Positions 1 through 64,000 of a stretch of 64,000 bases of DNA are shown here, piece by piece. The notes below the pieces were generated by a model. It was not told the DNA's origin. It saw only the letters and a program-made list of their open reading frames with translations, and did not search any database. Origin of the DNA: Pyrococcus sp. ST04 (GTDB lineage: Archaea > Methanobacteriota_B > Thermococci > Thermococcales > Thermococcaceae); assembly GCF_000263735.1 (NCBI RefSeq), contig NC_017946.1, positions 1,157,348-1,221,347 of the forward strand. Direction: 5' to 3'. The translations under genes were made by a program, and so were the position numbers. How positions within the stretch are numbered: position 1 is the first letter of the stretch; each line of letters opens with the position of its first letter.

Positions 1-1034
1 TCTATGACGTTGACCATTCCTGGCTTTATTGAGGCTAGTAGATCCTCACTTGTAACAAACTCGCCATAATTTCTAAGGAATCTTCTTATCCTGAATATTA
101 GCCCTCTCACGGTCTCGGTTCTTTCGCTTTTTAATTGTTCGGTAACGTATCTTTCTTTTTTCTCATCCCAATAAGTTATTGATCTTTTTCTTATCCAATC
201 CTGCAACTTTATTTCAAGCATTTCTAAAAGAGCAGCGCCTCCAACTTCTTTATTTTCCCTTTTCACTGTTTCCCAAGCTCTTGCTAAGAACTCTCTCTGA
301 ATTGAAGCATTTGGATGAACCTCTAGAAGATTTGCCAACTCCTCAGAGTCCAACTCGTCAATTTTTATCCTAGCCTCAATTATGTTAACTTTTTTATCTC
401 CCGTATCGGGTAGTCGCAGATTCACATAGTCACCGTGGGGATCGAGGACAACTACTGTCCCTCCTATATCTTCAACAATTCCCTTAAGCATTACGGCAAC
501 TGCATTGCTTTTTCCAGCTCCGGTAACAGCAAGAACAGCAAAATGCCTCAAAACAAGCTCATTTACGTTTAGCTTTATTGGAACGTTTGGCCTCAATAAT
601 AACGTTCCAATTTCTATACTTGCTCCCTCTGGCTCATAAATGGTTTTCAGTATTTCATCTGGAGCCCTATAGACTACTTCTCCATTCCTAATTGGAACCC
701 TATTTGGTTGGAGTTCGCCGTTTGCTACCTTCCCCAAAATCTTAACCGTCGCAACTATCTCCTCATTTTCAGCTAAGCTCTCTCCATATTCTTGGATATC
801 TAAACTGAGAGAATTAAAATTGCTTTTTGCACTTGTCAGAAGCCAATTAACATTTTCTACGCCCCTCACGATTCCAAGAACAAGCTCGCCAGCTCTGTTC
901 TTTGTTACAACGAACTCACCAAATGAGATTTCAGCATCAGGGTTAACAGAGAATTCAAATGTTGCATAGCTTGCCTCTCCTCTTACTATACCCAGGGGAT
1001 CCTCTGATATTGGAATCTCCTCTCTTCTCGCCAT
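1..1034 (-). CDS. herA: HerA-type DNA translocase/helicase ATPase, partial
   Basis: The gene starts at the ATG ending at 1034 and runs off the left edge, so about 344 N-terminal residues are visible. An N-terminal beta-rich HAS-barrel-like region (about residues 8-60) precedes a RecA/FtsK-like core. The P-loop VTGAGKSNAV lies at about residues 170-179 and a Walker-B-like stretch (TVVVLDPHGDY) follows. This arrangement is that of HerA, the hexameric DNA pump that works with NurA, Mre11 and Rad50 in archaeal end resection. In Thermococcales herA usually heads a herA-mre11-rad50-nurA operon, which would lie to the left of this window. That context is expected, not seen. The break is only the window edge. 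Confidence 0.9.
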   Translation of the reverse strand, partial: MARREEIPISEDPLGIVRGEASYATFEFSVNPDAEISFGEFVVTKNRAGELVLGIVRGVENVNWLLTSAKSNFNSLSLDIQEYGESLAENEEIVATVKILGKVANGELQPNRVPIRNGEVVYRAPDEILKTIYEPEGASIEIGTLLLRPNVPIKLNVNELVLRHFAVLAVTGAGKSNAVAVMLKGIVEDIGGTVVVLDPHGDYVNLRLPDTGDKKVNIIEARIKIDELDSEELANLLEVHPNASIQREFLARAWETVKRENKEVGGAALLEMLEIKLQDWIRKRSITYWDEKKERYVTEQLKSERTETVRGLIFRIRRFLRNYGEFVTSEDLLASIKPGMVNVI

Positions 1035-1068
1035 ATTCCAACCCCAAACACATTATTAATGACTACCC

Positions 1069-2241
1069 TTAAGAAAGTTTTCTAACGGCATGTCTAAAGA
1101 ATATAGGGGTTGTGAGAGCTGTAAGCATTGAAACAATGACTATCATTGCAAAAAGGCCTTCGTCTATTAAACCGCTCTCAAGACCAAACTTCAATATTGC
1201 CAATTCGAGACTTCCTCTTCCTCCCATTCCTATCCCAACAAGAATTGCATCCCTCCAAGAATTTCCAAAGACTTTCATTCCAAGACCACATCCAATGAGC
1301 TTTCCTAACACGGCGGAAGCATATAGCGTCATTATCATTGGTATACTGATTTCAGAAATTTCTGGATTAAACATTAGACCAACGAATATAAAGAACAAGG
1401 GAATGAAAAACTCTGTAAGCACTATTTCAAGGTCATTTATTAGTTCATTAAGCTTTATTCTACTTATTATCAGCGGATCTTTTCTTTCTCTAAGTCTACT
1501 TATTGTTAGTCCCGCCAAATATGCTCCAATTATTTGATTGAGTCCTATATTTTCTGCTATAACAGCAAGAGCAAATGTTAGAACTATTGTAAATGTGAAA
1601 AATATGTGAAGGTCTTTAATCACTTGATAAAATCGTTTTGAGCGTTTAAATACGAACTCAGATAAAAGGAGAACTCCCAGGATAAATACCACTATCTTGA
1701 ACGTCAAAATGAGCATGGGAATCAATGAAAACTCTCCCTGAGTCAACCCAGTCAACAGACCTATGAGGTAAACTGCAATTATATCATCAGCAAATGCCGC
1801 ACCCATGAGGACAGATGAAACCTCTCTCTTGACCCTCTCCCTTACCAGAACACCACTTGTAACTTCAATTGCGGTATTTCCTAGCGTTATTCCAACGAAT
1901 AGGGCTGCTGTAACTCCTTTACCAAAAAGATACACAGTTAAGAATCCCAAGATAAAGGAAAAAGCCACCCCAAGAGATGCAACTACAGTAGCCTTTAACT
2001 TGTTTTGGGCTATAGCAGAGAAATTGCTCGTTAGTCCCATATACAGCATCATCATTAAAAGCCCAAACTCACTCAAAACCCTTAGATCTTCAGTTGGCTC
2101 AACGATTCCCAGAACGAAAGGGCCAAGAAGTATTCCTGTAAGTATGTGAGCTATTATTGGATGAATATCTTTTTTCTCAAATACCCACTCGAGTATTTTC
2201 GCCACAACGAGAAGAATCGATAGGTGGAGAATGTAGCTCAT
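1069..2241 (-). CDS. CPA2-family Na+/H+ antiporter (KefB/NapA-like)
   Basis: A 390-residue protein with about 11-12 hydrophobic segments and no large soluble tail, as expected for the membrane core of the CPA2 family. The double-aspartate motif AAFADDIIAV (about residue 150) marks electrogenic cation/proton exchangers of the NapA/NhaA fold. The C-terminal GMGGRGSLELAIL stretch is also typical of KefB-like proteins. No TrkA-N or TrkA-C domain follows, so gating by potassium or nucleotide is unlikely. It is transcribed with the small membrane gene just upstream (1 base between them) and ahead of herA. The exact ion is inferred, not shown. Confidence 0.9.
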   Translation of the reverse strand: MSYILHLSILLVVAKILEWVFEKKDIHPIIAHILTGILLGPFVLGIVEPTEDLRVLSEFGLLMMMLYMGLTSNFSAIAQNKLKATVVASLGVAFSFILGFLTVYLFGKGVTAALFVGITLGNTAIEVTSGVLVRERVKREVSSVLMGAAFADDIIAVYLIGLLTGLTQGEFSLIPMLILTFKIVVFILGVLLLSEFVFKRSKRFYQVIKDLHIFFTFTIVLTFALAVIAENIGLNQIIGAYLAGLTISRLRERKDPLIISRIKLNELINDLEIVLTEFFIPLFFIFVGLMFNPEISEISIPMIMTLYASAVLGKLIGCGLGMKVFGNSWRDAILVGIGMGGRGSLELAILKFGLESGLIDEGLFAMIVIVSMLTALTTPIFFRHAVRKLS

Positions 2242-2242
2242 C

Positions 2243-2491
2243 TCATGCCCTCCTTAGTAGGGCCAGGATTACCCAGAGAGCCATTAGTACTATTGCAAGT
2301 ATCATCGCCAAAGTTGCCCCCTTCTTTGTTCCAAAGACTATTGGAATTGGTCCTATCATAATAACCCCTCCAGCTTCAACGTCGCTTTCGGAGGGGTGGC
2401 TAAAGCTCATGATTATTGTACCAAGGAAAACAAGCATGAAGCCTATTATTATCATTGCTATGCCAACCATTATTAAGAGCTCTCCCCTCAT
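2243..2491 (-). CDS. small membrane protein, DUF131/TIGR00304 family
   Basis: An 82-residue protein with two predicted membrane segments at the N-terminus (about residues 5-28) and C-terminus (about 58-80). A short glycine-rich loop GGVIMIGPIPIVFG sits between them and is the hallmark of the archaeal DUF131 family. The function is unknown. It ends one base before the start of the antiporter gene on the same strand, so the two are probably one transcript. Whether it assists the antiporter is only a guess from position. Confidence 0.8.
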   Translation of the reverse strand: MRGELLIMVGIAMIIIGFMLVFLGTIIMSFSHPSESDVEAGGVIMIGPIPIVFGTKKGATLAMILAIVLMALWVILALLRRA

Positions 2492-2542
2492 GGTAGGAAG
2501 TTAGAGGAGGCTTTATAATAGTTTGTCTCTTCATACCTCTCG

Positions 2543-3229
2543 ATGCTCGTGATAATTGACCTTGATGATACTCTTTGCAACACATGGGATGCTGCTAGAA
2601 TAGCTGTTATCAGGTTAATCCCCACAATGCTAAGGCTAAGAAAGTTTAGGCTTTTTGCATATATAATAACCCAAAGGTATCGGGAACTCGAGGAATTGAG
2701 AGAGTTCCATTTAATGGACTTTGAGGAAATGTTTGATAAGATTTTGCAGAAAATTTACAAGAATGTTGAGAGGGAAGAACTAGAAGAGATGACTAATCTC
2801 TTTGATAGGACATTTTTTGCAAATTTAAAATTGTATCCCGATGTTCTTCCATTTCTGAGTAGTCTTAGAGCTATGAACGCAAAGTTAGTTTTGGTTACAG
2901 ATTCTTCATCTACATGGCAGAGAAGAAAGCTCGAGGTTCTTGGAATTCAGAGATTCTTTGATGAGGTGATAATAAGTGGAGAGACAGGACACAGTAAGCA
3001 TGAACCTTACAACTTCTTCTTGGCAAGGAAGAAGTTTCCCAAGGAAGAACCAGTTTTTGTTATAGGGGATAGAGACGAAACTGACATGAAAGGCGGAAAG
3101 GCTATACATGCAACGACGATACTTGTGAGAAGGGGATACTTCAAGGGTAGAAGGGCTAAATATGCCGATTATGTAGTTAATGATCTTTTTGAAGCTTTAG
3201 AGGTGATAAAAAATGAGCTTAAAGCTTGA
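2543..3229 (+). CDS. HAD-superfamily hydrolase (phosphatase-like)
   Basis: A 228-residue HAD protein with all four motifs in order. Motif I is IDLDDTLCNTW at the N-terminus (nucleophile Asp in DLDDT). A helical cap of about 70 residues follows. Motif II is LVTDSS, motif III is the Lys of SGETGHSKHEP, and motif IV is VIGDRDETDMKGG. This suits a small-molecule phosphatase of the phosphoglycolate phosphatase type; the substrate cannot be read from the sequence. It begins a five-gene plus-strand run of overlapping genes (overlap of 17 bases with the next gene). Confidence 0.88.
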   Translation: MLVIIDLDDTLCNTWDAARIAVIRLIPTMLRLRKFRLFAYIITQRYRELEELREFHLMDFEEMFDKILQKIYKNVEREELEEMTNLFDRTFFANLKLYPDVLPFLSSLRAMNAKLVLVTDSSSTWQRRKLEVLGIQRFFDEVIISGETGHSKHEPYNFFLARKKFPKEEPVFVIGDRDETDMKGGKAIHATTILVRRGYFKGRRAKYADYVVNDLFEALEVIKNELKA

Positions 3230-3824
3230 AATTAAAAGAAAGGCTCTCCACATGACGGGACTTTCTGTTCCTCTTGTATATCTCCTCTTCGGGAAAGAGA
3301 TTGCACTGATCTTTGTCACTACATTCCTAGTAATATTTATACTCCTTGAACCTTTCAGGATTGTAGAGGATCTTAGAAACAAAGTTAAGAAAAAACTTGG
3401 TCTTCCAAATGGCGTTGTTGAAAGACTTGAAAAAGAAATCGACAGCATAACAAGAGAGCATGAAAAAAGAAACATTGGAGCCCATATATACTTTACAATA
3501 GCAGCCTTGTTGATAGTCTTTTTCTTTCCAAAGGAGGTTGCTATAGGTAGCATAGCCGTGGCAACGCTAGGAGATGCCATGGCCGCAATCATAGGGAAGC
3601 CCTTCGGAAGGCATAGGTTTAAAAATGGAAAGAGCATTGAAGGAAGCTTAGCATACTTTTTAACTGGTTTGGCAATTTTAACACCCCTAATCGGGATTAA
3701 AATGGCCGTCTTGGGTTCTCTTGTGGGGACACTTGCAGAACTTTATGAGTTGCCCCCTGATGATAATTTTTCAAACCAGCTCGCTATAGCTATAGCCCTT
3801 TATCTTGCGGGGGTGAGAGGGTGA
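3213..3824 (+). CDS. dolichol/phytol-kinase-like membrane protein
   Basis: A 203-residue membrane protein with about five hydrophobic segments. It carries the signature GDAMAAIIGKPFGRHRF followed by NGKSIEGSLAYF. This is the conserved core of CTP-dependent polyprenol kinases (Sec59/VTE5 family) and related CDP-lipid enzymes. A role in phosphorylating a long-chain isoprenoid, for example for archaeal lipid or dolichol recycling, is the family expectation. The start overlaps the 3' end of the HAD gene, and the stop overlaps the GTG of the next gene, so translation is likely coupled. Confidence 0.8.
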   Translation: MSLKLEIKRKALHMTGLSVPLVYLLFGKEIALIFVTTFLVIFILLEPFRIVEDLRNKVKKKLGLPNGVVERLEKEIDSITREHEKRNIGAHIYFTIAALLIVFFFPKEVAIGSIAVATLGDAMAAIIGKPFGRHRFKNGKSIEGSLAYFLTGLAILTPLIGIKMAVLGSLVGTLAELYELPPDDNFSNQLAIAIALYLAGVRG

Positions 3825-4969
3825 AGTTTCCTAGAGAAGGACGCCCAAGGGAAGAAGTGCTAGAAATGCTCGAAAATATAACATCAATTGACCTATCATT
3901 CTCCTCAGATAGGATACTCGGATCAATGTGCACCATGCCACATCCTTTGGCCATTGAAGTGTTTTGTAGATACATAGATAGAAATCTCGGAGACCCTGGC
4001 CTTCATCCTGGGACAAGAAGAATAGAGAAAGAAGTAATTGAGATGCTCTCTGATCTCCTACATCTTGAGAAAGGCTATGGGCATATAGTATCTGGAGGAA
4101 CTGAAGCAAACATACTCGCTGTAAGGGCATTTAGAAATCTCTCCGACTCTGAGAGGCCTGAGCTAATACTTCCGAAAAGTGCTCATTTCTCCTTTATAAA
4201 AGCTGGGGAGATGCTCGGAGTTAAGCTTATTTGGGCAGAGTTGAACCCGGATTACACCGTAGATGTAAGGGATGTTGAGGCCAAAATAAGTGACAACACA
4301 ATAGGGATAGTTGGGATAGCCGGAACTACAGGACTTGGAGTTGTTGATGACATTCCCGCTCTAAGTGATTTAGCAAGAGAATATGGAATACCCTTACATG
4401 TCGACGCAGCTTTTGGAGGCTTTGTTATCCCCTTTGCCAAAGCCTTGGGATATGACATTCCAGACTTCGATTTCAAACTAAAGGGAGTAGAAAGTATAAC
4501 GATAGATCCCCATAAAATGGGGATGGCTCCAATTCCGGCTGGGGGAATAGTATTCAGAAGGAAGAAGTATCTAAAAGCAATAAGTGTGCTGGCCCCTTAT
4601 CTAGCTGGTGGAAAAGTTTGGCAAGCGACTATTACTGGAACAAGACCGGGAGCAAGCGTTCTCGCAGTTTGGGCCTTGATAAGACACCTAGGGTTTGAGG
4701 GATATAAGGAGATAGTCAGAAGAGCAATGGAATTATCGAGGTGGTTTGCGGGAGAAATTAAAAAAATGCAAAATGCATGGCTTGTGAGAGAGCCTGTACT
4801 GAACATAGTGTCTTTTAAAACTAAAAACCTTTCAAGAGTTGAAAGGGCACTCAAGGCAAAAGGATGGGGGATAAGTGCTCATAGAGGATACATAAGGATA
4901 GTTTTTATGCCCCACGTGACAAAAAGCATGCTTGAAATGTTCTTAAAAGACCTGAGGGGAGTTTTATGA
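3821..4969 (+). CDS. mfnA: MfnA-type pyridoxal-phosphate decarboxylase (aspartate/tyrosine)
   Basis: A 382-residue group II PLP decarboxylase. The PLP-binding lysine is K232 in SITIDPHKMGMAP, and the HVDAAFGGF segment holds the Asp that contacts the pyridine nitrogen. In methanogens MfnA makes tyramine for methanofuran. In Thermococcales, which lack methanofuran, the homolog has been shown to make beta-alanine from aspartate for coenzyme A. I therefore expect aspartate 1-decarboxylase activity, but tyrosine decarboxylase cannot be ruled out. The start is GTG, overlapping the TGA of the previous gene by four bases. The stop overlaps the next gene in the same way. Confidence 0.9.
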   Translation: MKFPREGRPREEVLEMLENITSIDLSFSSDRILGSMCTMPHPLAIEVFCRYIDRNLGDPGLHPGTRRIEKEVIEMLSDLLHLEKGYGHIVSGGTEANILAVRAFRNLSDSERPELILPKSAHFSFIKAGEMLGVKLIWAELNPDYTVDVRDVEAKISDNTIGIVGIAGTTGLGVVDDIPALSDLAREYGIPLHVDAAFGGFVIPFAKALGYDIPDFDFKLKGVESITIDPHKMGMAPIPAGGIVFRRKKYLKAISVLAPYLAGGKVWQATITGTRPGASVLAVWALIRHLGFEGYKEIVRRAMELSRWFAGEIKKMQNAWLVREPVLNIVSFKTKNLSRVERALKAKGWGISAHRGYIRIVFMPHVTKSMLEMFLKDLRGVL

Positions 4970-5793
4970 GAAAACTAAAAATCTACATCCCAGGTATTAA
5001 GTTTCCTTCGATATCGGTTACTGGGAATTATTGCTTTTTGAACTGTGCCCATTGTGGAAGGCACTATCTAGAAGGAATGATGAAGGTAACAAAAAGGAAC
5101 ATATTTGAAAAGTGCTTGGAAATGGAGAAAGAGGGGTATATAGGATGTCTTTTAAGCGGAGGAATGGACCACAGACTCAAAGTCCCCCTAGATAGGTACA
5201 AAGAGGAGATAAAAAAGATTAAGGAGAGAACAAACCTAAAGCTTAACGTTCATGTAGGATTTATTGACGAGAGTGATCTAGAGTGGCTTAAATACGTGGA
5301 TGTTGTATCTCTGGATTTTGTGGGAGATGATGAGGTAATAAAGAGGGTTTATAAGATAAACAAAACAGTAAAAGACTACCTAATGATTCTTGACATTCTG
5401 ACATCCAATGGTATAGCCGTTGCTCCTCATATAACGATTGGTCTAGATTTCGGTAAAATACATTGGGAGTTCAAAGCAATAGACATGCTTATAAAGTACC
5501 CAATCAAGGTTCTCGTCCTTGATGTATTAATTCCGACTCCAGGAACTGAAATGGAAAGCGTGCCTAAAGTGCCCGTAGAAAAAGCCCTTGAAGTTGTAAA
5601 ATATGCAAGAGAAAAGTTCAACGGGGAGCTAAGCATAGGATGCATGAGACCATTTGGAAAGTGGAGGGAGGAATTCGATAGGGGGGCTATATTGCTAGGT
5701 GTTGACAGAATAACCAATCCCCCAAGAAAGGTCATCGAATGGGCAAAGACGATTAGAGATGTAGAGGTGTACTATGAATGTTGCGTGATGTAA
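4966..5793 (+). CDS. radical SAM protein, biotin-synthase-like (COG1856-type)
   Basis: A 275-residue radical SAM protein. The cluster motif is CFLNCAHC (C-x3-C-x2-C) at about residues 21-28, followed by a TIM-barrel-like body (LLSGGMDHRL, VDVVSLDFVGD, VLDVLIPTPGTEM). It lacks the extra C-terminal cluster cysteines of known maturases, although the last residues are YYECCVM, with two adjacent cysteines that may matter. It resembles the uncharacterised archaeal group annotated as biotin synthase homologs. No biotin genes are nearby, so a biotin role is not supported. Confidence 0.85.
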   Translation: MRKLKIYIPGIKFPSISVTGNYCFLNCAHCGRHYLEGMMKVTKRNIFEKCLEMEKEGYIGCLLSGGMDHRLKVPLDRYKEEIKKIKERTNLKLNVHVGFIDESDLEWLKYVDVVSLDFVGDDEVIKRVYKINKTVKDYLMILDILTSNGIAVAPHITIGLDFGKIHWEFKAIDMLIKYPIKVLVLDVLIPTPGTEMESVPKVPVEKALEVVKYAREKFNGELSIGCMRPFGKWREEFDRGAILLGVDRITNPPRKVIEWAKTIRDVEVYYECCVM

Positions 5794-6935
5794 CTAGAGA
5801 GGAGCTCGCTGAGATAATAAAGGAGGCTGCTCTAGTCTCACTTCCTGGGTTAGTTTTTGCCATGTTCATTGATTTTTTTGCAGGGATTTTCATGGGGAAG
5901 TACTTTGAGGATTTAATGAAGTATGCCGTGTTGCTTGTAATTCTTCCAGGATTAATGGGACTGAGGGGGAATATCTTCGGGGCTTTAGCTTCAAGATTCA
6001 CAACAATGCTCCACTTAGGTGAAATGGAGCCAAGTTTAAAAGATAAAAATGTCAGGAAGAATGTTATACTCTCAATAATTCTCTCGATGATTCCTTTGTT
6101 TATCCTTTGGACAATAGGAGCTCTTAAAATTCGAGATCACGCCCTTGCTTCCCTGGCTGTTGTTGTAACATCTACCTTATTCGCAACCTTAATCCTAGCA
6201 TACACCACAGCAGGGGCCACGATAATTCCATTTAAAAAGGGAATAGACCCAGATGCCATAGCAGTTCCCCTCGTAACAGCAACTGCAGACCTAATCACCA
6301 TCCCTCTCTTAGTCACGTTTCTTTATATCTATGAGCACGACAAGCCAATATTTTTGGTGTTATCTCTCCTGGGTATCTTCTTATCCACAGTCGTTGGTAT
6401 TAATGTTAGATACAGCAGGGAAGATCTTGACCTGATAAGGGAGATCCTCGGAGTGATAGGAGCTCTGGCAATGATTTCAAGTATAACTGGTTCACTTCTC
6501 CAGACATACAGTTCGAGAATCCAAGGAACCGTATTCACAATAATGTACCCAGTAGTCCTAGCGAGTTTGGGAAATATTGGCTCTATAATTGGCTCAAAGA
6601 CATCCACAAGAGTTCATCTCGGAGAGATTGAGGGATTACTTGATCTAAAGACGCTCATTGAGATTGTAGTATACTCAGGCTTGAGCCTACCTCTTGCAAT
6701 GCTAATGAGCATTGTAGGAAAATATCTCTTCACATTCACAACAAAACAACCAGGAGAGATATACTTTAGATTTATACTTTCATATCCGTTGGTTGCCATG
6801 GGCGTAATGTTCCTTGCATACTTCCTAACAAGAAGCTTTGAAAAGATGGGACTTGATCCAGATAACGTAACCGTTCCCACGATAACGACACTCTCGGATA
6901 TAATTTCAACTCTCTTTATTGTCGCGATAATCTAA
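5778..6935 (+). CDS. MgtE-like divalent cation transporter, two repeated domains
   Basis: A 385-residue membrane protein made of two similar halves. Each half starts with a glycine-rich stretch followed by a threonine-containing segment (LRGNIFGALASRFTTMLHLGE and LGNIGSIIGSKTSTRVHLGE) and contains DPDAIAVPLVTATADL or DPDNVTVPTITTLSDI. This repeat of the MgtE membrane domain, without the N-terminal cytosolic and CBS domains, matches the archaeal permease group COG1824. Magnesium or another divalent cation is the likely substrate. The ATG lies 16 bases inside the previous gene, so it is the last gene of the overlapping run. Confidence 0.85.
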   Translation: MLRDVTREELAEIIKEAALVSLPGLVFAMFIDFFAGIFMGKYFEDLMKYAVLLVILPGLMGLRGNIFGALASRFTTMLHLGEMEPSLKDKNVRKNVILSIILSMIPLFILWTIGALKIRDHALASLAVVVTSTLFATLILAYTTAGATIIPFKKGIDPDAIAVPLVTATADLITIPLLVTFLYIYEHDKPIFLVLSLLGIFLSTVVGINVRYSREDLDLIREILGVIGALAMISSITGSLLQTYSSRIQGTVFTIMYPVVLASLGNIGSIIGSKTSTRVHLGEIEGLLDLKTLIEIVVYSGLSLPLAMLMSIVGKYLFTFTTKQPGEIYFRFILSYPLVAMGVMFLAYFLTRSFEKMGLDPDNVTVPTITTLSDIISTLFIVAII

Positions 6936-6971
6936 TTAGTATCCATGCCCTAGAGATAGTTGGTGTCCTAA

Positions 6972-8234
6972 ATGAAAGTGGAGTGGTATCTTGATTTTGT
7001 TGATTTGGAGTATTCCCCAGGTAGAGACGAGCTTATAGTTGAATACTATTTTGAACCAAACGGGGTTTCACCAGAAGAGGCCGCTGGAAGAATAGCAAGT
7101 GAAAGTTCTATAGGGACATGGACAACTCTATGGAAAATGCCCGAAATGGCAAAGAGAAGTATGGCGAAGGTATTTTACTTAGAAAAGAAAGGGGATGGAT
7201 ATATAGCGAAAATCGCATATCCATTAACTCTTTTTGAAGAAGGAAGCTTGGTTCAGCTTTTTAGTGCCATAGCAGGCAACATATTTGGTATGAAAGCCAT
7301 AAAGAACTTGAGGCTCCTAGACTTTCATCCCCCTTATGAGTACCTGAGGCACTTCAGAGGCCCGCAATATGGAGTCAATGGAATTAGAGAATTCATGGGA
7401 GTTCATGATAGGCCACTCACGGCAACCGTTCCAAAACCGAAAATGGGATGGAGTGTTGAAGAATATGCCGAAATAGCTTATGAACTCTGGAGCGGTGGAA
7501 TAGACCTTCTAAAGGATGATGAAAACTTCACGAGCTTTCCATTTAATAGGTTTGAAGAGAGAGTGAGAAAGCTCTACAGAGTGAGAGATAGAGTGGAAGC
7601 TGAAACAGGAGAAACTAAGGAGTACCTAATAAACATAACAGGTCCAGTTAACGTCATGGAGAAAAGGGCAGAGATGGTGGCCAATGAGGGAGGCCAGTAC
7701 GTCATGATAGACATTGTAGTGGCTGGATGGAGTGCTCTGCAATATATGAGGGAAGTTACAGAGGATCTTGGCCTAGCAATACATGCTCACAGGGCTATGC
7801 ATGCTGCATTCACTAGGAATCCGAAGCATGGCATTACAATGCTTGCGTTGGCAAAAGCCGCCAGAATGATTGGAGTGGATCAGATACATACGGGAACTGC
7901 CGTAGGGAAAATGGCCGGCGATTACGAGGAAATAAAAAGGATAAACGACTTCCTCCTAAGCAGATGGGAGCATATAAGGCCCGTATTCCCCGTCGCTAGT
8001 GGAGGGCTTCATCCTGGACTGATGCCTGAATTGATAAGGCTGTTTGGAAAAGACCTCGTTATTCAGGCTGGAGGAGGAGTTATGGGACATCCGGATGGCC
8101 CTAAAGCAGGTGCTAAGGCTCTCAGAGATGCTATTGAGGCTGCAGTAGATGGAATAGACCTAGAAGAGAAAGCGAAATCTAGTCCAGAGCTGAGAAAAGC
8201 CCTGGATAAGTGGGGTTATCTTAAGCCAAAGTGA
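6972..8234 (+). CDS. rbcL: ribulose-1,5-bisphosphate carboxylase, archaeal form III
   Basis: A 420-residue RuBisCO large subunit. The active-site residues are in place: K155 in TVPKPK, the carbamylated lysine K181 in LLKDDENF with D183 and E184, and the loop-6 lysine K313 in GTAVGKMAGD. The insertions and length fit form III, which works with AMP phosphorylase and ribose-1,5-bisphosphate isomerase to recycle AMP ribose into 3-phosphoglycerate. Neither partner gene is in this window. A GGTG site lies 6 bases before the ATG; no small-subunit gene is present, as expected. Confidence 0.97.
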   Translation: MKVEWYLDFVDLEYSPGRDELIVEYYFEPNGVSPEEAAGRIASESSIGTWTTLWKMPEMAKRSMAKVFYLEKKGDGYIAKIAYPLTLFEEGSLVQLFSAIAGNIFGMKAIKNLRLLDFHPPYEYLRHFRGPQYGVNGIREFMGVHDRPLTATVPKPKMGWSVEEYAEIAYELWSGGIDLLKDDENFTSFPFNRFEERVRKLYRVRDRVEAETGETKEYLINITGPVNVMEKRAEMVANEGGQYVMIDIVVAGWSALQYMREVTEDLGLAIHAHRAMHAAFTRNPKHGITMLALAKAARMIGVDQIHTGTAVGKMAGDYEEIKRINDFLLSRWEHIRPVFPVASGGLHPGLMPELIRLFGKDLVIQAGGGVMGHPDGPKAGAKALRDAIEAAVDGIDLEEKAKSSPELRKALDKWGYLKPK

Positions 8235-8274
8235 GCGAAAATTACTTTAACCACTTTCCCTCTTATTTTCCCTC

Positions 8275-8481
8275 ATGGACAGAAAGCTCGATGACTTCTT
8301 TGAATTAGGGCCTAAGAAACGAAATAACAACAAAAGTAATAATTCAGACAGCAAGAAATCCAGAAAGAAACTGAAATCAACGAACTTAGATGAATTTTTG
8401 CCAGAGGAGCACATAAACTTTTTCAAAAATTTAAGGATTGGATCAAAGAGAATAGCAAGAAAAAAGATCGAAGAAGTGTAG
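8275..8481 (+). CDS. small basic protein with two PIP-box-like motifs
   Basis: A 68-residue lysine/asparagine-rich protein, largely low-complexity (KKRNNNKSNNSDSKKSRKK). Residues 2-9 read DRKLDDFF and residues 35-42 read STNLDEFL. Both match the spacing of PCNA-interacting peptides (Q-x-x-h-x-x-a-a), although the usual glutamine is Asp or Ser. The FL ending is like that in the archaeal RFC large subunit. The protein could be a disordered PCNA ligand, but this is inference from the motif only. It follows RuBisCO by 40 bases and faces the Mrp operon tail to tail. An AT-rich stretch upstream may hold its own promoter. Confidence 0.65.
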   Translation: MDRKLDDFFELGPKKRNNNKSNNSDSKKSRKKLKSTNLDEFLPEEHINFFKNLRIGSKRIARKKIEEV

Positions 8482-8490
8482 AATTTACTG

Positions 8491-9957
8491 TCATACAAAG
8501 AATATTACAAAAGATAGCACCAGAGAGAAAATAGCAACTGCATCACCAATCTCCAGGCTTAACAACTTGTCTTTCTTTGGTAGAATATCTTTTATCAGGA
8601 AAAATATTGCTATGCCTCCAATTATAAGGAGATCACTCACGCTTGGCTTACCTCCTAAAAGCAATCCAGTTAGTGTAACTAGGAGAGCCTGAATTGCCGA
8701 TGGGAGTATGGAAGAACTCCTCGGCTCAACTCCATACCCCCTCCAAAGGTAGTAATTCAGCTTTGAGAAAGATGTTGCAGTTCCCAGGGATACTCCATAT
8801 ATGAACACTTTATCGATAATGTCCTTCCCAATCATCCCCTTTGCAACACCACCAATTGTGACGCCAAGCCCGGCTATGGCAAGGCTTAGTGTGGCTATTA
8901 CTAATAAAAGGAGCGGTCTATCCCTACATCCGAGGAACTCTAACTCCTTCTTTTTTCGTACGTCCACTATAGACCCAACTCCAAGAAACAGGCCGGACTT
9001 AAAGAGAGCATGAGCCAAAGAATATATAGCAGCTCCAAAGATTGATGAATTTGAAACGGCCAGTAGAACGTACCCCATCTGGCTCACGGTATGATAGGCA
9101 AGCAATCTTTTTGCATTCCTCTGCATTATTGCCATTATAACTCCAAACACCATGGAAGATAGTGCGAATGCCTTGAGAAAAGACAAATCTCCCAAGGTAG
9201 AGATTAGCAACAGTCCATATATAGGAGCTTTTACTGAGATTCCTGAAAGAATCGCACTAATATGGGTTTCTGCCTTTGAGTGTGCATCAGGTAGCCATAC
9301 ATGGAAAGGAAATATTCCCGCCTTTACTATAAGAGCGAGAGCTGCTACCTTTATTGGAAGGGTGTTTTTAACTCCCTTACTTGCAGCTAGCTCAACATTA
9401 AGATACCCCGTTTCAAAATATATCATCCCCAGAGCTACTATTAGGAGATATGAAGCCACCATAGATAACATTAAATATTTGAACGCAGCTTTTCTACTTT
9501 CTTTATCCCTTGAGAGGGCTATTAAGCCAATTGAGGAAACAGTAGCAAGCTCCATAAAGACATAAAAGTTGAAGAAATCCTTTGAAATAAAGGCACCTAT
9601 TAAACCCGAGTGCATAGTTAAAAGTAAGGAAAGCTCCTTCCAATTCGTTGCTTTGGTTATTAGATACAAAGAAGAAGCTCCGAATACAGAAAACTCTGCC
9701 AATAGAAAAACTGTTGAAACTTTATCAATCCCAACTTCAATTCCCAGGATTCTGGGATAACCTCCTACAACTCCCCCTTCTGCTTTGGGAAATATTATCA
9801 TTGGAATAAAAACTCCCAAAAGATACAGGACTTTAATTTCAAGTGTCAAAGGAAGTCTAAACCTAGCTCTTAAGCTCCCTTCGATTTTTAGGGCTCCAAC
9901 TATATATATTAACGCAGAGAATACCAAAGGAACTAAGGAGAGCAAAGATGCGTTCAT
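8491..9957 (-). CDS. mnhD: Mrp Na+/H+ antiporter subunit D (proton-translocating, NuoN/M-like)
   Basis: A 488-residue protein with about 14 membrane segments. The proton-pump signature appears as HAKAETHISAILSGISVK-like sequence (here DAHSKAETHISAIL) and KRLLAYHTVSQMGYVLLA, with conserved Lys and His on the broken helices. It is the homolog of complex I subunits NuoM/N/L. It is the last gene of the sirtuin-Mrp operon and overlaps mnhC by four bases. Confidence 0.93.
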   Translation of the reverse strand: MNASLLSLVPLVFSALIYIVGALKIEGSLRARFRLPLTLEIKVLYLLGVFIPMIIFPKAEGGVVGGYPRILGIEVGIDKVSTVFLLAEFSVFGASSLYLITKATNWKELSLLLTMHSGLIGAFISKDFFNFYVFMELATVSSIGLIALSRDKESRKAAFKYLMLSMVASYLLIVALGMIYFETGYLNVELAASKGVKNTLPIKVAALALIVKAGIFPFHVWLPDAHSKAETHISAILSGISVKAPIYGLLLISTLGDLSFLKAFALSSMVFGVIMAIMQRNAKRLLAYHTVSQMGYVLLAVSNSSIFGAAIYSLAHALFKSGLFLGVGSIVDVRKKKELEFLGCRDRPLLLLVIATLSLAIAGLGVTIGGVAKGMIGKDIIDKVFIYGVSLGTATSFSKLNYYLWRGYGVEPRSSSILPSAIQALLVTLTGLLLGGKPSVSDLLIIGGIAIFFLIKDILPKKDKLLSLEIGDAVAIFSLVLSFVIFFV

Positions 9958-10226
9958 TCTTCACTCCCTCCTATGAGAAGACCCAAAGCCAAACCAGTGA
10001 CTGCCACATCAACTACTAAGGTAGTCAACATTAAAACGGCAGGTAGAGGATCAACGGGTCTAATAAAACCCTTGAGTGGAGGTTCACTCCCCATTAAGGA
10101 ACCTGTCCTGATTAGGAATAGTACAACCCCCAGAGCCATTACATTAAGTGATAGCACCTGTTTTAGTCGGGACTTATTCACGATGATCCCTAGTAATCCA
10201 ATTGCAATGAGAATTATCCCTATCAT
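9954..10226 (-). CDS. mnhC: Mrp antiporter subunit C (NuoK-like)
   Basis: A 90-residue protein with three membrane helices. It resembles NuoK/MnhC: an N-terminal glycine-rich helix (IGIILIAIGLLGII), the middle segment NVMALGVVLFL, and DPLPAVLMLTTLVVDVAVTGLALGL at the end. The conserved DPLPxALxLTAIVI-type motif is clear. It lies between mnhB and mnhD with a two-base gap and a four-base overlap. Confidence 0.9.
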   Translation of the reverse strand: MIGIILIAIGLLGIIVNKSRLKQVLSLNVMALGVVLFLIRTGSLMGSEPPLKGFIRPVDPLPAVLMLTTLVVDVAVTGLALGLLIGGSEE

Positions 10227-10228
10227 AC

Positions 10229-10612
10229 TCAGTCCCTCTCCATAAACGCTGTAAGGGAATAAAATATCAGAGTAAATGCTGAACCCACCTTTATCCCTAC
10301 AAAAATATTAAACGGTAGGGTTATGCTCTCGGATGGAAGAGGGGTAAGTATAATTGCTATCCCAAGAATTAACGATATTATAACTCCTGAAAATCCTTCA
10401 AGTCCGCTAACAAGTTTCTTCTTGAATCTTTTTCTCACCCTCTTGTACCCATGAGATGTTATTAGAAGGATTATAGCAACTCCAAGTATAACTCCAGCTT
10501 GAAATCCTCCTCCTGGAGAAACTGAACTATAGAGAATAAGGTAAGCTGCATATGTGACTAAAAATGGACTTATGAGCTTTGTAGTCGTTCTTGCAACTAT
10601 GCTCATCCTCAC
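10229..10612 (-). CDS. mnhB: Mrp antiporter subunit B
   Basis: A 127-residue, four-helix protein. It shows the MnhB core YLILYSSVSPGGGFQAGVILG, where the PGGGFQ turn is diagnostic. It corresponds to the subunit following the MrpA-like C-terminal segments in bacterial Mrp operons. It overlaps the upstream DUF4040-type gene by four bases. Confidence 0.92.
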   Translation of the reverse strand: MRMSIVARTTTKLISPFLVTYAAYLILYSSVSPGGGFQAGVILGVAIILLITSHGYKRVRKRFKKKLVSGLEGFSGVIISLILGIAIILTPLPSESITLPFNIFVGIKVGSAFTLIFYSLTAFMERD

Positions 10613-11067
10613 CTCCTTCCCCTCCGCAAGGCTATGCTAAATCCCAATGCCGCTGCAAATAAGATGAAAGCTTCTCCAATGCTGTCATAAAGTCTCCATC
10701 CTGCGAGTATTTCTGTGACTAAATTCCCCATACTCCAGACAGATAGATACGCCCTATAAGTTTCTGATGAAATTCCCATACTGTTTGTCGCTAAGGCAAA
10801 TAGAAGTGGTAATACTGTGAATCCTTTTAATAGAGAAAGCTCAACATTTTCGTTAAGTTTCTCATGGGCAAATATAAAAAGCCCTGTTATCAGAGCTCCA
10901 ACCACAATTCCCGAAAGGGCAACGTCTGGAGCCTTATACATCAAGAGAAGAAGAACAAAGACAAGACCCACTAACCCATACAAAATAAGCGAAGCCAGAA
11001 AATCCTTGTGAAACACTACAAATAATGCCAGCCAGATGATCGTTATCTCAAGGATTATCCCAAGCAT
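10609..11067 (-). CDS. Mrp subunit, fused MbhD- and MbhE-like segments (MrpA C-terminal part)
   Basis: A 152-residue membrane protein. Residues 1-80 match the DUF4040/MbhD segment (KAPDVALSGIVVGALITGLFIFA). Residues 85-152 match the segment that follows in MrpA and forms MbhE in membrane-bound hydrogenase (NLVTEILAGWRLYDSIGEAFILFAA). In Mbh complexes these are usually separate genes; here they are one chain. The large MrpA N-terminal pump part is absent from this operon, as in other archaeal Mrp modules. It overlaps mnhG by 20 bases. Confidence 0.85.
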   Translation of the reverse strand: MLGIILEITIIWLALFVVFHKDFLASLILYGLVGLVFVLLLLMYKAPDVALSGIVVGALITGLFIFAHEKLNENVELSLLKGFTVLPLLFALATNSMGISSETYRAYLSVWSMGNLVTEILAGWRLYDSIGEAFILFAAALGFSIALRRGRR

Positions 11068-11362
11068 ACATGTCCACCCTAACCTCTGGTTTTACTCCCA
11101 TTTTATATGCTCCTCGAGCTATTGCATGGCTTATCATTGGATTTATCAGGGCAATGAGGACAAGAAGAAATAAGAGCTTAGCTTTTACAATATTTGGGAC
11201 GTAATTCATAAGAATCAAACCAAAAACAATGCCCATTATTCCGCCAGTATCACACTTCGTTGCCGCGTGAAGCCTAGTATAGACGTCTGGAAATCTAATC
11301 ACGCCTAATGATCCAAAAAACATTATCGAATATCCAAAAAATAAAGGGATTATCTCAATCAC
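11048..11362 (-). CDS. mnhG: Mrp antiporter subunit G
   Basis: A three-helix subunit with the MnhG core FFGSLGVIRFPDVYTRLHAATKCDTGG, split here as FGSLGVIRFPDVYTRLHAAT followed by KCDTGG. I chose the GTG whose first base is 11362 because GGAGGGG lies five bases before it. An upstream ATG at 11392 would add ten residues not expected in the family and would extend further over mnhF. The chain is then about 104 residues. Confidence 0.88.
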   Translation of the reverse strand: MIEIIPLFFGYSIMFFGSLGVIRFPDVYTRLHAATKCDTGGIMGIVFGLILMNYVPNIVKAKLLFLLVLIALINPMISHAIARGAYKMGVKPEVRVDMYAWDNP

Positions 11363-11627
11363 TTTTTCCCCTCCTTTCCATATATTTGGCAAGTATTAAT
11401 CCACTTACGGAGTTTACCATTAAAAGGACTATAGCAGCGTCAATTAAGTACCATTCCCTCCACAGCACTGCCAATATTGCTATTATTCCAACTACCTTGG
11501 TCGTTACAGTATTAAGCCCAACTACCCTGTCAGCTAAGCTTGGTCCAACAATAACCCTGTAAGTTGCCATTAGAGCAGTTATTAACAGAACTCCTATGCC
11601 AGCTACCAGAATACTTTCTTGAGCCAT
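11355..11627 (-). CDS. mnhF: Mrp antiporter subunit F
   Basis: A 90-residue protein with three membrane helices. The family core YRVIVGPSLADRVVGLNTV and WREWYLIDAAIVLLMVN are both clear. The gene overlaps mnhE by 25 bases and mnhG by 8 bases, typical of translational coupling in Mrp operons. Confidence 0.92.
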   Translation of the reverse strand: MAQESILVAGIGVLLITALMATYRVIVGPSLADRVVGLNTVTTKVVGIIAILAVLWREWYLIDAAIVLLMVNSVSGLILAKYMERRGKSD

Positions 11628-12208
11628 TCTTCTATATCCCCCTTAATTATTTCCCCAGCTTTTTCAACGTTTAAAGTTTCAACGTCTATCCAATGAACAT
11701 AGAGATATGTTCCGTCTAATTTTTTCACAACGTCCAAGGTTAGTGTTCCTGGAGTTAGGGTAATTGAGTTCGCCAGTATAGTAACCCCTGTATTGGAGTG
11801 AAGGTCTGTCTTTATCCTTATAATCCCCGGATTTATGTCCATTAATATAGCATGTTTAGCTACCTTTAAGTTACTCTCAAGCAGCCTGAAAGCCATTATT
11901 ATTAAATACTGAGGGAGATAAATGAAAGCAAAATACAGAACCTTCCAAGCCAGATGTTTTGAGTGTCGAATATCATCAGTTAGAAAGTCTTTCATATATG
12001 TTGATATAATCCCAGTAGTTATCATTCCAAGAAGAAAACCCCTCAAACTAAAATCCCCTGATATGCCAAGCCAAAACACAAATAGAATAATCCAAGTTAG
12101 CACTATTCTCTCCCACACAGGTAATTTCTGTCTCTCATATATCTCATATAGGTACCTTTCTCTAACCTCTTCAAGCCTCTTCCTTAAATAGAGGTGAATC
12201 CTTGTCAT
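11603..12208 (-). CDS. mnhE: Mrp antiporter subunit E
   Basis: A 201-residue protein. It starts with a charged segment of about 30 residues that is longer than in many MnhE proteins. Three helices follow, then the soluble C-terminal region with [14 protein letters not shown] and YVHWIDVE, the MnhE signature. It is the first Mrp gene and its ATG overlaps the TGA of the sirtuin gene (ATGA). Confidence 0.92.
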
Positions 12209-12957
12209 TCAATAATCCTCCTCACTTCATCAACAAGTTTTGGAAGTATTACCCCAGCTTTCCCTCTTAAGAAGAAATCCGCTATCGGTGTTATTCCAGA
12301 CTCTTGAACATTAATTTCAATTACAGTTCCATTGTTCTCCTTTACAATATATGGGATGTAGGCTGCTGGATATACTACTCCACTTGTTCCGACGACTATC
12401 ACTACATCCGCTGTCTCGGCTAGCTTGAATGCTTTAGAGAGAACTTCTTCAGGAAGAGGTTCTCCAAACCAAACAACATCTGGTCTTAAATAGGCACCAC
12501 ATTTTGGACACCTTGGAATATCCTCTTGCAAGACTTCCTCTATTCTACCACTTTCTTTCAAGTACTCCTTATAATTACAGGATGTACATCTAACCCTGAA
12601 AATATTTCCATGTAATTCAAGTAAGTTTTTGGTGCCAGCTTCTCTATGAAGGTCATCAACATTCTGAGTTATAACAGCCTTCAAGATCCCCATTTTTTCC
12701 AACTCTACTAGCGAGTAATGAGCTGGATTTGGCTTTGCCTCGAGTATTTTCTTGATTCTCCACTTATAGAATTCCCAAACGAGCTTTGGATTTGTTCTAA
12801 AAGCTTCTGGAGTAGCAAGCTCCTCAGGTCGATATCTCTTCCATAGCCCATCTCTTCCTCTAAATGTTGGGACTCCACTCTCCGCACTTATCCCTGCACC
12901 AGTAAATGCTATGGCACTCTTGGAAGATGCAAGAACTCCAGCTACCTCGGCTATCAT
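12205..12957 (-). CDS. cobB: sirtuin, NAD-dependent protein deacylase
   Basis: A 250-residue Sir2 protein. The NAD-binding motifs are [15 protein letters not shown] (residues 20-34) and TQNVDDLH (97-104). The catalytic His is H116 in ELHGN. A four-cysteine zinc site is formed by CTSC and CPKC. Y64 and R67 in WEFYKWR match the Tyr/Arg pair that lets SIRT5-type (class III) sirtuins accept succinyl or malonyl lysine, so acidic deacylation is plausible beside deacetylation. The gene heads the Mrp operon by a four-base overlap with mnhE. The promoter lies in the 90 bases shared with the divergent ASCH-like gene. Confidence 0.93.
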
Positions 12958-13058
12958 CGAATACTATCTAGACAATGGTCATTAAAAACTGTTTCTGATC
13001 TGCCCTCAACACTTTTATAACTTAACAATTGATGTGTTGAGGGAGGTTGAGGGATGCC

Positions 13059-13586
13059 ATGCAACACGTCATAGCACTTCATCAAGTGTATGGGGAATTA
13101 ATATTCAGAGGGCTTAAGTGGCATGAGATAAGGAGGAGCAGGGTGTTTGAAGAAGGAGACATTGTGTTCCTTTATATAGCGAGAGGTGACCTTTATACAC
13201 TTAAGAAGACAATGAGAAGACTTGGGCTCACTGAAGAACAAACTTTGACAAAGAGAGGTACAATTGCTGGTGGATTTGAAGTGGGAGAAGTTATAAAAGC
13301 TGATTTTGAAACACTTTGGGAACTTACAAAGGATACTAGCGGATTAACATTTGTTCATGGAGAAAATGAGGGAAAGAAGTGGCTTAAGGGATATATAAAT
13401 GAATATGGATATGCCTTTACAATAGAGAAGCCATTCTTATTTAAAGATCCTGTAACTAAAGAAGAACTTAAAGAAAAGTATGGCGTCCACGTTGAGGGAA
13501 TAATACATCTTTCTTTAAGAACAAGGAGGCCTTGGGTAAAAGCTCTTCTTGAGGATCTTATGACAAGGGAATTTGAGTATATTTGA
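13059..13586 (+). CDS. ASCH/PUA-like domain protein (possibly DUF365)
   Basis: A 175-residue soluble protein. The pattern FRGLKWHEIRRSRVFEEGD followed by IVFLYIARGDLY and GTIAGGFEVGEVI resembles the ASCH/PUA-like fold, in which a basic pocket binds RNA or a nucleotide. It may be the archaeal DUF365 family; I am not certain. I chose ATG 13059, five bases after GAGGG. A TTG at 13047 in the same frame is possible. It is divergent from the sirtuin gene. Confidence 0.65.
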   Translation: MQHVIALHQVYGELIFRGLKWHEIRRSRVFEEGDIVFLYIARGDLYTLKKTMRRLGLTEEQTLTKRGTIAGGFEVGEVIKADFETLWELTKDTSGLTFVHGENEGKKWLKGYINEYGYAFTIEKPFLFKDPVTKEELKEKYGVHVEGIIHLSLRTRRPWVKALLEDLMTREFEYI

Positions 13587-13814
13587 CGTTTTGTTTGTTC
13601 TTGTCTTTCACTCTTCAGTAGTTTAGTCACTAACCTTTTCTCTGCCCTAAAGGGGAGGCTTTCAAAAGAAAAAAGTAATTATAAAAAGTAATTGTTTTGA
13701 AAATCCTGACATTCATACCTCACTAGGAGTGTCACATTACTAGTAGTATTTGGTTATAGTTCAAGAGCGTTTTAGTAAAATTTTTTAAGAAATACTTTCA
13801 GCATATGTGTTGAT
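13587..13814. other. AT-rich intergenic region with promoter of the KaiC-V4R gene
   Basis: No gene is visible. A T-rich run follows the ASCH-like stop and could act as a terminator. A direct repeat, AAAAAGTAATT, occurs twice with two bases between (about 13669-13692). A TATA-like AAATTTTTTAAG lies about 25-35 bases before the downstream ATG at 13815, so that mRNA may be nearly leaderless. Confidence 0.5.
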
Positions 13815-15017
13815 ATGCCACTCAGAAGTAATATTACTGTACTTGATCAAATTTTAGGAGGAGGATTCGAGAAAGGACACAACATTGCCCTAGTTGGTGG
13901 TATTGATAATGACTATGTGTTACTTCTTCATCAACTAGTTATGTCATTTTTAAACCAGGGGCTAAAAGTCCTTCTGATAGAGTTCAGACAAGATGTTAGT
14001 ACCCTAGTGAAATGGTTAGCCTCTTATGGAATTGACTACTCTAAGTATATTGAGAAAGGAAAATTAAAAATACTTGACGGTTTCTCAAACCTCTATTCCC
14101 CAACACATGTATCTGGAACAAACATCCTCCCAAATCCGATGGACTTAAGTATAACAACAGCTATAATCAGAGATAGCGTCGTTAAGGAAGCTTACGACTT
14201 TGTCGTTATTGACGACCTTAGTTCGCTGTATGCCCTTCAAACGGACCAGAAGGCATATGTGAGAATCATAGTCAGGTTAATAAACTCCATAAAAAGAATG
14301 GGAGCTTCCTCTCTTGTCGGCATAAATTCAGACGTTTTAACAATCCAGGATCTCTCTATGATGCTAATTCCATTTGAGTACCTCTTCGAAATAAAAGATA
14401 GTCAAATTAGAATAATTAGATCACTGAGGCCACTAATGATAAACCAGAGAACGATTCCATACCTTAGAACGAAAACTGGTATTATCCCGATGGAGGACGC
14501 GTTTAAGAACATAGAACATGTAAAAGGGGCACTAGTACTTGATAAGAATGGAGTCCTCTTAATGGGAAATGTTAGAGTTCAGATAATCGAAGAATACTCA
14601 GAATCAGCCCTCATTGAGTTTATATACAACTTCCTTGGCCCCGAAAAAGGAAGGGAGTTCCTATATAACTGGGGAAAATATGAAGTAGGAAGGCTACAGA
14701 TAGAGAGAAGCTTATTTGAAGGACTTTCTCAAGAAGAGGCTATGAAAAAGATCTTAGAAGACTCTTTTGAATTTACAAAAGCTACCGGAGGGGGAGAGCT
14801 TAAGATAGTGGAAATAACAAAGGATAGAGTTGTCATAGAGGGAAAGAATCTATTTCCCGGTTTGAGAAGTTTTCCTTATCCAGTTCACATGAATTATGCC
14901 GGAGCATTTGCTGGGCTATTAGAAAAGATCACTGGAAAAACGTGGAAAGGAGAAGAAATCCAATGTGAAGGGCAAGGACATAGAAAATGTGTATTTCTAC
15001 TTAGGGTAGCTACCTAA
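13815..15017 (+). CDS. KaiC-like RecA-fold protein fused to a V4R domain
   Basis: A 400-residue two-domain protein. Residues 1-210 look like a KaiC/RadA core (LDQILGGGFEKGHNIALVGG, Walker-B-like FVVIDDLSSL). The P-loop lysine and Ser/Thr are missing: the loop reads GGIDNDYVLLL. Residues 245-400 are a 4-vinyl-reductase (V4R) domain ending in C384-EGQGHRK-C392, the paired cysteines seen in ligand- or metal-binding V4R proteins. A sensor or regulatory role is more likely than ATP hydrolysis. There is no DNA-binding motif I can see. It stands alone with its own promoter and ends eight bases into the opposite LEA-like gene. Confidence 0.75.
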   Translation: MPLRSNITVLDQILGGGFEKGHNIALVGGIDNDYVLLLHQLVMSFLNQGLKVLLIEFRQDVSTLVKWLASYGIDYSKYIEKGKLKILDGFSNLYSPTHVSGTNILPNPMDLSITTAIIRDSVVKEAYDFVVIDDLSSLYALQTDQKAYVRIIVRLINSIKRMGASSLVGINSDVLTIQDLSMMLIPFEYLFEIKDSQIRIIRSLRPLMINQRTIPYLRTKTGIIPMEDAFKNIEHVKGALVLDKNGVLLMGNVRVQIIEEYSESALIEFIYNFLGPEKGREFLYNWGKYEVGRLQIERSLFEGLSQEEAMKKILEDSFEFTKATGGGELKIVEITKDRVVIEGKNLFPGLRSFPYPVHMNYAGAFAGLLEKITGKTWKGEEIQCEGQGHRKCVFLLRVAT

Positions 15018-15483
15018 ATGAAGCCTCAAATGGGACTTCCAGCGTTCCAAAAATTGAATTTGCATATAACCCTCCCCTGATTGTCCAGTTTACTTTAGTT
15101 GTTTCATTTTCTATCAATATTCTCACGAACTCCGTTGGAATGTTCGAATAGTAAATTGTAAAGTTTATTGGTATTGTAATATACTTTCCGGCTTCCAAAG
15201 TTATGGTCTTGTTTACTGAGAACTCTCCAATATATACATCTCCAGCATATATATCCATTCTTACCCCATCCATCTTGACGGTCTTTTTTGTGGGATTGTG
15301 AATTTGAATAGTGAGAACAACATCAGCACTATCAGTTCTCATTTCCTTTACATAGACATCAAGTATTTTAACCTGACAGTCATTTAAGGGTCCTAGAGCA
15401 ATATACCTAAATATAAAGTACCCGAGATTGAAGAGAGGCACCGAAATCAAAAGTAATATGAGTATTGTAACGCTACGCCTCAT
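15010..15483 (-). CDS. membrane-anchored LEA14-like (LEA2 domain) protein
   Basis: A 157-residue protein. A hydrophobic N-terminal segment (about residues 5-30) would anchor it with the rest outside. The body has the LEA2/WHy pattern: VLTIQIHNPTKKTVKMDGV, YIGEFSVNKTITLEAGKYITIPINF, and several N-x-S/T sites (NKT, NFT, NET, NWT) suited to archaeal N-glycosylation. The function is unknown; LEA2 domains are found in desiccation proteins and other envelope proteins. It overlaps the 3' end of the upstream gene by 11 bases. Confidence 0.7.
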   Translation of the reverse strand: MRRSVTILILLLISVPLFNLGYFIFRYIALGPLNDCQVKILDVYVKEMRTDSADVVLTIQIHNPTKKTVKMDGVRMDIYAGDVYIGEFSVNKTITLEAGKYITIPINFTIYYSNIPTEFVRILIENETTKVNWTIRGGLYANSIFGTLEVPFEASFR

Positions 15484-15931
15484 GATGTTCCACCTTTAAC
15501 TTTAATCCTGTGTGCTCTTGTTTAATTCTTTCAACGATGTTTATTATGCCGTCCGTCACCTCTTTCAGTTTATTTGCAAGCTCTTCCAGTTCTTTCACAA
15601 CCTCCTCAAACGTCTTTTCCATAACTTCAATTTCTTCCATTGCGAGAGCAAGCTTTTCTTCCTCTTCTTTCCTATACACTTCAATTGATAATGAATTTAA
15701 ATCCCATTTTATTTTTCCATCTTCAATCTCAAAATCCACAGTCACTCTGATAACGTCCTCTTTTTTCACATTTAGCTCTTGGAGTTTTTCAAAAATAAGC
15801 TTATTGATTTCTGCACTCGCTCTCACAACCTCTTCTGGATCAACTTTTCCTCTCGTTGCTGCAAATAGTACTCGCCTAACTTTATTTGCATATCCACTCG
15901 CCCTCACGAATCCTGTCATAAGTCTTGGCAT
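15473..15931 (-). CDS. DUF2258-family archaeal protein
   Basis: About 152 residues. The N-terminal part (MPRLMTGFVRASGYANKVRRVLFAATRG) is followed by DPEEVVRASAEINKLIFEKL and an acidic beta segment. A long coiled coil of Glu/Lys heptads follows (about residues 95-140). It matches the archaeal DUF2258 group as I remember it; the function is unknown. I chose ATG 15931, preceded by GGTGAG, because a longer frame would run over the adk start on the other strand. Confidence 0.7.
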   Translation of the reverse strand: MPRLMTGFVRASGYANKVRRVLFAATRGKVDPEEVVRASAEINKLIFEKLQELNVKKEDVIRVTVDFEIEDGKIKWDLNSLSIEVYRKEEEEKLALAMEEIEVMEKTFEEVVKELEELANKLKEVTDGIINIVERIKQEHTGLKLKVEHHEA

Positions 15932-15989
15932 AAAGCTCACCGTATTATTTTTAGTCTTTTGAGATATAAATCCTTGTTGGTGTTCTAAG

Positions 15990-16652
15990 ATGAATATCCT
16001 CATATTTGGCCCACCTGGCAGTGGTAAGTCAACACAAGCAAGGAGAATAATAGAGAGGTACTCCTTAACCTATATAGCCTCCGGAGATATCATAAGAGCC
16101 GAAATTCAGGCAAGAACTCCTCTAGGAATTGAAATGGAATCTTATCTCTCTAAAGGGGACTTAATTCCAGATACAATCGTTAATACCCTTATAATATCAA
16201 AACTAAGAAGGGTAAGGGAGAATTTCATCATGGATGGCTATCCAAGAACTCCAGAACAAGTGATAGCCTTAGAGAACTATCTCTACGATCATGGGATAAA
16301 AATAGACGTTGCCATTGACATATACATAAGCAGAGAAGAGAGCATAAGAAGAATATCGGGTAGGAGAATTTGTAAGAAATGTGGGGCTGTGTATCATGTA
16401 GAATTCAATCCCCCTAAAGTTCCTGGAAAGTGTGATATATGTGGAGGAGAGTTAATCCAGAGAGAAGATGATAGACCAGAAATAGTCGGAAAAAGATATG
16501 ATATCTATGTTAAAAATATGGAACCAATCATAAAGTTCTATCAGAAGCAGGGAATATATGTGAGAATAGACGGGCACGGGACAATAAATGAGGTTTGGGA
16601 AAGGATAAGACCTCTCTTAGATTACATTTATAACCAAGAAAAACGGCGATGA
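15990..16652 (+). CDS. adk: adenylate kinase (zinc-containing LID)
   Basis: A 220-residue bacterial-type adenylate kinase. The P-loop is GPPGSGKST (residues 7-15), and the DGYPRTPEQ motif follows. The LID holds CKKCGAVYH and CDICGG, a four-cysteine zinc site that is common in thermophiles. It makes 2 ADP from ATP and AMP. The gene is divergent from the DUF2258 gene, and its stop overlaps the first box of a candidate C/D sRNA. Confidence 0.95.
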   Translation: MNILIFGPPGSGKSTQARRIIERYSLTYIASGDIIRAEIQARTPLGIEMESYLSKGDLIPDTIVNTLIISKLRRVRENFIMDGYPRTPEQVIALENYLYDHGIKIDVAIDIYISREESIRRISGRRICKKCGAVYHVEFNPPKVPGKCDICGGELIQREDDRPEIVGKRYDIYVKNMEPIIKFYQKQGIYVRIDGHGTINEVWERIRPLLDYIYNQEKRR

Positions 16653-16694
16653 TTTGACTCCGGAAAATCTGAGTGATGATGAAGTCCAGCCCGA
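16646..16694 (+). ncRNA. candidate C/D box sRNA between adk and tgtA
   Basis: Boxes in order: C-like GCGATGA (16646-16652), D' CTGA (16669-16672), perfect C' GTGATGA (16673-16679), and a D-like CCGA (16691-16694). The guide before D is 11 bases and the one before D' is 16. Box D is imperfect and there is no clear terminal stem, so this is weaker than the other sRNAs. It overlaps the adk stop and lies just before the tgtA ribosome binding site. Confidence 0.45.
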
Positions 16695-16712
16695 ATGAGC
16701 CGAGGTGATTTT

Positions 16713-18446
16713 ATGTTCCGGTTTGAGATAAAGGCTAGAGACGCAGCAGGTAGAATAGGAAAGCTAGAAGTCAATGGTAAGAAAATAGAAACCCCTGCAA
16801 TAATGCCAGTCGTTAATCCAAAGCAACTGATAGTAGAACCAAAGGAGTTAGAGAAGATGGGTTTCGACATAATAATCACAAACTCATACATAATATACAA
16901 GGATAAAGAACTCAGAGAGAAGGCCATTGAAATGGGAATACATAAACTATTAGATTACAACGGGATTATAGAGGTGGATTCTGGCTCATTTCAGCTAATG
17001 AGGTACGGAAACGTAGATGTTTCTAACAAAGAGATAGTCGAGTTTCAGCATAAAATTGGGGTTGATATAGGAACATTCCTAGACATTCCAACCCCTCCCG
17101 ATGCCCCCAGGGAGAAGGCCGAAAAAGACCTAAAAATAACCCTAGAGAGGGCTAAGGAAGCAGAGGAAATAAAGGAGATTCCAATGAACGCAACAATTCA
17201 AGGCTCAACATACACTGACCTAAGAAGAAAAGCTGCCAGAATATTAAGTGGGATGAACTTTGAAATTCACCCGATAGGGGCAGTAGTTCCTCTTCTAGAA
17301 TCATATAGGTTTAAGGAACTAGTTGATATCGTCATCTCTTCCAAAGTTGGACTGAGACCAGATAGGCCCGTTCATCTTTTTGGAGCAGGTCACCCAATAA
17401 TTTTCGCACTAGCAGTTGCGATGGGGGTAGATTTATTCGACTCAGCGAGCTATGCATTGTATGCAAAGGATGACAGATACATGACCCCTAACGGAACCAA
17501 GAGGCTTGAGGAGCTTGAGTACTTTCCTTGCTCTTGTCCAGTTTGCTCAAGGTATACCCCTCAGGAACTTAGAGAAATGCCAAAAGAAGAGCGAGCCAGA
17601 CTTTTGGCTATCCACAATCTCTGGGTGATCAAGGAGGAAATTAATAGAATTAAGCAGGCAATTAGAGAGGGAGAGCTTTGGAGACTAGTTGATGAAAGAG
17701 CTAGAGCTCATCCTAAGCTCTATGCAGCCTATAAAAGGCTATTAGATCATTATTCCTATCTCGAAGAGTTTGAACCCATAACAAAGAAATCTGCATTTTT
17801 TAAGATAAGTGAAGAAAGCCTAAAGTGGCCTATAGTAAGGAGGGCACAAGAAAGGGCACGGAGAGTGAAGGAGAAGTTCCCTGAGACAATTAAGCATCCA
17901 ATATTTGGAGACATACCGAGATACCTAAGTCTTACTTATCCATTTGCCCAAAGTGAGGGGGAGGAAGACTTTCCAATAGAAAAGCCCACAAATGAAAATG
18001 CCCACCTTTACATCCAAGCCATAGCTGAATATCAGTTTGGGAAGGGCTCTAGCGAGGCATTTAAGGATGTTAAAGTTGAGATATCAAAGACAGGAATGCC
18101 AAGGCAGGTGAAAGTGAATGGAAAAAGAGTAGCCACTGTAAGAGCAGAAGATGGACTTTTAACACTTGGAATTGAGGGAGCAAAGAGGTTACACCAAGTA
18201 CTTCCATATCCTAGAATGAGAGTTGTCGTCAATGACGAAGCTGAACCCTTTGTAAGAAAGGGGAAGGATGTATTTGCTAAATTTGTGACATTCGCTGATC
18301 CCAACATAAGGCCATACGATGAAGTTCTCGTTGTAAACGAAAATGATGAGCTTTTAGGAACTGGACAAGCCTTGCTTTCTGGAAGAGAAATGATAGTTTT
18401 TCAAGTTGGAAGAGCAGTAAAAGTTAGGAAGGGTGTTGGAAAATGA
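16713..18446 (+). CDS. tgtA: archaeosine tRNA-guanine transglycosylase
   Basis: A 577-residue TgtA (583 if read from ATG 16695). It swaps guanine 15 of tRNAs for preQ0, the first tRNA step of archaeosine formation. The catalytic domain has DSGSFQL (Asp as general base or nucleophile), HLFGAGHP, and LFDSASYALYAKDDRYMT. A zinc site includes FPCSCPVC. A C-terminal PUA domain ends the protein (RMRVVVNDEAEPFVRKG to GQALLSGREM). I prefer ATG 16713 because GAGGTGA lies just before it; the upstream ATG has no such site and falls within the candidate sRNA region. Confidence 0.95.
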   Translation: MFRFEIKARDAAGRIGKLEVNGKKIETPAIMPVVNPKQLIVEPKELEKMGFDIIITNSYIIYKDKELREKAIEMGIHKLLDYNGIIEVDSGSFQLMRYGNVDVSNKEIVEFQHKIGVDIGTFLDIPTPPDAPREKAEKDLKITLERAKEAEEIKEIPMNATIQGSTYTDLRRKAARILSGMNFEIHPIGAVVPLLESYRFKELVDIVISSKVGLRPDRPVHLFGAGHPIIFALAVAMGVDLFDSASYALYAKDDRYMTPNGTKRLEELEYFPCSCPVCSRYTPQELREMPKEERARLLAIHNLWVIKEEINRIKQAIREGELWRLVDERARAHPKLYAAYKRLLDHYSYLEEFEPITKKSAFFKISEESLKWPIVRRAQERARRVKEKFPETIKHPIFGDIPRYLSLTYPFAQSEGEEDFPIEKPTNENAHLYIQAIAEYQFGKGSSEAFKDVKVEISKTGMPRQVKVNGKRVATVRAEDGLLTLGIEGAKRLHQVLPYPRMRVVVNDEAEPFVRKGKDVFAKFVTFADPNIRPYDEVLVVNENDELLGTGQALLSGREMIVFQVGRAVKVRKGVGK

Positions 18447-18496
18447 ACCGCAACTGTTTTATCTCCCTGGACTTAGACATCGAGGGGTGAACCGTT

Positions 18497-18796
18497 ATGG
18501 ATCTCAACATTGCTGGGATAACTGGAGATGTTGGTGTTGGCGCAGTTGTTGGTTTTATAGTCGGATACGCCTTAAAGAAATTAATGAAAATAGTTATAGC
18601 CCTTATAGGAGCATACGTGTTGAGCTTATTCTGGCTTCAGCAAAAAGGTGTCATCACAATAAACACTGACGCTCTCTTCAACTTAACAAAACAGGCGACT
18701 ACAGCAACACTAAGCTTGGCAGATAAAGTCATGGGAATACTTCCAGGAAGTGCAGCCTTTGTAGCAGGCTTCTATTTGGGGTTCAAGAAGGGTTAA
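18497..18796 (+). CDS. FUN14-family small membrane protein
   Basis: A 99-residue protein. The pattern GVGAVVGFIVGYALKKLMK, a second hydrophobic segment and the C-terminal AAFVAGFYLGFKKG are those of archaeal FUN14-domain proteins. The function in archaea is unknown. GGGGTG lies seven bases before the ATG. The stop overlaps the 3' end of the opposite phosphodiesterase gene by four bases. Confidence 0.85.
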   Translation: MDLNIAGITGDVGVGAVVGFIVGYALKKLMKIVIALIGAYVLSLFWLQQKGVITINTDALFNLTKQATTATLSLADKVMGILPGSAAFVAGFYLGFKKG

Positions 18797-19902
18797 ATTA
18801 GTGATATACCCTTCATTTCCGCTCTTTTTTGTATTCCAAAGAACTCCAATATAGTTGGGGCAATATCATAAAGGGTAGCTTCGTCCCTCTTAACATCCAA
18901 CCCCCATATTATCAGGGGTACCCTCAAAACCTTCTCGTTCAGAGAGCCATGCATACCCTTAACCCAATAGCTTTTACCCTTTATACCCCTGCATTCTCTA
19001 TGATGGCAGAACCAGTAGCCTTCCTTAGCTGAAACTATTAGATCGCCACTTACAGGAGCATTCAAATGAGGTAAATCCTCCCTAAAAAACACGGCCTTTA
19101 CTCCTGGTGCTCTTCTTAATAAAAGGTATGCATCTTCGCTCTCATTAGGATCTTTTAAATAAACATGAACGCCTCCACCAGAGGAGATCCTCAGAACTTC
19201 AATTCCATGAGACTTTAGGTATTCCCTGAGGTTAACCCATGTGTGAACTTCCTCCTGTCCATGATCTGCAAATATTATGAAGGCATATTCCCTTTTTAAC
19301 CTCTCCCAAAGAGTTCTAATTGCTGAATCGACAGTTTCAACAGCTTTTAGGGCCCCCTTGCTTTCTGGTCCATGATCATGTTGCATTCCATCAACAGATG
19401 CAAAGTGAATGAGAAGCAAATCTGGCTTACACTCTTCATACAGATATAGAGCAGAGTTCAGAACCCAAATATCCTTCTTCCAATCCCTACCATGCTTCCT
19501 ATAAAGCTCGTCTCCAGAGAAAAAGGGAGGAAATATTCTAACATCAACATTGCTGAATGGTGGCATCGTATATCCCGAGACGCTCGCTATTCTAACTCCC
19601 TTCTGTCTTAATAAGTCCTGAATCAATGGTGCTTTTATCACCCTATGCGGGTTAAATGCAACTTCATACTCGTAAAACTTAACTCTCACTCCACTAAGCC
19701 TATCATAATACCCGTTCTCAACAACCCAGTGAATTCTTGGCTCCACACCAGTCATGACTGTTGTATGAACTAAATCCGTAAGAGTGGGAAATATTGAATC
19801 AACAACAAAATAGTGTCCTTCCTCCGCGAGTTCACTCAAGAAGGGCATATGCTTAAGATTGTAAACCCCATTTCCATCGATGCTAATCAGAGCCAGCTTC
19901 AT
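18793..19902 (-). CDS. type I phosphodiesterase/nucleotide pyrophosphatase family
   Basis: A 369-residue alkaline-phosphatase-superfamily enzyme. The metal and nucleophile motifs are ISIDGNGVYN at the N-terminus, FPTLTDLVHTTVMTG (nucleophile Thr), FASVDGMQHDHGPES, and FADHGQEEVH. The C-terminal region HGSLNEKVLRVPLIIWG and DIAPTILEFFGI is shared with phosphonoacetate hydrolases and iPGM-like proteins. There is no signal peptide, so it is probably cytosolic. The substrate is unknown. Its ribosome binding site GGTGG directly follows box D of a C/D sRNA. Confidence 0.88.
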   Translation of the reverse strand: MKLALISIDGNGVYNLKHMPFLSELAEEGHYFVVDSIFPTLTDLVHTTVMTGVEPRIHWVVENGYYDRLSGVRVKFYEYEVAFNPHRVIKAPLIQDLLRQKGVRIASVSGYTMPPFSNVDVRIFPPFFSGDELYRKHGRDWKKDIWVLNSALYLYEECKPDLLLIHFASVDGMQHDHGPESKGALKAVETVDSAIRTLWERLKREYAFIIFADHGQEEVHTWVNLREYLKSHGIEVLRISSGGGVHVYLKDPNESEDAYLLLRRAPGVKAVFFREDLPHLNAPVSGDLIVSAKEGYWFCHHRECRGIKGKSYWVKGMHGSLNEKVLRVPLIIWGLDVKRDEATLYDIAPTILEFFGIQKRAEMKGISLI

Positions 19903-19907
19903 GTTTC

Positions 19908-19964
19908 CACCTCAGCCGGTAGGTGGCTCATCACTCTTCAGCCGGGAGTAGCTCATCATCGACA
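19908..19964 (-). ncRNA. C/D box sRNA in the leader of the phosphodiesterase gene
   Basis: Reading the minus strand: box C GATGATGA (19953-19960), an 11-base guide, D' CTGA (19938-19941), C' GTGATGA (19928-19934), a 12-base guide, and D CTGA (19912-19915). All four boxes are perfect and the spacing is ideal for an archaeal 2'-O-methylation guide. By the N+5 rule the guides would direct methylation in RNAs containing CCGGGAGTAGC (via D') and CCGGTAGGTGGC (via D). The RNA ends at the GGTGG ribosome binding site of the downstream gene. Confidence 0.9.
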
Positions 19965-20001
19965 GGAAAGAATATATTGGGCTACTCTATAAACTTAACC
20001 G

Positions 20002-21015
20002 ATGGGGGCAAGGGAGGCATTACCGAAATACTTTGCAATTTTAGAGGGAGAAGATATACCAAACTTCTTCATTACTCGGAGAATAAAGCTTAATTTTAAT
20101 GAAAACTTAGACTTAGCAGATCTATGGAACATCCATGATGAAGGAATGGATAAGCTTAGAGAGAATGATCTTGACGGAAGTGGGCATAAAAATTTGCTTG
20201 ATCTAAAGGCTGTAATAGCAGATAAAATTCTCGAGAACTGCCATCTTTGTGAGATAAGATGCGGGATAAATAGGAAGAAAAGTATAGGATACTGCAGAGT
20301 TAAGGAAAGCCTCATTGCAAGTGATTTCCTCCACTATGGAGAAGAACCAGAGCTCGTACCATCATACACAGTATTTTTCTCAGGATGCAATTTCAGATGT
20401 GTGTTTTGCCAGAATTGGGATATAAGTCAATTTAGAGTGGGAGTAGAGATTATTCCAGAATATATGGCTCTCAAAATTGAACGTGCATATAGATTCGGAG
20501 CAAAAAATGTTAATTTTGTTGGAGGAGAGCCCACACCTAACTTACCCTTTATCCTACAAACGCTTAGACATGTAAATGTTCCAATCCCAGTTATCTGGAA
20601 CTCAAACATGTATATGAGCACTGAAGCAATGAAACTCTTGGATGGAGTTGTTGATATCTACCTTGGGGACTTCAAGTATGGAAATAACGAATGCGCCAGA
20701 AAATACTCAAAAATTCCAAGATATTGGGAAGTTGTGACTAGAAACTTTCTTCTGGCAAAAAACCATTATAGGGCCGAATTTCTGATCAGGCATCTTGTTA
20801 TGCCGAACCATTTGAAATGTTGCACAAGACCAGTACTCAGATGGATTGCAGAGAATCTTGGAAAAGACGTTAGGATTAATGTAATGTTCCAATACCGACC
20901 AGAATACAAGGCAATGGAATACCCAGAGATAAGCAGAATGCTGACATTGGAAGAGATGGAAGAAGCTGAAAAAATTGTAAAGAATATGGGATTTAAAAAT
21001 GCTTTGGTGGGTTAA
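20002..21015 (+). CDS. radical SAM protein, PflX-like (COG1313-type)
   Basis: A 337-residue radical SAM protein. The cluster motif CNFRCVFC (C-x3-C-x2-C) lies around residues 129-136, and a glycine-rich SAM motif follows (FVGGEPTP). An upstream four-cysteine set, CHLCEIRCG and GYC, could bind another metal. This is the layout of the uncharacterised pyruvate formate-lyase activating-enzyme homologs called PflX. No glycyl radical enzyme gene is nearby. The next gene follows after one base. Confidence 0.85.
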   Translation: MGAREALPKYFAILEGEDIPNFFITRRIKLNFNENLDLADLWNIHDEGMDKLRENDLDGSGHKNLLDLKAVIADKILENCHLCEIRCGINRKKSIGYCRVKESLIASDFLHYGEEPELVPSYTVFFSGCNFRCVFCQNWDISQFRVGVEIIPEYMALKIERAYRFGAKNVNFVGGEPTPNLPFILQTLRHVNVPIPVIWNSNMYMSTEAMKLLDGVVDIYLGDFKYGNNECARKYSKIPRYWEVVTRNFLLAKNHYRAEFLIRHLVMPNHLKCCTRPVLRWIAENLGKDVRINVMFQYRPEYKAMEYPEISRMLTLEEMEEAEKIVKNMGFKNALVG

Positions 21016-21016
21016 A

Positions 21017-21358
21017 ATGCTAAGAAACGTCACAAAAGGGAAGATTTGGAAAGGAGAAGTAAAGTTTGCCGATACATTTGTAAAAAGATTTCTCGGTCTA
21101 ATGTTCAGGAAACCAAAGTATGCTCTAATCTTTATTCTACCGACGGAGACAAGAATCAATGCTTCAATTCATGGCTTTTTTATGAGGGAATCAATCGATG
21201 TTATATTTTTAAACTCTTCTAAGGCTGTAGTAGACTTTACAGTGCTAAAGCCTTGGAGGATTTACATCCCCAAGAGTCCCTCAAAATACGTAATAGAAGG
21301 ACCTAGAGGGCTCAAAGAAGACCTTGACATTCAAATTGGAGATATAATTGAATGGTAG
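21017..21358 (+). CDS. DUF192-family protein
   Basis: A 113-residue protein. The conserved DUF192 motifs are RFLGLMFRK, IFILPTETRINASIHGFFMRE, IDVIFLN and a closing GPRGLKEDLDIQIGD. The fold is a small beta barrel; the function is unknown. I chose ATG 21017, six bases after GGTGGG; an upstream TTG would overlap the previous gene. Probably cotranscribed with the radical SAM gene. Confidence 0.85.
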   Translation: MLRNVTKGKIWKGEVKFADTFVKRFLGLMFRKPKYALIFILPTETRINASIHGFFMRESIDVIFLNSSKAVVDFTVLKPWRIYIPKSPSKYVIEGPRGLKEDLDIQIGDIIEW

Positions 21359-21366
21359 ATAATTAT

Positions 21367-21382
21367 GTAATTACTTAATTAC
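21367..21382. promoter_or_regulatory. inverted repeat GTAATTA-CT-TAATTAC upstream of lhr
   Basis: A perfect 7-2-7 inverted repeat lies just after the DUF192 stop and about 85 bases before the lhr start. Its AT-rich nature means chance is possible. The lhr TATA-like TTTAAAAATTT lies further down (about 21436-21446), so the repeat would be upstream of the promoter. Confidence 0.25.
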
Positions 21383-21466
21383 CTTTTTAATTAGCGAAAA
21401 TCACACCTTTTATATTTGTATATCAAACCAAATAGTTTAAAAATTTGAATCATCCATGCTAAGGTG

Positions 21467-24058
21467 ATGGAAAGGATTAGATGGGCTGAGAGGGAGTATA
21501 GTGACGAAGAAATATATGAGATTTTAGATCCGTTGGTTAGAGCGTGGTTTAAGAGAAAGTTTAAATCGTTTACACCTCCTCAAAAGTATGCAGTCGTTGA
21601 AATCCATAAAGGGGAAAATGTTCTCATTTCTTCACCAACAGGATCTGGAAAAACTCTCTCGGCATTTTTATCAATAATAAGCGAGCTAATTTCACTAGGA
21701 AGAAAGGGGAAGTTGGAAGATAAAATATACTGCATCTACATATCCCCACTCAGAGCACTCAATAACGACATAAGGAGAAATCTAGAAGAACCACTTGAGG
21801 AGATCAAGAAACTTGCTAAGGAAACTGGAGAGGAATTGCCAGAGATAAGAGTTGCAGTAAGAACAAGCGATACCAGTAGCTATGAAAAAAGCAAAATGAT
21901 AAAAAAGCCTCCCCATATTTTAATCACAACGCCAGAAAGTCTTGCAATAGCTCTAAATGCACCAAAGTTTAGAGAAAAGCTAAGAGACGTCAGTTGGGTC
22001 ATCGTTGACGAAGTTCACGCACTTGCTGAAAACAAGAGAGGATCCCATCTGGCTCTGACTTTAGAGAGGCTTAGAGAACTAACAGGAAGAGAGTTCGTAA
22101 GGATTGGACTAAGCGCCACAATCCATCCACTGGAAGAAGTTGCGAAGTTTGTATTCGGATTTGATGAAGAAGGAAAACCAAGGCCAGGTGTTATTGTCGA
22201 TGTCAGCTTTGCTAAAAAGACAAAAATAACAGTTGAAAGCGTCGTTGAAGATTTAATATACACACCAGCAAATGTCCTAAGTGAGGCTCTCTACAGGAGG
22301 ATAGGGGAGCTAGTTCGCAACAGAAAGACAACACTAATATTTACAAATACAAGGAGCGGTGCTGAGAGGGTAGCGTATCACCTTAAGAAAATGTTCCCGG
22401 AGTGGGAGGATAAGATAGAGACACATCACTCATCGTTATCCAGGGAGGTTAGACTTGAGGTCGAAGAAAGGCTGAAGAAGGGAGAACTAAAGATAATAGT
22501 CAGCTCAACAAGTCTAGAGCTCGGGATTGATATAGGAAGCATAGATTTAGTGATCTTAATAGGTTCTCCAAAAAGTGTCAATAGGGCCCTACAGAGAATT
22601 GGAAGAGCAGGACACAGACTACACGAGGTAAGTGAAGGTGTAATTCTTGCCCTAGACAGAGATGATCTCGTTGAAGTCACAGTTCTTGCTCATAATGCAA
22701 GAAATAGGAAACTTGACAGGGTAAAGATACCAAAAAACCCGCTAGATGTTTTAGTTCAGCATGTTTTGGGAATGGCTTTGGAGAGGGTTTGGGATGTAAA
22801 AGAGGCTTATAAGGTGGTTAGAAGGGCGTACCCTTTCAGAGATTTGCCATTTGAAGACTTTATGAACGTGCTTAGATATCTTGCCGGCGAATATGTGGGG
22901 TTAGAGGAGAGAAAGGTGTATGCAAAAATATGGCTTGAAGAGGGTAAATTTGGTAAGAGAGGAAAAATGACAAGAGCAATTTATTATATGAACACAGGAA
23001 CAATACCAGATGAAGCCAAAATTGACGTGTTCACAGTTGACAAAAAGTATATTGGCACTGTAGAAGAAGAGTTCGCAGAGCATTTAATGCCAGGAGATAT
23101 TTTCGTCCTTGCAGGGAGAACATATGAATTTGTAAAGAGCAGAGGAAACAGAATATATGTAATTCCAAGAGAAGGGGCCAAGCCAACGATTCCCTCCTGG
23201 TTCTCAGAAATGTTGCCATTAAGTTTTGATTTAGCACTTGATATCCAAAAGTTCAGGGGAGAGTTAAAGAAAATTCTCAATAGCAAGAGAGCAAAGAGAT
23301 TTTTGATGCAAAAATACGGAATCGACGAAATAACGGTAAAGGCAATAATTTCATATTTTAGAGAGCAGGAGAAATACTCAACTATTCCAGATGATGAAAC
23401 TGTCCTCGTTGAAATAGTTAGAGAAGGAAACACAGTAAAATACTTCTTCCACACCCTTATTGGAAGGAGAGCTAACGATGCCCTAAGTAGGGCTTTTGCA
23501 TACCTTATAAGTAGAAAAAAACGGTGTAACGTAGGGGTCGCGATTACTGACAATGGCTTTATGCTCAAAGTTCCTTCCGATAAAGCCTTAACGAAAGAGG
23601 ATATACTGGAACTTTTCAACATCGAAAACTTTAGAGAAACTTTAAGAAATGCTCTAGACAACACGGAGCTCCTTAAGAGGAGATTTAGACATGTAGCAAA
23701 TAGGGGGCTACTTGTCTTAAGAAGATACATGGGAAGGGAGAAAAGCCTAAGCAAACAGCAAATGAACGCCCAAACTCTGTTGAATTTCCTGAAAAGGAAT
23801 TATCCCGACTTTCCACTTTTAAAAGAAGTGTACAGGGAGATAATGGAGGATAAGATGGATGTTGAAAGTGCAGAACTATTCCTCTCATGGGTCAGAGAAG
23901 GTAAGGTTAAGATAATCATTGAAGAACATAGCTATCCAAGCCCATTCGCATTCAATCTCGAAGTCGTTGGAGCGAGTGACGTAGTTTTGATGGAAGACAG
24001 AAGAGAGCTTATAAAGGAACTACACAGAAAGATCATGGCAATAATAAAGGCAACGTAA
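21467..24058 (+). CDS. lhr: Lhr-type ATP-dependent DNA/RNA helicase
   Basis: An 863-residue superfamily 2 helicase. Motifs in order: PPQKYAV (Q), SSPTGSGKT (I), TTPESLA, VDEVHALAENKRGSHL (II, DEVH), SATIHP (III), FTNTRSGAE (IV), SSTSLELGIDIG (V), and QRIGRAGHR (VI). The winged-helix and beta-sandwich regions after the motor make up the Lhr core, and the length fits archaeal Lhr rather than Hel308 (about 720). Lhr proteins unwind forked DNA and RNA-DNA hybrids. The ATG sits about 25 bases after a TATA box, so the mRNA is probably leaderless; a GTG one codon upstream is less likely. Confidence 0.93.
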   Translation: MERIRWAEREYSDEEIYEILDPLVRAWFKRKFKSFTPPQKYAVVEIHKGENVLISSPTGSGKTLSAFLSIISELISLGRKGKLEDKIYCIYISPLRALNNDIRRNLEEPLEEIKKLAKETGEELPEIRVAVRTSDTSSYEKSKMIKKPPHILITTPESLAIALNAPKFREKLRDVSWVIVDEVHALAENKRGSHLALTLERLRELTGREFVRIGLSATIHPLEEVAKFVFGFDEEGKPRPGVIVDVSFAKKTKITVESVVEDLIYTPANVLSEALYRRIGELVRNRKTTLIFTNTRSGAERVAYHLKKMFPEWEDKIETHHSSLSREVRLEVEERLKKGELKIIVSSTSLELGIDIGSIDLVILIGSPKSVNRALQRIGRAGHRLHEVSEGVILALDRDDLVEVTVLAHNARNRKLDRVKIPKNPLDVLVQHVLGMALERVWDVKEAYKVVRRAYPFRDLPFEDFMNVLRYLAGEYVGLEERKVYAKIWLEEGKFGKRGKMTRAIYYMNTGTIPDEAKIDVFTVDKKYIGTVEEEFAEHLMPGDIFVLAGRTYEFVKSRGNRIYVIPREGAKPTIPSWFSEMLPLSFDLALDIQKFRGELKKILNSKRAKRFLMQKYGIDEITVKAIISYFREQEKYSTIPDDETVLVEIVREGNTVKYFFHTLIGRRANDALSRAFAYLISRKKRCNVGVAITDNGFMLKVPSDKALTKEDILELFNIENFRETLRNALDNTELLKRRFRHVANRGLLVLRRYMGREKSLSKQQMNAQTLLNFLKRNYPDFPLLKEVYREIMEDKMDVESAELFLSWVREGKVKIIIEEHSYPSPFAFNLEVVGASDVVLMEDRRELIKELHRKIMAIIKAT

Positions 24059-24107
24059 CCTTCTCACCTTAAAAAGGGTTTCCAGCACGCAAAATGTTAT
24101 GAAAAAG

Positions 24108-24165
24108 TGTCCCCTCCCCGACCGCCCCCCGTTCACTTCTCGCGGGGGTGTGAGAGGGGAGGGGC
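24108..24165 (-). ncRNA. candidate H/ACA guide RNA (single hairpin with K-loop)
   Basis: A strongly GC-rich hairpin in AT-rich surroundings. On the minus strand CCCCTCCCC (24164-24156) pairs with GGGGAGGGG (24119-24111), giving a 9-bp lower stem. The stem is followed at once by an ACA box (24110-24108). An internal loop (TCTCACA on the 5' side, GCGGTC on the 3' side) would be the pseudouridylation pocket. The upper stem is CCCCCG/CGGGGG. The apical loop CGAGAAGTGAA contains the GA and UGA elements of an L7Ae K-loop. All these are hallmarks of Pyrococcus H/ACA RNAs. The likely target has the form GACCGC-UN-TGTGAGA. Confidence 0.8.
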
Positions 24166-24196
24166 GTTGATATAGTTGGCATTTGAATTTTAAAAC

Positions 24197-24628
24197 CTAT
24201 CTGCCAAACAACCTCTCATGTTCCCTCTTTATACATCTGTGAGCAACAGCGATTAAACCTGCATCTTTAGCTTTTCTAAATGCTTCTCTATTGTAGGTGT
24301 TGAATTGAAACCAGACAACTTTGGCCCCTTTCTTTATTGCCTGCTCAACGTACTCCATAGTGAGCTCCGGCCTGACAAACAAATCTACGATCTCAACATC
24401 ATCCGGAATATCGAGCACACTTGGATAGCACTTTCTCCCAAGAACTTCATTATATTTTGGGTTTACAGGATAGACTTCATACCCATGCTCTAGAAGATAC
24501 CTCATAACGTCATTTGAATCTCTTTCGGGTTTTGGAGAGGCACCAACAAGTGCTATCTTCTTATATTTGGTTAGGATTTCCCTAATATCATCGTCACTTA
24601 ACCTATCAACGGGCATTATCCTTACCAT
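24197..24628 (-). CDS. CoA-binding (Rossmann) domain protein
   Basis: A 143-residue single-domain protein of the YccU/PH1109-like CoA-binding family. The Rossmann motif is IALVGASPKPERDSNDVMRYL, and the loop VYPVNPKYNEVLGRKCYPS follows. The C-terminal half holds FQFNTYNREAF. Such proteins bind coenzyme A by themselves and resemble the N-terminal domain of ADP-forming acyl-CoA synthetases. A second ATG at codon 5 is a possible start. Confidence 0.88.
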   Translation of the reverse strand: MVRIMPVDRLSDDDIREILTKYKKIALVGASPKPERDSNDVMRYLLEHGYEVYPVNPKYNEVLGRKCYPSVLDIPDDVEIVDLFVRPELTMEYVEQAIKKGAKVVWFQFNTYNREAFRKAKDAGLIAVAHRCIKREHERLFGR

Positions 24629-24661
24629 TTGGCAACACCCTTTTCTACTCTACTTTGATCC

Positions 24662-25120
24662 TTAAGAAGCTTTAACATATCCGATTATTAGATACTGTAT
24701 TAGTTTCGAAACGTTCATTAGAATCAAGAATATGAGAAGTAAAACAGCAGTTGCAGTCCAAAATGAAGACCTTTTTATAAAGCTTAACATTGAGTACAAG
24801 AGAAACGCTGTGATTAAAGCCATTATGAGATGTATACCTTCTTCCGCCTTTTTACTATAGATAAGTCTCCAAAGCCCACGTGCATCTTTAACCCAATAAA
24901 CTTCTCCAATATAAGCACAATCCTCGGACAATAGTATTTTTCCTTCGCATTTAATGAGACATAATTCCTTTCTGAACTCCAGAAAAGGTTCTATCTTGAG
25001 GTAAATATCATATTCATCCCCACTTATTTGAACATAGCTTCCCTTGACTAATTCCCCACAAGGCTCATTTATATCTAGTACTTTTACAAGGTATTTCCCC
25101 CTAAACATCATTCCAGACAC
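24662..25120 (-). CDS. unrecognised protein with C-terminal membrane helices
   Basis: I do not recognise this family. Up to 152 residues: the first 90 form a beta-rich soluble region (GKYLVKVLDINEPCGELVKGSYVQI, six cysteines over the whole chain), and residues about 93-150 contain two or three hydrophobic helices. The start is uncertain: a GTG at 25120 gives the 152-residue form, and in-frame ATGs occur at 25111 and 25108. It overlaps the 3' end of the upstream primase-like gene by about 20 bases, so the two are likely cotranscribed. Confidence 0.6.
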   Translation of the reverse strand: MSGMMFRGKYLVKVLDINEPCGELVKGSYVQISGDEYDIYLKIEPFLEFRKELCLIKCEGKILLSEDCAYIGEVYWVKDARGLWRLIYSKKAEEGIHLIMALITAFLLYSMLSFIKRSSFWTATAVLLLIFLILMNVSKLIQYLIIGYVKAS

Positions 25121-25808
25121 CTTTGACTGGGAATCCTCCCTGGAAACTTCCAGGAATAGGTGTTAGAAGTGACTTTTCTAGCTTAATTTCAACATTGTTG
25201 ATGTTCTTAAGAACAGGATAAATTGATTCATAAAAATCTTTCATCCATTTTCCGTCTCTCCTCGCTATTATATGGTATCCTCCTTTCGTTTCGGAAATCC
25301 AAACGACTGGAACCGAATATTTCCTCAATTGTTCAGTTATATATTCAATTAGGGAATTATCCTTCGAGTCAACATCAATTAAGAAGTAGGGCTTTCTGCT
25401 AGGAGATTTTTGCAAGTTAGAAAGCATTATCCTACAAAATCCTTTAAATTTAGAGCTATCATTTTCAAATGCTAAGATTCTTATAAACTTCTCAATCGTC
25501 TTGACTACTCCTTTCTTGATATCTTTGGGGATTATATCAACGTATATTGCCATTGCACTCTTTGGAATACATTTGCCACCTCTGCTCGTATAAGCACAAT
25601 CTTGTGGGATTAACCTAAGGACAGCACTGTAGAATTCTTCAAAGGAGCTCTCTTTCACTACTTCATAATCAAGTAGTTCATAGTTTGAGGGCAATTCCTT
25701 AAACCATTTTCTTCTGGAGATAAGGAAGAGAGTATATACCTCATTTTCCCCTAAAGATTGCACCACCCTCTCAAAGAACTTTTTCATGATATCAGTATCA
25801 TATATCAT
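25101..25808 (-). CDS. compact archaeo-eukaryotic primase (AEP)-like protein
   Basis: A 235-residue protein with three features of the AEP catalytic core. They are the metal-binding DxD in YFLIDVDSKD (D145, D147), the nucleotide-binding ETKGGYHIIAR with H179, and LLTPIPGSFQGGFPVKG (residues 214-230), which resembles the LIRLPGSLHGKTG motif of archaeal PriS. It is much shorter than PriS (about 345 residues) and lacks the cysteine zinc-binding site in the usual place; CAYTSRGGKC (71-80) offers two cysteines. The activity is inferred from motifs only. It is the first gene of a two-gene minus-strand unit and is divergent from mtnA. Confidence 0.7.
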   Translation of the reverse strand: MIYDTDIMKKFFERVVQSLGENEVYTLFLISRRKWFKELPSNYELLDYEVVKESSFEEFYSAVLRLIPQDCAYTSRGGKCIPKSAMAIYVDIIPKDIKKGVVKTIEKFIRILAFENDSSKFKGFCRIMLSNLQKSPSRKPYFLIDVDSKDNSLIEYITEQLRKYSVPVVWISETKGGYHIIARRDGKWMKDFYESIYPVLKNINNVEIKLEKSLLTPIPGSFQGGFPVKGVWNDV

Positions 25809-25867
25809 GGAAGAACTTACGAGAAAACTAATTTAAGGGCTTCGGTGAATCAAAACTGGTGAAGCTA

Positions 25868-26938
25868 ATGGAAATCAAGTATAAACCTGAAGAGCTTACA
25901 AAGCTTCCAAGAAGCGTGGACTATAAAAACGGAAAGGTTTACATGATTGACCAGAGGTTACTCCCCAAGGAATTTAAGATAGTGGAATTCACGAAAGTAG
26001 AGGACGTAGCTACGGCAATAAAAAATATGACAGTAAGAGGAGCCCCAGCTATTGGAGCTGCGGCTGCATTTGGATTAGCTCTTTATGCAGAGACAACGAA
26101 GGCAAAGACAAAGGAAGAATTCTTTGAAGGATTTGAAAAAGCTTATGAAACCCTAAAAAACACAAGACCAACAGCCGTCAACCTGTTTTGGGCACTGAAT
26201 AGGATTAAAAAACTCGTAGAAGAAAACAGGGAAAGCAGCTTGGAAGAGATAAAAAAGCTGATCGTTGAGGAAGCGAAGAAAATAGCAAATGAAGATGTTG
26301 AAGCAAATCTAAGAATGGGCCATTATGGAGCTGAAGTTCTCCCTGAAGGTAACTTACTTACACACTGCAATGCGGGAAGTCTAGCTACAGTACATTTAGG
26401 AACTGTAGGAGCTGTAGTAAGAGTTATGCATAAGGAGGGAATCCTCAAATTGCTTTGGTTAGACGAAACTAGACCAGTTCTCCAAGGTGCTAGGCTTTCT
26501 GCATGGGAGTACAGTTATGATGGATTGAATGTGAAGCTAATTGCCGATAACGCGGCAGCATTTGTTATGCAACAAGGCATGGTTGATGCAATTATAGTAG
26601 GGGCAGACAGAATAGTTGCCAATGGAGACTTTGCGAACAAAATAGGCACATATATGCTTGCAGTTTTGGCAAAGGAACATGGTATACCCTTCTTTACTGT
26701 TGCCCCGCTATCAACTATAGACATGAATTTGAAGAGCGGAAGAGAGATACCAATTGAAGAAAGATCTCCCGAGGAAGTTCTCACATGTGGGGGCTGTAGG
26801 ATAGCTCCAGATGTGCCGGTATACAATCCAGCATTTGATGTCACTCCTCATAGATATTTGACCGGGATAATCACTGATAGAGGGATTGTTTGGCCTCCAT
26901 TTAAAAGGAATCTCAAAAAATTGTTCTCCTCTCTTTAA
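25868..26938 (+). CDS. mtnA: S-methyl-5-thioribose-1-phosphate isomerase
   Basis: A 356-residue protein of the eIF2B-like family. MtnA signatures are MTVRGAPAIGAAAAFGLAL, THCNAGSLATVHLGT (catalytic Cys), DETRPVLQGARLSAWE, and GADRIVANGDFANKIGTY (catalytic Asp). It isomerises methylthioribose-1-phosphate in methionine salvage. Archaeal ribose-1,5-bisphosphate isomerase of the RuBisCO pathway is a shorter paralog of about 322 residues, so I prefer MtnA. ATG 25868 is chosen, five bases after GGTGA; the GTG three codons upstream is less likely. Confidence 0.9.
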   Translation: MEIKYKPEELTKLPRSVDYKNGKVYMIDQRLLPKEFKIVEFTKVEDVATAIKNMTVRGAPAIGAAAAFGLALYAETTKAKTKEEFFEGFEKAYETLKNTRPTAVNLFWALNRIKKLVEENRESSLEEIKKLIVEEAKKIANEDVEANLRMGHYGAEVLPEGNLLTHCNAGSLATVHLGTVGAVVRVMHKEGILKLLWLDETRPVLQGARLSAWEYSYDGLNVKLIADNAAAFVMQQGMVDAIIVGADRIVANGDFANKIGTYMLAVLAKEHGIPFFTVAPLSTIDMNLKSGREIPIEERSPEEVLTCGGCRIAPDVPVYNPAFDVTPHRYLTGIITDRGIVWPPFKRNLKKLFSSL

Positions 26939-27012
26939 TTTGAAATTTTTACAATATTTTCAAGCTAATTTTGGAAAAATTTTAAATTTTTTGATAATAA
27001 CAAAATTACTAG

Positions 27013-27738
27013 ATGATCCCCATGGAAACATTCAAGATAGTTCCAAGTGACGGAGCAGTTGTGTCAATAATTTACGATACATACTCCTCAGGGTGGCAAC
27101 TGTTCTTTGGTGCGATAGCTGAGCTACTAGAGCAAGGGAAATTTGTTGTCTTGTCAAACTATAATCAGCCATTACGTACACTTTTCAAATTAGCATCGGC
27201 GGTAGGAATTGACATTGAAGAAGAGCTGAAAAACGATAATATGGCTATAATAGATGTTTTTGGTTCAAAATATGAGACCTACTTTGATATCCCCAACGTC
27301 TATTACCTTCAAGGAGTTGTGGATGTTGACACTATAAATCCGAAAATTCTCCTAATATTTGAGAAACTTGAGCCTAAATTTAAGAAAAGAGGATTAGTTA
27401 GGGCAATATATGCCCTTGAAGGAGCAACGTTCATGTTTGGGGAGGAAGAGACCCTTAAGCTCCTCAATGCCGACTTAGCTCACAAATCAAGATACCATCC
27501 AGACACGATTTTCATGTTTCTAATGAACAGTGATATACTTTCTAGAAAGTTTATAGCATGGGTCTCCGAGGTCAGCGACTATGTAATAGTAACAAAATCA
27601 AAACTTGAGCCTGATGGAATTATTGAAAGACTATATGTAGTTAGAAGCCCTGATGAAGGCTTTAGGCCATTAGCCTTTAAGCTCCACATTTCAGACGAGT
27701 TAACAAAGGAAAGAATCAAGATAGAAAAAATAATCTAG
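27013..27738 (+). CDS. KaiC-like/DUF257-like protein without P-loop
   Basis: A 241-residue soluble protein. The alternation of strands and helices (VVSIIYDTYSSGWQLFFGAI, FVVLSNYNQPLRTLFKLA, NMAIIDVFGS, FMFLMNSDILSRKFIAWVSEVSDYVIV) suggests a RecA/KaiC-derived fold. No GxxxxGK[ST] loop is present. It resembles Thermococcales-specific families such as DUF257 as I recall them; the function is unknown. It has its own AT-rich promoter (AAATTTTAAATTTTTTG about 20-40 bases upstream) and no operon partner. Confidence 0.6.
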   Translation: MIPMETFKIVPSDGAVVSIIYDTYSSGWQLFFGAIAELLEQGKFVVLSNYNQPLRTLFKLASAVGIDIEEELKNDNMAIIDVFGSKYETYFDIPNVYYLQGVVDVDTINPKILLIFEKLEPKFKKRGLVRAIYALEGATFMFGEEETLKLLNADLAHKSRYHPDTIFMFLMNSDILSRKFIAWVSEVSDYVIVTKSKLEPDGIIERLYVVRSPDEGFRPLAFKLHISDELTKERIKIEKII

Positions 27739-27810
27739 AATATCCTCATTTCTAAACGTAAATTTTTCTATGTGAAACTTCATAAGGTATAAAATAAAGG
27801 TTAAAGAGGC

Positions 27811-29688
27811 TCAGCCACGGAATTTTGGTCTCTGGCTCAAGAGTAAAGGTAGAGGCCTTGGCTTGTAAGGGAAGCCCTCTGTTTTTGCTTTTATCTCTTT
27901 TACTAGCTCTTCAATTCTTGTTTCATACTGTTTTCCATCCTCCCTTCTTCTTACCGTTATTGTCCCTGTTTCTTTTTCCTTTGCTCCTACGACAACAATA
28001 TAGGGTATCCACTCCTTCTCAGCTCTTCTAATCTTCTTGCTTAGTCTCTCGTCCTCGTCATCAACATCAACTCTTATCTTGGCACCTTCAAGCTTCCCAG
28101 CGACATATAGGGCGTAGTCAAGGAACTCTTCACTAACTGGAATAACCCTAACCTGGATTGGGCTCAGCCAAAGTGGGAACATTGGCTTCTTTCCTTCCTG
28201 CATAAGCTTTGCCTGCTTTTCAAGGATGGCATACATTACTCTCTCAATAGCTCCACTTGGAGAGCAGTGAAGAATTAGTGGATATTTTTCCTCACCGTTT
28301 TCGTCGTAGTAAGTTATTCCAAATCTTTCAGCATTTTCAACATCAATCTGAACAGTGCTCAAAGCGGCAGCTTTGTCAAGGTTGTCAACGAAGTTGAACT
28401 CAAACTTTAATATGAAGTAGAAGAACCTCTGCTTCCACATCTCGATTAGAACTGGTTTTCCAATTAGCTTTACTAGCTCTATTATGAAGTCTTTGTGTTC
28501 TTTCCAAAAGTCCTCTGTAAATCTTATAGCGACCTCATAGTCTTCTGGATTCAGGCCAACACCTGCAAGGACTTCCATACTGAGTTTGAACTGTTTTTTG
28601 AATTCATCTTTTGCCTGCTCTATATCTTTTGCTAGGGTGTGCATATCGGGCATTGTGAATGCCCTTAATCTTCTAAGCCCTGATAATTCTCCCCTCTTCT
28701 CTCTTCTAAATGAGTACCTCGTCAGTTCATACATTCTAAGGGGCAAGTTCCTGTAACTTATTATGGCATCTTTCTTTATCATGAACTGGCCAAAACATGC
28801 CGCAAACCTAAGGAAGTATCTTTTATCACCGCTTAGGACTATGTACTGTCTAGCTGGGAATCTGTTGAGATACTTCTCGAGAGCAGGATGCTCGAAGTCA
28901 TACATAATAGGTGTTTCAACCTCCATTGCTCCGTATTCTATAACTTTCTCGGTAACGTACTGCTCAAGGAGGGACTTTATGAGTCTTCCCTTTGGATAGT
29001 ATCTCAGGTTTCCAGGATCACTTCCGGGCTCATAGTCCACTAACTCATGCTCAAGCATTAGTCTAACGTGAGGAGGTTCCTTGTCAGCTATTCTGTTCTT
29101 TGCTATCTCATAATTTACGAACTTCTTTAAGTTTTCATAACCTGTAAAGTCGAACTTGTCAACCTCAATCAGCTCTCCTTCTGGAGTTAAAATATACCAG
29201 TAGCTAATGAGCTCTGTCTCTTCTTTCTTCAGAGCCTCGGGAACTTCTTCTTCCCTGGCTGCCTCTGGGACTATGGTTCTGCTGAGCTCTGCTAAGGGAT
29301 GGCCCTTACAGCTTATCTTAAAAGCTTTGTAGTAACCGAAGGGTGCTCTCCCAACGTTGTATCCTTTTTCCTTTATCTTTTCATAAATCTTCTTTAGAAC
29401 ATCCAATGCAACTGAAGGCTTTGCAAGTTCGCTACTTAAATGAGCGAATGGGTAAATGAATATGTTCTCGGCTTTAACTTGTTCAGCAACATTAGTTATT
29501 TCATCAACCGCCTTTTCAACGACTTCATCTGGATTCTTTTCATCTACTTTCTCAACGCTTATAAATGCTACAAGAACTTCTTCCATCCTTCCTTTTTTCA
29601 TATCCTCAGTTATTGGCTCGGGATTCTTGAGGGCCTTGTCCTTAACTTCGTACTCAATATAGTCGCTGTGTATTAGGAGAACCCTCAT
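27811..29688 (-). CDS. thrS: threonyl-tRNA synthetase (archaeal type)
   Basis: A 625-residue class II synthetase. Residues 1-145 form the archaeal N-terminal editing domain related to D-aminoacyl-tRNA deacylase ([15 protein letters not shown]). The catalytic core has motif 2 [28 protein letters not shown], and motif 3 [20 protein letters not shown]. The anticodon-binding domain begins near [15 protein letters not shown]. Cys-rich zinc ligands in the core are as expected for ThrRS. It is a single gene with convergent and divergent neighbours. Confidence 0.97.
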
Positions 29689-29807
29689 GCTATCACCTCA
29701 TTAGACTTCTAAAGCTTCTGCTTATAAGGTCTTTTATAAGGATAAGGTTTTTAAATAATCTCCTGTAAGAGCTCTTAGCTTTCATTTCGAATTCTGGAGG
29801 TGAGAGC

Positions 29808-30320
29808 ATGAAGGCCCCGATCTGTGAGGTTTGTCTTAAAACAGATGGCATTCTCTGTCCTGCTGATGAAAAAAAGCTTGAACAGGGAATTATTACTGAA
29901 CTAGACGTTAAAATATCAAGGATGCTTTACAAATTGCTTGGAGATGCAGATGTTGAGTTCAAGAAGGCAGTTGAGGCTGGAGACCTTGTAGTTCTCATAG
30001 TGGGAGAAGGGGATGTGCCATTAGTAATAGGCAAGGGAGGAAAGAACATAAAGTTCCTTACTAGGGAACTTGGAAAGAGGGTGAGGGTAATAGAAGGGAG
30101 AGATATTAAGGGAACAGACGACGTAAAGAAATTAGCAATGGATCTACTTTACCCAGCAGGAGTATTTGGTGTGAACGTAGTTTACAAGCCTGAGGGTGGC
30201 CAGTATTACAAGATTCTCGTGTTCAGCAGGGATAAGAATAAGTTGCCTGAGAAGGCAGAAGTCCTTGAGAGCATACTCTCTCAGATTACTGGTGTTGAGA
30301 CAAAAATCTTTTTCATCTGA
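29808..30320 (+). CDS. KH-domain RNA-binding protein (NusA-like)
   Basis: A 170-residue protein. The N-terminus has CEVCLKTDGILC, a possible zinc knuckle with CPADEKK. A KH domain follows (about residues 60-115) with the GKGGKNIKFL GxxG loop. The C-terminal region may be a second degenerate KH. It resembles archaeal stand-alone KH/NusA-type proteins and probably binds RNA. GGAGGTGAG precedes the ATG. Confidence 0.8.
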   Translation: MKAPICEVCLKTDGILCPADEKKLEQGIITELDVKISRMLYKLLGDADVEFKKAVEAGDLVVLIVGEGDVPLVIGKGGKNIKFLTRELGKRVRVIEGRDIKGTDDVKKLAMDLLYPAGVFGVNVVYKPEGGQYYKILVFSRDKNKLPEKAEVLESILSQITGVETKIFFI

Positions 30321-30346
30321 TTTTTATACCCTTTTGTTGGTGTACA

Positions 30347-30766
30347 ATGATTAGGGTAGTAATAAAGCCCAACAAGGGATTTGGGAAGATTAAAGCTGAA
30401 ATTAGTAAAGACCTTTATTCTGAAATCCTAAGTATATCTGAAAAATTTGGAGTTTCTCCTGAAGAAATAATTATCCTTGCACTCAAAGGTAACTTTAAAA
30501 AACCGGAAAATGTCGATCTAGAAAAGCTTGAGAAAGAAGTGCAGAACCTCGAAAAAAAGGTTTGGGAGCTAGAAAAAAGATATGCTCCCTTGAAATTCAA
30601 AGCGTACAACTTATTTGAAGAAAACAAACTGCTTGCAATAGAGCTTTCAGGATTGATAGCAGAGAATGTCCAGCTGAGAAGATTCTTAAGAAAGAAGGTT
30701 GAAGTGAACAAAGAGCTTAGGAAAATAGTGAACTACTACCTAGGATTGGGGGCGGATGATGAGTAA
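30347..30766 (+). CDS. putative ribbon-helix-helix plus coiled-coil protein
   Basis: A 139-residue protein I cannot name. Residues 14-50 (IKAEISKDLYSEILSISEKF, then GVSPEEIIILALKG) have the strand-helix-helix spacing of a ribbon-helix-helix DNA-binding domain. Residues 58-80 form a strong coiled coil (LEKLEKEVQNLEKKVWELEK), and further helices follow. A DNA-binding dimer is plausible. It follows the KH gene by 26 bases on the same strand. Its last codons overlap box C of a C/D sRNA. Confidence 0.6.
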   Translation: MIRVVIKPNKGFGKIKAEISKDLYSEILSISEKFGVSPEEIIILALKGNFKKPENVDLEKLEKEVQNLEKKVWELEKRYAPLKFKAYNLFEENKLLAIELSGLIAENVQLRRFLRKKVEVNKELRKIVNYYLGLGADDE

Positions 30767-30808
30767 CTCCTGCTGAATATGATGTTGATCCCTATGAGCG
30801 CTGACGCT
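30752..30808 (+). ncRNA. C/D box sRNA upstream of the alpha-mannosidase gene
   Basis: Box C GATGATGA (30755-30762), a 10-base guide, D' CTGA (30773-30776), C' ATGATGT (30779-30785, one mismatch), a 15-base guide, and D CTGA (30801-30804). GCG just before box C pairs with CGC just after box D, giving the terminal stem of the K-turn. The D' guide would target RNA containing CAGGAGTTAC. The RNA overlaps the stop of the coiled-coil gene and falsely lengthens the open frame of the mannosidase. Confidence 0.8.
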
Positions 30809-30862
30809 CTCCACCCGAAATTCTCATATTCTAGTGTAATTAAAACTCTAATGGGGAATACC

Positions 30863-33800
30863 ATGTTAAGTCTTGCTGAGGTAGAGAGAAAAGCTTTTGA
30901 TTTAATGGCGACTTCAATTAGAAAGCACAAAACCATTTCTTCATGGGAGCTTGAAGGGAAGAAAATATCCCTCCCCCTTCTCCTTGAGGCAAAGCCAGGA
31001 GATCTTATAGTACTCAAAACGAGAATAGAAGTCCCAAAGGACGGACTGAAGTGGTTTTTAAAAGTGTGTATGGAGGGAAATGCCCTTGTAAGACTCGATG
31101 GAATGGCTTATGGAACCATAGACGATGTCCACACTTACATTCCAATTCGACCAGGGAAACATGAACTTGAGCTCATAATTTCACCCTTAACTATGTTCGG
31201 ATATCACAAATGGAGGATAAAAGTTGACTACACGATGCTCGTTGGAATAATGTGGGAACCCTATGTCCTGGCTCAGAGGCTTCTTGACCTTGTAAGCTTC
31301 ATAGAGGTTATAAAAGAAGAGGACCTCAAAGAAGCTTTGTTAAAAGAGCTTTCAAACATCCTTATATCAGTTAAAACGGTGCCAAGTTTGAGGCAGATAA
31401 CTCTTCTAAGGATGCTTCTTTACGATGGTGGTTTGGGTATTAAAGAATTAAAACTCGGCAGGTTTGACGTAAGAGAGGTAAGAACCGATTATATGTTCCT
31501 TTCTGCTGTTTACGGAATCGGGGAGATGAAAGGCATAGTGCACGATATTCCAAAGCCGACTAAGGAAGAGTATTTAGAGGAAATTAAAAGAGTCGAAAGA
31601 GATTTGGAGAGGGCTTTAGCTAGATTAAGAAAGGCATTTCCAAAAGTTGGAAAAGCATACGCTTTTGCACACTCCCATATAGATGCAGCATGGCTTTGGA
31701 CTTATGATGAGACTAAGCAGAAAATTCTGAGAACATTTTCAACAATAGAGAGACTAATGAGAAGATATGGAATAACCTACGTTCAAAGTTCTGCCCAATA
31801 TTATGAGTGGTTGGAGAGCCTCGATAGGGATCTCTTTGAGAAAGTTAAGAGATTCATTGAGGAAGGAAAGTGGATAATAGTTGGTGGAATGTGGGTCGAA
31901 AGTGATGTCCAGCTAGTCGATGGAGAATCAATAGCTAGACAATTTCTTTATGGTCAAAGATATTTTTACAAAAAATTCGGAAGAACGGCAAAAATTGGAT
32001 GGCTACCAGATACCTTTGGATTTCCAGCTTCTTTGCCTCAGTTTTTAAAGAAAAGCGGAATAGAAATGTTTGCAACGTACAAACTTCTCTGGAATGAGCG
32101 GAATGAATTTCCATACCATGCTTTTATATGGAAAGGAGTCGATGGAACAGAGATACCAGTGCATCTAATGATGAGCTACAAATCTTCGATGACTGCAAAA
32201 AGCCTATACAAGCAATGGAAAAGATACAAGAATAAGTACGAGGTCCCATTCCTCCTCTACGCCTATGGATATGGAGATGGAGGAGGAGGGATAACCTGGG
32301 AAATGGTTGAAATGATGAAACACATGAATAAAGTACCCTATATCCCGAAACTCGTCAAAGGAACCGAAGAGGAGTATCTAAGAGAACTAAAGGCACATAT
32401 TAAAGATATGCCGACTTGGGAAGGAGAATTATATGTTGAGGTTCATAGAGGGACTTACACAACAAATCTAAGAGTCAAAAAGCTTATGGCAGAAGCGGAA
32501 TCTATACTGAGAAGTGCCGAGATATGGGCATCGATAGCACATTCCCTAGGGGTTATGGAATACCCCAAGCAGAAACTTGATAACCTATGGAAGAGAATCC
32601 TTCTTCATCAGTTTCATGACGTTTTGCCAGGTTCTTCGATAAGAGAAGTATACGATGAGGTCGAAAAGGACCTAAATAAGGTAATCGAGGAAGCAAATTC
32701 AATAGTTGAAGAAGCCCTCCAAAAAATTTCACAGGGAGAAGCACTTGTCTTTAACGATCTCCCATGGGAGAGAAAGGAAGTAATTGAGATTGATGGTAGA
32801 CCCATGCTTATCAAAGCGGAACCTCTTGGATGGAAACCGATTGAAGAGATAAAAGAGGGATACATAAATGCTCAAGAGAAAAATGGGAAGATAATTATTG
32901 AAAATGAGTTAATTAGTGTGATTATTAATGAGGAAGGTGAGATAATATCGCTGTACGACAAAGAAAGTAAATGGGAAGCAATAAGAAGCCCCAGTAATGT
33001 GATAATGGCCCACATAGACACTCCAGGAACATGGGATGCTTGGGACGTCAATGAAGACTTCTTAATTCAAGGGCAAAAGCTCGAAACAATTGAGAAGGCA
33101 AAGATAACTAGAAACGATGGTTACATAGTTGAAGTTGAAGTTAAAAAGAAATACGGGAATTCAAGGCTAACTCAAAAAATAAGGGTCAAAAGAGGATCTA
33201 AGCTAGTGGAATTCCATACAGCTGTTGATTGGTGGGACAAAGAAGTCTTCCTCAAAGCCTGGTTCAACTTTAACACTCATAATTGGAGTGCCTACTATGA
33301 CATACCCTATGGAGTTGTTAGAAGACCTGCAGTTAGAAATACTCCATGGGAGCAAGCAAAGTTCGAAGTCCCAGCCCTTAGGTGGGCAGACGTCAGTGAT
33401 GGAGAGCATGGAGTTGCTATAATATGCCCATCTCGCCATGGATATACGAACTGGGATTCAAAGATTGGGCTGAGCTTACTAAAATCTCCAATATATCCTA
33501 ACCCCTGGAGTGATACAGGAAAGGGAGAGTTTTCGTACTATCTATACCCCCACACTGGCTATTGGTTCGAAGGGGAGGTATACAAGAGAGCTCTTGAAGT
33601 CTGGTCTCCCCTCAGAATAACTCAAGGAAAGAAGGGCAAAAAGAAATTCTCACTGATGAGAGGAGATGCCGTTATTGGAGCAATAAAGCTATCAGAGGAT
33701 GGAGATGGCTATATAATAAGATTGTATAATCCTTCCAAAGGAAGCCTAACGATAAAGCTACCGGAAAGTGGTGTTGAACTGGACATTCCAGAGCTTAATA

Positions 33801-33883
33801 TTCTTGGAAAAGTTGGAGAGGTAATAAAACTAAACGCTTTCGAGATAAAGACTGTTAAAGTTTCCTCCTTGGTAAAAGCTTGA
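30863..33883 (+). CDS. alpha-mannosidase, glycoside hydrolase family 38
   Basis: A roughly 1006-residue GH38 enzyme. Motifs: [20 protein letters not shown] (metal ligands His/Asp), the nucleophile Asp in [15 protein letters not shown], and [18 protein letters not shown]. The C-terminal half is the beta-sandwich region with the middle three-helix bundle before it. It hydrolyses alpha-linked mannose, here probably cytosolic because no signal peptide is seen. The frame is open from 30779, but that region is occupied by a C/D sRNA. I chose ATG 30863 (GGGGA eight bases before); ATG 30851 is the alternative. The 3' end overlaps nob1 by 29 bases tail to tail. Confidence 0.92.
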
Positions 33884-34325
33884 GTGGGCTACCGCAATCG
33901 GGACAAACTCCTCCAGGAGGGAGTTCCTTAAACTTCCTACCACAACCTATGCAGACATATACCCACTTAATTTTCCTCTTTATCCCCCTCTTCGTTGTTT
34001 TAAACTTAAGACCAAGAAAACTTGCAACATTCTGAACGTTGTAATCATCTGAGAAAACAATTGCCCTAAGCTCATACGCTAGTGCAAGAACCTCTATGTC
34101 AGCCTCACTAAGTTCCTCAAGTTCACCAGTTTCTCTTGCTACTGACTTAACTTTCTTAACAGACTCTTTTGATGGTTCAACAATTTTAACCTTTCCAGAT
34201 GCTATTAGCCCTTCTAGGAAGACTCTAGATTCCCTATCTTTAATCTCCTCAACGACCTTTGGTGTAGTGTATCCCTCGACATCAATACCTTGAATAAAAA
34301 CTGAAGAGTCAAGAACGAGAATCAA
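33855..34325 (-). CDS. nob1: endoribonuclease Nob1 (rRNA maturation)
   Basis: A 156-residue protein made of a PIN domain ([13 protein letters not shown] with catalytic D6, [26 protein letters not shown]) and a C-terminal zinc ribbon ([15 protein letters not shown]). Nob1 cuts the 3' end of 16S rRNA precursor. The gene overlaps serS by four bases, so the two are coupled. Confidence 0.92.
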
Positions 34326-35689
34326 GTCTTACAACACCCCTCTTTCTTATCAACCGGGACAATCTCCTTGAATCCCGTGTACTTCCAAAGAACCTTCGGT
34401 ATTTTTACTGTCCCATCTTCTTGCTGATGATTTTCCAATATTGCGACAATTGCCCTCGAAGTTGCTATTGCCGTTGAGTTCAAAGTGTGGACGTACCTTG
34501 GCTTTTCATCAGTTCTGTCCCTGAATCTTATATTAAGTCTCCTAGCTTGCCAATCTGTACAATTACTTGCAGACACTACTTCTCTAAATCTCCCTTGACC
34601 TGGCATCCATGCTTCTATATCGTACTTCTTTGCCGCAACATATCCAAGATCCCCAGTACATATATTAACGACCCTATAAGGTATCTCAAGCTCCTGGAAT
34701 AGTTCTTCTGCATTTCTTATTATTCTCTCATGCCACTCCCAACTTTCTTCTGGTCTTGAGTATACGAACTGCTCAACCTTGTGGAACTGATGAACTCTGA
34801 ATATCCCCTTCGTGTCTTTTCCAGCGGTGCCTGCTTCTTTTCTAAAGCATGGACTGAAGGCCACATAGAGAAGGGGTAAATCTTTTCCGTCAAGAATCTC
34901 GTTCGCATGAAGGCCAGCTAATGGATGCTCTGCCGTTGGAATGAGATATAGATCTTCACCCTCAACCTTGTATATTACATCCTCAAAATCCTCAAATGTC
35001 GTTGCACCTTCTTCAACGAATCTCCTAACCATGTAAGGAGGAATAACTGGCGTGAACCCCTTCTCTATAAGCCTATCAAGGGCAAATCTTATGAGGGCCA
35101 GGTCAAGGATCACTATCTCATTAAGGAGATAGTAGAATCTTGAACCACTAACTTTGGCCGCTCTTGCAAAGTCGGCCCCTCCAAGGATCTCCAAAAGATC
35201 AACATGAAGCTTTGGTTTCCATTCAAGAACTTCATACTCCATTTTTCCTTGGCTCTGCTCTAAAAATCTCTCCAAATGACCTTTCCAAACTCTAGCCTTT
35301 CCCCAGAACCTTATTGGAACGTTGTCATTTTCGTCCTTTCCAACAGGAACACTCGGATGTGTTATGTTGGGCAGTCTCCAGAGATAATAATCTATTCTCT
35401 TCCTCAGCTCTTCAACTTCTTTTTCTAGTGTTTCTATCTTTCTGACTATTTCTTTACTCTTAGCCAAGAGATCATCAACAGGTTCTCCTGCCTTTCTTCT
35501 CTTCCCTATCTCAATTGCTATCTTGTTTCTTTCATGTCTCAGCTTGTTGATTTCTTTCAACTTTGTTCTCCACTCTGCATCAAGTTTTAGTATCTCATCT
35601 ATCCACTTAACTTTCTCAAGCTCTCCCCTCTTTATCAGATCGTTCTTCACTAACTCTGGCTTCTCACGTATAAGCTTGATATCTAGCAT
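34322..35689 (-). CDS. serS: seryl-tRNA synthetase
   Basis: A 455-residue standard-type class II SerRS, not the rare methanogenic form. The N-terminal tRNA-binding coiled coil spans about residues 30-110. Motif 2 reads [20 protein letters not shown], and motif 3 contains [19 protein letters not shown]. It charges tRNA-Ser and tRNA-Sec-like tRNAs with serine. Confidence 0.97.
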
Positions 35690-35821
35690 GACTATCCCCT
35701 AAACCTCAAAGCAGCTTTTACTTAAAATAGTTGCTCTTGTGGTCACCAAACAATTTAAATTAGAGTACCTTTATAATATTCTCTTGGATGTCAGAAAATT
35801 TCCAAGGAGGATGAAAAATAT

Positions 35822-36919
35822 ATGGATAGGCTGCAACTTCTACAAGTTCAGAAATGCGAAGAAGAGTTTGAGAAGGCCCTCGCATTAGGGCAGTATGATA
35901 AGGCTAGGCTAATAGCTCTTAGATGCTCAGAACTTTTGAGAAAACTAGCAAGTGAGAACCTATCATTGTCCCATATACTCCTTGAACAGGCCAAAGATTG
36001 GGAAAAGAAAGCAAAAAATGTACATAAAAGAAAGGCCAAGGGAAAAGATGAATACATTGAAAGGATAAAGCTGTTAATAAAAAGAAGTAATGTTACGTGG
36101 AGTGATATTGGAGGGTTACATGAGGCAAAGAAAATGATTTCACAAGCCGTTGGTATAAGTATTGCAAAAGCTCCAATAGAGCCTCCCCAGGGAATTCTAC
36201 TTTTTGGCCCTCCAGGAACTGGTAAAAGCCTACTTGCAAGTGCTGTAGCTAGTAGTTTGAATGCCACATTTTTCAGTGTAAAGGCTAGTGACTTGCTAAG
36301 CAAATACTTTGGTGAATCTTCAAAGCTTGTTTCAGCGTTATTTTCTCTGGCAAGACAGCTAAGCCCAAGTGTCGTGTTCATAGACGAAGTTGACTCACTA
36401 ACGATCAAAAGATCTTCTCTCGATGATGCTGCGAGGAGAATGATAGGAACTCTACTTGCTGAAATTGATGGGTTCAAGGAGAGTAGAGGTAAGGTAATTC
36501 TGCTAACGACAACTAATGCACCTTGGGATCTTGATGAAGCAATGCTTTCTAGGCTACCTATAAGGATCTACGTGCCACTACCAGATACTAAAGCTGCAGA
36601 AGAAATTTTCAAAATTCACCTAAGAGGGATACCTTACCGTCTAAACTTGACAAAATTAGCTAGAGAGGCTGTGAAAAGGCTTTATTCGGGGAGAGAGATA
36701 GCCAATGTGGTAAAAATTGCAACGATGAAAATGCTTGAAGACATGAACCCAGAGCTAAGTGACCCTCTTAGAGTTTCAACACTCACTGGGAAGAACTTGG
36801 CAATGAGGCCACTGGATCTTAATGACTTTAAAGAAGCTTTCAAGAAAATTAAGAGCCCAATCACAAAGACAGACATAAGGAAATATGAAAAATGGGCAAA
36901 AGAGTTTGGACTAAGTTAA
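35822..36919 (+). CDS. AAA ATPase of the Vps4/katanin (meiotic) type with MIT-like N-terminus
   Basis: A 365-residue protein. Residues 1-65 are three predicted helices ([20 protein letters not shown]) resembling the MIT domain. A linker and one AAA module follow: Walker A GPPGTGKS (129-136), pore loop [11 protein letters not shown], and Walker [10 protein letters not shown] (184-192). The end, [12 protein letters not shown], resembles the C-terminal helix of katanin and Vps4 (KYEKWxxEFG). The arginine-finger region reads [16 protein letters not shown], with one Arg where relatives have two. Vps4 takes apart ESCRT-III polymers; no ESCRT-III/CdvB gene is in this window. Role unknown. Confidence 0.85.
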
Positions 36920-38770
36920 TTTGGTAACCTTTTCGAGTTCTGGAATAACGAAGTCAAGGCCAAGCTTTTCAAGTGTCTCTTTCTTGGGAATTCCTCTTTC
37001 ATCCCATCCTCTGAGCTTATAGTACTCTGAAAGTAATGCATCATACTTCTCCTTGTCGAGGTGTTGTCCTTTGTATGGACCGCTCTTAAGTCCCTCAATG
37101 AACCACCTCTTGGGTGGATAATCCTTTGTTCTATCCCAGTTCCCGTTGAACTCTCTAACCCAATAGGCTCTGATGAGGGCATAAACTCTGTCTGCTGCCG
37201 TGTACAAGTCATCCCATGTGTAGTTAACTCCCGTAATTGCCTTGAGGAGCTTTGGATAGTAGTCCAAGCTTAATCCTATCTCGACCCATGGTAACCTACA
37301 TGCAGTAAGCATCTCGAATAGACCGCCTCTCAACCTCTGAAGCTCAACAACCTTTTGGGCCTTTATGGGGTCATAGGTTATCTTGTACTCTACTTTCTTT
37401 GCCTTCTCCCCCTCTATGGGTGCGGTACCTATCTCCCACGCTATGACCCAAGCTTCTTTATGGTGAGCACCTATTGAGCTCGTTCCATATGCGAGTGCCA
37501 TTGCTGGGTAGATATAGCTGTTATAACCGCTAACTTCAAGGCCCTTGACATGCATTGCAAAGCTGTCGTCACCCAGCTTCTCAGCCATCCTCATAACTCC
37601 CTCAGCCGCAAAGTTTCCAAGCTCTCCTCTGCGGTAAGCTATGTCATAGGCAAGCTCTCTAGCTCCCTTGAAGTCTCCAAACTCTGGGCCCTCCTTAAGT
37701 AATCCTCTCTCTTTGGCTTCCATGACAAAGCCTATGGAGACACCAAGGCTTATCGTATCCATTCCCATGTCGTCAGCTATCCTGTTAAGAACTGCGACCT
37801 CGTTAAGCTTCCCGATTCCAAGATTTGAACCGAGCAAAGCGACGTTTTCATAATCAAGTTCACTCTCCTGACCCTCAGCGTCAAGGACTACGTTTCCACA
37901 AGGCATGTTACAATAGGGACAGCCTCTCTGCTTGATTTTCATTCCTTCTAGCGTGTATCCATCAATTGATCTTGCAAATTCGAACTGGCCATCCTGGAAG
38001 TTTCTTGTTGGAAGTGCATAGTTCTCATTTGTCCATTCTACTGCTGCCATAGTTCCCTGTCTCTTCCAGAATGGATATCCTGGAGCATTGAGTATTGCCT
38101 CATAGGCTTCCTGGCTAAGCTTTCTGAGTTCTTCCTTGTCTGCAACTGGAATTTCTTTCGTTCCCCTGATTACAACTGCTTTTAGCTTTTTACTTCCCAT
38201 AACTGCTCCCATTCCTGGTCTTCCCGCAGCTCTTCCTTCTTGGGACATTACAACAGCGTATTTGACTAAGTGCTCTCCAGCAGGCCCTATGCTTAGAATT
38301 CCAACGTTCTTTCCATGTATCTTTTTGAGCTCCCTTTCAGTCTCAAAGGTTCCTTTGCCCCACAGCCCTTCAGCACTCAATATGCTAACGTTGTCATCCT
38401 CAATATAAATGTATACAGGCTTCTTAGCCTTTCCTTCAACGACGAGAGCATCGTATCCAGCTTTCCTTAAATGTACAGTGGCCATTGTTCCAAGGTTCCC
38501 ATCACCGTAACCGCCAGTGAGTGGACTCTTCGCAGCAACTACCATTTTTCCACCACTAGGGGTTGGAAGACCATTAAATGGACCAGATGCAAAGACTAGC
38601 TTGTTTTCTGGACTTAGAGGATCTACGCCTTTGACTTCATTCCACAGAATCCACGCAGCTAGTCCTCTTCCTCCAATGAACTTTTTGGCGATTTCTGGAG
38701 AATATTCCTGAACTTTAACTTCCCCCGTGGTCAAGTTAACTCTAAGAATCCTTCCCCACCAGCCTTTCAT
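36911..38770 (-). CDS. for: tungsten formaldehyde:ferredoxin oxidoreductase
   Basis: A 619-residue enzyme of the aldehyde ferredoxin oxidoreductase family. The length and sequence match FOR of P. furiosus (from memory), not AOR (605). It binds a tungstobispterin cofactor and one 4Fe-4S cluster; the cluster cysteines are in CPYCNMPCG plus a distal cysteine (TACRLPW). Pterin-binding stretches include [20 protein letters not shown] and [14 protein letters not shown]. It oxidises short aldehydes and reduces ferredoxin. GGTGG lies six bases before the ATG. Confidence 0.96.
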
Positions 38771-38934
38771 TGCAATCCACCACTTGACGTTTGTTAAAGA
38801 ATTCTAATAAATGTTTTGTAGTCAGAAAATATTTACAATTGAATAGAGTTTTAAATGTAGTTGTTTACTATGGCAATATCAGGCACATTTAAGCTTAAAA
38901 GTGTCAAGAGGTTTTCCGTGTAATGGTGGACAAA

Positions 38935-39432
38935 ATGGCAAGGATCCCTCAACTTTTCGTTGAGGCAACATATGAAGAGTGCTTTGATGATAATGGTAAG
39001 GCAAAGTACGATTGTATTGTAATACAGGGAAACATAGAAGTTAAGTTGAAAAAAGGGGACAAGTTGCCAGAATTCATTGAGAAGGAAAAGGCAAAGTTTT
39101 TAGCAAAAGAAGTCTATGATAGGTTTCACTTCTATGTTGACCAGTACGAACACAAAATGAGGGTAGACGCCATAATAATATACCCAGATAGAAGGACTAG
39201 GATTGAGCTGAAGAAGGGAGATGAACTACTCCTACTACCTGTCGAGGGATACGTCGTAACTTTAATTGCAGATGTTGGAAATAGGGTCAGAAAGGGGGAT
39301 GCATTTGCTGCAGTAACAACCAAAAAGGGGGAAGTACACTATATGAAGCCTCCAAAACCAGGAACAGTCGTTTACATTGACGAATTTACTAATAGACCAA
39401 ACTACGTCTACTATATCCTCCCAGAAGAGTGA
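38935..39432 (+). CDS. DUF2118-family protein with biotinyl-lipoyl-like domain
   Basis: A 165-residue protein. The C-terminal third (LLPVEGYVVTLIADVGNRVRKGDAFAAVTTKKGEVHYMKPPKPGTVVYI) resembles a biotinyl/lipoyl hairpin domain, but without an obvious modified lysine in the usual MKM-type turn. It matches the archaeal DUF2118 family as I recall. I chose ATG 38935, five bases after GGTGG, over the ATG four codons upstream. Confidence 0.75.
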   Translation: MARIPQLFVEATYEECFDDNGKAKYDCIVIQGNIEVKLKKGDKLPEFIEKEKAKFLAKEVYDRFHFYVDQYEHKMRVDAIIIYPDRRTRIELKKGDELLLLPVEGYVVTLIADVGNRVRKGDAFAAVTTKKGEVHYMKPPKPGTVVYIDEFTNRPNYVYYILPEE

Positions 39433-39440
39433 ACCGAAAA

Positions 39441-39450
39441 TTTTATAAAA
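39441..39450 (+). promoter_or_regulatory. TATA box of the tRNA-Glu/tRNA-Ile unit
   Basis: TTTTATAAAA lies about 30-39 bases before the 5' end of tRNA-Glu, where an archaeal TATA box is expected, and just after the stop of the DUF2118 gene. Confidence 0.7.
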
Positions 39451-39479
39451 ACCATTCTCTCCCTCAATATCGGCGGTAA

Positions 39480-39557
39480 GCCCCGGTGGTGTAGCCCGGT
39501 CAATCATGCGGGACTCTCGATCCCGCGACCCGGGTTCAAATCCCGGCCGGGGCACCA
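39480..39557 (+). tRNA. tRNA-Glu (anticodon CTC)
   Basis: A full cloverleaf: acceptor GCCCCGG paired with CCGGGGC, anticodon stem CGGGA/TCCCG with loop CTCTCGA (anticodon CTC, reading GAG), and T arm GGGTTCAAATCCC. CCA is encoded in the genome at the 3' end. There is no intron. Confidence 0.96.
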
Positions 39558-39561
39558 GCAT

Positions 39562-39639
39562 GGGCCCGTGGCTCAGCCTGGTTAGAGCGCCCGCCTGATA
39601 AGCGGGAGGTCCGGGGTTCGAAGCCCCGCGGGCCCACCA
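39562..39639 (+). tRNA. tRNA-Ile (anticodon GAT)
   Basis: Acceptor GGGCCCG pairs with CGGGCCC. The anticodon stem encloses the loop CTGATAA (anticodon GAT), and the T arm is GGGGTTCGAAGCCCC. CCA is encoded. It follows tRNA-Glu after only four bases, so they are surely one transcript. There is no intron. Confidence 0.96.
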
Positions 39640-39702
39640 GAATTCTTATTAATTAGTTAATTATTAACAAGCCAAATACTCAAATTACATGTTTTTAAGA
39701 GC

Positions 39703-40710
39703 TTAAAAAGGCCACCAAGGACTCAAAATATCCTTAACAGACTCAACTAATTTCAAAGTTTCATAGCTTGGGCTACCATCGTCCCTGATCTTTTCATCCG
39801 AATACCCTCTTATAAAGGCAGGAAAACCTTTTCTAAGCCCAATATCGTACCCTCCCTCCAAGATAAAGGCTATGGGATATTTTCTTAATGTAGCACCTGC
39901 ATAAGAGAAGAACCTTTCTGTTAACTTCAGTGTAGTTAGACCATCCCCCTTGAATCCATCAAAACCTGCAGAAATAACAATAACTTTTGGCTTAATTCTA
40001 TCTAAAATAGGAAGAACAATTTCATTCCATACATATATATAGTCAGGATCTTCTGAATAGTGAGGCATTGGGAGATTTATTTTTGTCCCTTTAGCTAATC
40101 CCCCACCAATTTCCGTTTCATAGCCAGTCCAAGGATAAATCTCCTTTTCATGAAGGTCTATATGGATAACGTGCGGGTCTTCCCAGAATATTTCCTGTGT
40201 ACCATTACCATGATGAGCGTCAAAGTCTATCACAACAACATTCTCACATCCTTCTTCTTTTAGTGCAATAACGGCAGAAGCAGCATTGTTGAATATGCAG
40301 AATCCCAATGTTGGAGCTCCCATAGCCCTACCATTTTTTCCTGCATGATGGCCAGGAGGTCTCACAAGGGCCATATTGAGACCTCCATAATGTAAAGCCG
40401 TAAGTGCTGTCTGCCTAGCCGCACCAAGAGCTAGAAGGGCTGCCTCCCAAGTACCTGGAGAAACATATGTGTCAGGATCTAGATATCTTCTTCCCTCTCT
40501 CACTGCATTTTTAACTAAATCTACATATCTAGGATCGTGGATCTTCCTCACATAGTCCTCGTCTACTGGATGAGGCTCTAAAATATGGTTATCTAGGCCG
40601 AGATCTCTAATAGCTGTTATTGCTACCCATAACCTCCCAGGATTCTCTGGATGATATGTCGATGGTCTATGTTCAAGGAACTTTCTTGAGTAATATATTT
40701 CCCCTATCAT
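39703..40710 (-). CDS. histone-deacetylase-family amidohydrolase
   Basis: A 335-residue zinc hydrolase of the arginase/HDAC fold. The motifs are RPPGHHAGKNGRAMG (active-site His pair), VVIDFDAHHGNGTQE (zinc Asp/His), ISAGFDGFKGDGL (zinc Asp), and LEGGYD (catalytic Tyr). Family members remove acetyl groups from proteins, polyamines or small molecules; the substrate here is unknown. I chose ATG 40710 because GAGGGGG lies just before it, rather than the ATG 13 codons upstream. Confidence 0.9.
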   Translation of the reverse strand: MIGEIYYSRKFLEHRPSTYHPENPGRLWVAITAIRDLGLDNHILEPHPVDEDYVRKIHDPRYVDLVKNAVREGRRYLDPDTYVSPGTWEAALLALGAARQTALTALHYGGLNMALVRPPGHHAGKNGRAMGAPTLGFCIFNNAASAVIALKEEGCENVVVIDFDAHHGNGTQEIFWEDPHVIHIDLHEKEIYPWTGYETEIGGGLAKGTKINLPMPHYSEDPDYIYVWNEIVLPILDRIKPKVIVISAGFDGFKGDGLTTLKLTERFFSYAGATLRKYPIAFILEGGYDIGLRKGFPAFIRGYSDEKIRDDGSPSYETLKLVESVKDILSPWWPF

Positions 40711-40798
40711 AAAAGCCCCCTCACGAGAATTAAAACCTAAGGAATTCATTGAAAAACTAACTTATAAGAGTTTTGAAGGGAACAATATTAGGAGAGTA

Positions 40799-40951
40799 CT
40801 ATCCCACATACTCATTAATTGTGTGTAGAATTTTGTAATGGATAGAGATCTGCCCCTTCTCCTTCATTGGGTAGCTTTTAAGGGAATAGTTTCTCTTGTC
40901 CTCAAGAGCTTCAATGCACCAAAGGTGACAAAACTTAGTACCTTTGACCAT
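40799..40951 (-). CDS. possible 50-residue small protein
   Basis: A short open frame in the gap between the HDAC-like and rpl14e genes. It begins MVKGTKFCHLWCIEALEDK and ends in INEYVG. Composition is protein-like (mixed, with a CHLWC pair), but I see no ribosome binding site and recognise no family. The frame could be chance; conservation in other Thermococcales would decide. Apart from this, 40750-40999 shows no gene or RNA I can support. Confidence 0.3.
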   Translation of the reverse strand: MVKGTKFCHLWCIEALEDKRNYSLKSYPMKEKGQISIHYKILHTINEYVG

Positions 40952-40999
40952 TCATAGAATTAGATCATAAGGAATTTAGAAAACAATATTAAAAGGGGG

Positions 41000-41251
41000 T
41001 TAGGCAAGGCTTATCCCTGCTTGCTCAAGAGCTTGCCTAACTTCTTCGTCGCTTGCTCCCCTTGGGATGTTAATTTTCTCAGGGAGTGGCTCAATGTGCT
41101 TTATGTTCATTCTTCTTCTCTTTACCTTATTAAGGCCAGCCCCAGTAACTAAGACAAAGTTCTTGTCAATTATGTCAACAACGACTACCTTCTGCCCAGC
41201 TCTTCTTCCTGCAATTACAACAGCAATTCTACCAACCTCTATAGCAGGCAT
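41000..41251 (-). CDS. rpl14e: ribosomal protein L14e
   Basis: An 83-residue KOW-type ribosomal protein: [23 protein letters not shown] is the KOW motif, and [19 protein letters not shown] follows. It abuts cmk with no gap, in the usual archaeal rpl34e-cmk-rpl14e order. Confidence 0.95.
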
Positions 41252-41830
41252 TCATCCCACCTCCTTCTCCTTTTTTGACCCCGCGTCGCCGACGGGGTCC
41301 AGGTGGTCTATAGCGGCCTTCACAATTGCGAAGACCCCATCCGGCGACCATTTAGATGTGTCAATTATTAAATCATATATTGAAAGGTCGTTAATGTCGA
41401 TACCATATAGGTTTAAATATCTTTTCCTGTTCTGCTTTTCTCTTTCGGCTATCTTCATAAAGGCCTCTTCAACACTAATTCCTTCCCTTTTTGCAACTCT
41501 TTCAGCCCTAACCCTTATTGGAGCATCAAGCCATATCTTAAGATCGGCGTTTTTTACCATCCACCCTGCCAATCTCCCCTCAATTACAACATTACACTCC
41601 TTCGCAGCTTCAATTTGTCTCCTATCAACTTCCCTATCAATCTCCGGATGAAGTTCAGCGTATTTCTGGAATTCTTCGAGCGTCATTCCCATTTCCTTAG
41701 CCATTTGTCTAAATATCAGCCCTGCATAAATATGCTTTAGCCCATAATGTTGGGCAAGCTTTCTACACAAAGTGGTTGTCCCCGAGCCTGCAAGGCCACT
41801 TACAGTAATAACGAGGCACCCCTTTGGCAT
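41252..41830 (-). CDS. cmk: cytidylate kinase
   Basis: A 192-residue archaeal-type CMP kinase. The P-loop is SGLAGSGTTTLCRKLA, the VIEGRLAGWM substrate motif is in place, and LDAPIRVRAERVAKREG follows. It phosphorylates CMP and dCMP. The last 15 codons are unusually GC-rich and include a perfect inverted repeat GACCCCG/CGGGGTC (41277-41299). Confidence 0.95.
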   Translation of the reverse strand: MPKGCLVITVSGLAGSGTTTLCRKLAQHYGLKHIYAGLIFRQMAKEMGMTLEEFQKYAELHPEIDREVDRRQIEAAKECNVVIEGRLAGWMVKNADLKIWLDAPIRVRAERVAKREGISVEEAFMKIAEREKQNRKRYLNLYGIDINDLSIYDLIIDTSKWSPDGVFAIVKAAIDHLDPVGDAGSKKEKEVG

Positions 41831-41841
41831 GGGGCACCCCT

Positions 41842-42120
41842 TCAGGCAAGCTGAGATCTAATCTGCTCCTTCATAACCCTGCGCATACACCTTGGACAGA
41901 GGTGTGGCATTGGCCTCTCCGGTCTCTTCTTAGTCTTTGGAAGCTTTCTCATTTCAACAGGTCTCCCCCTTGGAATACCATTTAGGGGTCTTCCGCAGAT
42001 GGCACAGTGGGCTATTTTTGGCTTTCTTCTCTCAAAGTGCACAACGACTCTTCCACCAGGGGTTCTAACGTACTTCCTTCTCCATGACCTTGACCTGTAC
42101 ATTGGCTTCATTCTCTCCAC
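41842..42120 (-). CDS. rpl34e: ribosomal protein L34e
   Basis: A 92-residue basic protein. It has the L34e start ([18 protein letters not shown]) and a zinc-binding four-cysteine set ([15 protein letters not shown]). GAGGTGGAG precedes the ATG, and a TATA-like TAAATTTAAAAATG lies further upstream, so it heads the rpl34e-cmk-rpl14e unit. Confidence 0.95.
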
Positions 42121-42200
42121 CTCGCTTTAGGCATAAAAAAGAGCATTTTTAAATTTAACCAAGGCTTAACTTTAAAAGCATGCACTCAAACTGGTGGCTG

Positions 42201-42452
42201 ATGGAGATGGAACCCAGACCAATGATACTTGATAGTGATCCCGAAATACCAGCGGGAGGAGAGGAAGAGGTCGAAGCCGGAGAGGAGACTGTAGAACAGT
42301 TCTTTGCCCATAGTAAGGGTAACACCGTATACGTGTCGTTTGCGACAACGGATATGAAAATAACAATAGGGATAACCCATGACAAAGCTAGTCTTGAAGA
42401 ACTCGTAAAGGCAGTTAAAGAGCTGCTAGTAGAGGTAAGAAAAAGAAAATGA
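42201..42452 (+). CDS. unrecognised small acidic protein
   Basis: An 83-residue protein I do not recognise. The N-terminal half is acidic (GGEEEVEAGEETVEQFF). The C-terminal half forms strand and helix segments (NTVYVSFATTDMKITIGITH, LEELVKAVKELLVEVRK). ATG 42201 is chosen because GGTGG lies just before it; an ATG at 42180 would sit too close to the TATA-like CTTTAAAAGC (42169-42178). It is divergent from rpl34e and meets the prolyl endopeptidase gene tail to tail. Confidence 0.6.
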   Translation: MEMEPRPMILDSDPEIPAGGEEEVEAGEETVEQFFAHSKGNTVYVSFATTDMKITIGITHDKASLEELVKAVKELLVEVRKRK

Positions 42453-42453
42453 A

Positions 42454-44304
42454 TCAGGATAAAGTTTTCAAAACAAAGGCTAGCAAATCAGTTATTTCCC
42501 TCGCCCTAGTTTCAGGAGAAGCCCCCATGTGGCCACTCTTCATTTCAACTCTTAAATACACCGAAGCCCCGACCTCCCTGAGTTTCATGAAGAACTTCAA
42601 GGCATGGGCAGGATGGACTCTGTCATCGTGGAGACCTGTATATATAAGGGTAGGAGGATAATTCTGAGGTTTCACATTGTGGTATGGGCTATATTTGAGT
42701 AGGAACTCCCTATCCTTTGGATCGTCTGGATTTCCATACTCTGGAATCCACACACTGCCTATGTATAACTTATGGAACTTCAGCATATCTATTACAGGAT
42801 ATCCTATCAATGCTGCATCCATAACATCTGGTCTTTGAACGAGAACGGCAGAAACTAAAAGTCCCCCATTGCTTCTACCCCATGCCGCCACCTTATACCC
42901 CTGGGACTTGAGCTTACTTAAAACGGCTATGAAGTCATCAAAGACGTTCTGCTTGTTCTCTCTCATTCCAGCCTTATGCCACTCTTCTCCGTACTCACTT
43001 CCACCCCTGAGATTAGCCATGACAAAAGTGCCACCTCTCTCCAGAAAAGGAATCATCTGTGGGAAAAATCTTGGAGTTAGTGAAACATTGAAGCCACCGT
43101 ACCCAAAAACCCATGCTTTCTTCTCATCTTTTTCTCCTTTGACTATGAAGTAGTGAATCTTTGTCCCATCTTTTGATGTTGCAAAGTCTTCTTCAATCCT
43201 AAACTCTCCCTCCACTACCCTCTCTTCAATCACTCTAAGCTCTTCATTGGTAATTTCATAGATTCTGTAGGGAACAGTAAAGCTTTCGTATCTGATAATG
43301 GCTCTTTTATCATTCTTGTGCAGTGGGTACACACTTCCTGGAACTTTAAACGTAATTTCCTTGAGCTTTCTGCCTTCGAGGGAGTAAATTTCTATCTTGT
43401 GGCTTGCATGAACAAGCCTTCCAGCTATTATCTTATTGTCAACTATTATCGCCCACTCGAGAGGAAACTCCCCTTCTGGGACTATCTCCTCTTTTCCATT
43501 TTCTCCAACCCTAATTATCTTTCCAAGACCCCTTCCTTCTTTTGTTAGAACATAAAGATATCCATCAATGAAGTCTATTGGCTCTACTGGAACCTCTGCA
43601 GAATAAATCTTCTTCCATTCTTCGGGGGAATCTATGGGACCAAGCCACACCTCTCCCTTATTCCACCCATAGGTTACTGTTACTATGGCAAACTTTTCAT
43701 CAGAACTCTTGAATAAAGACATGAAATATCCCGACTTAAGGCCCTCTCCAAAGACCATTCTCTCTCCATCTTTATCCTTCCAGAAAAGCCTTTCTGCAGG
43801 GGGATCTACGCCATCAGGTGTCTTCTCTTTCCTATAGAACCGTGCAAAGTAATAGCCATCCTTGTGGAAGACTATGTTCCATATGGATGGTTTTATCTCC
43901 TCCAATATTTCCCTAGAGTCAACATCGATAATCCTCGTTATTCCCTCATCAGCACCGCCTATGGAGAAGCTGTAGGCCAGTTTCTTACCAGTTTTATCTG
44001 TCGTGAACCCCTGAAGTAGAACTTCATCTCCTACCTCTTTTTCAAGCTCCTTTGAGTCAACTATGACATCTCCATTAAGCCACTTTATAACTTGTCTGTC
44101 CTTCTCTCTTAAGGCAACTATAATTCCCCTTTCGGTTATTCTTGCCTGATAAATTGTTGGTATTGAGAAGTACTTCCAGACTTCGGGAAACAGTTCCTCG
44201 CTGAGTTTGCCGATGAACTCTCGAAATCTTCTATTTTCGTCTTCAACGAGCTTCAAAACCCTCTCATCATTGAGATTTTCCATCCATTCATAGGGATCAT
44301 GCAT
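42454..44304 (-). CDS. prolyl endopeptidase (S9A)
   Basis: A 616-residue cytosolic serine peptidase. The N-terminal beta-propeller covers about residues 60-370. The alpha/beta hydrolase domain carries S478 in WGRSNGGLL, D560/D561 in HDDRVHP, and H592 in SGHMGASPE. It cleaves after proline in short peptides. It has no signal peptide. GGTGG lies six bases before the ATG, and a palindrome (44318-44331) sits between the TATA box and the start. Confidence 0.95.
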   Translation of the reverse strand: MHDPYEWMENLNDERVLKLVEDENRRFREFIGKLSEELFPEVWKYFSIPTIYQARITERGIIVALREKDRQVIKWLNGDVIVDSKELEKEVGDEVLLQGFTTDKTGKKLAYSFSIGGADEGITRIIDVDSREILEEIKPSIWNIVFHKDGYYFARFYRKEKTPDGVDPPAERLFWKDKDGERMVFGEGLKSGYFMSLFKSSDEKFAIVTVTYGWNKGEVWLGPIDSPEEWKKIYSAEVPVEPIDFIDGYLYVLTKEGRGLGKIIRVGENGKEEIVPEGEFPLEWAIIVDNKIIAGRLVHASHKIEIYSLEGRKLKEITFKVPGSVYPLHKNDKRAIIRYESFTVPYRIYEITNEELRVIEERVVEGEFRIEEDFATSKDGTKIHYFIVKGEKDEKKAWVFGYGGFNVSLTPRFFPQMIPFLERGGTFVMANLRGGSEYGEEWHKAGMRENKQNVFDDFIAVLSKLKSQGYKVAAWGRSNGGLLVSAVLVQRPDVMDAALIGYPVIDMLKFHKLYIGSVWIPEYGNPDDPKDREFLLKYSPYHNVKPQNYPPTLIYTGLHDDRVHPAHALKFFMKLREVGASVYLRVEMKSGHMGASPETRAREITDLLAFVLKTLS

Positions 44305-44317
44305 AGAAAACCACCAT

Positions 44318-44331
44318 TTTAACGTTAAAAC
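44318..44331. promoter_or_regulatory. 14-bp palindrome in the prolyl endopeptidase promoter
   Basis: TTTTAACGTTAAAA is a perfect palindrome. It lies between the minus-strand TATA box (CTTTTATAAAAATC, about 44336-44349) and the ATG, near the expected transcription start. This is the position of a repressor site. Confidence 0.4.
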
Positions 44332-44395
44332 TAGGATTTTTATAAAAGTTGTTGCTCTCCTTTTTCAGAGTATCACCTTCAGAAGGAGGAGAAAG

Positions 44396-45085
44396 TCATT
44401 TTCTTTCAAGATGGGCCTCTTTTATTATAAGCCTTCCAGAATTTGTGTAGGGATCCCATATTTTTTCGGCTTTGTCTATAACTATCTTGTATTTGAACAA
44501 TGGCATATCAAGGACAAATGTCTCAAACTCTCCCCCTTCCCCAGCAACATGAATACCAAATTTATTTTTAAGCTCTATAAGATCTTCAATTACTTTCTCA
44601 TCAATCCTTCTTCCAAGCCAAGTTTCATCTAATCCATAAGCGGAAACCCCAACAAATATAACTTCAAATCCTAAGTGGACAATATCTCTCATATACTCCT
44701 CTGGATCCCTTCCCCATGCAGGGGCATAAACCCTTAGACCAAGCTCCCTAGCAACTTTTTCAATTCTATCTTTTTGGTATCTACTGGCTAAGGCGCCTGC
44801 AACTATTCCCTCTATTTTCAGACTTTCGAGGACTTTTTTTAAGTCCTCAACTTCTTCCTCTTTTTCTCCCCTTGTAAATCCCTTAATAATGGGTATACCA
44901 AGAGATTTGGCCTGGAGATCTGTCAACTCTATGTTTGGAGTATGATACATGTAACTCTCTTCGTTCTCGCTTACCATAGAAACAAGATAACGAACGTTAA
45001 ACCCGCTCTTAATCGCCCAATAAAGAGCATAATTCGAATCTTTTCCACCAGAATAGAGAACCACTACATCAGCTAAGCCCACCAT
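44396..45085 (-). CDS. dph6: diphthine-ammonia ligase (ATP-PPase)
   Basis: A 229-residue protein of the DUF71/Dph6 family. The PP-loop [14 protein letters not shown] lies at residues 12-25, and GDTELIxG-like and [15 protein letters not shown] motifs follow. It amidates diphthine on elongation factor 2 to finish diphthamide. The start codon and first six codons overlap the 3' part of a C/D sRNA on the same strand. Confidence 0.9.
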
Positions 45086-45125
45086 TCATCATCCCATTCA
45101 GGGTCCTGGCTGTTTCATCATCAAA
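45066..45125 (-). ncRNA. C/D box sRNA overlapping the start of dph6
   Basis: On the minus strand: box C ATGATGA (45121-45115), a 13-base guide, D' CTGA (45101-45098), C' ATGATGA (45092-45086), a 13-base guide, and D CTGA (45072-45069). All boxes are perfect and guide lengths equal. The second guide is the first 13 bases of dph6, starting at its ATG. Predicted targets contain GGTCCTGGCTGTT (via D') and CTAAGCCCACCAT (via D). Confidence 0.88.
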
Positions 45126-45145
45126 AATAATTATGAATCCAAGAT

Positions 45146-45343
45146 TCACTTAGAAAGCTTCTTTGCATACTTCTTTTGAAGTCTCTTACCCTTGGGCTTA
45201 CCCCTGCCAAATAGCCATCCATGAGCCTTGTTAACGTGCTTTATGTAATCCTTTCTTCTTTTGAATACCATACCACATCTGGGGCATCTAAGGAATTCCT
45301 CACCATCTCTATCTCTAACGATGATCGCCCTAAGCCTCACCAT
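45146..45343 (-). CDS. small C2H2 zinc-finger protein
   Basis: A 65-residue basic protein. One classic finger, [22 protein letters not shown] (C-x2-C-x12-H-x4-H; given here as its ends CPRC and HVNKAH), is followed by a lysine-rich tail. It is a common archaeal small finger protein and could bind nucleic acid; the function is unknown. ATG 45343 is chosen because GGAGG lies just before it. Confidence 0.85.
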
Positions 45344-45418
45344 TTTCCTCCCTCCGATGGTTGAGAAATTGGGCACTTTATAAACCTTTTTATGGTCTCA
45401 TGCATAACCTTTTAAATA

Positions 45419-45432
45419 TTAGGTCACCCTAA
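45419..45432. promoter_or_regulatory. TTAGG-N4-CCTAA box, MBL promoter
   Basis: TTAGGTCACCCTAA overlaps the end of the TATA-like TTTAAATATT and lies just before the ATG at 45442. Both half-sites are perfect. The same box occurs upstream of the NifX genes at 46493, 46604 and 50216. The sequence resembles DtxR/IdeR-type metal-regulator sites. Confidence 0.7.
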
Positions 45433-45441
45433 TCCCTTTTC

Positions 45442-46095
45442 ATGAGGTTGGTAGTTCTAAATGATAATGTCCCCGCTAGAGGATTAATTAATGAGTGGGG
45501 ATGGAGCATTCTAGTGGATCGCGTGATATTCGATGCCGACACGAATCCCCTTGTTCTAGCCCACAATGCAAGGATCCTTGGGGTGAGTCTAAAAAATATA
45601 AAGTTCGCTTTCCTAAGCCACTGGCACTATGATCACTATGGGGGAATGCCATATATAGCTGAGCTTAATCCTGGAATAAAGTTGTATGCTCCAATAGAAG
45701 GAATGGCCATGGCTATGAGATGGGGATTTGAACCGGTTCCAGTAAGGGACGGAGGAAAGATTGAAGATAAGTTCTATACCTCAGGTGTTTTAGAAGGTAT
45801 TGAGCATGCAATGGGCGTTGAAACTAGTTCTGGTCTTGTGATAATCGTTGGCTGTAGCCACCCTGGAGTTGACAGGCTTGTGGAAGAAGTTTTGAAAGTT
45901 TCTGGCAATGAAAAGGCATATTTGGTAATTGGAGGATTTCACTCTCCTCCCATATGGAGATTGAACAGACTTGCAGAACTATCTGAATTAATAGCACCTG
46001 CCCACTGTTCCGGAGATGTAGCAAAAGACTACATAAAGAAAAAATTTCCAGATAAGTTCGTAGAGGTCAGGACTGGAACAATAATTGATGTTTAG
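45442..46095 (+). CDS. metallo-beta-lactamase-fold protein (dihydropterin-synthase-like group)
   Basis: A 217-residue MBL-fold hydrolase. The metal motif SHWHYDHYGGM (HxHxDH) and later VGCSHPG and GGFHSP are those of the COG1237 group that includes archaeal 7,8-dihydropterin-6-methyl-4-(ribofuranosyl)-aminobenzene phosphate synthase. The true substrate is unknown. It is smaller than its paralog at 50.6 kb. Its last four bases overlap the end of the opposite NifX gene. The promoter carries a TTAGG-N4-CCTAA box and the mRNA is probably leaderless. Confidence 0.85.
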   Translation: MRLVVLNDNVPARGLINEWGWSILVDRVIFDADTNPLVLAHNARILGVSLKNIKFAFLSHWHYDHYGGMPYIAELNPGIKLYAPIEGMAMAMRWGFEPVPVRDGGKIEDKFYTSGVLEGIEHAMGVETSSGLVIIVGCSHPGVDRLVEEVLKVSGNEKAYLVIGGFHSPPIWRLNRLAELSELIAPAHCSGDVAKDYIKKKFPDKFVEVRTGTIIDV

Positions 46096-46493
46096 TAGGA
46101 CATATTAGCTTTTTTCTTTTCTTGAACTTGTCTCCACAGCTCATCAAAGTTTTCTAAAACCCTTTGAAGGGCCACATTTAGATCTCTAGTTCTCGTAAAA
46201 AATGCAACTTTATCGCTCTGATCTCTTATTCTAAGAAAGTTGGGCCCCATTCTAAACGCTGCAAGAACATCAACGTCTTTTAAGAGTTCGATTATTGCCC
46301 TGAACTTCCTTGGATCGCCATGACCCTCATCTTCTTCCTCCATATCTCTTGCTTTATTGTGCCTTTTCTCTAATAATCTGACCTCTCCATTTTCACAAAC
46401 TTCATATATTGCAAAGAAATTTGAATCACCGTAGTGAGCGTCTATTAGCTTATCATCACTTTCCATGCCGAAAGCAACTTTCAAACACCTCAT
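46092..46493 (-). CDS. NifX/NafY-type FeMo-cofactor-binding domain protein, acidic insert
   Basis: A 133-residue protein with the dinitrogenase iron-molybdenum cofactor fold: KVAFGMESDDKLIDAHYGDSNFFAIYEV and VDVLAAFRMGPNFLRIRDQS. An acidic, His-containing insert (RDMEEEDEGHGDPR) in the middle may bind metal. The C-terminus is a helical tail. No nitrogenase genes are present; such proteins in archaea are thought to carry Fe-S or metal clusters. GGAGGTGGGG precedes the ATG, and box TTAGGCTACCCTAA lies between the TATA box and the start. Confidence 0.85.
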   Translation of the reverse strand: MRCLKVAFGMESDDKLIDAHYGDSNFFAIYEVCENGEVRLLEKRHNKARDMEEEDEGHGDPRKFRAIIELLKDVDVLAAFRMGPNFLRIRDQSDKVAFFTRTRDLNVALQRVLENFDELWRQVQEKKKANMSY

Positions 46494-46510
46494 TTTTCCC
46501 CACCTCCAAG

Positions 46511-46524
46511 TTAGGCTACCCTAA
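46511..46524. promoter_or_regulatory. TTAGG-N4-CCTAA box, promoter of the minus-strand NifX gene
   Basis: TTAGGCTACCCTAA lies between the minus-strand TATA box (TTTATAAATA, about 46526-46537) and the start at 46493, where a bound protein would block transcription. Confidence 0.7.
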
Positions 46525-46544
46525 AATATTTATAAAGATTGGCG

Positions 46545-46558
46545 TTAGGCTAACCGAA
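46545..46558. promoter_or_regulatory. near-match TTAGG-N4-CCGAA box, promoter of the plus-strand NifX gene
   Basis: TTAGGCTAACCGAA differs from the box consensus at one base. It contains TTAGGCTAACC, the core of the DtxR/IdeR consensus. It lies just upstream of the plus-strand TATA box (GTTTATATTTA) and about 45 bases before the ATG at 46604. Confidence 0.6.
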
Positions 46559-46603
46559 AAGTTTATATTTATGAGCATATGCACAAAATATTGGTGAGGG
46601 AGT

Positions 46604-47188
46604 ATGGTGAGGGTTGCTGTTCCGACAAATGGTGGAGGATTAGAAGACACCGTTGCCCCCGTATTTGCAAGAGCTCCGGCATTTTTAATTGCTGACATAG
46701 ATGAAAACGGGAACATAACGAGCACAAAAATCATTCAGAACCCAGCTGCAACAGCTGCTGGCGGAGCAGGCCCACTTGCTGTGCAAACGCTCATAAATGA
46801 AGGTGTTGAGGCAATAGTTGCTCCTCAGGTTGGACCGAACGCGTTGGGTGCAATACAGGCCGCAGGAATAAGACTATACACAGTTGCACCCGGGACTAAA
46901 GTTGAAGATGCAGTTAAAGTTGTCACCCAAGAAACTCCAACACCATCACAAGTTCCAAGAGTATTTGGTCCAGCGGTAACTGCCCCAGTTGCCCCGCAAA
47001 CTCCAGTTGTACCTGCCTACTATTGGGGGCCAGGATGGGGATGGGGAAGAGGAAGAGGCTGGGGCAGAGGTTGGGGACGTGGTTGGGGAAGAGGTGGAAG
47101 AGGCTGGGGAGCAAGACTCGGCTACTGCCCATGGACTGGAATGCCAAGTAGAAGAACCTTAAGATGGCTTTATGGCTGGTGGTGGTGA
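46604..47188 (+). CDS. NifX-type protein with Gly/Arg/Trp-rich tail
   Basis: A 194-residue protein. Residues 1-105 form the NifX/NafY fold (VRVAVPTNGGGLEDTVAPVF, EGVEAIVAPQVGPNALGAIQAAGI). A proline-rich linker follows, then a tail of repeated GRGWGRGW units from about residue 145. The end, LGYCPWTGMPSRRTLRWLYGWWW by its parts LGYCPWTGMP and WLYGWWW, resembles DUF5320-like tails. The tail could bind metal clusters, RNA or membrane surfaces; this is not known. The next gene begins five bases after the stop. Confidence 0.85.
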   Translation: MVRVAVPTNGGGLEDTVAPVFARAPAFLIADIDENGNITSTKIIQNPAATAAGGAGPLAVQTLINEGVEAIVAPQVGPNALGAIQAAGIRLYTVAPGTKVEDAVKVVTQETPTPSQVPRVFGPAVTAPVAPQTPVVPAYYWGPGWGWGRGRGWGRGWGRGWGRGGRGWGARLGYCPWTGMPSRRTLRWLYGWWW

Positions 47189-47193
47189 AGTAA

Positions 47194-47424
47194 TTGCCCA
47201 GAGGTATGGGAAGAGGGTACGGCAGAAGATTTTCTCCCTTTTATCCCTTTGGAGGAAGCCTCTTCTGGCTACTTGACATACTCCTATTGCTAGCAATGCT
47301 TTACATACTCCTCAAGCTGTTTCTTGTTGCCGCACCCTATGTGATTGCTCTTATCGTAATAATGATTATTAGAGCCCTAATAAGGCCTAGAGGGCCAAGA
47401 ATGTGGTTTCCTCCCTATTATTAA
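47194..47424 (+). CDS. small membrane protein with Gly/Arg-rich N-terminus
   Basis: A 76-residue protein. The start MPRGMGRGYGRRF is like the tail of the gene before it. Residues 24-67 contain two hydrophobic helices, and the end is RPRGPRMWFPPYY. The TTG start is chosen because GGTGGTGAAG, formed by the end of the previous gene, lies five bases before it; an ATG at 47206 is possible. It likely acts with the NifX protein. The 3' end overlaps the opposite methyltransferase gene by 48 bases. Confidence 0.7.
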   Translation: MPRGMGRGYGRRFSPFYPFGGSLFWLLDILLLLAMLYILLKLFLVAAPYVIALIVIMIIRALIRPRGPRMWFPPYY

Positions 47425-48006
47425 CCTCACAACTCCCTTGTAATGTTTTTCTTCTTTTTCAACTTCAAAGAATTTTCTCACAAGCTCATGGGTCTTTCGC
47501 GTTGTCTCATCATCAAGAAGAGGCTTTAATAGGAACTCTAAGGGCCTTAAGAGTAAGTTATTTATAGCTTTACTGTCGCTTAAAGTGTGCTCTAGGAATA
47601 TAGCCCTTCCACCAGGTTTAAGAACCCGTTTAATCTCAAGCATACCTCTTTCCGGATTTGGAACAGTACAAAAGACGAAAGAAGAAACGACATAATCAAA
47701 AACATTGTCGGGAAAAGGAAGGTTCTCAACATCTGCATGGAAAAAGTTCACATTAATTCCCAAGCTTTCTGCCTTTTTCTTAGCTATTTCAAGCATTTTA
47801 ATACTTCCATCTACTGCGTAAAGTTCTATGTTTTTTGGATAATACTTCAGAGTCTTTCCAGTTCCTATTCCAACCTCAAGAACTCTGCTTCCAGGTTGAA
47901 TATACCTTATGGCTTTTTCTCTAAGCTTTTCAAAAAATTTGTCAAGGGGAATTTCGAGTAAGTCGTACTTTTCTCCTATTCTATCATATTTTTCCCTGTA
48001 CGTAAC
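47377..48006 (-). CDS. class I SAM-dependent methyltransferase; start codon unclear
   Basis: A UbiE/COQ5-like methyltransferase. Motif I VLEVGIGTGKTLKYYP and the following acidic LYAVDGS, then FPDNVFDYVVSSFVFCTV and LKPGGRAIFLEHTL, form an intact fold of about 209 residues. The first ATG in frame (47796) would cut off motif I. Upstream of it the frame is open back into the end of sufB but has no ATG, GTG or TTG. Translation may start at a rare codon near 48006, or by slippage at the GGGGGG run that overlaps the sufB stop. A sequencing error in that run is the simplest alternative. The substrate is unknown. Confidence 0.75.
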   Translation of the reverse strand, partial: VTYREKYDRIGEKYDLLEIPLDKFFEKLREKAIRYIQPGSRVLEVGIGTGKTLKYYPKNIELYAVDGSIKMLEIAKKKAESLGINVNFFHADVENLPFPDNVFDYVVSSFVFCTVPNPERGMLEIKRVLKPGGRAIFLEHTLSDSKAINNLLLRPLEFLLKPLLDDETTRKTHELVRKFFEVEKEEKHYKGVVRLIIGRKPHSWPSRPY

Positions 48007-49346
48007 TACATCCCCCCACTCACTGCGAGCTCTATTATCTTTCTTATCTCTACAAGGAACTCAACAGGAATGTCCTTTAGCATGGGCTCAAGGAAGCCCT
48101 TCACTATAAGTTGAGTTGCCTTTTCCTCGCTTAAACCCCTTGACATTAAATAGAACAGTTCTTCTTCCCTGATTTTTCCTATAGCAGCCTCATGACTAAG
48201 TTCTGCATCATCAACGAGGCTTACTAATCCCGGATATGTTTCCATCCTGGCTTTATCACTCATTAATAAAGCATCACAGCTTATATGACCTTTTGTTTTC
48301 GGAGCAATGGCCACTATCTTTCCCCTAGTGATGACAGTGGACTCATCCATTATGACGGATTTACTTGCATTTATGCCTTTAGACCCTTCCCCCTCAAGGT
48401 ACATCTCACCGCCCAGGTCTATGTACCAGTCCTTTTGACCCAGGATTATTCCATTTAACTCCACGTAACCACCTTCCCTTACCCAATACTTTGGATTGGC
48501 AATATTGCTTTTTCCGGCTCCAAGACTTACTGTCGTGTTCAAGAATTGGGCATTTTTTCCGACCTTGGCCCTTGTCATGGGTCTCGTATGAACGTATTCA
48601 GGCCAATTCTGAAGAACCGTGAGCCTGACCTTTGATCCCTCATGGAGATAGGCTTCAGTCATGTCAAGATGAAGCGAGTGTCTAACCAGTATTGGAGCAG
48701 TACATCCTTCAATTAGGTGAACTTCACTATTCTTTTCGGCAATTATAACGATATGAGGAGCTTGAGCCAGAGAGCTCTCCTGAATTAAGAAGAATAAATG
48801 AAGTGGGAAAGGAACCTTTAAGTTCTCCTTTAGATAAAGGAAAATTCCACCATTCCACACTGCTGTATGATATGCAGTTAACTTATTCTCACCAGCCTTG
48901 AAAAGTTTTAGGAAGTGCTCTTTCATGACCTCAGGGTATTTCCTTACGGCTTCTTCAGTTGGCATTACAATGAGACCCTTCTTAGCCCACTCCTGAAGAA
49001 ACTGGTTATATATAACTCCTGTATCAGTTTGAACGGCTAAACCTGCTATATACTTTTGCTCAACTTCTGAGATCCCAAGCCTGTCAAGTAAAGCCTTCAT
49101 CTCAGGTGGCAAGTCATCTAAACTTTCAATTTTCTCAGGAAGACCTTCAACCTCAGGCTTTGCTATGAACTTCAGAAGAGACTCTTCATCAATTATTGGA
49201 TCAACATGAGGAGCCTTCATAAATTCATCGAGAGCTTTGTATCTTAGTCTCGTCATCCATTCAGGCTCTCTATTTCTTTTTGCTAGCTCCTCTATTTGAT
49301 TCTCAATTATTGATCTTGCATCCATCAAAGTTAGGGTTTCACTCAT
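48006..49346 (-). CDS. sufB: Fe-S cluster assembly scaffold SufB
   Basis: A 446-residue SufB/SufD-family protein: a long N-terminal helical part, then the right-handed beta-helix core with DGGVDVxG-like repeats (for example HISCDALLMSDKARMETYP and DDAELSHEAAIGKI, the conserved Cys/His region). With SufC it forms the archaeal minimal Suf system for Fe-S cluster building. ATG 49346 is chosen, after GGAGGTGATTCTA. The gene overlaps sufC by eight bases. Confidence 0.95.
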   Translation of the reverse strand: MSETLTLMDARSIIENQIEELAKRNREPEWMTRLRYKALDEFMKAPHVDPIIDEESLLKFIAKPEVEGLPEKIESLDDLPPEMKALLDRLGISEVEQKYIAGLAVQTDTGVIYNQFLQEWAKKGLIVMPTEEAVRKYPEVMKEHFLKLFKAGENKLTAYHTAVWNGGIFLYLKENLKVPFPLHLFFLIQESSLAQAPHIVIIAEKNSEVHLIEGCTAPILVRHSLHLDMTEAYLHEGSKVRLTVLQNWPEYVHTRPMTRAKVGKNAQFLNTTVSLGAGKSNIANPKYWVREGGYVELNGIILGQKDWYIDLGGEMYLEGEGSKGINASKSVIMDESTVITRGKIVAIAPKTKGHISCDALLMSDKARMETYPGLVSLVDDAELSHEAAIGKIREEELFYLMSRGLSEEKATQLIVKGFLEPMLKDIPVEFLVEIRKIIELAVSGGM

Positions 49347-50082
49347 TAGAATCACCTCCAAGAACAGCCTTAAATCCCTCGGCTTCAATTATATCCACAA
49401 GCTCGGCTCCACCACTTTTTATTATCCTTCCACTCTCCATTACATGAACAATGATGTTCTCTCTGTCTATATGCTTCAGTATTCTGCCGTAGTGAGTTAT
49501 CAGGACTATTGATATCCCCTTCTTATGAAGTTCTTCAATTTTTCTGCTTATTACGCTTAGAGAGTCCACATCCACTCCACTATCCGGTTCATCAAGTATC
49601 AGAACCTTTGGTTCGATCAAGAGAGCCTGAAGAAGTTCTAGTCTCTTTCTCTCACCGCCCGAAAAACCTACATTTATGCATCTCCTTAGATCTTCTTCTT
49701 TGAACCATAGTTCCTGGGCCTTCTCTTTGATAATATCGTACGCCTTCATTACATCTATTCCTTTAAGTTCGCTGAGAACTTGGGTGAGGAAGTCTATTAT
49801 TCTAACCCCTTCAACTTCAGGAGGAACTTGAAATGCTAGGAATATTCCTCTTTTAGCCCTCTCATCCGGGGGTAAATCTGTTATGTCTTCACCATTTAGC
49901 TTTATCTTTCCTCGAGTGATCTTATACTTTGGATGACCTGCTATTGTAAGTGCAAGAGTTGATTTTCCTGAGCCGTTAGGGCCCATAATTATATGGAACT
50001 CGCCAGGGTTTACGGTTAGATTTACTCCCTTAAGTATCTCCTTCCCACCAGCACTCACATGGAGATTCTCAACTTTGAGCAT
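49339..50082 (-). CDS. sufC: Fe-S assembly ATPase SufC
   Basis: A 247-residue ABC-type ATPase. Walker A is GPNGSGKSTLA, the signature FSGGERKRLELLQ, Walker B VLILDEPDSGVD, and the switch His lies in VLITHYGRIL. It powers SufBC complex formation. ATG 50082 is chosen because GGAGGTGG lies four bases before it. The TTAGG-N4-CCTAA box at 50181 lies about 100 bases upstream, between this gene and the divergent NifX gene. Confidence 0.95.
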   Translation of the reverse strand: MLKVENLHVSAGGKEILKGVNLTVNPGEFHIIMGPNGSGKSTLALTIAGHPKYKITRGKIKLNGEDITDLPPDERAKRGIFLAFQVPPEVEGVRIIDFLTQVLSELKGIDVMKAYDIIKEKAQELWFKEEDLRRCINVGFSGGERKRLELLQALLIEPKVLILDEPDSGVDVDSLSVISRKIEELHKKGISIVLITHYGRILKHIDRENIIVHVMESGRIIKSGGAELVDIIEAEGFKAVLGGDSNE

Positions 50083-50180
50083 TAGACCACCTCCGTGTGT
50101 ATCTGAAAGGTTCATTTTTTAAGCATTTTGGGACATTTATGTGGAATGCAATATTCTTTATAGGTTACTTAAGGTTTAAA

Positions 50181-50194
50181 TTAGGTTCGCCTAA
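50181..50194. promoter_or_regulatory. TTAGG-N4-CCTAA box between sufC and the NifX gene
   Basis: TTAGGTTCGCCTAA is the best copy of the box; the arms extend to AATTAGG and CCTAATT (50179-50196). It lies between the TATA-like GTTTAAATT and the ATG of the NifX gene at 50216. On the other side it is upstream of the sufC TATA-like sequence, so it could control both. Confidence 0.75.
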
Positions 50195-50215
50195 TTGTTA
50201 CTGGAGGTGAGGTAA

Positions 50216-50635
50216 ATGAGATTCATAGTGGCAACTGTTAGAGGGGGACTTGACGATAGGGTAAATCAAGCCTTTGGAAGAACCCCAACGTTCACCATAG
50301 TTGATGTAGACGAAAATGGAAACATACTCAACGTGCAAGTTGTTGAGAATCCTGGCTACTCACAGCCAAGAGGAGCAGGAGTAACTGCGGCCCAGTTCTG
50401 CATTGACCAAGGAGCTGACGTGGTGATAGCTGGTCAGTATGGTCCAAACTCCTACGGAGTTCTCCAGGCGGCAGGAATGAGGTTCGTCTCAGCTCCGCCA
50501 ACGATGACCGTTAGAGAGGCCATAGAGGCCTACCTAAGAGGAGAGCTAACACAGGCCATCATGGGCCAGGGTGGAGGAGAAAGAGGTATGGGCAGAGGAA
50601 TGGGTAGGGGAAGAGGGTGGGGGAGAGGATGGTGA
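50216..50635 (+). CDS. NifX-type protein with Gly/Arg/Met-rich tail
   Basis: A 139-residue protein. Residues 1-108 are the NifX/NafY fold (MRFIVATVRGGLDDRVNQAFG, DQGADVVIAGQYGPNSYGVLQAAGM). The tail GQGGGERGMGRGMGRGRGWG is similar to, but shorter than, that of the paralog at 46.6 kb. GGAGGTGAGG precedes the ATG. It overlaps the next gene by seven bases. Confidence 0.88.
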   Translation: MRFIVATVRGGLDDRVNQAFGRTPTFTIVDVDENGNILNVQVVENPGYSQPRGAGVTAAQFCIDQGADVVIAGQYGPNSYGVLQAAGMRFVSAPPTMTVREAIEAYLRGELTQAIMGQGGGERGMGRGMGRGRGWGRGW

Positions 50636-51435
50636 GGGTTGTTATAGTATTTGAAAATCATGCTGGGTACAGAAAGGGGCTTATAGGATATCATGGCTTT
50701 TCAGCATTAGTTGAGAACAATGGATATAGAGTCCTTGTCGATACAGGAACAGATGGAAATATTTTACTGAACAACATGAGAGAGCTCGGAATAAATCCAG
50801 ATTCCATAGATGCCCTATTCATAACACATGGTCACTATGATCACACGGGAGGATTAAAAGCTCTCTTAGAAGCCAGAGAAAAGCCCTTAGATATCTATGC
50901 CCATCCCCAGATTTTTGAAAAGAGGATAGCCTTGAAGCCAAGGAGAAGGGACATTGGAATACCCTTCGAGAGAGAGGAGCTTGAGGAGCTAGGCGCTGTC
51001 TTTCACTTAAGTGAAAAGCCAAAAGAGTTCTTACCAGGATTCTTAAGTTCCGGAGAAATTGAAAGAACAACATGGGACAGAGCCGTTGGATACTTCCCTG
51101 ATGGAAGAAGGGATCCCGTTAAAGATGACATGGCTTTAATAGTCGATGCAGGAGATGGATTGGTTGTTATAAGTGGATGCGGACATAGCGGGATAATAAA
51201 CATTGCTAGACACGCAATTAGGATTGCTAACAAAAGGATTGCGGCTTTAATCGGGGGATTCCATCTAAAAGGCGCGAGTAGGGAAATATTGGAAGATGTA
51301 GTTGATGAAATGAAGAAGCTTGAAGTTGAAAGGCTATACCCTGGGCATTGCACTGGAATAAGAGAATTTGCATACCTCTACAGCAAACTCGGAAACGTGG
51401 AAGAAATATATGTAGGAAAGGAGATAAAGATTTAG
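50629..51435 (+). CDS. metallo-beta-lactamase-fold protein (dihydropterin-synthase-like group)
   Basis: A 268-residue MBL-fold protein of the COG1237 group. The metal motif THGHYDHTGGL (HxHxDH) is in place, and VVISGCGHSGIINI and IGGFHLKGAS follow. It is the longer paralog of the protein at 45.4 kb and, like it, sits next to a NifX gene. It is likely cotranscribed with the NifX gene whose tail codons overlap its ATG. The stop abuts the IF5A stop on the other strand. Confidence 0.88.
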   Translation: MVRVVIVFENHAGYRKGLIGYHGFSALVENNGYRVLVDTGTDGNILLNNMRELGINPDSIDALFITHGHYDHTGGLKALLEAREKPLDIYAHPQIFEKRIALKPRRRDIGIPFEREELEELGAVFHLSEKPKEFLPGFLSSGEIERTTWDRAVGYFPDGRRDPVKDDMALIVDAGDGLVVISGCGHSGIINIARHAIRIANKRIAALIGGFHLKGASREILEDVVDEMKKLEVERLYPGHCTGIREFAYLYSKLGNVEEIYVGKEIKI

Positions 51436-51852
51436 CTACTCTCCCTCCCCCTTTATCCTCATTATCTTGATTCTTCCAAGGGTCTCCCAGTATTCTACGT
51501 TTATTCCTTCTTTGAGCTTGTCCCTTATTTCCTCGTCAACACCAGTGTCTAAGGGAACTTCGAACATCTCATAAGTTTCCATGTCCATTATCTGAACGGT
51601 GTCTGGGGTTATTGCGATAACTTGGGCCGTTTTCTTGTCTATTATTGGAACGTCAACTTCAGCGCTTGTTGGCTTAACTATGCTCCTAACTTTTCCATCA
51701 AATATTCCTACTGCCTCAATTCTTGCCTTTGCTGATCCGTGCTTCCCTGGGGAGGAGACGGTAATGTTTACAATCCTGCATGGCTCATCGTCAATAATTA
51801 TGTATCTCCCAGGCTTAAGCTTGCTCACCTGAACCTTTGTCTTGTCGCCCAT
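51436..51852 (-). CDS. eif5a: translation initiation factor 5A (hypusine-containing)
   Basis: A 138-residue aIF5A. The hypusine site is K37 in [12 protein letters not shown]. An SH3-like N-terminal barrel and an OB-fold C-terminal domain give the normal length. It helps ribosomes through proline stretches. ATG 51852 is chosen after AGGGGTGAT; the open frame upstream has a non-family sequence. Confidence 0.96.
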
Positions 51853-51913
51853 TTCGATCACCCCTTTCTCTTTTTCGTGGGGTTTTGAGGGGTTTAACTT
51901 ATTAGTTTTTTCA

Positions 51914-53287
51914 TCATCTTGTTGTTTTTGCAAACATCCTATTAAATGCCAGTGGTACTAAGAGCATAAGTCCCACTATAATCCCAAGTATCTGAACGTC
52001 TTTTCCGCTCTGTATTCCCATGAAAACCATTGGTATCCAAACGATTACCAGTATAGCAGAAAGAACTAACACCCATATTCTTTTCTCTTCCGCAACTCTA
52101 GCTATTGGGAATAGCTCAACTAAAGCATAGAGAGGTACCATTAGAACTATCGTAGCAAGAAGTGTTGCCCTAAGGGGGCCCAAATATGAGAGACCAGCCA
52201 ATATTGACGATATTAAGCTGATCATTATTAGACTATTTTTCCTCGTTGTTTGAAATACATCCATCGCTAGCTGAGCTCCGCTTTCTAATAATACGAGAAT
52301 CGTTGTAAATCCTGCAAAGAATATTGAGAGCATAAGAGCTATAGTAAAGCTGTACCACCCTTTAACCTTAAGCTTGGCAAGTATTTCTGGTATTCCAAAT
52401 ACTGTCTCTATTAAAGGCTTGACGTCTATGTCCTCTGGCGAAGTATACTCTCTCCATAATGGTCTGAAGTATTTATTGTAGACATCCATAGCTTCCATAG
52501 CTTTACCACTTTCAAATGCTGTCCAATAAGCTTGATGGGAAATTCCAATTGAATAGGTTATTATCAATGCCGAGAGCATTGATAAAACAATCTGGAGCAA
52601 TATTACTACAAGTAGAATTCTTTTCATATCAACGTTTATAGCTGCAAGGGAAGATCCAATTACATAATAGAAGCCCACTCCTAGCCCAAATATCAGTAAA
52701 GTTACCAAAAATGTTTCTACTACTATGGTAACTGGAATGTTTGTTTGGAAAGAGTGTAGTTTATCGAGTGTTGTTGAGATGAACTGATAGGATGACTCCT
52801 TAGTTACAAACTCCTCTGCCTTTGAACCAAGGAAAAACGCTGCAAATACAGTTAGTATTATCAATAATATCGAAAAGATTACAATCAGGTCTAATGATTT
52901 TGATTTTGCTAACAGTAATAGGCCTAAGGCTAATAAAACAGTTATTATTCCAATTCCTGGTATAGAAATTCCAAATATTTTCTCAAGGGCAATTCCAGTG
53001 TAGTGGCCAATTATTCCAGTCATTATAAAGAGGAATACTAACATTACAATCGAGACAGTTGGCATTCTGCCTACTTTCGTCATGAATTCATGAACTCTGT
53101 ATCCTCTTCTAGATATTTCTCCTGCTTCAAATACTATCATAGCACCAACAATTCCTGAAAAAATCAGCATCATTCCGAGGCCTGTCAACCCTGTTGTCAT
53201 TAGGATCTTTGGAACCAAAGAAAATGTCCATATTCCAATCGTGTATGCAATTAAAATGAACACAAAGTATAGCGTTCTCCCCCTCAT
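51914..53287 (-). CDS. polytopic membrane protein, possibly NSS-like transporter
   Basis: A 457-residue protein with about 12 membrane segments. The first 60 residues ([20 protein letters not shown], then [12 protein letters not shown]) have the length and spacing of the start of NSS (SLC6-like) transporters, but the sodium-site motif is not clear. A soluble loop of about 50 residues ([20 protein letters not shown] to PLIETVFG) lies in the middle. A transport role is likely; the substrate is unknown. Confidence 0.6.
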
Positions 53288-53396
53288 TACATCCTTCCCC
53301 CATTAATGTTTTAGCCTTTTATTAGACTGTGAAAGAATATAATTATAAATTTACCCCATCTCTAACAAAACATCAGACATGAATTCATGAGAGATG

Positions 53397-54074
<678 letters not shown>

Positions 54075-54132
54075 TTACTCCCCTCATAACCATGGAAACA
54101 TTTTATAATAAAAACGTTAACTCTCTAGCAAA

Positions 54133-54702
54133 ATGTTGTGGCCATTCAAAAGAAAAATAGACTTACCAAGAGAAGCCCTTGAGCCCAAGAAAAAGATACT
54201 TCACATAAGTGACACCCCTGAAAGCATCTATAACTTTATTTTTGAACTTGTCCAAACTATAGAACCGAGTATAATAATTCATACGGGAGACCTAGTAGAC
54301 AATTTAAAACTAGAAAGGAAGCCATGGCTTAGAGATAGTTACGAAAAAGCAGTCCGAAAGCTTCTCAAATTGGCATCATACAGTACACTCTACATAGTTC
54401 CTGGGAACGAGGATGATGAAGACATAATAAAGCGGATATTTGGAAATTTTGCTATAATAGTGAGGCCTGGAAGTGTAATGAGCATCTGTGGAAGAAAAAT
54501 AGCCTTAGGACACAAGCCAGAAGATGTGAAAGGAGTTAAAGCAGATTTATACATGTATGGTCACGATCCAAAATCCAAATTTGGGCTTAACGGAATACAT
54601 TTTGCTTACATAATCATATGTCCAGATTGGAAGATATATAAAGTTCCGTATCCACCCGGAACAAACTTTGACAGGGGATACAAAATGCTGAGGGGATTAT
54701 GA
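54133..54702 (+). CDS. metallophosphoesterase-like protein, first motif altered
   Basis: A 189-residue calcineurin-like fold. The motifs are IIHTGDLVDN, VPGNEDDED, ALGHKPED and YMYGHDPKS. The first motif reads HISDTPES, where family members have DxH, so one metal-binding His is replaced by Pro. Activity may be lost or changed. It overlaps the next gene by four bases (ATGA). Confidence 0.75.
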   Translation: MLWPFKRKIDLPREALEPKKKILHISDTPESIYNFIFELVQTIEPSIIIHTGDLVDNLKLERKPWLRDSYEKAVRKLLKLASYSTLYIVPGNEDDEDIIKRIFGNFAIIVRPGSVMSICGRKIALGHKPEDVKGVKADLYMYGHDPKSKFGLNGIHFAYIIICPDWKIYKVPYPPGTNFDRGYKMLRGL

Positions 54703-55607
54703 TGAGATTGTTACGACTGGGCCCAGGAATATTTTTTGCTAAAGGCAAACTCATACTTAAAAAAGGAATTTCAATGGAACCTGAAAAGGCCTTTGAAGAA
54801 GCACAAGAACTTGATACAATAATTATTCATGATGATGGAGCAATTTTAATCAAAGAACACCCTTGGAAAGTTCTCTCGGAATTAATAAATTCAAACCAAA
54901 ACATCACGATAAAACCCTCAGCTCCTCTAATTTTAATGAGATCCCCTAATCCAAGAAAAATGCTCGAGCTAATTAAGGATAGAGTTGAGGGAAGAATACT
55001 AGATCCAAAATCAGCAATATTAAATTCTACACCAGATGAAACAGTTATTCTAACAACTAAATCCCCTCTGAATAGGCCAGTCCCTTTTACAGCTATAGAG
55101 GGCGGGATAATAGTTGAAAAGGAGTTTCAAGATGTTTACAGGTTTCTGATTCTTGAAGCACCAATGTTAATCTCGGAAATAGAACCTCACTGGAACGAGA
55201 TTACAATAAAACTTTATGATTCTACCAACCATTACAAAGAAAACATAGAGAGACTAATAATAACAATAGAAGATTTAGACATTGGGTTCATAGTATCCGA
55301 GGGATGGGATTGGGATTATCCTAGACCCTTACTGAGAGTTCCAGTATATAGGCTTAAGCTCTTAACATGGGAAAGTCCAGAGAGAATAAAGTTTCTCCTC
55401 AAAGGACTCGAATACTCAAATTATAAGAGACTGTGCGATATAGACGTTATAGTGGAAGGCAGAAAAATTGGATGGTTTGAAGTTGGAAAATTTAAATCAA
55501 AGTTTGAGATAGCTAAAGCCGCCCGAAAAGAGTTGGAAGAACTCTTAAGCGACACCACCCTTGCAAGACTAAGGGAGATCGAAGAGAAGCTAGCAAAAAC
55601 TATTTAA
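54699..55607 (+). CDS. unrecognised archaeal protein
   Basis: A 302-residue soluble protein I do not recognise. It begins LLRLGPGIFFAKGKLILKKG and ends in a helical, charged region (FEIAKAARKELEELLSDTTL and LREIEEKLAKT). No cysteine cluster, P-loop or membrane helix is seen. It is coupled to the phosphoesterase-like gene by a four-base overlap, so a joint role is likely. Confidence 0.6.
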   Translation: MMRLLRLGPGIFFAKGKLILKKGISMEPEKAFEEAQELDTIIIHDDGAILIKEHPWKVLSELINSNQNITIKPSAPLILMRSPNPRKMLELIKDRVEGRILDPKSAILNSTPDETVILTTKSPLNRPVPFTAIEGGIIVEKEFQDVYRFLILEAPMLISEIEPHWNEITIKLYDSTNHYKENIERLIITIEDLDIGFIVSEGWDWDYPRPLLRVPVYRLKLLTWESPERIKFLLKGLEYSNYKRLCDIDVIVEGRKIGWFEVGKFKSKFEIAKAARKELEELLSDTTLARLREIEEKLAKTI

Positions 55608-55645
55608 AATGAATTCCAAAATTTGCTGCAGGCTGGTGAGGAACA

Positions 55646-55966
55646 GTGAATCCAGAAAACAAAATGATGCTAATTGCATATGGGATATTTACACTCGCTG
55701 GGATAGTGAGTGGTATCCTTTCAGCTTATGCTCCTTTAGGATGGATCGTTGGATGGGCAGTTTACATAATCTCACCAAAGATATTGATAAACGCCGTCAA
55801 AGATATTCCAGAAGAATTAAAAAACGAGAGAGTTCTACTAAAGAAAACATTTTGGAGCTTTTTCTTCTTCTGGCTGTACTTCACGGGAATGACATATACA
55901 GTAGTTACCAACTTCCAGCCAGTCGCGTACTATAATGGGACAATTTACTATAATATGACAAGGTAG
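55646..55966 (+). CDS. small membrane protein of unknown function
   Basis: A 106-residue protein starting at GTG, with GGTGAGG four bases before it. Three hydrophobic segments are seen (about 8-28, 30-45 and 70-90). The end has NGT and NMT sites that could be glycosylated if outside the cell. I do not recognise the family. rpiA follows 13 bases after its stop. Confidence 0.6.
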   Translation: MNPENKMMLIAYGIFTLAGIVSGILSAYAPLGWIVGWAVYIISPKILINAVKDIPEELKNERVLLKKTFWSFFFFWLYFTGMTYTVVTNFQPVAYYNGTIYYNMTR

Positions 55967-55979
55967 TGGGGGCTTAAGG

Positions 55980-56669
55980 ATGAACATTGAAGATATGAAG
56001 AAAGCTGTCGCAAAAGAGGCCCTAAAATATATAGAAGATGACATGGTGGTTGGGTTAGGGACAGGGTCAACTACGGCATATTTCATCAGATTTCTAGGTG
56101 AGAAAATCCAAAAAGGAGAACTTGAAGAGATATATGGCGTTCCAACCTCCTATCAGGCAAAAATTCTTGCAATGGAAAGTGGAGTTCCAGTGTTAAGCCT
56201 AGACCAAGTTGATGCAATAGACATTGCAGTCGATGGAGCGGATGAAGTAGACCCAAATTTAAACCTGATTAAGGGAAGAGGAGCAGCGCTCACAATGGAG
56301 AAAATAATAGAGTACAGAGCCGGGACATTCCTAGTCCTAGTTGATGAAACCAAACTTGTTGAGTATTTGTGCCAAAAAATGCCAGTCCCAATTGAAGTAA
56401 TTCCTGCAGCATGGAGGGCAATTCTCGAGGAACTTAGCATATTCAATGCAGAAGCAGAGCTAAGAATGGGCAAAAAGAAGGATGGCCCCGTGGTAACTGA
56501 AAACGGAAACTTCATTATAGATGCAAAGTTTCCTAGGATAGAAGATCCCCTCGATATGGAGATAGAGCTTAACACAATTCCGGGGGTCGTTGAAAACGGT
56601 ATATTTGCAGATATAGCTGACATAGTTTTGGTAGGAACGAAAGCTGGAGTAAAGAAAATGGAAAGGTAA
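55980..56669 (+). CDS. rpiA: ribose-5-phosphate isomerase A
   Basis: A 229-residue RpiA. Motifs: GLGTGSTTAYFIRFLG (phosphate loop), DIAVDGADEVDPNLNLIKGRG (catalytic Asp), and ETKLVEYLCQKMPVPIEV. It interconverts ribose-5-phosphate and ribulose-5-phosphate. The NSUN gene begins two bases after the stop; the same pair is adjacent in P. horikoshii as I recall. Confidence 0.96.
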   Translation: MNIEDMKKAVAKEALKYIEDDMVVGLGTGSTTAYFIRFLGEKIQKGELEEIYGVPTSYQAKILAMESGVPVLSLDQVDAIDIAVDGADEVDPNLNLIKGRGAALTMEKIIEYRAGTFLVLVDETKLVEYLCQKMPVPIEVIPAAWRAILEELSIFNAEAELRMGKKKDGPVVTENGNFIIDAKFPRIEDPLDMEIELNTIPGVVENGIFADIADIVLVGTKAGVKKMER

Positions 56670-56670
56670 A

Positions 56671-57600
56671 ATGCTAGAGAAATTAATCTCCCTAGGCTAT
56701 TCTAAAACTTTTGCAGAGAGATACTACGAGCTTTGGGGCGAAAGAGCCGTAAAGATAGCAGAAGCGATGGAAAAGCCTCTTCCAAGGTGCTTTAGGGTAA
56801 ACACCTTAAAGACAAGCATAGCAGAACTGACTAAGAGACTCATGAAAAAAGGTTTTCAATTTAGAAAAGTTCCATGGGCAAGAGAAGGCTTTTGCTTAAC
56901 ACGGGAACCCTTTTCCATAACTTCAACTCCTGAATACTTAACGGGTCTGATTTACATCCAGGAAGCTAGTTCAATGTATCCTCCCGTTGCCCTAGAGCCG
57001 AGGCCAGGAGAAATCATAGCAGATATGGCGGCAGCCCCTGGAGGAAAAGCGAGCTACATTTCCCAGCTTATGGAAAACAAAGGTATTATTTATGCATTTG
57101 ACGTTGGGGAAGAGAGGCTAAAAGAAACGAGGCTCAATTTGTCAAGGCTCGGAGTTATTAATACAATACTAATTCACAAATCTTCTCTATATATCTCCGA
57201 ACTTGGTATTGAATTTGACAGGATACTCTTAGATGCTCCTTGCACTGGTAGCGGAACGATTCACAAAAACCCCGAGCGAAAAAGCAACAGAACTATGAAG
57301 GACGTTAAGTTCTGTCAGGGTCTTCAAATGAAAATGATAGAAAAAGCACTTGAAGTTCTCAAACCCGGGGGCATTTTGGTCTATTCAACTTGCTCTCTCG
57401 AACCCGAGGAAAATGAGTTCGTAATCCAATGGGTACTCGAAAATTTTGATGTCAAGTTACTCCCCCTCAAATACGGGGAACCCGCTTTGACAAGACCCTT
57501 CGGAGTAGAACTTAGTGAGGAAATAAAAAATGCAAGAAGGTTTTATCCAGATACTCACAGAACGAGCGGTTTCTTTGTTGCAAAGATAATGAAAGTCTAG
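56671..57600 (+). CDS. NSUN-family tRNA (cytosine-5) methyltransferase
   Basis: A 309-residue RNA m5C methyltransferase. SAM motif I is ADMAAAPGGKASYISQLM. Motif IV DAPCTGSGTIHKNPE and motif VI YSTCSLEPEENEF give the two catalytic cysteines. Close homologs in P. abyssi and P. horikoshii act on tRNA. The gene is cotranscribed with rpiA and overlaps the opposite gene by four bases. Confidence 0.92.
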   Translation: MLEKLISLGYSKTFAERYYELWGERAVKIAEAMEKPLPRCFRVNTLKTSIAELTKRLMKKGFQFRKVPWAREGFCLTREPFSITSTPEYLTGLIYIQEASSMYPPVALEPRPGEIIADMAAAPGGKASYISQLMENKGIIYAFDVGEERLKETRLNLSRLGVINTILIHKSSLYISELGIEFDRILLDAPCTGSGTIHKNPERKSNRTMKDVKFCQGLQMKMIEKALEVLKPGGILVYSTCSLEPEENEFVIQWVLENFDVKLLPLKYGEPALTRPFGVELSEEIKNARRFYPDTHRTSGFFVAKIMKV

Positions 57601-58331
57601 AGAAATGCATGTCTGTGCTTTGTTAAAGCGTAGATCCCATAAGTAAGGAGGACAAAATCAACTATCGACAGAATTATAACTATGTAACTGTAAGCCACAA
57701 CAAAACTCTCGCTTTTCCCAAGTAACTCTGCCGCCTTCTTTATGGCCTCTGGGTTTGTTACAACAGAATAGAACATCCTAACGAGCATTGCGCTTTGGAT
57801 TATAGGTATTGGAGCTACTGCATATGCGAGCATTAATCCTGTGTATCCTCTTCTCTGAAGGCTCAACATTGATAATATCGCAGGAATCGCTAAGATTAGT
57901 GCCGTTATGGCAAGCTCAGGCCTAGTTGACAAACCAGCAAGAACAAAGTATAAAGCCATCCCATAAATGAACATTCTATACGCTTTTTTAAGCTTCTTAA
58001 GCATCGTAGGTTTGAAGTCATAGAATGCAGTCTTTGAATATAAGTTCATCCTCTCAATATCTTTTAGATACTTCTTCTCTCCAATCCTTTGAATTACTCT
58101 GTCGCTAGTGTTGTTTTTTATCTCAACTGACCTTTTCCTCAAAAACTCTGCCATCTCAACGTTATCTTTCTCGACTTCCCCACTAAGTTTTAGAAAATTT
58201 TCTGAGGCTTCATTCAGCAGTTTTATTGCCTTTTCCTTTTTCTTTGGGTCAAGGATCTTAACCTTAGTGAGCATGTCAGAGGCTCTCTTTAAGTTTTCAG
58301 AAACCTCTCTAAGAATATCAGGACTCTTCAC
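57597..58331 (-). CDS. coiled-coil and membrane protein of unknown function
   Basis: A 244-residue protein. Residues 1-75 form a charged helical region (ENLKRASDMLTKVKIL, KAIKLLNEASENFLKL). Residues about 115-235 hold four hydrophobic helices. I do not recognise the family. The start is GTG with GGGGGTG six bases before it. It follows the 32-residue gene on the same strand. Confidence 0.65.
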   Translation of the reverse strand: MKSPDILREVSENLKRASDMLTKVKILDPKKKEKAIKLLNEASENFLKLSGEVEKDNVEMAEFLRKRSVEIKNNTSDRVIQRIGEKKYLKDIERMNLYSKTAFYDFKPTMLKKLKKAYRMFIYGMALYFVLAGLSTRPELAITALILAIPAILSMLSLQRRGYTGLMLAYAVAPIPIIQSAMLVRMFYSVVTNPEAIKKAAELLGKSESFVVAYSYIVIILSIVDFVLLTYGIYALTKHRHAFL

Positions 58332-58377
58332 TTCAGCACCCCCAAGGTTAAAAGAAAAGAGAAGGGGTATAAAAACT

Positions 58378-58476
58378 TCAAGTCTTAGCCTGTTCAGCCT
58401 TGAGTAACTTGTTTATGCTCCACCCCATCATGATGAAGATTACCAGCCATGCTATTATCATGTATACTGCCCACAT
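58378..58476 (-). CDS. 32-residue single-helix protein downstream of the NSS transporter
   Basis: A tiny open frame starting MWAVYMIIAWLVIFIMMGWS and ending KLLKAEQAKT: one membrane helix plus a short charged tail. GAGGTGA, which overlaps the transporter stop codon, lies six bases before its ATG, so it is a coupled second gene. The layout is like that of MetS, the small partner of the methionine NSS transporter MetP in Corynebacterium. That function is inferred only from position and shape. Confidence 0.75.
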   Translation of the reverse strand: MWAVYMIIAWLVIFIMMGWSINKLLKAEQAKT

Positions 58477-58487
58477 TTTTTGTCACC

Positions 58488-60047
58488 TCAGACTCTTATG
58501 ATTACCTCGTTCTTCTCTAACTCCTCTCCGTACTTCTTCTTAATGGCATAGTATGTTTCTATTGCTCCAATGAGGAGCATTGAAACAATTGCTATTTTTG
58601 CAGGAGCTTCTAGGGTCTTGCTAACAAGGTCGCTGAAAGTTCCAAAGAGTGGAAGAGCTATGAATATTGGTGCAATTATTACAGTAATCCACTTGTAGAT
58701 TGATGGGACATTTATGTATGCGCCCTCGTGGAGCTCTCTCCAGAAGTTGTCTGGCTTGAAGAGCCATACTCCAACTATGATGTCAAATAGCGCCAAGAGT
58801 GCTAACTGGAAGCTAATCCATGCATCTACTTGGTCAAGGTAGCCACTTATGTATACGACCGGTATTCCAAGGAGGAAGTATATGACAAACACTATCCAGG
58901 TTCCAGTCTTCCTTGGAATTCCTAGGTCTTCTTCAAGTAATGCTGTTAGGTAGTTGTACATTGCTATTGCCGAGGTGAATCCAGCGAACCATAATAGGAG
59001 GAACCACAAGGCTCCAAAGAATCTTCCTGCAGCTCCCATTTGAACGAATATGTTTGGCAAGCTCGTATATGAGAATCCAAGACCAAAGTTCTTTGAAATC
59101 CACTCTAGTGCAGCATCACTGCCCTTTGCCAAGACATCTGCTGGAACGATCTTTGGAGCATAAGCTACTGCAAGTGGGACTGCAATTGAACCACCAAGGA
59201 CAACTTCAGCAAACTCGTTGAGTGAGACTGTGGCTAGTCCCGAAAGGGCTACATCATCCTTTGGACCCAGATAACTAGCATAGTTCTGAATGATACCCAT
59301 TCCAAGGGACAGAGTGAAGAATATCTGACCACTTGCAGCAAGCATGACCTTCCAGAGGTTCTGCTTGAGGTATGCCCAGTTTGGAGACCATATGAACTCA
59401 AATCCCTTTATCGTTGACCAGTTCGGGTCTCCCAGTGGTGAACCCAGCGTGAACACGTAAATCACTAGGATTATTGCAAACACGTACAAGAGGGGCATCA
59501 TGACCTTGACCCATCTCTCGATACCCTTACTGACACCCTGACCGACGGCTATTCCAAGCAACACTACCGTTATACCCCAGAACAGGAATACTAGTCCATG
59601 GTTGCTTAAGTACTGACTGAAGAACTCACCGGTGTTCTTTCCAAAGTAAGCACCTGTTATGCTAAACCATGAATATGCTGCTGACCATCCTATGAGGTGG
59701 AGGTAGTAGCTGTTAAGCAAGGTTGTCGTTGCGAAGGCTAACGCACCACCAATGAGTCCGAATATTAAAGCCGTCCTTGGTTTAAGCGATTCTCTTGCCA
59801 TGAGGTAGAACGTTGGACCAAGTGTACCGTGACCGTACTTACCTCCATACCTTCCCTGAACCCATTCGACCCACATCACTGGAATTCCGAGTAGGAATAG
59901 TGCCAAGAAGTATGGAACCATGAATGCTCCTCCACCGTTTCCGGCTACCTGGGTTGGAAATCTGACGAAGTTACCGAGACCAATGGCATTTCCTGCCATC
60001 GCTAAAATCAATCCAATTTTAGTTGCCCATTTTTCTCTTTGTTCCAT
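58488..60047 (-). CDS. NSS-family sodium-dependent transporter
   Basis: A 519-residue transporter with 12 membrane helices. The first helix holds the NSS signature GNAIGLGNFVRFPTQVAGNGGGAF, visible as GNAIGLGNFVRFP and GNGGGAF, where sodium and substrate bind. The family includes LeuT, Tyt1 and MetP, so an amino acid is the likely substrate. The aromatic aminotransferase gene is divergent, which hints at aromatic amino acids or a shared regulator. Confidence 0.94.
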   Translation of the reverse strand: MEQREKWATKIGLILAMAGNAIGLGNFVRFPTQVAGNGGGAFMVPYFLALFLLGIPVMWVEWVQGRYGGKYGHGTLGPTFYLMARESLKPRTALIFGLIGGALAFATTTLLNSYYLHLIGWSAAYSWFSITGAYFGKNTGEFFSQYLSNHGLVFLFWGITVVLLGIAVGQGVSKGIERWVKVMMPLLYVFAIILVIYVFTLGSPLGDPNWSTIKGFEFIWSPNWAYLKQNLWKVMLAASGQIFFTLSLGMGIIQNYASYLGPKDDVALSGLATVSLNEFAEVVLGGSIAVPLAVAYAPKIVPADVLAKGSDAALEWISKNFGLGFSYTSLPNIFVQMGAAGRFFGALWFLLLWFAGFTSAIAMYNYLTALLEEDLGIPRKTGTWIVFVIYFLLGIPVVYISGYLDQVDAWISFQLALLALFDIIVGVWLFKPDNFWRELHEGAYINVPSIYKWITVIIAPIFIALPLFGTFSDLVSKTLEAPAKIAIVSMLLIGAIETYYAIKKKYGEELEKNEVIIRV

Positions 60048-60170
60048 ATCGATGTCACCTCCAGTTTAATCCTATTTTAAAAACTAAAAACACATTTACG
60101 GATATATTACCAAGTCTGAAATTTATAAAGGTTATCTGTGGCTGGAATGAACAATTGCCAAACAAAAACA

Positions 60171-60186
60171 TTTACAAGCTTGTAAA
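60171..60186. promoter_or_regulatory. 16-bp palindrome between NSS transporter and aminotransferase genes
   Basis: TTTACAAGCTTGTAAA is a perfect palindrome in the 209-base divergent region. It lies about 70 bases before the aminotransferase ATG and 125 bases from the transporter start. No known regulator can be assigned; Lrp-family proteins are common candidates for such sites. Confidence 0.45.
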
Positions 60187-60256
60187 ACATAAAGAATTCA
60201 TTTGAATATAAATTATTAAACATTTCAATGCAAATTTTAATGGGGGTGATTGGTGA

Positions 60257-61426
60257 ATGGCCCTTAGTGATAGACTTAATCTTGTAAATCCTTCAGAGAT
60301 AAGAAAGCTTTTTGACATTGCTGCTGGAATGAAAGACGTAATATCTTTGGGGATAGGAGAGCCGGATTTTGACACTCCGGAACATATAAAGGAATTCGCT
60401 AAAGAGGCACTAGACAAAGGCCTAACACATTATGGTCCGAACATAGGACTCCTTGAGCTTAGGGAGGCCATAGCTGAAAAATTGAAGAAGCAAAATGGGA
60501 TTGAAGCAGATCCAAAAACGGAGATAATGGTTCTAGTTGGAGCAAATCAGGCTTTCTTAATGAGTCTTGCAACGTTCCTCAAGGATGGAGAGGAAGTTCT
60601 CATACCAAGTCCAATGTTCGTTAGCTATGCCCCCGCTGTAATCCTTGCCGGGGGTAAACCCATTGAAGTTCCAACATATGAGGAAAATGAATTCAGATTG
60701 AGTGTAGATGATTTAGAGAAGTATGTTACCGAAAAAACAAGGGCTTTAATAATAAATTCACCTAATAATCCAACAGGAGCTGTTTTGACAAAGAAAGATC
60801 TCGAGGAGATAGCAGATTTTGCAGTAGAGCATGACTTGATTGTTATAAGTGATGAAGTTTATGAGCATTTCATATATGACGATGCAAAGCACTACAGCAT
60901 AGCATCACTAGACGGCATGTTTGAGAGAACGATAACAGTAAACGGATTCTCCAAAACGTTTGCGATGACAGGATGGAGACTCGGATTTGTCGCGGCTCCT
61001 TCCTGGGTAATAGAGAAGATGGTAAGATTTCAAATGTATAACGCTACATGTCCAGTAACTTTCATCCAGTACGCAGCTGCCAAGGCATTGAGAGACGAGA
61101 GGAGCTGGAAAGCCGTTGAAGAGATGAGAAAGGAGTACGACAGGAGAAGAAAACTTGTATGGAGAAGGCTAAACGAAATGGGCCTTCCAACGGTAAAGCC
61201 AAAAGGAGCGTTTTACATATTCCCAAGGATAAGAGACACGGGGCTTACAAGTAAGGAGTTCAGCGAGCTAATGCTAAAAGAAGCAAGGGTAGCAGTAGTT
61301 CCGGGGAGTGCGTTTGGAAAAGCCGGAGAAGGCTATGTAAGAATAAGCTATGCAACCGCCTACGAGAAACTTGAAGAAGCAATGGACAGAATGGAGAGGG
61401 TATTAAAAGAAAAAGGCCTAACGTAA
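60257..61426 (+). CDS. aromatic amino acid aminotransferase (class I)
   Basis: A 389-residue PLP enzyme. The Schiff-base lysine is K233 in NGFSKTFAMTGWRLGF, the same number as in the characterised P. horikoshii enzyme ArAT, which this sequence closely resembles from memory. Other marks: GIGEPDFDTP at the N-terminus, INSPNNPTGAVL and VRISYATAYEKLEEA. It transaminates Phe, Tyr, Trp and Glu with 2-oxoglutarate. Its 3' end overlaps the opposite ABC permease gene by nine bases. Confidence 0.94.
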   Translation: MALSDRLNLVNPSEIRKLFDIAAGMKDVISLGIGEPDFDTPEHIKEFAKEALDKGLTHYGPNIGLLELREAIAEKLKKQNGIEADPKTEIMVLVGANQAFLMSLATFLKDGEEVLIPSPMFVSYAPAVILAGGKPIEVPTYEENEFRLSVDDLEKYVTEKTRALIINSPNNPTGAVLTKKDLEEIADFAVEHDLIVISDEVYEHFIYDDAKHYSIASLDGMFERTITVNGFSKTFAMTGWRLGFVAAPSWVIEKMVRFQMYNATCPVTFIQYAAAKALRDERSWKAVEEMRKEYDRRRKLVWRRLNEMGLPTVKPKGAFYIFPRIRDTGLTSKEFSELMLKEARVAVVPGSAFGKAGEGYVRISYATAYEKLEEAMDRMERVLKEKGLT

Positions 61427-62410
61427 GTCGGTTGTCATGAATCTGGCATAAGCTACTGAGAATGGAAACAGTAACTCTACGATGAGAATTGCTAGGTCAT
61501 TAATTCCATGGGCCAAGCTTTCGCCCAGTGGAAGATAGCTATGTCCCCCTTCCTCACCGCTAAAAGTATATATCATCAGCTGAGCGAAGTGTGTTGCAGG
61601 ATTCAGTATGTTTATCCGCCTTTCCCACATCCTTTTCTTTTCACTCCATTCTTGATATATTTCCTCACAGTGTTCCATGGTTGTCTCAGTAACTCTGACG
61701 ACTTTCCCGTTAATGACTTTCTCTTCGATGATTGTAACTGGGCTACATTCAGGAGGTTCTCCTACTATGGACTCGGAAATCATGCTGGAGACTATTGGAT
61801 ATAGAATCGCGAAAAACACCGCTACTCCAATTGCCACAATTATCGCTGTTTCTGGGCTTTTTAAGAGGGAAGAAATCATTATTCCAAGGCTAAGAAAAAC
61901 CAAGGTATACAGGAGTATTAATAGGGAAAGCACTAGCAACCGAACTACAGAAAGACCTTCCATTGGAATCCCAACTATAAGCATCATCGCTATTGTGAAT
62001 GCAAAGCCTATGAACACTACTATCGCAAGTGCAATTGCATTCCCCAAAAACTTTCCAAAAACCACTTGATCCCTATAAATTGGGTGACCTAGGAGAACTT
62101 TGATAGTCCCGTCTCTAACTTCTCTGTTTATAGAATCGGCTCCAAGTAAGATCCCTAGAAGGGAACCAAAGAATATCCATAGCATTGAATTTCCCATGAA
62201 TATCATTGCAACGGGAGTCATGTACACCCAACCACTTGCTCCGAACATGCTTTGTCTCCCCACACTAGGACTTTCGTATAGTGCAGAGTTTTTACTGAAG
62301 TAAATAGCAAGCCCAAGGAAAATTAAATAAATTGAAAGTAGGATTATGAATCTTTTGGTCTTTACTGCTAGATACAGCTCTTTTGAGGCTATGTTCCACT
62401 CTTTTTCCAT
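61418..62410 (-). CDS. ABC-2-type transporter permease
   Basis: A 330-residue protein with about six membrane helices. The first lies after an amphipathic start (EWNIASKELYLAVKTKRFIILLS). The segment DSINREVRDGTIKVLLGHPIYRDQVVFGKFLG is the conserved ABC-2 coupling region, seen here as EVRDGTIKVLLGHPI. A loop of about 90 residues before the last helices lies outside. The matching ATPase gene is probably just right of the window. It follows the membrane-anchored NEW3-like gene by four bases. Confidence 0.88.
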   Translation of the reverse strand: MEKEWNIASKELYLAVKTKRFIILLSIYLIFLGLAIYFSKNSALYESPSVGRQSMFGASGWVYMTPVAMIFMGNSMLWIFFGSLLGILLGADSINREVRDGTIKVLLGHPIYRDQVVFGKFLGNAIALAIVVFIGFAFTIAMMLIVGIPMEGLSVVRLLVLSLLILLYTLVFLSLGIMISSLLKSPETAIIVAIGVAVFFAILYPIVSSMISESIVGEPPECSPVTIIEEKVINGKVVRVTETTMEHCEEIYQEWSEKKRMWERRINILNPATHFAQLMIYTFSGEEGGHSYLPLGESLAHGINDLAILIVELLFPFSVAYARFMTTDLR

Positions 62411-62414
62411 GAAC

Positions 62415-64000
62415 CTACCTCCTGCCTATTCTTCTCATCATATATATCACGATTCCAAATGCCAAAACAAGTATCAGAAGGCCTATGTATGCCGAAGTAG
62501 ACTTTTGCTTTACAACGACCCTAATACTATCCTGCCACTCCTGCTGGTCAGACTTTACCTGTATCCTTACCCTGTAGTCCCCGGCTGGAGTTCCCTCGGG
62601 AACTTTGATCGTTATCATAACCCTCACACTATCCTTTGGATCAAGGATCGGTATTGAGGGTTCAGATACCTTAATATCCCATCCCTGGGGACCTGAAGCT
62701 GTTATTTTGATATTCGTAATTGGAGCCGTTCCAAAGTTGACAAGGGCTATAGTAGTGCTCTTTTCTTCTCCTGCCGTTATTGACATTCTATAGTTGGGGA
62801 TGTTAACGCCCAAGCGGTACGAACCTATTAGCTTGACCTTAATTGGAACTCTCTTGATTATCCCACTAGAGCTCTGGACTACTATTGTCAAATTATAAAT
62901 CCCTGGCTTTGAGTTCAAGGAGGGATAAATCCTTAGGTATACGTTTTCTGCCTTTCCTGACTCTACCCTTATGGTCGTTATCTCTATTGAACCCTCAGGG
63001 GTTTGGCTAAACATTGCATTCCACGCTTCAGGCAGGTTCTCAACCTTTAGCTTATACTCATCATCATTTCTTCCTAAGTTCCTAATTGTGACCGTGAGTG
63101 GTACTGACACTTCTCCGAGAACTATTGAGTACACATCTGACTCCGTTTCAACATCAAAGTAGTAGGCCTCTTTAATAAGCATGACTTTCAACTCTTTTAT
63201 TTCTCCATCTTCTAGCTTTACTATTTCTTCCTTCTTTTCGTATCCCTCCTTGCTTACTGCTATTCTGTATTCTCCAGGATCAAGTTTTACCTCAAGCATC
63301 CCATTACTATCTGTTCCGTAGGTCTCCTCATTTATTTGAACATTTGCTCTTGGAACCGGCATTCCTGACTCATCCACAACAATAAGTTTCAACGTTGCTT
63401 TTTCTCCTTTATAAGTCTTGTATATGTTGACCCAAAACTCCTTAGTTATTGATTTGAGAAGAGTTCCATCAGTATCGTAGAACTTTAACTCAACTGAAAC
63501 CTTATGACTACCGAGTTCGGCATTCCTGGGCACTTCTACTTCAATGCTCAAGGATCCAGCCTGACCTTTGTTGAGCATTATCTTGGAAACCCTAACTCCT
63601 TGGTATAGAGCGTAACCTCTCCATCCCTCTGGAGCTTTCACGCTTATTGTTACTAGAACATCCCGCGGAGGAAGAACTACCATAGGAAACGTTAGTAAGA
63701 TCCCTGCTTCAGCTTCTTGGGATAAAATTGGTGTTTCAATTTTGAATTCTTCAGCTTTCTCCGGTTTGTGTTTAACGTCTATTTCTAAGGTGACTACCTC
63801 ACTATTTATTGTAAAAGAAACATAATGTCTTCCCTCTGCCTTTTGAGGAATTGAAACAGTAAGTAACAACGTTATATAGGATTTTGGCTCAATTTCAAGA
63901 CTCCCAACCTCAACATTGTTGTAAGTAAAAGTTGCATTCCAACCTTCTGGAATAGAAAGGGGTGACACCGTTATTACCGTGGAATTCGTCCCATTATTGA
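62415..64000 (-). CDS. membrane-anchored NEW3/CARDB-like repeat protein, partial
   Basis: At least 528 residues, with the N-terminus beyond the right edge of the window. It is made of repeated beta-sandwich units of the NPCBM-associated NEW3 type (PEGWNATFTY, PEGWRGYALY, PEAWNAMFSQ, PQGWDIKVSE each follow the same pattern). A carboxypeptidase-regulatory-like unit lies in the middle (GMPVPRANVQINEETYGTDS). A C-terminal membrane helix and basic tail (YIGLLILVLAFGIVIYMMRR) anchor it, so the repeats face outside. It is in an operon with the ABC permease and may be its external domain partner. Confidence 0.85.
   Translation of the reverse strand, partial: NNGTNSTVITVSPLSIPEGWNATFTYNNVEVGSLEIEPKSYITLLLTVSIPQKAEGRHYVSFTINSEVVTLEIDVKHKPEKAEEFKIETPILSQEAEAGILLTFPMVVLPPRDVLVTISVKAPEGWRGYALYQGVRVSKIMLNKGQAGSLSIEVEVPRNAELGSHKVSVELKFYDTDGTLLKSITKEFWVNIYKTYKGEKATLKLIVVDESGMPVPRANVQINEETYGTDSNGMLEVKLDPGEYRIAVSKEGYEKKEEIVKLEDGEIKELKVMLIKEAYYFDVETESDVYSIVLGEVSVPLTVTIRNLGRNDDEYKLKVENLPEAWNAMFSQTPEGSIEITTIRVESGKAENVYLRIYPSLNSKPGIYNLTIVVQSSSGIIKRVPIKVKLIGSYRLGVNIPNYRMSITAGEEKSTTIALVNFGTAPITNIKITASGPQGWDIKVSEPSIPILDPKDSVRVMITIKVPEGTPAGDYRVRIQVKSDQQEWQDSIRVVVKQKSTSAYIGLLILVLAFGIVIYMMRRIGRR

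What the first reader, a model, noticed from the sequence alone, without database searches (positions are those of the whole stretch)
45442..51435. Two NifX-MBL modules with Gly/Arg/Trp tails surround SufBC in a genome without nitrogenase
Three NifX-fold proteins, two COG1237-type MBL proteins and a small Gly/Arg membrane protein flank sufBC. The GRGW repeat tails and the GRG start of the membrane protein look like matching parts. This could be an unstudied system for storing, carrying or delivering an iron or Fe-S (or tungsten/molybdenum) cluster.
Basis: partly seen in the sequence, partly recalled or inferred. Interest (0 to 1): 0.7.

Follow-up and report, generated by a model that had tools for sequence, protein, structure and literature searches.

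The report
IssA iron-sulfur storage locus with partners
This is the archaeal IssA locus, which makes a protein already known to store iron and sulfur together as nanoparticles, accompanied by conserved partner genes and two shared DNA control sites that could explain why the store is built only when both iron and sulfide are plentiful.

Summary
The genes are real and at the stated coordinates: three NifX-domain proteins, two COG1237-like MBL proteins, a 76-aa Gly/Arg membrane protein (SMP) and SmsB/SufC, in a Pyrococcus-type genome with no nitrogenase hit. The "unstudied" reading is wrong at its core. ORF 46604-47188 matches the published description of P. furiosus IssA (SipA/PF2025), which stores Fe and S as thioferrate nanoparticles (PMC5524996). 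What I did not find described is the kit around it. In 64 Thermococcaceae issA loci, SMP follows issA in 58 and a short-tailed paralogue (IssA2) lies downstream in 58. SmsBC lies between in only 16, so SufBC is an optional neighbour. The gene family shares two palindromic operators flanking the TATA box: A, TTAGGN4CCTAA, the IdeR/DtxR consensus, also at feoA and dtxR; and B, TGTGCATATGCACA, 1-3 per genome in 36 of 37 genomes, 0 control hits. issA is ordered A-TATA-B; issA2 usually B-TATA-A. Promoters with A+B belong to genes published as strongly sulfur-induced; sufC promoters without boxes to genes that are not. I propose an iron-and-sulfide AND gate. Regulator B, SMP's role and the MBL substrates are unproven.

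The parts
45419..45432 (.). Operator A (TTAGGTCACCCTAA) before MBL1
   Evidence: Exact TTAGGN4CCTAA; one of only three exact matches in 64 kb, all in this locus. Not conserved at MBL1 in relatives (1 of 22).
45442..46095 (+). MBL1, COG1237-like metallo-beta-lactamase-fold protein, 217 aa
   Evidence: PF00753 E 4e-9; nearest solved structures 7dck and TM1679/3h3e; found in 48 of 94 family genomes.
46092..46493 (-). NifX1: tail-less NifX-domain protein with conserved C3, C33, H20, H58; possibly SipB
   Evidence: PF02579 E 9e-13; own clade 98/93; conserved residues; within 6 kb upstream of issA in 43 of 64 loci.
46511..46524 (.). Operator A of nifX1
   Evidence: Exact match; an A site (<=1 mismatch) precedes 48 of 49 nifX1 genes.
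46545..46558 (.). Operator A of issA, variant TTAGGCTAACCGAA, just upstream of the TATA box
   Evidence: CCGAA variant conserved before issA; 55 of 66 with <=1 mismatch.
46562..46569 (+). Putative TATA box of issA (TTTATATT), between operators A and B
   Evidence: Sequence; conserved AT-rich block in the gap.
46572..46585 (.). Operator B (TGAGCATATGCACA) of issA
   Evidence: One of two exact sites in the genome; B with <=3 mismatches before 65 of 66 issA genes, 0.2 expected in shuffles.
46604..47188 (+). issA: NifX domain + Pro-rich linker + G/R/W cationic tail with a single Cys, 194 aa
   Evidence: PF02579; tail composition matches the published IssA; IssA clade.
47194..47424 (+). SMP: small membrane protein with a GRG-rich N-terminus, long hydrophobic stretch and Arg-rich C-terminus; TTG start
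   Evidence: Homologues in 74 of 94 family genomes, one each; downstream of issA in 58 of 64 loci; alignment.
48006..49355 (-). SmsB (minimal SUF scaffold); neighbour, not a constant part
   Evidence: NF052511 962.6 bits; between issA and issA2 in 16 of 64 loci.
49339..50082 (-). SufC ATPase; neighbour, divergent from issA2
   Evidence: TIGR01978 280.5 bits, cut-off 212.8.
50181..50194 (.). Operator A of issA2, in the sufC-issA2 intergenic region
   Evidence: Exact match; A with <=1 mismatch before 63 of 66 issA2 genes, mostly near -35.
50216..50635 (+). issA2: NifX domain + short M/G/R tail, 139 aa
   Evidence: PF02579 E 1e-21; separate from IssA in the tree; tail statistics.
50629..51435 (+). 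MBL2, COG1237-like MBL-fold protein; start overlaps the issA2 stop
   Evidence: PF00753 E 1e-19; PDB 2p4z E 7e-39; conserved HxHxDH; downstream of issA2 in 23 of 64 loci.

Best explanation
This is an IssA-type iron-sulfur storage locus. Shown elsewhere for the P. furiosus protein: IssA binds Fe and S as anionic thioferrate through its NifX domain, and the cationic G/R/W tail is proposed to wrap it. Inferred here: IssA2, with the same domain and a short M/G/R tail, is a second thioferrate-binding subunit that modulates particle size or release. SMP brings the same cationic G/R surface to the membrane and may dock or nucleate thioferrate near sites of Fe uptake and sulfide production. MBL2, translationally coupled to issA2, is an accessory hydrolase in some lineages. 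SmsBC is a frequent but optional neighbour that could use released Fe and S. Regulation, inferred: operator A is a DtxR site and operator B a site for a second, unidentified regulator that reports iron or FeS excess. With A and B on either side of the TATA box, issA fires only when sulfide has drawn down free Fe2+ (A released) while iron is plentiful (B released). A-only promoters (feoA) then serve iron hunger, and B-only promoters (a CDF cation exporter, NifX3) serve iron excess.
For: Domain and tail match the published IssA: 109-aa NifX domain, Pro-rich then G/R/aromatic tail, one Cys. IssA and IssA2 are separate groups across the family. The neighbourhood is conserved: SMP 58, IssA2 58, NifX1 43 of 64 loci. 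A equals the IdeR 14-bp consensus TTAGGNNNNCCTAA. It has 15 exact sites in the genome against about 2 expected, including feoA, and a 1-mismatch site sits before dtxR in five genomes. Internal control genes in the same loci have none (0 of 88). B is exact 1-3 times per genome in 36 of 37 genomes, reversed-pattern control 0; sites examined lie at issA, NifX3, the MinD-ferredoxin ATPase and CDF genes. Published expression fits: sipA is induced by sulfide only with enough iron (PMC5524996). In Palaeococcus, SipA +6.23, its NifX neighbour +4.29 and the CobQ-type ATPases +3.74/+3.41 (log2) are sulfur-induced, feoAB is up and suf is not (PMC6981617); the genome of matching length has A+B at issA and the ATPase, A at feoA and none at sufC.
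Against: No binding or expression data exist for this strain. The P. furiosus IssA sequence was not held, so orthology rests on the published description. IssA immunoprecipitates reportedly contained no other protein (PMC5524996), against a stable IssA-SMP or IssA-IssA2 complex. DtxR is usually a repressor, and in issA the A site touches the TFB recognition region, so activation versus derepression at issA is undecided. The window's issA2, nifX1 and MBL1 lack a clear B of their own. The regulator of B is unknown. Genome names are inferred from lengths.
Confidence: 0.72

Rival explanations
1. The locus is an accessory of SmsBC: the NifX proteins are carriers that hand Fe-S units to SufB, and the MBLs and membrane protein help delivery.
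For: SmsBC sits inside the cluster in 16 of 64 loci and next to issA2-MBL2 in three more Pyrococcus genomes where issA lies apart. IssA rebuilds a [4Fe-4S] cluster in ferredoxin in vitro (PMC5524996). NifX3 lies beside a short SufBD protein in other genomes.
Against: Most genomes keep issA-SMP-issA2 together without SmsBC nearby. Unlinked sufC promoters have neither operator (0 of 12), and Suf is not clearly sulfur-induced in Palaeococcus or T. onnurineus (PMC6981617, PMC4463584).
Confidence: 0.15
2. A carrier for a Mo, W or other heterometal cluster, like NifX/NafY or the orange protein ORP.
For: Shared fold: PDB matches include ORP (2wfb) and a probable NifB protein (1o13); weak similarity to the MrpORP C-terminus. 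Thermococcales use tungsten (general knowledge).
Against: No nitrogenase. Scores far below the NifX and MrpORP cut-offs. The IssA particle contains Fe and S as thioferrate. The shared operator is an iron-type (IdeR/DtxR) site, not a molybdate or tungstate one.
Confidence: 0.05
3. The storage locus is as described, but operators A and B are both plain repressor sites acting independently, or B is a basal promoter element, so there is no AND logic.
For: Both sites closely flank the TATA box, where any bound protein would block transcription. The swapped order in issA2 could be neutral.
Against: B occurs only 1-3 times per genome, so it is not a general promoter element. In issA2 it lies upstream of the TATA box, so it is not a transcript hairpin. 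A-only, B-only and A+B gene sets differ in function in the expected way.
Confidence: 0.3

Closest known systems
IssA/SipA iron-sulfur storage protein of Pyrococcus furiosus (PF2025; PMC5524996)
   Same: N-terminal NifX domain, Pro-rich linker, cationic Gly/Arg/aromatic tail with the only Cys, same order of archaea.
   Different: Published work treats IssA alone. The neighbours IssA2, SMP and MBL2 and the two-operator promoters are not mentioned in the main text.
IdeR/DtxR iron-dependent regulon
   Same: Operator A is identical to the 14-bp consensus TTAGGNNNNCCTAA (PMC8464063) and lies at feoA and dtxR.
   Different: Mostly the 14-bp core rather than the 19-bp site. At issA it has a CCGAA half-site and is paired with operator B.
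NifX / NafY / NifB C-terminal domain, MrpORP/ORP
   Same: PF02579 fold that binds iron-sulfur or metal-sulfur units.
   Different: Far below the NifX and MrpORP family cut-offs; no nitrogenase genes; long G/R/W tail.
SUF-like minimal system SmsBC
   Same: The SufB-type neighbour passes the SmsB family cut-off.
   Different: It is a neighbour in a minority of lineages, not a constant component of the storage kit.
COG1237 metal-dependent hydrolases (2p4z, 7dck, TM1679)
   Same: MBL1 and MBL2 match these structures by sequence; MBL2 keeps the HxHxDH motif.
   Different: Substrate unknown; association with issA2 is found in only part of the family.

Membership tests
IssA iron-sulfur storage proteins | N-terminal NifX (IPR003731/PF02579) domain of about 109 residues | tested here: met
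   46604-47188: PF02579 E 1.4e-19, residues 14-107.
IssA iron-sulfur storage proteins | Pro-rich then Gly/Arg/aromatic cationic tail holding the single Cys | tested here: met
   85-residue tail with 19 G, 11 R, 12 W, 4 Y, 11 P, 1 C, against 70 residues with 15 G, 14 aromatic, 7 cationic, 11 P in P. furiosus.
IssA iron-sulfur storage proteins | Falls in the IssA clade with the P. furiosus protein | tested here: inconclusive
   One group with Thermococcaceae IssA homologues (91/92); the P. furiosus sequence itself was not held.
IssA iron-sulfur storage proteins | Binds thioferrate and forms nanoparticles | not testable with these tools
   Needs anaerobic purification and spectroscopy.
IssA iron-sulfur storage proteins | Induced by sulfide when iron is sufficient | not testable with these tools
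   No expression data for this strain; relatives show sulfur induction (PMC6981617, PMC4463584).
NifX (TIGR02663) | Score above the family cut-off of 112 bits | tested here: not met
   NifX1 scores 29.7 bits; the two tailed proteins do not hit it.
MrpORP carrier (NF041136) | Score above 450 bits, with ATPase domain plus C-terminal domain | tested here: not met
   27.2 and 39 bits, C-terminal part only.
IdeR/DtxR operator | Palindrome TTAGGNNNNCCTAA in front of iron genes | tested here: met
   Exact sites at feoA, nifX1, issA2; 1-mismatch at issA and dtxR.
IdeR/DtxR operator | DtxR binds the site in an iron-dependent way | not testable with these tools
   One DtxR gene in the genome; binding needs an experiment.
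SmsB (NF052511) | Score above 650 bits | tested here: met
   962.6 bits.
COG1237-like MBL fold | MBL domain with HxHxDH metal motif | tested here: met
   MBL2 H67, H69, D71, H72 conserved in at least 93% of 29 homologues; MBL1 shows HWHYDH in the window sequence.

The most novel reading that the evidence does not exclude
Thermococcaceae run a three-way iron switch built from two operators. A-only promoters respond to low free Fe2+ through DtxR. B-only promoters respond to iron or FeS excess through an undiscovered regulator. A+B promoters form an AND gate that builds a thioferrate store made of IssA, IssA2 and a membrane-bound G/R docking protein.
Probability: 0.35. Interest if true: 0.75.

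Novelty: new variant of a known kind. Interest (0 to 1): 0.55.

Why it matters
It has been published that issA responds to sulfide only when iron is sufficient (cited in PMC5524996), and I found no regulator named for this in the papers held. Two conserved operators, one matching the DtxR consensus and one for an unknown factor, make that question directly testable by promoter mutation and DNA pull-down. The conserved partners IssA2 and SMP give named genes to test for how thioferrate particles are nucleated, sized and released.

Tried and rejected
Mo/W carrier: no supporting evidence, family cut-offs not met. SufBC as the functional centre: rejected as general, because unlinked sufC promoters lack the operators (0 of 12). 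My first count of A sites at sufC (18 of 20) was not independent: it mostly re-counts the divergent issA2 site. The control ORFs (13% with a site) include spurious antisense frames over these promoters; the named neighbour genes (0 of 88) are the better control. B as a transcript hairpin: rejected, since it lies upstream of the TATA box in issA2. SipB = NifX1 or the MinD-ferredoxin ATPase: not settled. Literature searches for operator B strings found only unrelated papers. The papers on DtxR in P. furiosus (Zhu 2013) and on SipA regulation (Clarkson 2010) are not held.
Full report
Observation. The window lies at 1157348-1221347 of a 1,736,885-bp single-contig genome, and its three PF02579 genes are the only ones there. 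PF00148 (nitrogenase) gives no match in this genome or the eight others of its genus. Two of the three NifX proteins have G/R/W tails; NifX1 does not. MBL1 and NifX1 are convergent and overlap by four bases. MBL2 starts at ATG 50629, inside the last codons of 50216-50635, so that pair is probably translationally coupled.

Identity. The 194-aa protein 46604-47188 fits the published P. furiosus IssA (formerly SipA, PF2025): a NifX domain of about 109 residues, then a Pro-rich stretch and a Gly/Arg/aromatic tail holding the only cysteine (PMC5524996). That protein was purified as thioferrate nanoparticles and can rebuild a [4Fe-4S] cluster in ferredoxin. The storage guess is therefore right, and the word unstudied is wrong. 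The P. furiosus sequence itself was not held, so orthology is inferred from description and from grouping with Thermococcaceae homologues. Closest solved structures by sequence are MTH1175 (1eo1), 1rdu and ORP 2wfb.

Conservation. PF02579 genes occur in 90 of 94 family genomes. The small membrane protein is found in 74 of 94, one copy each. In 64 fetched issA loci it follows issA in 58. IssA2 is downstream on the same strand in 58 (42 within 1 kb), NifX1 upstream within 6 kb in 43, SmsB between in 16, and MBL2 downstream of IssA2 in 23. Common layouts: issA-SMP-issA2 alone; issA-SMP-(MTase)-smsB-sufC-issA2-MBL2, as in the window; and, in three Pyrococcus genomes, issA apart from sufC-issA2-MBL2. 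IssA, IssA2, NifX1 and NifX3 form separate groups spanning the family (one G093 row labelled IssA2 falls beside IssA), so the duplications look old. SMP aligns as a GRG-rich N-terminus, a long hydrophobic stretch and an Arg-rich C-terminus.

Operator A. The window has exactly three perfect TTAGGN4CCTAA sites, all in this locus, plus a one-mismatch site at issA. The 14-mer is the consensus proposed for IdeR/DtxR (PMC8464063). The genome has 15 exact sites against about 2 expected from composition. They include the starts of feoA, a radical SAM gene, a MinD-ferredoxin ATPase, a ZnuA-like gene and a TYW1-like gene. The genome has one DtxR-type gene with a one-mismatch site just before it, and four related genomes have the same. 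With starts corrected, A with at most one mismatch precedes 55 of 66 issA, 63 of 66 issA2 and 48 of 49 nifX1 genes, and none of 88 other named genes of the same loci.

Operator B. A second palindrome, TGTGCATATGCACA, appeared in the promoter alignments. With at most three mismatches it precedes 65 of 66 issA, 57 of 66 issA2 and 40 of 49 nifX1 genes, with 0.2 to 0.4 expected in shuffled sequence. Genome-wide, exact TGNGCATATGCNCA occurs 1-3 times in 36 of 37 genomes, and the reversed pattern never. Sites inspected lie at issA, at NifX3 beside a short SufBD protein, at the MinD-ferredoxin ATPase, and at a CDF-type cation exporter; 16 of the 52 inspected sites were not assigned by the automatic labels, several of them CDF starts. 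A and B are 26-29 bp apart with the TATA-like block between. The order is A-TATA-B at issA and B-TATA-A at issA2 and the ATPase. In the window itself only issA has a clear B.

Fit to published expression. sipA is induced by sulfide only when iron is sufficient (PMC5524996). In Palaeococcus pacificus, sulfur raises SipA (log2 6.23), its NifX neighbour (4.29) and two CobQ-type ATPases (3.74, 3.41), raises feoAB, and leaves suf slightly down (PMC6981617). The held genome of matching length (1,859,370 bp, identity inferred) has A+B at issA and at the ATPase pair, A at feoA, and neither at sufC. In T. onnurineus SipA and SipB appear only with sulfur, while SufC/SufB ratios are 0.74-0.92 where measurable; in the genome of matching length sufC lacks both boxes, as do ten other unlinked Thermococcus sufC promoters. 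These are correlations on few genes.

Mechanism. Most likely, IssA stores thioferrate. IssA2 and SMP are further G/R-bearing partners, by inference. Sulfide lowers free Fe2+ by forming FeS, which would release DtxR from A; a similar blindness of DtxR to FeS was proposed for Methanococcus voltae (PMC8516115). B would report iron or FeS excess through an unknown regulator, because it also marks a cation exporter. Together they would make issA an AND gate. Whether A represses or activates at issA is not decided by sequence: the A site there ends in CCGAA, next to the TATA box in the TFB recognition region.

Limits. No binding, expression or metal data were produced here. Species names of held genomes are inferred from length. 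IssA immunoprecipitates reportedly held no other protein (PMC5524996), which weighs against a stable IssA-SMP complex, although a 76-aa membrane protein could be missed.

Noticed in passing
G008, G007, G018: L160, L161, L162: A fourth NifX-type gene (NifX3) next to a short SufBD-like gene, often with operator B alone; absent from the window genome.
   Followed up: partly
L173 (genome 1377378), L187, L190, L209, L210, L212, L219: A CDF-type cation exporter gene starts at operator B (one mismatch in the window genome), suggesting B marks iron-excess genes.
   Followed up: partly
L042, L043, L169 (genome 977988-978998): A radical SAM protein and a MinD-type ATPase with ferredoxin motifs, each with operator A; the ATPase also has B and lies beside nifX1 in a T. 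onnurineus-sized genome (L129).
   Followed up: partly
window 47377-48005 (-): Methyltransferase frame appears to lack an ATG, GTG or TTG start before its first internal ATG at 47796; it may use another start or be damaged.
   Followed up: no
G028 and G080 MBL2 homologues: MBL2 split by in-frame stops in these genomes, so it may be dispensable.
   Followed up: no
L083, L084 (WOR-3 bacterial MAG contigs): Two tandem IssA2-like NifX genes in candidate-division bacteria.
   Followed up: no
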